Shown: piece after piece, positions 1 to 29,168 of the stretch
Layout: each line of letters starts with the position of its first letter
How positions within the stretch are numbered: the first letter of the stretch is position 1
Assembly: GCA_900767685.1 (NCBI GenBank)
Contig: CAAGAB010000080.1
Location: 1-29,168 of the forward strand
Direction of reading: 5' to 3'
Length of the DNA stretch: 29,168 nucleotides
Source: an uncultured Coprococcus sp.
Lineage (GTDB): Bacteria > Bacillota_A > Clostridia > Lachnospirales > Lachnospiraceae
Program-made: the position numbers and the translations under genes
Notes under the pieces: model-generated
What the model was told of the DNA's origin: nothing
Database searches by the model: none
Seen by the model: the letters and a program-made list of their open reading frames with translations, nothing else

Positions 1-20
1 ACACGACGCTCTTCCGATCT
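1..20 (+). other. Illumina sequencing adapter remnant
   Basis: The first 20 bases are identical to the 3' end of the Illumina TruSeq read-1 adapter (ends GCTCTTCCGATCT). They are not genomic. The contig therefore stops artificially inside the CRISPR array, and everything to the left is missing. Confidence 0.97.
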
Positions 21-1255
21 GATCTGCGATATATTCGCTATACATTTACATTCCACTATGTTTCTATTAAATCTGAGATTTTTAAATTGCTCCGCTGTCT
101 TGATCTCGGTATTTAAATTCCACTATGTTTCTATTAAATCTGTCGCTCAACTTGCAGTAATGAACAAGCGGTTTAGTATTTACATTCCACTATGTTTCTA
201 TTAAATCATAAATACATCAAAAGAAAGGACGCCGAGCAGATATTTACATTCCACTATGTTTCTATTAAATCGGAGCTCCTGGTACTGATACCGGTGCTTT
301 ATATCTTATTTACATTCCACTATGTTTCTATTAAATCTCTGACTTACGTGTGGGGCATGGATAGCACTGAGCAGATTTACATTCCACTATGTTTCTATTA
401 AATCAACTATGCCATGTTTAGATATATGTACCCTCAAAAATTTACATTCCACTATGTTTCTATTAAATCGACGCTGTTAGTATTTCAAAGTCCGTTGTAA
501 AAGCATTTACATTCCACTATGTTTCTATTAAATCCATTCACATGGTCACGGCATACCGTAACAAGGTCTTATTTACATTCCACTATGTTTCTATTAAATC
601 TGAGCGTGATTTTTATGAAAGTTTCGTGTGAAACTTTATTTACATTCCACTATGTTTCTATTAAATTTCGATTTCGCATTCATTCTCAGGTGCTTATATA
701 CATTTACATTCCACTATGTTTCTATTAAATTGCAATATACTTTACAAATACGTTAAGTAATTTAAGATTTACATTCCACTATGTTTCTATTAAATTTTCA
801 TATGCGTCTAGTACATTTTCTACGACATATATTTACATTCCACTATGTTTCTATTAAATTGGATATACATGATAACCGCTTATCGCAACAAGGTGTTATT
901 TACATTCCACTATGTTTCTATTAAATTAAATCTAACTCGTCAGAATATGTTAAGCGTATAACATTTACATTCCACTATGTTTCTATTAAATTAAAGGCTT
1001 TGCCGTGCCTTGACAGGTTGCGTGCTGATTTACATTCCACTATGTTTCTATTAAATTGGACACAGCAGAAACAGCACAGAATAATACTAAATTCAATTTA
1101 CATTCCACTATGTTTCTATTAAATTCACGGAAGGCTACTGCGTACCGTCTTAGAACGTGATTTACATTCCACTATGTTTCTATTAAATTAGAGCAGGATG
1201 TGACAATCTTTGTTTTTGATGAGGTATTTACATTCCACTATGTTTCTATTAAATT
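21..1255 (-). CRISPR. Type I-B CRISPR array, 19 repeats, truncated at the leader-distal end
   Basis: Nineteen near-identical repeats start at 44, 111, 178, 242, 308, 375, 440, 505, 571, 638, 702, 767, 831, 898, 963, 1028, 1096, 1160 and 1226. Each has a 29-base invariant core plus a thirtieth base that is C after repeats 1-9 and T after repeats 10-19. Spacers are 34-38 nt. Bases 21-43 are a partial nineteenth spacer cut by the adapter. Only repeat 2 differs in its core (C to A at 116). Read on the minus strand the repeat ends AGTGGAATGTAAAT. That closely resembles the C. difficile type I-B repeat end (GTGGTATGTAAAT), giving the crRNA 5' handle ATGTAAAT. Transcription is therefore leftward, away from cas2, with the newest spacer at 1190-1225. 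The repeat folds as a short ACAT/ATGT stem around AGTGGA. Confidence 0.98.
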
Positions 1256-1432
1256 CCGCACCGCAACGCGCTATAATTTATCAAGTCTATAAAGTGATTT
1301 TTTGTCGCCCCATCATCATGCAATGCTAAATCATACATACACATCACCAGCTTTCTTTATTCTCCGCATAAACACTAGATTGTCGATGTCTCCGTAATTT
1401 TACAACATTTCAGGTCGACAATGCCCTAGGCA
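1256..1432 (-). promoter_or_regulatory. CRISPR leader between cas2 and the first repeat
   Basis: This 177-base non-coding stretch lies between the cas2 stop codon and the leader-proximal repeat, where an I-B leader is expected for a minus-strand array. It contains an 8-bp inverted repeat, ATTGTCGA (1379-1386) and TCGACAAT (1415-1422), and a small ATGCC/GGCAT stem just after cas2. I could not recognise a strong -35/-10 pair. The leader role is inferred from position and repeat orientation. Confidence 0.75.
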
Positions 1433-1711
1433 TCAAATAAAAAAACTAGTTGCATCATCTTTAACTCCCCAGAATTCTTTGTCCAGCCATCTTTCCTGAC
1501 GACTTTTAAATATGATCACCGAATCCTGTTGCTTATCAATATACTCATCCAATTCTCTCTGCAGCTTTACAAGTTGCACCTTTGAAATTTCACCTTCAAA
1601 TACTGAATTTTGAATATGTGTCAGGTACTTCTTGCATATCTTGAATACATGTGACCATCGTTTCCGACCATTATCATCTAAGCTAATATCGTATACCAGT
1701 ACAACATACAT
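1433..1711 (-). CDS. cas2: CRISPR-associated endonuclease Cas2
   Basis: This 92-residue protein starts MYVVLVYDIS, the ferredoxin-like first strand and metal-site Asp typical of Cas2, and its length is normal for the family. Cas2 dimers bridge two Cas1 dimers in the spacer integrase. The ATG at 1711 lies 4 bases after the cas1 stop, with a GGTGGTG ribosome site inside the cas1 end, so it is the last gene of the cas operon and is probably coupled to cas1. The CRISPR leader follows directly. Identification rests on motif, size and position. Confidence 0.96.
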   Translation of the reverse strand: MYVVLVYDISLDDNGRKRWSHVFKICKKYLTHIQNSVFEGEISKVQLVKLQRELDEYIDKQQDSVIIFKSRQERWLDKEFWGVKDDATSFFI

Positions 1712-1714
1712 TTT

Positions 1715-2707
1715 TCACCACCATATTTTAAATCCTTCATACTTTTTTTCTCCAATTAAATGCTTTATCAATTTATAAGCCTCAAGTCTCATCAAATACT
1801 GATACGACACCTGGCGACCTAATTCTTTATGCATAATTGTTTTTTTCAGGTTCTTTTCCAATTCTTGAGCAATGAGCCTTGAACTCTCCTTTTTCAAATG
1901 TAAAAAGTTAAGTTCCTTTGTAAAACTATCTTCTGTAATCTGACGTCTGTTCAATAAGGAAAATATTAATCTGTCACCTATAAGTGGCTTAAATACCTCT
2001 GATATATCAAGGCACAGTGAAAATCTTCTTACACCCGGTTCATGCAAATAGCTTATAGTTGGATTTAACTGAGTTTTATATATTTCACTCAATACCTTTG
2101 AATATATAAGCGAGTTTACATATGAAATCAACGAATTTATCATATTATCCGGTGGATGCATGACTCTTTTATCAAAGTTAATCTCCTGGTCGACTATAAC
2201 ATTCCATGCAGAATAATAACTTTTTCTTATATTTCCCTCTATTCCCATCAGTTCTTCAATCGTATTAGATCTGCCAATTTCTCTTCTCAAACTATCAATT
2301 TCTCTCATCTGTTGAGAAACATCTTTCCCACGTCCATTATAATACCTCAGATTTCTGTATATATTATCAGCCGCTGCCTCAATAAATTTGTGGGCTATAA
2401 CCATGCGTTTTGTATAATTAGTATAATGTTCTACCTGTTTCACAAGCAAATTTCCTGCAAGCAACTGTTCTCTCGGATAAAAACTGCCTGTATAGAAATT
2501 ATAATAATTAAAAAAATGAATCGGTATTCCATATTGCGATATGTATGTCAGAAAAGTTGTATTGAATGACATTTCTGACATAATATATATATCATCTATA
2601 CGCTCAATCGGAATATCCCGCTTTTCTCCATCATACGATGTAAATCTTAATGTGTTGTCTTTACGTTTAAGATCCCCATCATTATATACATAAAAACTTT
2701 GTCCCAT
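1715..2707 (-). CDS. cas1: CRISPR-associated integrase Cas1 (type I-B)
   Basis: This is the 330-residue spacer integrase. The chosen start is the ATG at 2707, preceded by AGGGGGGAT; the protein then begins MGQSFYVYNDGDLKRKDNT, the usual type I-B Cas1 opening. A longer in-frame extension upstream would run through the end of cas4 and is rejected. The metal-binding triad is visible as Glu157 (GIEGNIRKSYY), His222 (YLHEPG) and Asp234 (LDISEVFKP), so the enzyme looks intact. Cas1 forms the integrase with Cas2, with Cas4 helping to select PAM-containing spacers. It lies 10 bases after cas4 and 3 bases before cas2. Confidence 0.97.
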   Translation of the reverse strand: MGQSFYVYNDGDLKRKDNTLRFTSYDGEKRDIPIERIDDIYIMSEMSFNTTFLTYISQYGIPIHFFNYYNFYTGSFYPREQLLAGNLLVKQVEHYTNYTKRMVIAHKFIEAAADNIYRNLRYYNGRGKDVSQQMREIDSLRREIGRSNTIEELMGIEGNIRKSYYSAWNVIVDQEINFDKRVMHPPDNMINSLISYVNSLIYSKVLSEIYKTQLNPTISYLHEPGVRRFSLCLDISEVFKPLIGDRLIFSLLNRRQITEDSFTKELNFLHLKKESSRLIAQELEKNLKKTIMHKELGRQVSYQYLMRLEAYKLIKHLIGEKKYEGFKIWW

Positions 2708-2717
2708 AAAATCCCCC

Positions 2718-3212
2718 CTAAATAAAACAGAGATCATGATATGCACACTTAGTACAGATTTTTTTCTCTTCAAAAACAGGTGGAAATTCTCCTTCGGCAA
2801 TTATGTCTATCTCTTTTAAAATACTGTCCAACTCAGTTTTGTCGCTATCGCTCAGCTCCACAACAAGAGTTTTCTTTATCAAAGGATAATCAATTTTGGC
2901 CTTAAGATTACTTACCCCTCTTTTCTCTAAATAATATAAGTAATATTTAATCTGCCATATTCCGGCTTCCTCAATCGCCCTGCTCTTTTTTATCTCGTGT
3001 AATTCATTATGGTCTTTTATAAAATCAATATTAATAATATTGTCTATATTTATATGTTTCTCGTCGCGTTTATAGCTCTCCTCATCCAGCAGTTTTCCGA
3101 GTTGAACATTCTCATTATCTCCTTCCATCTGTATCTCATTACTGAAATACCATAACTTTCTTTTACACACAAAGTAATAATAGACCATAACACCTGTGAT
3201 ACGATTCTCCAT
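2718..3212 (-). CDS. cas4: CRISPR-associated exonuclease Cas4
   Basis: This 164-residue RecB-like protein processes prespacers to the right PAM and length. It opens MENRITGVMVYYYFVCKRKLWYF with the first iron-sulfur Cys at 16. The other three cluster cysteines are in CTKCAYHDLC at 153, 156 and 162. A RecB-type Glu-x-Lys (HEIKKSR) lies in the middle. The ATG at 3212 sits 8 bases after AGGAGG; an in-frame GTG at 3218 is only 2 bases from that site and is less likely. It lies directly between cas3 and cas1. Function is assigned from family knowledge. Confidence 0.95.
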   Translation of the reverse strand: MENRITGVMVYYYFVCKRKLWYFSNEIQMEGDNENVQLGKLLDEESYKRDEKHINIDNIINIDFIKDHNELHEIKKSRAIEEAGIWQIKYYLYYLEKRGVSNLKAKIDYPLIKKTLVVELSDSDKTELDSILKEIDIIAEGEFPPVFEEKKICTKCAYHDLCFI

Positions 3213-3224
3213 ATACACATCCTC

Positions 3225-5612
3225 CTACAGGAAATTATCCTCGTCATTTTTATTGAACAGATCCAGACCTACTCCTGTGCCCGTTTCCTCATCAAATTCA
3301 TAACGCATCGATGTTCTATGAATATTTGTACCTTCAATACATGTATCTATACCTTCCACACCATATTTGCTCGAATACAGATTAAGACTTAGTGTCCTGT
3401 CTAATATGTCTGATCTTATCAACTGCCTGATTTCTCTATCAACTCGCGGCGTTTGCAATAACTCTATCTCTTTTTCTATAATATCGCAGCTATTATAATA
3501 TTCATCATCAGGAATAAGTGTAATACTGTTTATTTCTCTGAAATCATAATCCACATCTTTCTTGCTCTTGTAATCAAGCGGTTTCAAGTTTTCAAATTTA
3601 TCTAGATTTTTCTTTATTGTATCAAAGTACCATGAACCTTTTATCGCATTAATATCATATACCTCATTTATATAGTTTCTTTTGTCTGTCTCTGACATCA
3701 ACTTCCCATCATATCTTCGCAAAGTCTCCACTGATCGATCATATATAACCCTATCATATATTCCTCTCTTCTTATCATTCCTTACACCTGAGTTATTTAC
3801 ATATACATATACATTAGGCTGATCCGTACTTTTATACCCAGCTCTATTGCATCGTCCCATTCTCTGTAATAGACTATCCGCAGTTGCCATCTCAGTGAAA
3901 AGTACATCAAAATCTATATCAAGACTGGCCTCTACTATCTGTGTTGTTATCCAGATTCCTATTGCGGATTCATCTTTGGAGAAATCCATTATTTTATTTT
4001 CCAGTATCCTTCTATGTCTGTTTATATATCTTGAATGGAGAAGATCACAGCACATTCCGCTTCCTATGATATCCATATATAATTTCTGTGCTTTTGTAAC
4101 TGTATTACAAATTACAAGAACCTTTTTCTGCTGCCCCTCTTCAACGATCTTATCAATGTCTAAATCTCCATTCACCATCTTTATACGATGTCTGTCATTC
4201 CTAGCACATGCCGAGAAATCCTGATATACATAATCCCTGTCTTCCAATAAGCCATGTTCTTTCATAAAATGCGACATAACCGGTGGAAATGTAGCCGTTA
4301 TAATTGCAAATTTTCCACCCATCATGTTTATCTCTTTAAGTCCGTATATCAGTGCCGCAACTATCTTGGGTGAATACGCCTGTATCTCATCGATTATGAG
4401 TTTTGAATACTTCAATGTTGCCGCAAATACTTCTGTGCCAGGGAATTTATACACAAATTTCAATAGCTGATCAACAGTACACACTGTAAGAGGATATGCA
4501 AGTAGTTTTGCTCGCTCATACCGTTTCTGCTGATCACCAATAGTATCTGAATTGCTGCTTGAGTAATAACTCAGACTGTTTGAATGAAGTATAGCTGTAT
4601 TTTCAAATTCGTATTTATATTTAATCCTCTCATATATCGCATTTGCCGATACCCTAAGTGGCAATGTATAAAACCCCTTATCGCCGTTCAGCCAGAGTAA
4701 TGCTGCTTCTGTCTTGCCTGAACCTGTAGGTGCTATCATCACGACATTTTTGTCAGAATTAGCTTTCATGTATTCCTGGGCCGGTCGAAGAGATCCCTGC
4801 ATCTTCGTCTCTATATTTTTGCATAACTTCTTTTCAAAAATATCAACACCTAGCTCTGCTTCCTCATATCCGGAACTAACCGTCCAATCGAACTTATTCA
4901 ACATGCCTTTAACGAGCATATATTCACACCACACATCTTGGGGTGGTTTAATATATTTAACCAAAACATCATGCCCCTCTGAGAATAACAAAAAGTTCCT
5001 GTTATCTATTATAAGTTCGATTTCCTTATCCAGATATGCTCTAATCTCATTTAAATACCATCTCTCAGCATATCTTTCAATATCATCGATAGTATATATA
5101 TCATCTCTATCATGATGATAATATATAGAAGAAACCAAAATTATAAAATCATCCTCCATATAGCCCATGTTGTTTTCAATCATTTCTTCAGCTATATCTT
5201 CTTCGTCAAAACTTAACGCACTAAAAAAACCATGTGGTATCTGTTGCACATCACCAGCTACGTGAATATCCGGATTTACCACGGACTGAAACACTAAATT
5301 TGCTTTACCAACATCATGCCATTCACAAGCCTTCATGATCAGATACTTTTCCTTGTCAGAAAAATGTGTACCATATACCACAAAGAATTTTTCTGCACAT
5401 TTCAAAATTTCATTTGTATGTGCTGCCAATGTTTTGTGCTCACCATTATAAACTTGCATGTTAATGTCTTCCAAATACTTTTTTAACTTATATACAAGCT
5501 CTGAATTATCTCCCCCTTTGTATTCATTTATCAATGCACTCGTGCCTGCTATAATTTTATCAACTTTATCTTTAGGCATTTGTTTATCAATAGATTTTGC
5601 ATAATATTCCAT
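3225..5612 (-). CDS. cas3: CRISPR-associated nuclease-helicase Cas3
   Basis: This 795-residue protein is the target-degrading effector recruited by Cascade. An N-terminal HD nuclease shows HTNEIL near residue 65, the HD pair in CEWHDVGKA (His99/Asp100), an HGFF motif and YYHHDRDD. The helicase follows: Walker A APTGSGKT (294-301), Walker B DEIQ (408-411), TATFP, and motif VI QRMGRCNR (583-590). All expected motifs are intact. The ATG at 5612 is preceded by GGGGGGAGAG; an ATG at 5627 lies inside that ribosome site and is rejected. It follows cas5 after a gap that contains a CRISPR-repeat-like element. Confidence 0.97.
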   Translation of the reverse strand: MEYYAKSIDKQMPKDKVDKIIAGTSALINEYKGGDNSELVYKLKKYLEDINMQVYNGEHKTLAAHTNEILKCAEKFFVVYGTHFSDKEKYLIMKACEWHDVGKANLVFQSVVNPDIHVAGDVQQIPHGFFSALSFDEEDIAEEMIENNMGYMEDDFIILVSSIYYHHDRDDIYTIDDIERYAERWYLNEIRAYLDKEIELIIDNRNFLLFSEGHDVLVKYIKPPQDVWCEYMLVKGMLNKFDWTVSSGYEEAELGVDIFEKKLCKNIETKMQGSLRPAQEYMKANSDKNVVMIAPTGSGKTEAALLWLNGDKGFYTLPLRVSANAIYERIKYKYEFENTAILHSNSLSYYSSSNSDTIGDQQKRYERAKLLAYPLTVCTVDQLLKFVYKFPGTEVFAATLKYSKLIIDEIQAYSPKIVAALIYGLKEINMMGGKFAIITATFPPVMSHFMKEHGLLEDRDYVYQDFSACARNDRHRIKMVNGDLDIDKIVEEGQQKKVLVICNTVTKAQKLYMDIIGSGMCCDLLHSRYINRHRRILENKIMDFSKDESAIGIWITTQIVEASLDIDFDVLFTEMATADSLLQRMGRCNRAGYKSTDQPNVYVYVNNSGVRNDKKRGIYDRVIYDRSVETLRRYDGKLMSETDKRNYINEVYDINAIKGSWYFDTIKKNLDKFENLKPLDYKSKKDVDYDFREINSITLIPDDEYYNSCDIIEKEIELLQTPRVDREIRQLIRSDILDRTLSLNLYSSKYGVEGIDTCIEGTNIHRTSMRYEFDEETGTGVGLDLFNKNDEDNFL

Positions 5613-5625
5613 GTTCTCTCCCCCC

Positions 5626-5654
5626 ATAATTTATCCACTATGTAACTATTAACC
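5626..5654 (-). repeat. Solitary degenerate CRISPR repeat in the cas5-cas3 gap
   Basis: Read on the minus strand (the cas mRNA sense), the core TTAATAGTTACATAGTGGA (5634-5652) matches the array repeat at 17 of 19 positions, with both mismatches adjacent. The last third of the repeat, including the crRNA handle, is not conserved. A CATA/TATG stem can still form. It fills most of the 51-base gap between the cas5 stop and the cas3 start. It could be a Cas6 cleavage or binding site in the operon mRNA, or a relic. The match is seen directly; the role is inferred. Confidence 0.7.
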
Positions 5655-5663
5655 ATGGCATCT

Positions 5664-6365
5664 CTATGCTAACGCCACAGCATCCCCCATATCATCAACA
5701 TACATTTTTCTAAACGGAGTTCCCTTAGTCATAATGTGCACTCTGACTCTGCCACCGTCTTTTTTCCATCGCCGTAATCCCTGTTTTGTAATCTCATACT
5801 CTTTATTAAGTGTATACACTGTACCTGCCCTGTCTCTACTTACAGGTACATAGATATCATTATTGAATTTGCCTCTTATCTTTTCACTCAACGTAACTTC
5901 CCTGACTGACTGTATATCCAGCAAATCCTCATATCTTCCAAGCGAAGGATATACGACTGGATTATTTAGTCCTTCTAACACCCTATCATAGTCTTTCTCC
6001 TCAGGAACTATATGAATGATCATTCTGCTATTACATATCAATTCTACATGAGCTATGCCTTTAAATGCTCCATATTTTTTATCACCCTCATCAATACAGA
6101 TATTATGACGTCCTGCCTCATACTTTGAGTCCATAGAAAATGAATATCTTGTATATAGTTCCGACACAGATCCAGAGTTCGTTCCCTGAATACTTACTTT
6201 CATTGGATGATACTCTTTGAAACCACATACAGCATGTACCATTCCAATAACCGTTGAATATGGAGGCATAGGATACGACTCTTTGATGATAAAACTACTA
6301 GGTTTCCTGTAATTGGCCGTACTCTGATAACATTCAATCCTAATTGCTCTCTCCATAATATTCAT
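5664..6365 (-). CDS. cas5: Cascade subunit Cas5 (type I-B, Cas5t-like)
   Basis: This protein of about 233 residues caps the crRNA 5' handle in Cascade. Near the start it has AIRIECYQSTANYRKP and ESYPMPPYSTVIGMVHAVCG, hallmark Cas5 segments of the Tneap-type I-B system. The ATG at 6365 has AAGGA five bases upstream; ATG 6356 fits the family's usual short N-terminus but is 14 bases from that site, and a TTG at 6368 is also possible. The gene start overlaps the cas7 end by about 26 bases, so translation is probably coupled. No defect is seen. Confidence 0.94.
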   Translation of the reverse strand: MNIMERAIRIECYQSTANYRKPSSFIIKESYPMPPYSTVIGMVHAVCGFKEYHPMKVSIQGTNSGSVSELYTRYSFSMDSKYEAGRHNICIDEGDKKYGAFKGIAHVELICNSRMIIHIVPEEKDYDRVLEGLNNPVVYPSLGRYEDLLDIQSVREVTLSEKIRGKFNNDIYVPVSRDRAGTVYTLNKEYEITKQGLRRWKKDGGRVRVHIMTKGTPFRKMYVDDMGDAVALA

Positions 6366-7218
6366 CAACTTCCTTCTTTAAATGAGTAAATACTTCCGCT
6401 ACCGTAACTGCATTGATCGTATCTTTTATCTCTTTATCATTTGTGAATATACCACTCATCACGCCTGTCATCGTGTTGTCTTTTACATCATCATTGCTAT
6501 TGATTACTTCAGATATCAGCCCAACATTCAGGCGAGAATCTTCTACAACAATCCTGTTCTCAAAGAATGGGTTCTTTCTTGAATATCTTCCACCAACCAC
6601 AAACACAGGACTCAGATTCTCTCTTCTTCCTTTTATATCTCTATAAAGGAACATCACTGTGTCCAGGAATTTCTTAACTCTGTCCGCCTTCTCCTCAGAA
6701 GGGATATTTATATCTCCATCAACACCGATCCTATCCAGATCTATTGTTATTGTATATGTATACAAAGATCTGTGGATTTCACTCTGTGCTATACCATTTT
6801 CAAGATTCTGTCTCCTTGCAAGTCCCATATTAGTAAGGAACTCTAGATCACTTTTATATGGTTCAAGTGCAACGGCATTACTTAGCCTTACAACTGCACT
6901 TCTTGTCATGGCACCTCCCTTTTTATCATCCTCCTTTGAACTGGTCTTCATATAACCAAAAAGATCTATTTCAGGATAATCCACTATACTTGCTGATGGA
7001 GCAAACTGTACAACCCCACTTTTTCCATCAACCGGAGTTGTATCCCATCCAAGCTGCTGTATCATGTTGTATCGGAGTGCCTGCCTTGAAATATATGAAT
7101 ACTGCTCATAATTTCCCCTTGTCATCTTTTTTAATGTACTGATGTTTCCTACACCCTCACCATAATTTGCACTCTCGGCAAGGAATACCATTGTAATTGT
7201 TAAACCATTTCTACTCAT
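6340..7218 (-). CDS. cas7: Cascade backbone subunit Cas7 (Cst2/DevR family)
   Basis: This 292-residue protein forms the helical backbone that binds crRNA. It opens MSRNGLTITMVFLAESANYGEG, which matches the Cst2/DevR type of Cas7, and contains a conserved early segment (ISRQALRYNMIQQLGW). The ATG at 7218 is preceded by AAGGAGGAG at good spacing; an upstream start rich in arginine lies within the ribosome site and is rejected. The first 8 bases overlap the end of cas8, and its own 3' end overlaps cas5, so cas8-cas7-cas5 form a tightly coupled unit. Confidence 0.95.
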   Translation of the reverse strand: MSRNGLTITMVFLAESANYGEGVGNISTLKKMTRGNYEQYSYISRQALRYNMIQQLGWDTTPVDGKSGVVQFAPSASIVDYPEIDLFGYMKTSSKEDDKKGGAMTRSAVVRLSNAVALEPYKSDLEFLTNMGLARRQNLENGIAQSEIHRSLYTYTITIDLDRIGVDGDINIPSEEKADRVKKFLDTVMFLYRDIKGRRENLSPVFVVGGRYSRKNPFFENRIVVEDSRLNVGLISEVINSNDDVKDNTMTGVMSGIFTNDKEIKDTINAVTVAEVFTHLKKEVDEYYGESN

Positions 7219-7519
7219 TAATGATCTCCTCCTTCTTCTCATAATGACTACCCTGTAATCCTAATAAAAACGCATAGCCATATTCTTTAAACCTGTTCTG
7301 ATCTCCAAGACACTCTATAAACTCATTAGGTACCTGTAACTTTGTGGAACAATATACTCTTAATACAATTTCCATAAATTTATTTGCATTTCCCACAGAC
7401 AATGCATTTAACAGCTGATACACAGTTCCTCTTATACACGAATCATCTGTAGTACCTTTTGCCAAAAGCAACGCTTTACGCAATTCGTAACCACGATCTC
7501 TCACACTGTATCGACCCAT
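7211..7519 (-). CDS. cas11: Probable internally translated Cas11 small subunit
   Basis: Inside cas8, in the same frame, an ATG at 7519 (Met460 of Cas8) is preceded by AAAAAAGGAGGAATAATA, a near-perfect Shine-Dalgarno with 7-base spacing. It would give a 102-residue, largely helical protein that starts MGRYSVRDRGYELRKALLLAKG and shares the Cas8 C-terminus. In type I-B, I-C and I-D systems the Cascade small subunit Cas11 is known to be made from internal starts in the large-subunit gene. No separate small-subunit gene exists in this operon. The site is seen directly; production of the protein is inferred. Confidence 0.75.
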   Translation of the reverse strand: MGRYSVRDRGYELRKALLLAKGTTDDSCIRGTVYQLLNALSVGNANKFMEIVLRVYCSTKLQVPNEFIECLGDQNRFKEYGYAFLLGLQGSHYEKKEEIINE

Positions 7520-8896
7520 TATTATTCCTCCTTTTTTCTTATCTGTATCAATATCATGGACATTTGTTCTAAGTTGCACATCATAAACATTTGCTGCTGT
7601 GTAAACTACCCCATTTGTTTCAATAGCTATTTTCAGTAATGTGTTTAGCAAATCATACTGACTTCTATACCTGAGAATATTCAATATCACACTTTCATGA
7701 ACATTTATATAATCCGTTCCATTCTTGACATATGGATGCTTACTAAGTAAATCTATACTGTTTTTTATCCCTTTATCATTCAATATAGACAGCACATTCT
7801 TGCTAATAACATCAAATGTATAGGTATCCGTATCATTTATTCCCCTTGTTATAACCTGTACATTACTAAGACCTTTTGTCTTTATTCCCAGCAAAATATT
7901 TATGGTTCTTGCTATCCATGAACTATATCGTTCTTCTTTCTCTGTGTCTTTCTGTGATTTTATACTTTCGTGACTATACTTGTTATTTGCAGCTAACAAA
8001 TTATCAATGTCACTGCCTACATTCACAAATACATATCGTCTGCCAATTATCAAAAATCCAAGAGGCGCTAAAGCATATATATATGCACAAATCGGACACA
8101 GAAAGGCATCCACTTTACAGTTCCAGAATGCAGATCTCTTTCTACTCAAGTCATCTGCCATATCTTTCATGAAAGCTATAGAAACTTTCTCTTTTCCGGA
8201 TATAAGATTTCCGCAGTCTATACATATATCCTTTTCCTTATCATGTGATTTCTTTATATATTCCCTTAATGGCACAGCAAAGTCAGTCTCAAACACTTCC
8301 CTCATGTTTTTTGCTGCATTTGCTCTAAGCAAAAAGCATTTGCCATCCCAGAAACGATTTATATAATTGTACAGTGCACTTTTCATGACAAATGTCTCTT
8401 CACATATTGGCTGTTTCAAAAAGTGCAAAAGTTCTTCTAGTTTTCGTTTTACTTCCTGAACATCCATTGTATCTTTTAACTTTTGTACCTGTAGGTCCTC
8501 ATATGGATGCGTCACACCAAGCTTGTCTTTTACACTGGCAAATCCTGATTTGTAGCTATTAGAAAGTAACTTATCATTGATAAATTTCAACTTATCTTTC
8601 ATATCTTTAAGTTTAAAGTTGTCATTCTCAATTACTGCAAGAATACTGTTTATCTCGTCTATAACCGCCTGATACACTGAATAATCTCTATAATATTTCG
8701 TAAACGCTTTAAAATATATATCTGTCCAGTCGCAGTTCAAAGCAAAGTCTCTTGAGAGCCATATTGCCTGTCTATCTGGAGTATATCCGTAGTCTTTATC
8801 CTTCTCTGCGCAGATAACATCCTCAAGTATGTAATTGAGCCCAACTATTCCTGCGTTCTTTAGGAAATCTCCTAAATTTATGATTATCCTGTCCAC
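7211..8896 (-). CDS. cas8b: Cascade large subunit Cas8 (Cst1, CXXC-CXXC type)
   Basis: This 561-residue protein is the PAM-reading large subunit. It carries two zinc-binding pairs, CIDC (225-228) and CPIC (267-270), the defining feature of the Cas_CXXC_CXXC (Cst1) family of the type I-B Tneap subtype. The start is a GTG at 8896 with AAAGGAGGG seven bases upstream; no closer ATG fits. It follows cas6 after 15 bases and overlaps cas7 by 8 bases. Cas8 is the fastest-evolving cas gene, so the assignment rests on the zinc motif, size and position. It contains a likely internal start for Cas11. Confidence 0.92.
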   Translation of the reverse strand: MDRIIINLGDFLKNAGIVGLNYILEDVICAEKDKDYGYTPDRQAIWLSRDFALNCDWTDIYFKAFTKYYRDYSVYQAVIDEINSILAVIENDNFKLKDMKDKLKFINDKLLSNSYKSGFASVKDKLGVTHPYEDLQVQKLKDTMDVQEVKRKLEELLHFLKQPICEETFVMKSALYNYINRFWDGKCFLLRANAAKNMREVFETDFAVPLREYIKKSHDKEKDICIDCGNLISGKEKVSIAFMKDMADDLSRKRSAFWNCKVDAFLCPICAYIYALAPLGFLIIGRRYVFVNVGSDIDNLLAANNKYSHESIKSQKDTEKEERYSSWIARTINILLGIKTKGLSNVQVITRGINDTDTYTFDVISKNVLSILNDKGIKNSIDLLSKHPYVKNGTDYINVHESVILNILRYRSQYDLLNTLLKIAIETNGVVYTAANVYDVQLRTNVHDIDTDKKKGGIIMGRYSVRDRGYELRKALLLAKGTTDDSCIRGTVYQLLNALSVGNANKFMEIVLRVYCSTKLQVPNEFIECLGDQNRFKEYGYAFLLGLQGSHYEKKEEIINE

Positions 8897-8911
8897 TCTT
8901 CTCCCTCCTTT

Positions 8912-9634
8912 CTACGCGAGTATATCAAATTTACCTTTTCCCTCAGATCTCCTTGCCCCAATTCCTGCCATATACAATAGATTCAACAGATCCCTGTCAC
9001 CCTTGAGTTTAAATATCCCCAACGAAGCATCTGTATTCCTACCAAACACAGGAATCACAACCTTTTTTGCCTTGATCGGTTCAATCCCAAAACTGTCAGA
9101 TTTCACAGGTATGTTCATCCTATCGATAAAAATATCTATATTCTCCCTCAGCGCCTGCTCAAATCCATCCGTATTGTATACATAATACTTATCTGAATTA
9201 TCATCCGAATTGTGTCTTCTGACGATCAAAGGACTAGACATTCTGATTATTATCTCGTCATCTTTGATCTCATTCATATTCTGAATATACATCGACACCA
9301 ACTGCATAGAATTTCCCGCCATGGGATACTTCTGATACTTCATTCCCTGGAATGCATTAAAGAACTTCATCAACTCTCCCTGATCAGCATCAGAAAAAAA
9401 CATTGTAAATTCGTTCTTCTGTAACTCTATGCCATCTTTAACAAATGCTGCACCAGGAAGATTAAACGAATATGTGTATGTTTTTATTATCGATCTGCTT
9501 TTATCATATAACGCATTAAACATATCCTTGGAATATCGTTCTGTTGCCGCCTTGAAGAAACTGAGCATAAGCCGATCCATTTCCTTTGGCAAATGATTGT
9601 TCTCCAATTTAAATAGAATTTTTAATTGAAACAT
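8912..9634 (-). CDS. cas6: CRISPR RNA processing endoribonuclease Cas6
   Basis: This 240-residue protein is the first gene of the cas operon. It cuts the repeat RNA to release crRNAs with an 8-base 5' handle. The C-terminal glycine-rich segment GIGARRSEGKGKFDIL (about 224-239) is the family signature, and the RAMP-type N-terminus (QLKILFKLEN) is present. The ATG at 9634 follows AGGAGAGGAGGTG. Cas6 would also be expected to recognise the degenerate repeats of the divergent RNA gene upstream, because their stems are kept. No defect is seen. Confidence 0.94.
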   Translation of the reverse strand: MFQLKILFKLENNHLPKEMDRLMLSFFKAATERYSKDMFNALYDKSRSIIKTYTYSFNLPGAAFVKDGIELQKNEFTMFFSDADQGELMKFFNAFQGMKYQKYPMAGNSMQLVSMYIQNMNEIKDDEIIIRMSSPLIVRRHNSDDNSDKYYVYNTDGFEQALRENIDIFIDRMNIPVKSDSFGIEPIKAKKVVIPVFGRNTDASLGIFKLKGDRDLLNLLYMAGIGARRSEGKGKFDILA

Positions 9635-9665
9635 TTATATAATTCACCTCCTCTCCTATGATTTA

Positions 9666-9694
9666 TTTTTAACATAAATACTATCATCTGTCAA
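9666..9694 (-). promoter_or_regulatory. Probable cas operon promoter
   Basis: On the minus strand, TTGACA (9694-9689) is followed after 17 bases by TAAAAA (9671-9666) with an extended -10 TG one base before it. Transcription would start near 9659, about 25 bases before the cas6 ATG. A second TTGACA at 9720-9715 lacks a convincing -10. The -35 box lies inside the roughly 36-base footprint expected for Cascade bound to the adjacent target. Confidence 0.65.
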
Positions 9695-9698
9695 TATC

Positions 9699-9723
9699 TA
9701 TTACATATAAAATGTGTCAATGG
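9699..9723 (-). promoter_or_regulatory. Predicted Cascade target (PAM plus protospacer) in the cas promoter
   Basis: Reading the minus strand from 9723, CCA is followed by TTGACACATTTTATATGTAA, continuing TA. It matches the spacer-like segment at 9833-9854 at 20 of 22 positions, including the first 17 without a gap. CCA is the strong PAM of the related C. difficile type I-B system. The target lies 4 bases upstream of the likely cas -35 box, oriented so that Cascade would cover that box. Confidence 0.75.
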
Positions 9724-9779
9724 ATTATTTTATTATTTTTTTATTCATAAATACCTAATTCAACTTCTCATATTTGTCA

Positions 9780-9808
9780 TTGATATCTACGTTTATTTAA
9801 TATATAAT
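9780..9808 (+). promoter_or_regulatory. Promoter of the divergent CRISPR-like RNA
   Basis: TTGATA (9780-9785) and a consensus TATAAT (9803-9808) are separated by exactly 17 bases. Transcription would start near 9815, right at the first stem of the degenerate repeat. The -10 box occupies the place of the 5' half of the repeat, which explains why that half is not conserved. Confidence 0.8.
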
Positions 9809-9814
9809 CCAACT

Positions 9815-9920
9815 ACATTGTGGAATGTAAATTTGACACATTTTATATGCAATCTATTAATTGTTACATTTTGGAACTATCACAATGTATAAAAGCTTGT
9901 ATTATATACAAGCTTTTAAT
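9815..9920 (+). ncRNA. creR: CreR-like crRNA predicted to repress the cas promoter
   Basis: This unannotated RNA of about 105 nt is divergent from cas6. Its first element (9815-9832, the 3' part of a repeat) matches the array repeat 17/18, including the full ATGTAAAT handle. A 22-nt spacer-like segment (9833-9854) follows, then a second degenerate repeat (about 9855-9889) matching positions 3-22 of the repeat at 15/20, then a terminator hairpin. The spacer segment matches the cas promoter region 20/22 next to CCA. Known CreR RNAs direct Cascade to repress cas genes through such short matches. Partial pairing lets binding occur without the long R-loop needed for Cas3 cleavage. The locus structure is seen directly; the function is inferred. 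The gene symbol is by analogy. Confidence 0.78.
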
Positions 9921-9925
9921 TTTAT
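9891..9925 (+). terminator. Terminator of the CRISPR-like RNA
   Basis: An 11-bp perfect stem, AAAAGCTTGTA (9891-9901) and TACAAGCTTTT (9907-9917), with a 5-base loop is followed by AATTTTATATT. It directly follows the second degenerate repeat and closes the small RNA gene. Confidence 0.8.
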
Positions 9926-10129
9926 ATTATTATACATCATTCCCCTCATCCCTGTCCTACCATTCACTCCCGATTTTCGACCACTCATTCCAGCACACCC
10001 TCGAAATCGACAACATTTACCATCCCTTAACCGCGATTATTACCACCCACTTACTCTGTCATTCTCTCCCGTCTATCCCCTTCTCCCCAAGAAGGCCGCC
10101 TTCCGGCTGCCTCCCCCATGTCGTTCATC
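9926..10129. other. Intergenic stretch, no gene seen
   Basis: This stretch of about 200 bases is C- and T-rich on the plus strand. Possible open frames have no ribosome site and no recognisable sequence. A GAAGGC/GCCTTC palindrome lies near 10090. It may be decayed DNA next to the exonuclease fragment. Confidence 0.5.
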
Positions 10130-10408
10130 TCAAGCCCCAACTCCATTCCACGCTGAGAAGTCTATCAAACTCCCTATGCTCGAGGTCAGTTCTTCATGAT
10201 TGAATGCCTCCAGCACACTCTTCATGGTCTTGGCAAATCTTTTCTCGTCCTTTGTGAGTGCCAGAAGATATGCAGTGTTTCTGGCATCACAGCAAGCATC
10301 ATGCTTCTGACCTGCGAAGTCTATACCTGCATAATCCACCGCCTGGGATAAAGTAATGATCCTTCCAATGCCAACCAGATCGCTGAATTCCTTTTGGAAG
10401 TCATGCAA
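10130..10408 (-). pseudogene. C-terminal fragment of a DEDDh 3'-5' exonuclease
   Basis: A frame of 92 codons encodes QKHDACCDARNTAYLLAL, the ExoIII motif (His, then Asp five residues later) of DnaQ/RNase T-type DEDDh exonucleases. The Exo I and Exo II motifs, which should lie about 100-150 residues earlier, are absent. A stop codon lies 12 bases before the first possible start (TTG at 10408). Just upstream, another frame reads NEVELHKEK, which may be frameshifted flanking sequence. The segment lies after the helicase terminator with no good ribosome site. It is most likely a 5'-truncated, non-functional gene. Confidence 0.65.
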
Positions 10409-10464
10409 CTTTTCTCTTTATGCAATTCTACCTCATTCAGTGTACTATTTTTTCCGCACCGGGC

Positions 10465-10502
10465 AAAACAAAAAGGACAGCCACCAATATAGTAGTCTGT
10501 CC
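10465..10502 (-). terminator. Terminator of the helicase gene
   Basis: On the minus strand, GGACAG (10502-10497) pairs with CTGTCC (10480-10475), extended by a CTAC/GTGG inner stem with one bulged A, then TTTTTGTTTT. It lies about 60 bases after the helicase stop codon. Confidence 0.8.
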
Positions 10503-10559
10503 CTGTCTGTTTCGTATATCATTGTTCGCTGCTTTCACTGACTAGTGTTTCCTACGCTA

Positions 10560-12896
10560 TCATCCAAGCTTTTCAAGAGCCGTCCCAATCTTCAGATTTC
10601 TCTCAGTCGCCATCTTGTCAAACTTTATGACATAGCAGCCTATATCTGTCCGCATAGCTGTTATAGTGCCCTCTCCAAATACTTTATGCATCACTCGGTC
10701 ACCCACTGAAAGTTCCGTATCCGGAGGGCATATCCTGGATTCATTTGCCGCTATGTAGCTCATAGCATCATCCACCAGTCTTTTGGGGAGATCATGTGCA
10801 TAGTCTATCACGTCACGGTCTATATTGAAGATGAATCTGGATGGATACCGGAAAGACTCATCATAGTTCAAACCCTCGGCATCGCTGATATACAGAGCCT
10901 TCTCCGCTCTGGTAAATGCCACATACGCCATTCGTCTTTCTTCCTCCAGACGTTCCTCTGTATCCACGTGCTTACTTGGGAATATCCCCTCATTCATCCC
11001 ACACACGAACACATAAGGGAATTCCAATCCCTTTGCTGTGTGAACTGTCATCATGGACACTGTCTCTTTGTCTTTTTCACGGTCATGGTTCGTATAGAGC
11101 GCGATGCTCTGGAGATATTCCTCCAGGGTATTCTCCTCACCTGACGTCTTCTCGTATTCATCTACAGACTGCTTGAATTCCGCCAGATTATCCAGACGCT
11201 CCTGCTCACCCGACTGTCTGAGCATCGCCTCATACCCGGTCTGATCCAGTACCTCCGTCACCAGATCTGACAGACTCTTTTCCTTATAGGTCTTCTTGAA
11301 CGCCTCTATGGTATCCACAAATGCTGCAGCCCCGGTCATCTTGATCGTTTTATCCTCCAGAATGTCCAGGAGGCTGTTATACAGTGAACATCTGTGACTC
11401 TCCGCATATGCCTTTACGAGAGCCATTCGTTTCTTGCCAAAGTTGCGCTTCGGCTCATTGATCACGCGGCGAAATGACAGATCGTCCGAATAGACTATCA
11501 TCCTGAGATATGCAAGTACATCCTTTATCTCTTTTCTTTTATAAAACTCCACTCCACTGTACAGTGTATACGGAATCTTTGCCTTGATGAACGACTCCTC
11601 TATATTCCTCGATACAAAATGAGATCTGTACAGCACCGCCATCTCGTTGTACGATGCACCTTCCGACACCAGTCTCTGTATCTCCGAGGTCATCCACTGA
11701 GCCTCATCCCCGGTCGTCCTGGAATGTATATATATAGGTCTTCTGCCTGACTGCTTATACGCCTCAAGCCTGTGCGGAAGTCTCTTCTTGTTCTTCTCTA
11801 TGAGTGAGTTGGACACAGCGAGTATCTCCGGTGTTGATCTGTAATTCATATCAAGGAATATGGTTCTGGTATTCTCATGTGTCTCATCAAATTCAAGTAT
11901 GTATTCTATCCGTGCCCCGCGCCATGTATATATGGTCTGATCCGGATCTCCCACTATGAACAGATTCCTGTGATATCCGCTGAGAATCTCTGCCAGCGCA
12001 TACTGACTGTTGCTCACATCCTGAAATTCATCCACCATGACATACATCATCCGCTCCTGCCATTTGATCCGCTTCGTTTCATCTGTCTGAAGTATATACA
12101 ATGCGATCGTTATGAGATCGTCATAGTCAAGCCCATACACCTTCTTCTGCTCATACAGATATCCCAGAAATACCTTATCCTCAACCTTCTCAGCCTTCTC
12201 ATAGTCCGCAAGAAGTTTTTCGTTCCCTATCTCTGCAAGATACGGTATATGCAGCATCTGACTTTTCATGGCTGTTATATGATCTCTCGCAGAGTCAAAT
12301 GTATATGTTCTCGACTGTATATGTGCATTCTCATACACAGTCTTGAGTATCTCCTCTGTATCTTCGTCGTCCATAACAACGAAGTTCTGTGGGAAGTTGA
12401 TCGCATGTATGTCTTCCCTCAGCAGCTTCACACAGAATCCATGAAATGTACAGATATAGCCAGTATCACTGTCACCTATCATCTGTCTTATCCTCTTGCT
12501 CATCTCCCTAGCTGCCTTGTTCGTAAATGTGACACACAATATATTCGAAGTTGATATTCCCAGCTCATTGACAAGGTATGCATACCTATGAGTAAGCGCC
12601 TTCGTCTTGCCGGTCCCCGCACCTGCAATGATCCTCACGTATCCTTCTGTGGTTGTAACAGCAGCAAGCTGCCTCTCGTTGAGTGTGCTCAGATAATCCT
12701 CTTTATATTCCATTCTGTTATCTTTCATCCCGTTATCTTCCATCCTGTTATCTTGAATCCTATTATCTTGAATCCTGTTATCTTCCATCCCACTATCTCC
12801 CATCCTGTTATATATCATAAAATCTTTAATATTATCTTTCTTATAATCTTCTCTAAAATCCAAATTAAATAGAATCCAAATTAAATAGAATCCCAA
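10560..12896 (-). CDS. pcrA: PcrA/UvrD-type ATP-dependent DNA helicase
   Basis: This is a superfamily 1A 3'-5' helicase for DNA repair and replication. Visible motifs, numbered from the longest frame, are the Q motif LNERQLAAV (72-80), Walker A AGAGTGKT (91-98), Walker B VDEFQD, GDPDQTIYTWRG, NYRST, VHTAKGLEF and VAFTRAEKALY. A PcrA-type C-terminal Tudor-like domain follows (VGDRVMHKVFGEGTI). The core of about 715 residues is of normal size. The first 61 residues are unusual and repeat-encoded, so the start is uncertain. TTG at 12896 has GGAG six bases upstream and sits just after the promoter, while ATG at 12713 would give a normal N-terminus but has a weak ribosome site. Confidence 0.92.
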   Translation of the reverse strand: MGFYLIWILFNLDFREDYKKDNIKDFMIYNRMGDSGMEDNRIQDNRIQDNRMEDNGMKDNRMEYKEDYLSTLNERQLAAVTTTEGYVRIIAGAGTGKTKALTHRYAYLVNELGISTSNILCVTFTNKAAREMSKRIRQMIGDSDTGYICTFHGFCVKLLREDIHAINFPQNFVVMDDEDTEEILKTVYENAHIQSRTYTFDSARDHITAMKSQMLHIPYLAEIGNEKLLADYEKAEKVEDKVFLGYLYEQKKVYGLDYDDLITIALYILQTDETKRIKWQERMMYVMVDEFQDVSNSQYALAEILSGYHRNLFIVGDPDQTIYTWRGARIEYILEFDETHENTRTIFLDMNYRSTPEILAVSNSLIEKNKKRLPHRLEAYKQSGRRPIYIHSRTTGDEAQWMTSEIQRLVSEGASYNEMAVLYRSHFVSRNIEESFIKAKIPYTLYSGVEFYKRKEIKDVLAYLRMIVYSDDLSFRRVINEPKRNFGKKRMALVKAYAESHRCSLYNSLLDILEDKTIKMTGAAAFVDTIEAFKKTYKEKSLSDLVTEVLDQTGYEAMLRQSGEQERLDNLAEFKQSVDEYEKTSGEENTLEEYLQSIALYTNHDREKDKETVSMMTVHTAKGLEFPYVFVCGMNEGIFPSKHVDTEERLEEERRMAYVAFTRAEKALYISDAEGLNYDESFRYPSRFIFNIDRDVIDYAHDLPKRLVDDAMSYIAANESRICPPDTELSVGDRVMHKVFGEGTITAMRTDIGCYVIKFDKMATERNLKIGTALEKLG
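12711..12815 (-). repeat. Seven 15-bp tandem repeats at the helicase N-terminus
   Basis: Seven consecutive 15-base units of the form CATCCTGTTATCTTC (plus strand) encode repeated M-x-D-N-R/G pentapeptides. Most units carry an in-frame ATG, and several also carry AGGATGG, which could act as a ribosome site for the next unit. A change in copy number keeps the frame but alters the number of possible starts. Confidence 0.9.
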
Positions 12897-12901
12897 TTAA
12901 A
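12854..12901 (-). repeat. Three 16-bp tandem repeats at the helicase start
   Basis: Three 16-base units, TAAAATCCAAATTAAA, TAGAATCCAAATTAAA and TAGAATCCCAATTAAA (12854-12869, 12870-12885, 12886-12901), span the upstream TTG start. Because 16 is not a multiple of three, gain or loss of a unit would move the TTG start out of frame. Confidence 0.85.
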
Positions 12902-12929
12902 TCTCCATCAACACCGCAAACATATGTTC

Positions 12930-12958
12930 AGTATAACAAATATATCCTGTACTGTCAT
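12930..12958 (-). promoter_or_regulatory. Helicase promoter
   Basis: On the minus strand, ATGACA (12958-12953), a 17-base spacer and TATACT (12935-12930) form a good sigma-A type promoter. It leads into a short leader with GATGGAG. Confidence 0.65.
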
Positions 12959-12983
12959 CACCCTTTTAGTTTGTAACAATTAC

Positions 12984-13028
12984 AAAAAAGCAGGGCACAA
13001 CCAACCCGAAAGCTGATCATGCCCTGCC
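12984..13028 (-). terminator. Terminator of the giant surface-protein gene
   Basis: GCAGGGCA (13027-13020 on the minus strand) and TGCCCTGC (12997-12990) form an 8-bp GC-rich stem followed by TTTTTTG. It lies about 45 bases after the stop codon of the large gene. Confidence 0.88.
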
Positions 13029-13070
13029 ATAATTACTGCTATGTCTATTTCTTATAACTTATGCTGCATT

Positions 13071-16000
13071 TTAATACTTTTTATATATTGCATTCTTTGG
13101 CGCTGCCACACCCTTTGCCTTAATCTTAGCCATATATGACTTATAGTATTTCTTTGGTATCTTGAATGTTATCTTTGACTTTGTGCCCTTGAATGCATTC
13201 TTCGATACAGTCTTGAGTTTTGCCGAACCAACTTTGACAGTGGCAAGGCTCTTGCAACCGCTGAATGCTGATGCACCTATGGTCTTAACATTTGCGCCAA
13301 TTGAGACTGCTGTCATCTTGCTGCATCCGCCGAATGCGCTCTCTCCTATGGTTGTCACCTTTCCGCCAACAGTCAGTGTCTTAAGTGATGTGCAGCCATA
13401 GAAAGCAGCCTTGCCTATGGTTTTAAGCTTATTATTTACCGGCATTGCTGTGAGCGACTTACATTTATAGAATGCATAACCGCCTATAGCTGTAACATTC
13501 TTGAATGCCGGAATAGTCTTGAGTGCTGTACATCCGCTGAATGCATATGTTCCTACAGAGACAACATTTGCACCTCCAGCAACCTTGACAATACTCTTGT
13601 AGTCCTTGAATGCTTTGCTGCCTATAGCTGTAACTTTAAATTTCACTCCGTCTATAGTTACAGTATCACTGATCTTAAGTGTCTTGAACTTTCCATTGGA
13701 CTTGGCAACTGTTGTGCCTATAAGTCCTACAGTTCCCTTGCCATTCAGATCAGCATTTGTGATCTTGTACTTGTACACTATGTTAGTCTTTGGCTGCTTT
13801 ACTGCAAATACAGAATTCCTTACTATCTTGATCTGGAATGATTTTGTGATAGTTCCTCTGTATTTTCTGATACCATTTATTGTAACCTTTGCAGTGCCAT
13901 GTTTTTTATTGTTCGAATATGCTACCGTGTAATCAGTACCCTTTCTTAGAACCGTTCTGCCCGATGTAACTTTCAGATTCTTTAGGGTAATTGCTCTTCC
14001 AGTATATTTCTGAGGATCAAGTCCGGATACCTTTATCTTGTATTTTGGATTAGTGATATCCTTGCCAAGTGCTGGAATCGGCACAGTCTTCACATATCCG
14101 CAGACCTTACACTTATATACCTTGCTTCCGGCTGCTGTATCAGTAGGACTTGTCTTTATGCTTCCTGAGTCAAATGTATGCTTTGCCTTATTCTGGATAT
14201 CCTTGCAGCTGCATTCCTTCCAGTGATATGTAGCATTGCTCTTGTATGCATCGCCATAATCATGTACATGCTCTTTGACGATCTCAACCTTAACTTGGAA
14301 TACCACACCTCTGTAAGCTCTGTTCCAGCCCTCTACTCCTGACCAGTCATAGTTAGTTATATCAGCAGGCTTAAAGCACAGCTTGTATGTTCCGCCATCT
14401 TCAGCCTTTGTTGTTCTGTCTGTGTACCATGTGTAGATTCCATTCTCTGCCTCCGGAAGTACTATATCAGCCAGAGTGTCATTTTCTTTTGCTGTGAGCT
14501 TGTCTATAGCCTGTGTGAACTTAGCCTCAGCCGGCTTTACCTCAACTGTGATCTCTATATGCTCTGCTCTTTCATACACATCCTCATCAGATGGCACAAA
14601 TGTTGCAAGGAACTTCTTTGTTCCAACATCACCGACTGACTCATCAGCATTTTCCCAGATGAACATTCCGCCTTCTGCTTCTGGAATAACAGCCTTTCCT
14701 ACAGTTTCTCCATATATAGCTGTCACACCCTCAGGTACAGTGTATACAGGATCCTGCTTTCTCACATATACCGCAAGTTTCACTGATATTCTGACACTGC
14801 CGTCCTCTAACTGCTCATACGTTCCTGAAGCAGTGTCAAGCTTGCTCCAGTCATAGTTGACCGTATCTTTCGGTACAAAGTATGCATCGTAATTGTCTTC
14901 GGATCCAGCCTTGCCAACCAACTGTGTGCTGTCTGCCCAGCTATATACACCAAATGCTGACTTTGGAAGTGCTACATCAGCAAGTGTTTTGCCTGCATAT
15001 GCGGTTCCGGCCTTTGATGCAGCAAGTGTCGGGATACCCTTCTCTATCTTCTCTATGGTAAGCATGAATTCAGCTGTGGTCTGGTTCTGTCCTCTCACAA
15101 TGATCTTCACTGTCTGAGCCTTGTCAGAAGCCTTGACCGGAGTACCATATATCTTGCCGCCTGACATCGCAAGTCCATCAGGAAGGGCCTGCCCCTTAGC
15201 AAGTGAGTATGCGACATAGCCGTTTTCAACATTCTCATCATTCTGAACCTCTATCTTTGTGAGGTCATAGAGCGGAGCATACTTGCTAGTTGCCACTCCG
15301 ACCTGTGCCGTAATCTTGTCCTCAGTCTTTGCAAGAGTTATATTGGTTGCTTCCTGCTTCGCCATGTTGATCACAGCATGTGTCGGCTCATATGCCACTG
15401 TTCCGCGCCACTTGACATTGTTACTTGACGTTGCCTCATTCTGTGCTGAACCATATACCACAGAATCTATCTTCATACCATCTATCGGTTCGCCGTCAAC
15501 TGTCACGTAGAAATCCATATTTCCAGCTATGTATACATTTGTATCACCGTCAATGCCTGACGTCTTCTGATAGTTAGTATTTGTTGCCGCTATGCTTATC
15601 TTTGCATCCTCGCCCTTGAAGCAGTATGCCGGATACTCTGCATCAACTTTATAGTACACACTGCTGTAGTTCTTCAGCACATACTTGAAATTCGGAATCG
15701 TTGTTGTGAGTACCTTTCCAATATCGGAGAAGCTGTTATAATATGTCTCTTCCAGAGAACCATAATTTACTATGGTTCCACTGTTGACCATATCCCCGAA
15801 TGTAAATGTAGCATCTTCACGGTTGATGAACATTGAAGAAGCATTGATCCTTGTACTGTATGATCTGTTCGAAACCGTTGTGACGGTTCCATAGTTGTCA
15901 ACTTTACCACTGATACTTGATGCGCTGCTGTCACCAACGTACATATACTTCTTTGTATTCCAGATTCCATTGTTGACAAATGTTCCCTCTACATAGACAT

Positions 16001-19000
16001 TGCCCTCTGAGGCCCATGTTCCGTTATTCTCAACATCTCCTTCGATGACAGCATTTGCTGTATGCTTAATTGATGCACCCTCAGCAACTTTGATCTTTGA
16101 ACCAGAAGTTACATTGAGGATATCGGTCTCAATGTTCTCATCAACAGTGTATGTACCGCCGAGAACAAGTTTATCATTGATCTTTAAGAAGAGTGAGCCA
16201 TTATGTGTCACCTGGAAATTCTCTGAAAGTCCTGTAACACTCGCAGTGGTATTGCCACTGACATCATTGAAATAAATATCATTTACCTCTCCGCTTGCAG
16301 CAAGAACGATCTTACCGCTCACAGCATCTTCCGTAGCCGATCTTACATTTATATTGCGAATCTTATTGTTCATATTACCGTATACAAATGCTTTTGAATT
16401 ATCATTTGAATTACCACAGCCTATATAACCTGACTTCAGCTCAGCATTCAGATCTCCAGCCACATTGGAACTGTTTACAAATGTATTTGTTCTTCCTGCA
16501 TACCAGTCACCATTCAGAGTGTAATTGACATCTCCTGACACAGGTGTCCTGTAAACTCCGTAGAAGAAAGCGTACGTGCTTCTATACAACTTTGTACCAT
16601 AGGCAAATGCCTCTCTTGTTCTCAACACACCTACCTCTGCATTTACATCTCCAGATACACTTCCTCCGCTTGTGACATACAATTCTTCCTTACCTGTGCT
16701 TGAATAATTGTTGTCCGCGTACATCATAGCTGTCTTTGTGAATGCAAAATTCATCGTCTGCACATCTGAATTATATGCACCATAGGCCTTCTTATATATC
16801 TTTCCGCCTTCTGCAATGAAATTCACCGCAGCAGCATGTACATTGTATGCGCCATATATTTCTGTTCTTACGGTGCCTCCCAGCATCTTTACAGTAACAT
16901 CACCCTCAACAGTTACATTTGCAGCTCCGGACTCGTTTGAACCTGCACCATACAGGGAACCTACCGTACCGCTTCTGAGAACTATTGATATATCGCCGGT
17001 ATACGCATTGTCTCCATCTGTATAACCATATATCTTGCACTTCGACAGGTCGTAACTTGTCTCACCGCCTATCTTAAGCGCTCTGTTGTTGTCTGCTATT
17101 CCGTCATGGTCTGCATCCATGTATATGGAAGACTTTGATGCATTTGACGGATCAGCTATTATCACAACTGAACACCCGGCAAGATTTATCTTACTTACGG
17201 ATGCGTCAGTTACCACTTTGTTGATATCGGACACTTCCGTGCCGGCAGCCTTTACTGTAAACTTCACGTTTACATCAACGGATGTTCCATTTCTTCCTGT
17301 CACAACAAATGTCACATCTGTCTCACCTGTTTCGGATGTCCTGCCTGTTATCTTGCCATCAGCAAGCACAAGACCCTCTGGGAGCTTTGAACCGCTCTTT
17401 ACTCTGTACTGCATATCTGTACCGTATGATGAAGTGGTGTCTCCTGTCACATCAAGTGCTGTGAGATCATATACAGGCTCCTCGGCTGTATAGCTTGTAT
17501 CTGCTACGATCACAGGATCAGCATATTTCTTTGTCACTGCGATCTGATCTGCCACGTAATCAGCAGTTGCGCTCATAACTGTATTTGCTGTTGCGACCAG
17601 CGCAGATCCCGAATCTCCCTTTATTGGATCTCCGCCATTTATCGATACATACACTGTATATCCCGGTACATCTGTATACTTTGCCGTGACTAAAGAATTG
17701 TTTCTTGCATATATCAGTCCCTCGTATTCCACTACCCTGCTCTGAGTTGGAATGGAAACCGAAGTTCCCTTCATATTCGTAGTACCGCGTTCAACATTGT
17801 AGTAGATTCCGGCCCACTCGCCTGCATCTACACCTTCTGCAAATTCTCCTGCCTTTACCCATGTTCCCTCATTTGAGAACTTATCTGAAGGGCACTTGAA
17901 TGTTCCTTTCTGATATACTTTTGCCCAGCTGTCTGATATCTTGACTTCATCTGTCTCAAACTCCGACTCTGCCCCAATGATAAGTACATTATTGTAACTT
18001 GTCATATACAGAGTATTTATCTTGACATCCCCATCAAACTGAGCAGATGAATTTCTTGAGAATGAAAGACCGCCGGCGGTAATCGCAGCCGTTGCTGTAA
18101 GCTTAGATTTTTCATACATTCTCAGATATCCTGTGAGCTCAAGCGGAGCCTCCACTGATGCTTCAGATTCATTGTCCAAATCAAAATCATTTGCAGCAAC
18201 CTTCTCTGTAACTGTATACTTCTTGTATATCATGATATTATCTTTTGCTGTTCTGAGAAGTGCTCCTGTGTATGTTGATGTACTTCCACTTACCAAACCA
18301 CCTGTGATCACAGCACCTGTGCAGTTCTCATAAGAGATCGTACCATCTACCTGGGTATTTACAATCGCATATACCTCACCCACATTACCGCCTTTGATAA
18401 CTACCGCAACAGCATCTCTTCCGCTGCAGCTCAGTTCTGAGTCAACCGCACCATATATCTTCTGCACGCTTCCTCCCAGCATAGTTATCTTTACGCTGCG
18501 CTTAAATTCGCTGTCATCAACTCCAACCACAGTGTATTCTGACAAATCTCCACTGAATAACGGTGTCTTGTTGTCAGCCTGTCCATCCTTGTTAGAATCG
18601 ATATAGATCTCTGTGATCACAGGACTTTCAGCCCCTGTTTCATCCGACGAAGCTTCCGCACTGTTCTCTGCAGCCTGCAATACAACTGATGTTCCATTCA
18701 GACTTATCTGTTTATTCTCTTCATCGACTGTTATACGTCCGTCTGTATTTTCCTGTATCTTCTGCTCTTTCGAAACAACAACATTCAGCGTGATCTGTGT
18801 CTTTGTTCCATTCTTTCCTGTTATATGGATTACTGCTTTCTTTCCATCCTCATATGCCGCTGTCGGTGTTCCAATTATAAGACCGCCATCAAGCACAAGC
18901 CCCTCCGGAAGTATATAATCCTTGTCCATCTCATAGGTTACTTTGCCCTCTTTGCCATCATTCAGGATCACAACATCCGACATATCATACAGTGGCTTTT

Positions 19001-21890
19001 CTGCTGTGTATTTCTGACCGAGCACAGCTGAAGGATCTGACACTGTCTTTGATGTCTTTATCTGCTTACCTTTTGTTGAGACTGTCACTATACATGGTTT
19101 TTTCGGCATGGCAAATGTATACTTGCCTGATGTCTCTGTCAGCTCATTATTCTGAGTCTCATCACTTCCCCTAAACACTACCTTTTCAAGTGTATATCCT
19201 CTCTTGATAACCGGTGTCAGCGTCAAGACTGAATCTACATATGCATACATAGTATCCTTATCAAGATAACAGGTGTAGCCAGGATTGCTCACTGTCACAG
19301 CCTTGTCATCACATACCAGAGTAACCGGGTAGTATACATGGGCATTTTCATACAGCGTTTCGTCTGCCACTATGCCCTCTTTCATATATACAGAACCGTA
19401 TGATGAATCATCTGTTCTCTTAAACGTTCCAGAGAATTTTCCCGAGTTAAGGATATTTGCACCAGCGGTGAAATATATCCCTTCCTGAGCACTTACTGTC
19501 ACTCCCTTGTTAATGACTGCATATACAGCAGATGTCGATTTTCTGCTGGAATAATTACCAAAGTAGATGTTATCAGCATTTACATCTTTATCTATAACTA
19601 CTTTATCGCCGCCATAGTATACATCTCCTCCATATGTGACAATTGAATCTCCATAACCGTTGTATGCAGGACATATGTAATATCCATCAGGGAGAATACA
19701 CTTCTCGTCAAATGCTACCCTTACTTTTCTGTTCTGATTCGCATTTACCTGAAAGCTTGCATTCTTCATACCTGTAAAGTCTGTATTCTCTATCTTGATG
19801 TCAGCAGAAAGCTGTATGGCTGAATCACTGCTTGAGCCATTGCCATACTCATTCAGAAGATATACCGTACTGCCGTTATATGTACTTTCAAAGCTGCTGT
19901 CCTTCAGAGTAACCGTTGTATTTATGCCACTTACTTTTCCACTGTAGCTGCCACCTGCAAGACCGCACGATGCATAATGGATATTGGACAGATCCGCAGT
20001 CAGATCACCGATAACCGAACAACTGCTCAGGAGATTAAACTCACCCTTTCCTGCATTGGTGTATGAGTCTACCACCGGATTGCCAGCCGCATCGACAATT
20101 GCCTTGTCATTTGCATACTGCATATTGACATCCAGATTCTTAGCACATGTACCTGAATATGCCACTGTACACAAGTTGCTGATGACATTCCTGATGTCAA
20201 CAGATGCATTTTCTGCAAATGTAGCTGTATTCAGCACGTACAGACTGTTCTTGAAAGCACTGTCTGTCAAAGTAAGATCAAAATCCCCAACAACCGTAGA
20301 TGAACTGCCATTTCCCCTCAGAATATATGCATTTTCTGCACTGCAGTTGGACACATCCATCTTGAGTTTTCCTGTTATGGCACCTGAAAAATCCAATCCA
20401 TACAGATAGTTATCTGACTTTATATTATCCAGGATCATGTGTGTCGAACCCATAGTCGAAACATAGTACACACCGTATGTGTAATATGAGCTGTTTGCAA
20501 TGTTCTTAAGCGTTATCACATTCGCATAGGCATCGGCTCCTTCCGGTGACGACTGTTCAAGCTTGGCTGAATAAATACCATACATAGAACTTGATACATT
20601 GATATTCTCTATATCGATATTTACCATGCCCTTCACGGTTCCACTGTTGAGTCCGTATACTGAAGCAAATTCAGCGCCCTGTCCATCTATATCTATATCT
20701 ACATCACCCAATATATCTGAATTTGAGGTTCCATAGACAGAAATGCCTTTTCCTTTTGCATTCTTTACTTCAAATTTAAGTTTTCCTGCAATATTTGCAC
20801 TATATGCCCCGTACATATTTGAATAACTGTCACTGCACTCTATGCCGTTTAATCTGATACTCACATCACCGGCTGCACTGGCACTGTTGCTCACACCATA
20901 CATCGCATTGAGTGTTGTGTTACTTATATCCACAGTAACACCACCCAGCGTATGAGCGCCATTGGTCACCGCATACACATATCCAAGCTTGGCATTCTTT
21001 GCCGTCAGGACAACATTGCCCTTCACCGCATAATCTTTGCCTGAGTATGTGCCATTTGTCGCAGCATACACATATCCACTGCCCTTGTCAGCCTTGAGCA
21101 TACTGTTCACTGTGAGGCTGCCATTGATGGTAGATGCATACACTCCGTACAGATAACCGACGTCAACCGTATTGTCCGTATACACGTCCACGCTTCCTGA
21201 GGCATATCCTACCTGAATACCGTACACTGTTCCAGCAAATGCATTGTCGGTTATATCAATGTCAATATCCCCATCCACCTTGCTCTGCAATGCACCTTGC
21301 AGCTGGGAAACATTGCAATCTCCAGATATGTTGATCTTCATGGATCCTACAGCCTCTGACGAATACAAACATGTCGCCGCAGAAACATTTGATCCCTTAT
21401 TCACAGTTATTGAAACTGCAGGATCTGAGTCGGTGTTCTCATATTCCATGGCGCCTTTGTAGACACCCCATACATTCCCAATGGATGCCCCGTCAACGGT
21501 GATGGAGATCGGAGTCTTAGTCTTTTCTCCATAAACGCCATATACCTGATATGGAAGTATATCTGTGCTGCCATCGATCTCAAATGCTTCCTCACCTTCA
21601 TCCAGAACTCCATCCCGATCCTTATCATTGTAGACATTGAGTCTCGGCTCCGAACTCGTAGAATTCAGCGATTGCCTGATTATGACAGAATTACCATTCA
21701 GATTGATTCCTTCTACACTTGTGGTCGAGCCTTCGTAATACCTGTACTCTATACCCTTTGACGGATCTGCCATGACAAGTGTACTGCCATCATCAGTCTC
21801 CTCCGCATAGACCGCCACACCCTGTGCCAGACACAGAGCCGTCGCCAGCGAAAGTACAGCTATACCTCCTCTTAGCTTTCTTTTTCTCAT
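13071..21890 (-). CDS. Giant secreted BspA-type leucine-rich-repeat protein
   Basis: This protein of about 2,939 residues is probably exported and cell-surface or released. A signal peptide (RKRKLRGG, then a hydrophobic stretch ending VAVYAEE) covers about residues 1-30. Three related modules follow, each with a calcium-loop-like segment (NDKDRDGVLDEGEE, DSNKDGQADN, DADHDGIADN) leading into beta-solenoid-like repeats with a recurring VYG or IYGA motif. Each module ends in an Ig-like domain with LPEGLVL...G. Around residue 2542 is a His/Cys domain (YHWKECSC...KCKVC), then BspA-type LRR_5 repeats (about 2755-2905). I see no LPXTG motif or C-terminal membrane anchor. The ATG at 21890 follows GGGAGGG by 6 bases. 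An adhesion role is inferred. Confidence 0.85.
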   Translation of the reverse strand: MRKRKLRGGIAVLSLATALCLAQGVAVYAEETDDGSTLVMADPSKGIEYRYYEGSTTSVEGINLNGNSVIIRQSLNSTSSEPRLNVYNDKDRDGVLDEGEEAFEIDGSTDILPYQVYGVYGEKTKTPISITVDGASIGNVWGVYKGAMEYENTDSDPAVSITVNKGSNVSAATCLYSSEAVGSMKINISGDCNVSQLQGALQSKVDGDIDIDITDNAFAGTVYGIQVGYASGSVDVYTDNTVDVGYLYGVYASTINGSLTVNSMLKADKGSGYVYAATNGTYSGKDYAVKGNVVLTAKNAKLGYVYAVTNGAHTLGGVTVDISNTTLNAMYGVSNSASAAGDVSIRLNGIECSDSYSNMYGAYSANIAGKLKFEVKNAKGKGISVYGTSNSDILGDVDIDIDGQGAEFASVYGLNSGTVKGMVNIDIENINVSSSMYGIYSAKLEQSSPEGADAYANVITLKNIANSSYYTYGVYYVSTMGSTHMILDNIKSDNYLYGLDFSGAITGKLKMDVSNCSAENAYILRGNGSSSTVVGDFDLTLTDSAFKNSLYVLNTATFAENASVDIRNVISNLCTVAYSGTCAKNLDVNMQYANDKAIVDAAGNPVVDSYTNAGKGEFNLLSSCSVIGDLTADLSNIHYASCGLAGGSYSGKVSGINTTVTLKDSSFESTYNGSTVYLLNEYGNGSSSDSAIQLSADIKIENTDFTGMKNASFQVNANQNRKVRVAFDEKCILPDGYYICPAYNGYGDSIVTYGGDVYYGGDKVVIDKDVNADNIYFGNYSSRKSTSAVYAVINKGVTVSAQEGIYFTAGANILNSGKFSGTFKRTDDSSYGSVYMKEGIVADETLYENAHVYYPVTLVCDDKAVTVSNPGYTCYLDKDTMYAYVDSVLTLTPVIKRGYTLEKVVFRGSDETQNNELTETSGKYTFAMPKKPCIVTVSTKGKQIKTSKTVSDPSAVLGQKYTAEKPLYDMSDVVILNDGKEGKVTYEMDKDYILPEGLVLDGGLIIGTPTAAYEDGKKAVIHITGKNGTKTQITLNVVVSKEQKIQENTDGRITVDEENKQISLNGTSVVLQAAENSAEASSDETGAESPVITEIYIDSNKDGQADNKTPLFSGDLSEYTVVGVDDSEFKRSVKITMLGGSVQKIYGAVDSELSCSGRDAVAVVIKGGNVGEVYAIVNTQVDGTISYENCTGAVITGGLVSGSTSTYTGALLRTAKDNIMIYKKYTVTEKVAANDFDLDNESEASVEAPLELTGYLRMYEKSKLTATAAITAGGLSFSRNSSAQFDGDVKINTLYMTSYNNVLIIGAESEFETDEVKISDSWAKVYQKGTFKCPSDKFSNEGTWVKAGEFAEGVDAGEWAGIYYNVERGTTNMKGTSVSIPTQSRVVEYEGLIYARNNSLVTAKYTDVPGYTVYVSINGGDPIKGDSGSALVATANTVMSATADYVADQIAVTKKYADPVIVADTSYTAEEPVYDLTALDVTGDTTSSYGTDMQYRVKSGSKLPEGLVLADGKITGRTSETGETDVTFVVTGRNGTSVDVNVKFTVKAAGTEVSDINKVVTDASVSKINLAGCSVVIIADPSNASKSSIYMDADHDGIADNNRALKIGGETSYDLSKCKIYGYTDGDNAYTGDISIVLRSGTVGSLYGAGSNESGAANVTVEGDVTVKMLGGTVRTEIYGAYNVHAAAVNFIAEGGKIYKKAYGAYNSDVQTMNFAFTKTAMMYADNNYSSTGKEELYVTSGGSVSGDVNAEVGVLRTREAFAYGTKLYRSTYAFFYGVYRTPVSGDVNYTLNGDWYAGRTNTFVNSSNVAGDLNAELKSGYIGCGNSNDNSKAFVYGNMNNKIRNINVRSATEDAVSGKIVLAASGEVNDIYFNDVSGNTTASVTGLSENFQVTHNGSLFLKINDKLVLGGTYTVDENIETDILNVTSGSKIKVAEGASIKHTANAVIEGDVENNGTWASEGNVYVEGTFVNNGIWNTKKYMYVGDSSASSISGKVDNYGTVTTVSNRSYSTRINASSMFINREDATFTFGDMVNSGTIVNYGSLEETYYNSFSDIGKVLTTTIPNFKYVLKNYSSVYYKVDAEYPAYCFKGEDAKISIAATNTNYQKTSGIDGDTNVYIAGNMDFYVTVDGEPIDGMKIDSVVYGSAQNEATSSNNVKWRGTVAYEPTHAVINMAKQEATNITLAKTEDKITAQVGVATSKYAPLYDLTKIEVQNDENVENGYVAYSLAKGQALPDGLAMSGGKIYGTPVKASDKAQTVKIIVRGQNQTTAEFMLTIEKIEKGIPTLAASKAGTAYAGKTLADVALPKSAFGVYSWADSTQLVGKAGSEDNYDAYFVPKDTVNYDWSKLDTASGTYEQLEDGSVRISVKLAVYVRKQDPVYTVPEGVTAIYGETVGKAVIPEAEGGMFIWENADESVGDVGTKKFLATFVPSDEDVYERAEHIEITVEVKPAEAKFTQAIDKLTAKENDTLADIVLPEAENGIYTWYTDRTTKAEDGGTYKLCFKPADITNYDWSGVEGWNRAYRGVVFQVKVEIVKEHVHDYGDAYKSNATYHWKECSCKDIQNKAKHTFDSGSIKTSPTDTAAGSKVYKCKVCGYVKTVPIPALGKDITNPKYKIKVSGLDPQKYTGRAITLKNLKVTSGRTVLRKGTDYTVAYSNNKKHGTAKVTINGIRKYRGTITKSFQIKIVRNSVFAVKQPKTNIVYKYKITNADLNGKGTVGLIGTTVAKSNGKFKTLKISDTVTIDGVKFKVTAIGSKAFKDYKSIVKVAGGANVVSVGTYAFSGCTALKTIPAFKNVTAIGGYAFYKCKSLTAMPVNNKLKTIGKAAFYGCTSLKTLTVGGKVTTIGESAFGGCSKMTAVSIGANVKTIGASAFSGCKSLATVKVGSAKLKTVSKNAFKGTKSKITFKIPKKYYKSYMAKIKAKGVAAPKNAIYKKY

Positions 21891-21965
21891 CAATTACCCT
21901 CCCTGATAAAACTTTTATGACCCTTCGTGATACATATGCGTGCTATATTTTGTGCACTATGACAC

Positions 21966-22057
21966 AAAAAGTCCTGTGAATATGTAAATTTTTGCCACTT
22001 TAACCATTCTATCACAGCAAAGTTGCAAATACTATCACCAAATTCACAAGACTTTTT
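21966..22057. repeat. Inverted repeat upstream of the giant gene
   Basis: AAAAAGTCCTGTGAAT (21966-21981) is inverted as ATTCACAAGACTTTTT (22042-22057), 15 of 16 matching, 60 bases apart. The pair lies between the membrane protein gene and the giant gene, in the region where the latter's promoter should be. No firm -35/-10 pair was recognised. It may be a regulator site or a long-range RNA stem. Confidence 0.6.
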
Positions 22058-22068
22058 TATGCATATTT

Positions 22069-23202
22069 CTATTTTATATTCAATTTTATATCTAATTTCA
22101 TACATTCCAGATATGTGTCCGTATCCATCACGTCAGAATTGGTATATGAATGAGCTGATATGGTATATATCTGCCCTTCTCCAATATCGCAGTACGCTTT
22201 GAAGTTATATTCAACGATCACACTTCCATCATCACACCAGTTCTGTGTAAAATAGCTGTAATAATAAAATACCCTTCCATCCATCTCCTTGCTTCCACAG
22301 TCCTGAGGCATGGCGTGGTCACTCTTCGCATAGGAATCGACATACTCTTTCAACGATTCATCATCCGTAAGCAACGCTGAATAATCTTTTATAGCTATGT
22401 ATAAATATGTTTTTCCAGAATCCGACTCATAATATGCTGAGTCCGGATCTGAATCATCTTTTCTCAAATACCCATACGGAAGTCCATACTGAACAGTACG
22501 GCATGCACTGGTAAGGGTGTCACTGTCTGCATAATTTTCCTTGTTCTTCAGCGCAGTTGCAGAATAAATGATCTTGCCCGTATCGTCATCCGGCTCATCA
22601 GTCGACTCACCAGCATCCATCAGCTCCTGTATCCATGCAGATGACTTATCATACATCGCTTTTCGTTCCGCCTCTGTCATATCATCCATATCTTTATTGT
22701 AATTTATACAGATAAACAATCTGTCACCTTTATAATCAGGTGTAAGGAATATCTGCATATACTCACTGTAGTCTGTTGTCTCATCATCAGACTGCTGCCT
22801 TAGCGCATATTTTATGTAATCTCTGTCCGCGGAATTATACTTTTCAGGATCTGAGTCAACCTCAAACCCGGCTGATCTGCCGGCATCCATCCTCTCATCT
22901 TTCGTGTCCCAGAAATCATCCAGAGTCTTTTCCTGATGCAACACCTGTATCCGATGGCCTGTATCAGTATCCAGAAATACACCGTTTTCTGTAACCATAA
23001 CCAACTCATACTGACCACAGGAAAACTTTATCCCATCGTATACTACATACTCTTCACTCTCATCTGTTTCTCCATACCTTGTAACATCTCCCGCACCATG
23101 TCCCCAGGTTATCACACCCATGAACCACAGTGCTGTGATGACGACCAGCACGATTCCTGCGATCACACATGAGATCCGTATATATTTTCTCCTGCTATCC
23201 AC
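22069..23202 (-). CDS. Membrane-anchored protein of unknown function
   Basis: This 377-residue protein has a short basic N-terminus, one membrane segment (about 9-31) and a long acidic Tyr/Asp-rich extracellular region with no family that I recognise. The start is GTG at 23202, whose G is the last base of the upstream TAG stop (TAGTG overlap), with AGAAGG just before it. It is therefore translationally coupled to the XRE regulator gene. The pair may work as a membrane-linked sensor and regulator, which is inferred from the coupling only. Confidence 0.8.
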   Translation of the reverse strand: MDSRRKYIRISCVIAGIVLVVITALWFMGVITWGHGAGDVTRYGETDESEEYVVYDGIKFSCGQYELVMVTENGVFLDTDTGHRIQVLHQEKTLDDFWDTKDERMDAGRSAGFEVDSDPEKYNSADRDYIKYALRQQSDDETTDYSEYMQIFLTPDYKGDRLFICINYNKDMDDMTEAERKAMYDKSSAWIQELMDAGESTDEPDDDTGKIIYSATALKNKENYADSDTLTSACRTVQYGLPYGYLRKDDSDPDSAYYESDSGKTYLYIAIKDYSALLTDDESLKEYVDSYAKSDHAMPQDCGSKEMDGRVFYYYSYFTQNWCDDGSVIVEYNFKAYCDIGEGQIYTISAHSYTNSDVMDTDTYLECMKLDIKLNIK

Positions 23203-24053
23203 TATACCTTCTCCTGTATATCACTAATTGCTCTCTCTATATCCCTCTGATGTTCCTTTGTCAGCTCTATTCTCAGAGAAATAAACATTGCCAGAAATAT
23301 AAGTGCCAGAACGCACGGTATCACAAATGTACTTATGTCATGATCCACATTTGCCAGTTCGCCATCGTCATCTATATATCCGGGCAGAGTGTCCCCAGCT
23401 CTGATTCCCTTTGCATCTATCCACATCAGCCTGTGTTTGTCGTCAAGATCGTCATTCAGATATGACACATCAGCCAATGTGTACTGTGCATGGACCTTGT
23501 CCACATGCATCAAGACTTCATCACTGTGCTTCCATGCATTCTGAAGTATAATGACAAAGCTTACCACAATACAGAACACAGCCAGAGCCGCAGCTGCATA
23601 CATAACCACACGCATCCCACCATGACTGCCAATTCTTACTGTATGCTTCTTGCTATCACTGCTTTTCTTATCACTGCCTTTCTTGTCACTGCCTTCCTTG
23701 TCACTGCCTTTCTCGTCACTACCTTTCTCGTCACTGATCTCAGATTCTATATTGTCAGTTACAGTCTGGTTGTCACCCACATCTGACACATTTACCGGGT
23801 CATTGGGAATCTCCACTCTCTGCTCTGCTTCCATCACAGGTTCCTCATCCTGTTCAACACCATTTACAAGTTCATCCAGACTCAGGTCGAACATTCCGCA
23901 TATCTCCTCCAGTTTGTCAAGGTCAGGATATGCTTTGTCAAGTTCCCACTTGGACACTGCCTGTCTGCTGACGCCTATCTTATTGGCAAATTCCTCTTGG
24001 CTCATGTTCATTTTCTTTCTGTATTCCAGTATTCTGCTTCCTATCTGTACCAT
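23202..24053 (-). CDS. Membrane-bound XRE-family transcriptional regulator
   Basis: This 283-residue protein has an N-terminal Cro/CI-type helix-turn-helix (about 7-62; MSQEEFANKIGVSRQAVSKWE is the HTH core). An acidic linker follows, then a repetitive GSDKK/GSDEK tract (about 110-133) and two membrane segments (about 149-171 and 240-262). DNA-binding domain, linker and membrane segments in one chain are common in Firmicute XRE proteins. ATG 24053 has AGGAG nine bases upstream. It is the first gene of a two-gene unit with the membrane protein. Its targets are unknown; the giant surface gene downstream is one candidate. Confidence 0.88.
   Translation of the reverse strand: MVQIGSRILEYRKKMNMSQEEFANKIGVSRQAVSKWELDKAYPDLDKLEEICGMFDLSLDELVNGVEQDEEPVMEAEQRVEIPNDPVNVSDVGDNQTVTDNIESEISDEKGSDEKGSDKEGSDKKGSDKKSSDSKKHTVRIGSHGGMRVVMYAAAALAVFCIVVSFVIILQNAWKHSDEVLMHVDKVHAQYTLADVSYLNDDLDDKHRLMWIDAKGIRAGDTLPGYIDDDGELANVDHDISTFVIPCVLALIFLAMFISLRIELTKEHQRDIERAISDIQEKV
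23657..23731 (-). repeat. Five 15-bp tandem repeats in the regulator gene
   Basis: Five units of CACTGCCTTTCTTGT (plus strand) with a few substitutions encode GSD-K/E-K/E pentapeptides in the linker between the DNA-binding domain and the membrane. Copy-number change would alter linker length while keeping the frame. Confidence 0.88.
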
Positions 24054-24129
24054 CTGGCATATCTCCTACAATATCACTCTACAATATATAGTATTTGCAC
24101 ACCTACGCTCACGGCGCACACATAAATTA

Positions 24130-24159
24130 AGTATATCACTTTGCGCTAACTCTGGGCAA
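24130..24159 (-). promoter_or_regulatory. Probable promoter of the regulator operon
   Basis: On the minus strand, TTGCCC (24159-24154), 18 bases and TATACT (24135-24130) precede the regulator start by about 75 bases. Confidence 0.5.
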
Positions 24160-24185
24160 CACGTTTTACGAGTTGCTATAGTATA

Positions 24186-24244
24186 TTAAAACAGCCCTAT
24201 GCAGGCGATATACAAAGAATATATCTGTCCCGCACAGGGCTGTT
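24186..24244 (-). terminator. Terminator of the zinc peptidase gene
   Basis: AACAGCCCT and AGGGCTGTT (24190-24198 and 24236-24244) form a 9-bp outer stem with an inner GATATA/TATATC stem. On the minus strand it is followed by TTTTAATAT. It lies 14 bases after the peptidase stop codon. Confidence 0.82.
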
Positions 24245-24257
24245 ATTTTGATATTAT

Positions 24258-24965
24258 TTAGTTATCATCTCTGCTATTTCGAAGTATTACAAGTCGTAAC
24301 AACTGAAGTGATACTGATACCATAGCTGCAACATACGTCATAGCTGCCGCCTTGAGTACACTCTTTGCGCCCTTCAGCTCATCCGGCGCAAGATAACCAC
24401 TATCTCTTATTATCTGGATCGCTCTCCTTGATGCGTTGAACTCAACCGGAAGTGTCACTAACTGCAGTATCACCACCAGCGAGAATAACAGAATTCCAAT
24501 TGTCATACAGAAATCCAGTCTAGGTATGATAAGCCCGATCAGAACCAGAGGCCAGGCAAATGATGAACCAATATTCGCCGCCGGTATGATCGCCGATCTG
24601 ACAGTCAGCGGTACATAATGTCTTGCATGCTGTATCGCGTGACCACACTCATGTGCCGCAACTCCTATGGCCGCTATCGACCTGGAACCATATACCTTAT
24701 CAGACAGGTTGAGGGTATGTTCCCTCGGATTGTAGTTATCCGTGAGATCTCCCGGTATATGATGTATCGACACATCGGTTATCCCCGCATTTCTCAGTAT
24801 CATATAAGCCACCTGATCCGCTGTATATCCAGACCTCGATATCACTCTCTCATACTTCTTGTAAGTCGTCTTGACCTGTGCAGATGCTATAAAACACACC
24901 ACCACGCCTATGAGTACCAATATATATGTCGGATCGAAATAAAAACCAAAATATGGCATATCCAT
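24258..24965 (-). CDS. YugP-type membrane zinc metallopeptidase
   Basis: This protein of about 235 residues has an N-terminal membrane segment (about 12-30), the zinc-site motif HECGH (about 105-109) within AAHECGHAIQHA, and further membrane segments in the C-terminal half. This is the layout of the YugP/zinc-dependent neutral peptidase family found in many Firmicutes; its substrates are not known. ATG 24965 fits the AAAGGA site; GTG 24968 and ATG 24959 are alternatives. It is a single-gene unit with its own promoter and terminator. Confidence 0.9.
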   Translation of the reverse strand: MDMPYFGFYFDPTYILVLIGVVVCFIASAQVKTTYKKYERVISRSGYTADQVAYMILRNAGITDVSIHHIPGDLTDNYNPREHTLNLSDKVYGSRSIAAIGVAAHECGHAIQHARHYVPLTVRSAIIPAANIGSSFAWPLVLIGLIIPRLDFCMTIGILLFSLVVILQLVTLPVEFNASRRAIQIIRDSGYLAPDELKGAKSVLKAAAMTYVAAMVSVSLQLLRLVILRNSRDDN

Positions 24966-25008
24966 CACCTTTTCCTTTCATGTATTTGTTATCTTTTTCG
25001 TTTACACT

Positions 25009-25037
25009 ATCCTATATTATATGCCACTTCCCGTCAA
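25009..25037 (-). promoter_or_regulatory. Zinc peptidase promoter
   Basis: TTGACG (25037-25032 on the minus strand), 17 bases and TAGGAT (25014-25009) lie about 40 bases before the peptidase start. Confidence 0.6.
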
Positions 25038-25100
25038 CATATATGGACAATACTTCATGTAAATTTCATTTTTAGAGATACCGATAATTATATCATCACG

Positions 25101-25163
25101 CAGAACCCTATGGCTGGTGCTGCAGTTACAACCGCCGCTTCTATAAAAGCTGCCAATTATTCA
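25101..25163 (+). pseudogene. Decayed 3' fragment of a GGGtGRT-type gene
   Basis: In the plus-strand frame this stretch reads QNPMAGAAVTTAASIKAAN, resembling the C-terminus of the GGGtGRT protein at the right end of the window (NNPMVGATVAVAVSVEEAAN). At DNA level 25104-25127 matches the minus strand of 28872-28849 at 22 of 24 bases. It has no start and no ribosome site. It lies just after the endolysin gene in opposite orientation, and appears to be a relic of duplication or rearrangement. Confidence 0.55.
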
Positions 25164-25174
25164 CTGAATTTATG

Positions 25175-26185
25175 TTATTTCCCCAGAAGTTCATTTACTC
25201 TCTTCTGCACCTTATCATATTCATAGCCCGCTTTCTTCAATCTGTTTTTCCTATCCTCGCCATTTCCCCAATCGCCCACTATCACCTCTCTGGCTATCTC
25301 GTCAGTTGATTTCTTCTGTGAAGCTTTCACTATAGCGTTCACCTTCTCCTGAACTTTATCGTAATCATATCCCGCCGTTTTTAATCTCTTTTTTCGATCC
25401 TCGCCGTTCCCCCATCTGCCCGCTATGACTTCCTTCGCGATCACATCTATGCTTTTCTTTTTTCTATTCTTATTATTCTTGTTATTCTTATCATTACTTT
25501 TCCCGCTATTGCTATCAGAGGCTTTCCCTTTCGATTTTCCCTTATCAGTGTCAGTCTTTATCGCAGCACATTTTCTCCATGTCGCTTTGTCTATATAAGA
25601 CTTGTTCAGGTCAAGATTTCCCTCATACCCCGGAAGCCGGCCCACAGAAGTGTACTGCCTGATAGAACAATCATACTGCCCTTCATTCCACGGATGCTCC
25701 TGATATCCAGTCTGCTCGTAATCAGGATACTGAGCGACCCACAGCCTGTAGCCAAGATTTTTCACATTATCCATGGCACTCTTCTGAATATATATCAGCG
25801 GTTTTACCCTGGTTTTTCTGTACACATAATCGCACCACTCCTTGCACCACGCTCTGGCACTTCTGCCAAACTGTGGATTGTTCTGTCCCTCCCAGTCGAG
25901 CACGAGTATGGCTTTGCCCACATATTTCTTACTGTATGCAAGGAAATACTCAGCCTCACTGTGGGGATCGCCACCATTTGCATAGTGGAATGCCCCCAGA
26001 AGTTTTCCCGCTTTCATCGCCTGGTCACAGTGCTTTGCAAAACACCTATTCTTATAGTCCGTGCCCTCCGTCGCTTTCACTATCACAAAGTCACAAGGCA
26101 CCTTGGTTATATCTATAGTATCCTGCCATGCTGATATATCTATGCCATCCATGTATCCTTTTAACGGAGTCTTATTAGAAGCCAT
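25175..26185 (-). CDS. Phage-type endolysin: GH25 lysozyme with two Cpl-7 repeats
   Basis: This 336-residue muramidase has a GH25 catalytic domain (about 12-200), with the first catalytic Asp in GIDISAW and the Asp/Glu pair in LVLDWEG (about 96-99). A Lys/Asn/Ser-rich linker (210-245) leads to two CW_7 (Cpl-7) wall-binding repeats, each with GNGEDRKxRLKxAGY (about 246-283 and 294-331). There is no signal peptide, so release would need the holin encoded just upstream. ATG 26185 has AGGAG eight bases before it, but that site lies in one arm of a long hairpin. No other phage structural genes are nearby. Confidence 0.93.
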   Translation of the reverse strand: MASNKTPLKGYMDGIDISAWQDTIDITKVPCDFVIVKATEGTDYKNRCFAKHCDQAMKAGKLLGAFHYANGGDPHSEAEYFLAYSKKYVGKAILVLDWEGQNNPQFGRSARAWCKEWCDYVYRKTRVKPLIYIQKSAMDNVKNLGYRLWVAQYPDYEQTGYQEHPWNEGQYDCSIRQYTSVGRLPGYEGNLDLNKSYIDKATWRKCAAIKTDTDKGKSKGKASDSNSGKSNDKNNKNNKNRKKKSIDVIAKEVIAGRWGNGEDRKKRLKTAGYDYDKVQEKVNAIVKASQKKSTDEIAREVIVGDWGNGEDRKNRLKKAGYEYDKVQKRVNELLGK

Positions 26186-26189
26186 AAAA

Positions 26190-26247
26190 TTGTCTCCTGA
26201 ATTCTTTTGTCTGTATATAATATTCCAGACATTGAATCAGGAGACAA
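26190..26247 (-). promoter_or_regulatory. Hairpin covering the endolysin ribosome site
   Basis: In the minus-strand mRNA, TTGTCTCCTG (26247-26238) pairs perfectly with CAGGAGACAA (26199-26190), which contains the endolysin Shine-Dalgarno. A nested GTCTG/CAGAC pair extends the stem. The ribosome site would be hidden, so endolysin translation may be limited or controlled. Regulation is inferred. Confidence 0.7.
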
Positions 26248-26315
26248 ACTCATGATCATTATTCCTAATCTATACTTTTTTGTACTGCATTATATTTGTT
26301 GTAGCCATGTCACCT

Positions 26316-26639
26316 TTATTCATGCCACTTTTCCTTATCTCCGCCCTTGTAAAACCGCTTAAAAATCGATATCAGATAGTCCCATCCCCGGGTACATATA
26401 ATCGCAATGACAAATGCCCCGAAAAACGCAGCCACAGGATAATACCACACAAATGCTATGTGATAAAATGATAGTCCAACAAAAAGTCCCACCTCACACA
26501 CAATGACACTGGTGATCAGAACCTGAAAAGAGGTAGGAATCTTCTTCAGCACTCCTACCTCTTTCGTAAATTCCGTTATTATAGATATCAAAGTACAACA
26601 AACAGCCACCATCACTAGACAAACCGCAAATCTGTCCAT
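26316..26639 (-). CDS. Phage-type holin
   Basis: This 107-residue protein has about three hydrophobic segments (roughly 4-24, 38-58 and 65-86) and a charged C-terminus (KRFYKGGDKEKWHE), the layout of small phage holins. It has a very strong ribosome site (AAGGAGGTGA) at good distance from ATG 26639. It is followed after 130 bases by the endolysin gene on the same strand, so the two form a lysis cassette. The holin call rests on topology and this neighbour; the exact holin family is not certain. Confidence 0.75.
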   Translation of the reverse strand: MDRFAVCLVMVAVCCTLISIITEFTKEVGVLKKIPTSFQVLITSVIVCEVGLFVGLSFYHIAFVWYYPVAAFFGAFVIAIICTRGWDYLISIFKRFYKGGDKEKWHE

Positions 26640-26763
26640 ATGAGTTCACCTCCTTGTCCATGTTTTAATTTAATATATTCCGGAAGGTGGTGTGTGGTTA
26701 TAAAATATTATTATGTTCTTGTTACACCATATCCGTTCGAGTCTTGGAAGGGAGTGGTGCCTT

Positions 26764-26841
26764 ATGAATACATATGAGGAATTCATGGTTATATTAACCG
26801 TTGCGATACTTATTGTGACAATTCTGAATCATAGAAAATAA
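26764..26841 (+). CDS. Small holin-like toxin peptide, probable type I toxin
   Basis: This 25-residue peptide reads MNTYEEFMVILTVAILIV, then TILNHRK: a short polar start, one membrane helix and a basic tail. It resembles the putative holin-like toxin family (Hol_Tox), whose members are usually 25-35 residues with the same M-x-T-Y-E start. A ribosome site GGAAGGGAG precedes the ATG by 9 bases. A terminator starts 2 bases after the stop codon. A convergent antisense RNA overlaps its 3' end. It stands divergent from the holin-endolysin pair. Toxicity is inferred from the family and the locus structure. Confidence 0.75.
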   Translation: MNTYEEFMVILTVAILIVTILNHRK

Positions 26842-26936
26842 GAAAAACACCTCAGCCGGCTAAGCATTGAGGTGTTTTATCTTAAATAGCTTTTCACCGG
26901 ACGGATAGGACGTATCTATCGCTCGGCTGTCTTGTT
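26840..26936 (-). ncRNA. Predicted antitoxin antisense RNA
   Basis: A strong minus-strand promoter would start an RNA near 26936 that ends at the terminator shared with the toxin mRNA, giving about 95 nt. Its 5' end (CTTAACAAGACAGCCGAGCG region) is partly complementary to the toxin leader just upstream of the ribosome site, and its 3' end is fully complementary to the toxin terminator. This is the layout of Fst/par-like type I antitoxin RNAs. Existence of the RNA is inferred. Confidence 0.65.
26844..26880. terminator. Bidirectional terminator shared by toxin mRNA and antisense RNA
   Basis: AAAACACCTCA (26844-26854) and TGAGGTGTTTT (26868-26878) form a perfect 11-bp stem around a 13-base loop containing GCCGGC. 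A-tracts on the left and T-tracts on the right let it end transcripts from both sides. Confidence 0.9.
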
Positions 26937-26942
26937 AAGTAT

Positions 26943-26970
26943 ATTATACAATATTTTTGACGTTTGTCAA
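26943..26970 (-). promoter_or_regulatory. Promoter of the antisense RNA
   Basis: Consensus TTGACA (26970-26965 on the minus strand) and consensus TATAAT (26948-26943) are 16 bases apart. No coding sequence follows on this strand before the shared terminator, which supports a short RNA product. Confidence 0.8.
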
Positions 26971-27018
26971 AAGAATAAAATTCTAAGATTACCATTTAAT
27001 ATTTGTAACATCTAATCA

Positions 27019-28590
27019 TTATATTCTTTCAATTACACAACTATGCTTGTGCTTATCATCTTTATTGTCACTATAGTCAATTCCCACAAGAACAATTTTA
27101 TCGCTATATCCAGCTAATGCTCCTTGATATCTTCGATCTTTAATCTGTTTTATTGCAGAATCTGCTGACTTATTGTACTTCAGTTCTATGACCATTGCCG
27201 GCCTTCCCCCAGCGTTTGCTCTTGGAATAAAAACGAGGTCTGCAAAACCCTTTCCAGCAGGCAATTCTCTGACTATATTGTAATATGCTGATGCCGTAAA
27301 ATATGCCATTGTAAGCACACAGCTAAGTGAATTCTCGTTATTGTACTTCAAAATTGATGTATACGTTTCATGCGCCAATTCAACAATTTCTGCTACTTTT
27401 TCAGAATCTCCTTCAATTGTAGCATCAAGGAGTTCATCACATCTTGAAATTGATTTAGCGATTTCACTCCACGATCCAGTCTGAAGTGCAAGATCAAATG
27501 CCGCCGCGACTTCATAATTTGGAATGTATGCACTCTTCTTTTCTGCATCATACGCCAGATAGCCGAGATGGATCAATGCTGTCAATGCATCATCCCTTGA
27601 GGCAATCGTTGTCAGATCATTCTGAAATGTATTGACATTCAATCTTACCTTTTCTCCTGCAAGCATAGCCAGAACATCATCTTTAAGTCCATCATAGTTC
27701 ATCGTTATAAATGTATTTATGGACTCAAATGATGAAGTATTCTTCCAATACGAATCAAAATCATGGTCAAGCATTGACTGTACAACCGAATTTGGATTGT
27801 ACATATGGAGTCCATCTATCAAATATCCATCATACCACGCCTTCACAGACTCAAAATCCATATCATACACATCACATAGATTTTTTACCTCCGTCTCAGT
27901 AAATCCGAAATACTTTGTAATCTGTTTGGATTTTAACATGGTATATTCCCTGAAATTATTAAGTGCAGATTCATCCTTGATCTTTTTTATAGGCAAAATT
28001 CCTGTAATATATGCCAGCGCTAGAAAGGCCTTTGATTCCTCGCTCTTAAATAACAGATGCAGAAACTGCAGATAATTGTGAACCAATTCCTTACTGCCAC
28101 CATTTCTTATAACACAATCCCACTCGTCAATTATAATTACAAATGGTATTCCAGATATCTTATAAACTGACATAAGAACAGAACTTATCATCTTGGAATA
28201 ATCAACCTTATCCCCATATACTTGTCTTAATTCGTCATATATGTATTCCTTGATCTTTTCTATTGTTTTATCCTTATATGCGTCCCAGAATGATGATACA
28301 TCAATATGTATTACATTATACCTATTCATATGCTTTTTGTAGCTTTCTTTAGCCGCTATCTCTGTATCACCAAAAAGAACAGAAGAATCGCATCCCCGGC
28401 TATAATACGCATCTATCATTCCTGCCGCATGGGACTTACCAAATCGTCTGGCATGACTGACACTGATACAATTAGCATTTGTACATATAACTCTGTTCAG
28501 ATATTCAAGCAGACCTGTCTTATCAAGATACAATTCACTATTCTTGTCCTTTGTAAAACTGTCATTACTTGGATTAAAATAAATGCCCAT
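27019..28590 (-). CDS. AAA-ATPase-like protein with C-terminal PD-(D/E)XK nuclease domain
   Basis: This 523-residue protein has an AAA-ATPase_like N-terminal part with the variant Walker A RRFGKS (48-53) and Walker B VIIIDEWD (about 151-158). Its C-terminal PD-(D/E)XK domain has Asp451 (GFADLVFIP) and Glu469-x-Lys471 (VIELKYNKS), so the nuclease-type site looks intact. This architecture (AAA-ATPase_like plus PDDEXK_9) is abundant in gut Firmicutes and Bacteroidetes. Its biological role is not established, though a mobile or defence role is often suspected. ATG 28590 has AAGGAGGG six bases upstream. It is a single-gene unit. Confidence 0.9.
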   Translation of the reverse strand: MGIYFNPSNDSFTKDKNSELYLDKTGLLEYLNRVICTNANCISVSHARRFGKSHAAGMIDAYYSRGCDSSVLFGDTEIAAKESYKKHMNRYNVIHIDVSSFWDAYKDKTIEKIKEYIYDELRQVYGDKVDYSKMISSVLMSVYKISGIPFVIIIDEWDCVIRNGGSKELVHNYLQFLHLLFKSEESKAFLALAYITGILPIKKIKDESALNNFREYTMLKSKQITKYFGFTETEVKNLCDVYDMDFESVKAWYDGYLIDGLHMYNPNSVVQSMLDHDFDSYWKNTSSFESINTFITMNYDGLKDDVLAMLAGEKVRLNVNTFQNDLTTIASRDDALTALIHLGYLAYDAEKKSAYIPNYEVAAAFDLALQTGSWSEIAKSISRCDELLDATIEGDSEKVAEIVELAHETYTSILKYNNENSLSCVLTMAYFTASAYYNIVRELPAGKGFADLVFIPRANAGGRPAMVIELKYNKSADSAIKQIKDRRYQGALAGYSDKIVLVGIDYSDNKDDKHKHSCVIERI

Positions 28591-28675
28591 CTCATGCCCT
28601 CCTTATCTCTATCATACGTATTATAACATTCTTTTTTATTAAATGTATATCCTGTATAATTTTTAAAATAAAAAA

Positions 28676-28748
28676 TCCACATCCTGCCCACGTAAATCTA
28701 CGTGGACAAAATGTGGACAAAAACACATTTTATACTGAATGTGGACAA
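28676..28748. repeat. Nested palindrome and GTGGACAA repeats upstream of the ATPase gene
   Basis: TCCACAT (28676-28682) and ATGTGGA (28711-28717) enclose, with 5-base gaps on each side, CCACGTA (28688-28694) and TACGTGG (28699-28705). GTGGACAA occurs three times in one direction (28702-28709, 28713-28720, 28741-28748). It may be an operator for the ATPase gene or an RNA hairpin. The repeats resemble DnaA boxes (TTGTCCACA against TTATCCACA), but nothing else suggests an origin. Confidence 0.6.
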
Positions 28749-28800
28749 GTTTTTGGAAAATTCTGAATTATCTCACAATTCCCCAAAGCCTTGATTTTAC

Positions 28801-29168
28801 TTAGAATTTGCCAGCGTTAGCAGCTTCCTCAACAGAAACAGCTACAGCAACTGTAGCACCAACCATAGGGTTGTTACCCATTCCGATAAGTCCCATCATC
28901 TCTACGTGTGCAGGAACTGATGATGAACCAGCGAACTGTGCATCACTGTGCATACGTCCAAGAGTATCTGTCATACCGTATGAAGCAGGACCTGCTGCCA
29001 TGTTATCTGGGTGAAGTGTACGTCCTGTACCACCGCCTGATGCTACTGAGAAGTACTTCTTACCCTGCTCGATACACTCCTTCTTGTATGTACCTGCAAC
29101 TGGATGCTGGAAACGTGTAGGGTTTGTTGAGTTACCTGTGATAGATACGCCAACATTCTCGTAGTGCA
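28801..29168 (-). CDS. GGGtGRT protein, 3' part (continues beyond the window)
   Basis: The minus-strand frame enters from the right edge and runs 121 codons to TAA at 28801. It contains the name-giving motif GGGTGRT followed by LHPDNMAAGPASYG and a small-residue-rich C-terminus (GMGNNPMVGATVAVAVSVEE). The 5' end is missing, so the true start is outside the window. GGGtGRT proteins are conserved in anaerobic Firmicutes; I know of no proven function. The codon choice looks like that of a highly expressed gene. Part of its 3' end recurs at 25104-25127 in inverted orientation. Confidence 0.92.
   Translation of the reverse strand, partial: HYENVGVSITGNSTNPTRFQHPVAGTYKKECIEQGKKYFSVASGGGTGRTLHPDNMAAGPASYGMTDTLGRMHSDAQFAGSSSVPAHVEMMGLIGMGNNPMVGATVAVAVSVEEAANAGKF

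What the first reader, a model, noticed from the sequence alone, without database searches (positions are those of the whole stretch)
9699..9883. CRISPR-guided autorepressor (CreR-like) RNA: a mini-CRISPR aimed at the cas promoter
Directly seen: a degenerate repeat (3' 18 nt match 17/18, handle intact), a 22-nt segment at 9833-9854, and a second degenerate repeat. The 22-nt segment matches the minus strand of the cas promoter region (9720-9699) at 20/22, with the first 17 positions identical and CCA as the preceding PAM. Its own copy is preceded by AAT (repeat end), so it would not target itself. Established: in CreR systems crRNA-like RNAs with short matches send Cascade to repress cas operons without cleavage. 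Inference: this locus senses free Cascade and crRNA supply, and loss of Cascade (for example by anti-CRISPRs) would derepress cas. I know of no description for this Lachnospiraceae I-B (Tneap) repeat type.
Basis: partly seen in the sequence, partly recalled or inferred. Interest (0 to 1): 0.95.

Follow-up and report, generated by a model that had tools for sequence, protein, structure and literature searches.

The report
Mini-CRISPR that silences its own cas
Beside its CRISPR immune genes this bacterium carries a tiny CRISPR-like element whose guide matches the control region of those same genes, and many related bacteria keep that match with entirely different letters, so the immune complex likely uses it to turn down its own production.

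Summary
At 9815-9832 lies a degenerate CRISPR repeat (17/18; next best non-array site 14/18), then a 22-nt guide whose first 17 nt match minus strand 9720-9704 exactly behind CCA, in the cas6 promoter region; then a second degenerate repeat (15/22) and a terminator-like stem. A full type I-B cas gene set follows. I scanned cas6 upstream regions of 72 loci, window included: 20 of 72 have a degenerate repeat followed by a 17-nt guide matching at least 14/17 nearby behind a CC PAM (shuffles: 1 of 1440). The guides differ (three of one genus are alike), so guide and target change together. Of 25 mismatches at positions 1-15, 22 fall at 6 or 12, the bases that do not pair in a type I R-loop; matching ends near base 17. 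An operator or antisense RNA does not predict this. Best reading: a CreR-type RNA that directs Cascade to repress cas. Transcription, processing and repression are inferred; crRNA or anti-CRISPR sensing is untested. 52 of 72 loci show no such hit. CreR is known for types I-B, I-E and V-A, so this is a new, well-supported member.

The parts
9780..9808 (+). predicted promoter of the mini-CRISPR RNA (TTGATA-17-TATAAT); start expected near 9815
   Evidence: 11 of 12 consensus; consensus match only
9815..9832 (+). first degenerate repeat (psi-R1), only the 3' 18 nt of the repeat, with the 8-nt handle ATGTAAAT intact
   Evidence: 17/18; next best non-array site in window 14/18
9833..9854 (+). short guide (psi-S), 22 nt; first 17 nt match the cas promoter region
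9855..9876 (+). second degenerate repeat (psi-R2): first 22 nt of the repeat kept at 15/22, 8-nt handle lost
9890..9918 (+). terminator-like stem-loop with T tail
   Evidence: 1 found, mean 0.0 in shuffles
9704..9723 (-). target: PAM CCA (9723-9721) and 17-nt protospacer (9720-9704)
9665..9720 (-). two promoter-like sites for cas6: TTGACA-16-GATATT (9720-9693), whose first hexamer lies inside the protospacer, and TTGACA-18-AAAAAT (9694-9665), which begins 9 bases past it
   Evidence: 10 of 12 each; consensus matches only
8912..9634 (-). cas6, first gene of the type I-B operon
   Evidence: TIGR01877
1433..8896 (-). cas8b1, cas7 (Cst2), cas5, cas3, cas4, cas1, cas2
44..1254 (-). CRISPR array, 19 repeats, 18 spacers of 35-39 nt

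Best explanation
The element is a mini-CRISPR (degenerate repeat, 22-nt guide, degenerate repeat) beside the type I-B cas operon, and its RNA is predicted to load into Cascade and lead it to the cas6 promoter, where the 17-base match would let it bind and likely repress the operon without cutting it. Shown by sequence: the two repeats, the guide, the CC PAM, the match that ends at base 17, and the same relation with other letters in 19 other loci, with mismatches placed at bases 6 and 12. Inferred: transcription from the promoter at 9780-9808, Cas6 processing to an 8-nt 5' handle, Cascade binding, repression. Further inferred from published CreR work: array crRNAs compete for Cascade and anti-CRISPRs disable it, either of which would raise cas expression.
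For: Repeat, guide, PAM and target present. Same layout with unrelated guides in relatives: 20 of 72 loci tested at 14/17 or better with CC PAM, against 1 of 1440 shuffled regions; 20 of the 21 loci with any such match have CC although PAM was not used to choose. All 6 of the relatives with cas6 at least 47% identical that have 120 nt or more upstream carry it; the seventh, L145, has only 94 nt and could not be tested. Matches per position in the 20 loci: 1-5 in 99 of 100 cells, 7-11 in 99 of 100, position 6 in 7 of 20, position 12 in 11 of 20, 13-16 in 76 of 80, 17 in 13 of 20, 18-26 in 59 of 180. Unbroken matching runs at most 2 bases past base 17 in each of the 20. 22 of 25 mismatches within 1-15 are at 6 or 12 (binomial 8.6e-17; assumes evenness and independence). 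Published mutagenesis of a type I-B CreA shows positions 6 and 12 do not matter and the other ten of the first twelve do (PMC8501985, passages). PAM fits the CCN/YCN of a clostridial I-B system (PMC8406132, abstract). Nothing but promoter and leader lies between target and cas6, so the regulated gene would be cas itself.
Against: 52 of 72 loci gave no strict hit with a CC PAM (50 of 72 in the relaxed scan), among them L030, eighth in the list, and L093, from the same genus as L096-L098; L162, found later, has none either. No RNA or expression data. The loci share ancestry, so the p-value overstates independence. In some relatives (L104, L113, L122) the target is 237-304 nt from cas6, so not every hit need be a cas repressor. 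The second repeat of L001 is no better than 17.5% of shuffles. The predicted full RNA folds so that its 5' end pairs with a stretch before the terminator, which could compete with the Cas6 hairpin.
Confidence: 0.9

Rival explanations
1. CreTA-type antitoxin: the RNA represses a toxin gene rather than cas.
For: CreA genes have the same anatomy (PMC8501985, passages). In relative L104 a 23-aa hydrophobic ORF with a good ribosome site lies between target and cas6.
Against: In the window only about 70 nt of promoter and leader separate the target from cas6, and a pattern search for ORFs of 10-90 aa behind a ribosome site listed none in the 500 nt upstream of the window's cas6. A toxic RNA without an ORF was not looked for.
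Confidence: 0.04
2. The two matching stretches are the arms of a protein operator (inverted repeat).
For: In the window the two copies are inverted, about 110 nt apart, and the target overlaps a promoter-like site.
Against: Across the 20 loci the arms share no common sequence (three loci of one genus are alike), 5 of 20 pairs are direct rather than inverted (L102, L104, L133, L113, L130), one arm follows a repeat and the other CC, and mismatches cluster at 6 and 12. The repeat was a condition of the scan; CC was not.
Confidence: 0.02
3. Antisense RNA pairing with cas mRNA.
For: A divergent small RNA next to a 5' leader is a common antisense layout (recalled).
Against: In the window the guide RNA has the same sense as the cas strand, so it cannot pair with cas mRNA, and the target lies at the promoter. 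Strand relation varies among the 20 loci: guide antisense and target sense in 8, the reverse in 7, both antisense in 3, both sense in 2. A plain RNA duplex gives no reason for mismatches at bases 6 and 12 only.
Confidence: 0.01
4. A decayed orphan array whose spacer was picked up from the host by mistake and is no longer used.
For: Repeats are degenerate; self-derived spacers occur (recalled).
Against: A captured spacer would match over its whole 35-39 nt; here the unbroken match ends at or before base 19 in each of the 20 loci while bases 1-5 and 7-11 stay near perfect. Decay would not keep the match through guide turnover.
Confidence: 0.03

Closest known systems
CreR, cas-regulating RNA (Liu et al. 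2023, Cell Host Microbe, doi 10.1016/j.chom.2023.08.005; not held, seen only through passages of reviews PMC12737573 and PMC13131331)
   Same: crRNA-like RNA, partial match to the cas promoter, generally no toxin gene; reported for types I-B, I-E and V-A
   Different: other lineage as far as known here; the first repeat is cut to its 3' 18 nt with the predicted start at its edge, guide 22 nt, match 16-17 nt. Whether the 2023 set held such loci could not be checked
CreA of CreTA (haloarchaea; PMC8501985 and PMC9458426, passages read)
   Same: two degenerate repeats, the first keeps the 8-nt handle, the second loses it; PAM; pairing at 1-5 and 7-11 with 6 and 12 free
   Different: target is a toxin promoter there, the cas promoter here; pairing to base 11 there, 16-17 here
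tracr-L of Cas9 (name recalled; Cas9 autorepression is mentioned in PMC13131331, passage)
   Same: guide RNA with a short match makes the effector repress its own operon (recalled)
   Different: class 2, derived from tracrRNA, other effector (recalled)
Racr, phage RNA anti-CRISPRs (PMC10651486, search listing only)
   Same: RNA that mimics CRISPR repeats
   Different: phage-borne, used to block immunity; no guide to a cas promoter is mentioned in the listing

Membership tests
CreR | repeat-guide-repeat element next to the cas operon | tested here: met
CreR | guide partly complementary to the cas promoter behind a functional PAM | tested here: met
   17/17 with CCA, promoter-like sites at the target. 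That CC is functional in this host is taken from C. difficile, not tested
CreR | match too short for cleavage | tested here: met
   window match ends at base 17; matching is 59 of 180 at positions 18-26 over 20 loci. Absence of cleavage itself not tested
CreR | no toxin gene under the target | tested here: met
   for the window; L104 may differ
CreR | RNA made and processed by Cas6 | not testable with these tools
   promoter and terminator predictions only
CreR | Cascade-dependent repression of cas, relieved by crRNAs or anti-CRISPRs | not testable with these tools
   needs experiment
CreTA | toxin gene under the targeted promoter | tested here: not met
   only leader between target and cas6; no small ORF with ribosome site listed
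protein operator | conserved inverted arm sequence | tested here: not met
   arms unrelated between lineages, 5 of 20 direct

The most novel reading that the evidence does not exclude
Type I-B systems of this bacterial lineage carry a two-layer self-brake that rewires itself: a mini-CRISPR RNA with a shortened guide builds a dedicated small Cascade that sits on the cas promoter, guide and promoter drifting together so that each species has its own private address, while a lone repeat-derived Cas6 site between cas5 and cas3 in the cas mRNA lets Cas6 cut off cas3-cas4-cas1-cas2 from the Cascade genes.
Probability: 0.25. Interest if true: 0.78.

Novelty: new member of a known kind. Interest (0 to 1): 0.55.

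Why it matters
It indicates, from natural variation alone, that the guide works through a Cascade R-loop: bases 6 and 12 drift while the rest of the first 16 stay nearly fixed, across 20 loci. That gives a simple rule to look for such self-repressors in other type I systems and predicts each one's target. If right, cas output in this lineage would be set by free Cascade, so array growth or anti-CRISPRs would change it, which could be tested in a relative with a named strain (L001).

Tried and rejected
Plasmid records: no similar DNA to window 8912-10060. Rfam: two matches far below their family cut-offs, E 0.53 and 0.63, both minus strand, starting at 9887-9889 and so covering the terminator; taken as chance. 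Independent PAM from array spacers: two exact 18-20-nt patterns, covering 3 of 18 spacers, gave no hit in viral contigs; the array against phage records hit one phage, and the piece read there holds repeats. The guide's first 17 nt hit 7 viral contigs; I took this as chance for an AT-rich 17-mer by a rough estimate of my own, not by a call. A first orientation rule for array repeats was wrong for L025 and was corrected. The hit for L041 (14/17, PAM AAA) is counted as a miss for PAM. A second draw of the same family gave nearly the same set: 20 of its 21 listed matches were known.

Rows dropped before counts: of 75 loci, L145 and L146 had under 120 nt upstream, and L121 was dropped by hand because array repeats lie upstream of its second cas6; its first cas6 gave no hit. 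72 remained (one cas6 copy per locus). L002 (36% over 46 residues) and L090 (contig start) were not used. Of 18 places without a locus, 8 were fetched on their own, 4 fell inside stretches fetched for a neighbour and 6 were not fetched. L162 was scanned alone, with the generic repeat: no hit. L037 and L039 enter only in the relaxed scan, which presumes CC and ignores bases 6 and 12 (22 of 72, shuffles 3 of 720); I first noticed them by eye.

Full report
WHAT IS THERE. The window holds a full type I-B gene set on the minus strand, cas6-cas8b1-cas7-cas5-cas3-cas4-cas1-cas2, followed by a 19-repeat array. Upstream of cas6, on the opposite strand, 9815-9832 matches the last 18 nt of the array repeat at 17/18, including all of the 8-nt handle; the next best non-array site on either strand is 14/18. 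The next 22 nt, 9833-9854, match minus strand 9720-9699 at 20/22, the first 17 exactly, and that site is preceded by CCA. Then comes a weaker second repeat (15/22 to the repeat's first 22 nt, handle lost) and a terminator-like stem. A promoter-like TTGATA-17-TATAAT ends six bases before the first repeat, so the RNA is predicted to start right at the base of the small hairpin in the repeat (inference). The target covers the first hexamer of one promoter-like site for cas6 and ends 9 bases short of the first hexamer of a second.

COMPARATIVE TEST. From these, 75 loci including the window were laid out and 72 could be scanned. The scan asked for a stretch of at least 12/18, and 6/8 in the handle, to the locus's own array repeat (a generic repeat where no array was in reach), then for any place from 650 nt upstream to 40 nt inside cas6 matching the following 17 nt at 14 or better. 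PAM and mismatch position were not used. 21 of 72 loci gave a hit, 20 with CC at the first two PAM places; dinucleotide shuffles of the same regions gave 19 hits in 1440, one with CC. The guides are unrelated to each other except among three loci of one genus (L096-L098), where guides L097 and L098 differ at base 7 (G or A) and their targets differ the same way.

THE CASCADE SIGNATURE. Over the 20 loci, bases 1-5 match in 99 of 100 cells and 7-11 in 99 of 100, base 6 in 7 of 20, base 12 in 11 of 20, bases 13-16 in 76 of 80, base 17 in 13 of 20, and bases 18-26 in 59 of 180. Unbroken matching goes at most 2 bases past base 17 in each locus. Of 25 mismatches at 1-15, 22 are at 6 or 12 (8.6e-17 if mismatches fell evenly and independently; related loci make this too strong). 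Published mutagenesis of a type I-B CreA shows just these two bases among the first twelve to be free, as they take no part in pairing with the target DNA (PMC8501985, passages). The profile therefore points to DNA targeting by Cascade, ending after the third pairing block. Full-length guides would be expected to lead to cutting (general knowledge of type I systems; not tested here), so the early stop fits repression.

WHY NOT OTHER THINGS. An operator would keep its arm sequence and its inverted layout; the arms differ between lineages and 5 of 20 pairs are direct. An antisense RNA to cas mRNA is excluded in the window by strand. A toxin target is not seen: only leader lies between target and cas6. 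The guide is short, 22 nt here and 16-34 in the others, against 35-39 for the window's array spacers and mostly 34-39 in the 15 loci with an array in reach. Second repeats were tested against shuffles in those 15 loci: 14 of 15 were reached by 1.5% of shuffles or fewer, L001 by 17.5%.

LIMITS. 52 of 72 loci have no strict hit with CC; loss or replacement by another regulator is possible in some (L093 shows no recognisable first repeat), and the generic repeat may miss others. No RNA, binding or expression was measured. The PAM of this host was not derived independently; CC rests on its enrichment at the targets and on C. difficile (PMC8406132 abstract). The primary CreR paper is not held; its content is taken from passages of two reviews. 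Paper searches that bear on whether such loci were described; no title in their listings names CreR in this lineage, but the lists were cut and most subscription papers are outside that library. The genus and family of the window are not told by any search; the nearest named relative is Faecalicatena contorta (58% in Cas6).

VERDICT. A likely CreR-type cas autorepressor in a bacterial type I-B lineage, with unusually clear evolutionary evidence for the mechanism.

Noticed in passing
window 5626-5654 (minus strand); same junction in L001, L025, L026, L027, L145, weaker L028: Between cas5 and cas3 lies a lone element like the first 21 nt of the CRISPR repeat, handle lost, on the mRNA strand. In the window, L025, L026, L027, L028 and L145 it is the best non-array sense-strand match in the scanned stretch (14-17 of 19; best antisense match 12-14); in L001 seen by eye only, not by the scan; absent in L029. 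Possible Cas6 cut site inside cas mRNA.
   Followed up: partly
   Followed up: partly
L147 1508-1693 (Fusobacterium phage phiFN37, OR492271.1): A phage carries four type I-B-like repeats with short spacers (22-25 nt between repeats) that resemble one another around TATAAAAT. A pattern with CC PAM, 2 mismatches allowed, found in the phage two of these spacers themselves and one further place preceded by GCA. The guides might aim at a host promoter.
   Followed up: partly
window 9814-9822 with 9881-9889: The RNA's 5' end is complementary over 9 nt to a stretch before the terminator; in the other 19 loci the longest such match is 7 nt. Unexplained; could compete with the Cas6 hairpin.
   Followed up: partly
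L032, about 4248-4340 from its cas6 start: Two repeats about 62 nt apart between cas5 and cas3, the first with handle; its guide had no other match in the 17-kb stretch at 11 of 14 core bases or better.
   Followed up: partly
window 1-20: The contig end reads like an Illumina adapter on the minus strand (adapter recalled, sequence): assembly artefact.
   Followed up: no
window 534-570 and 860-897: Two array spacers are alike (family D2, 88% over spacer and repeat), suggesting two captures from related invaders.
   Followed up: no
window 13071-21893 (minus strand): Open frame of 2940 aa with 69-nt spaced repeats near one end; looks like a large repetitive protein.
   Followed up: no
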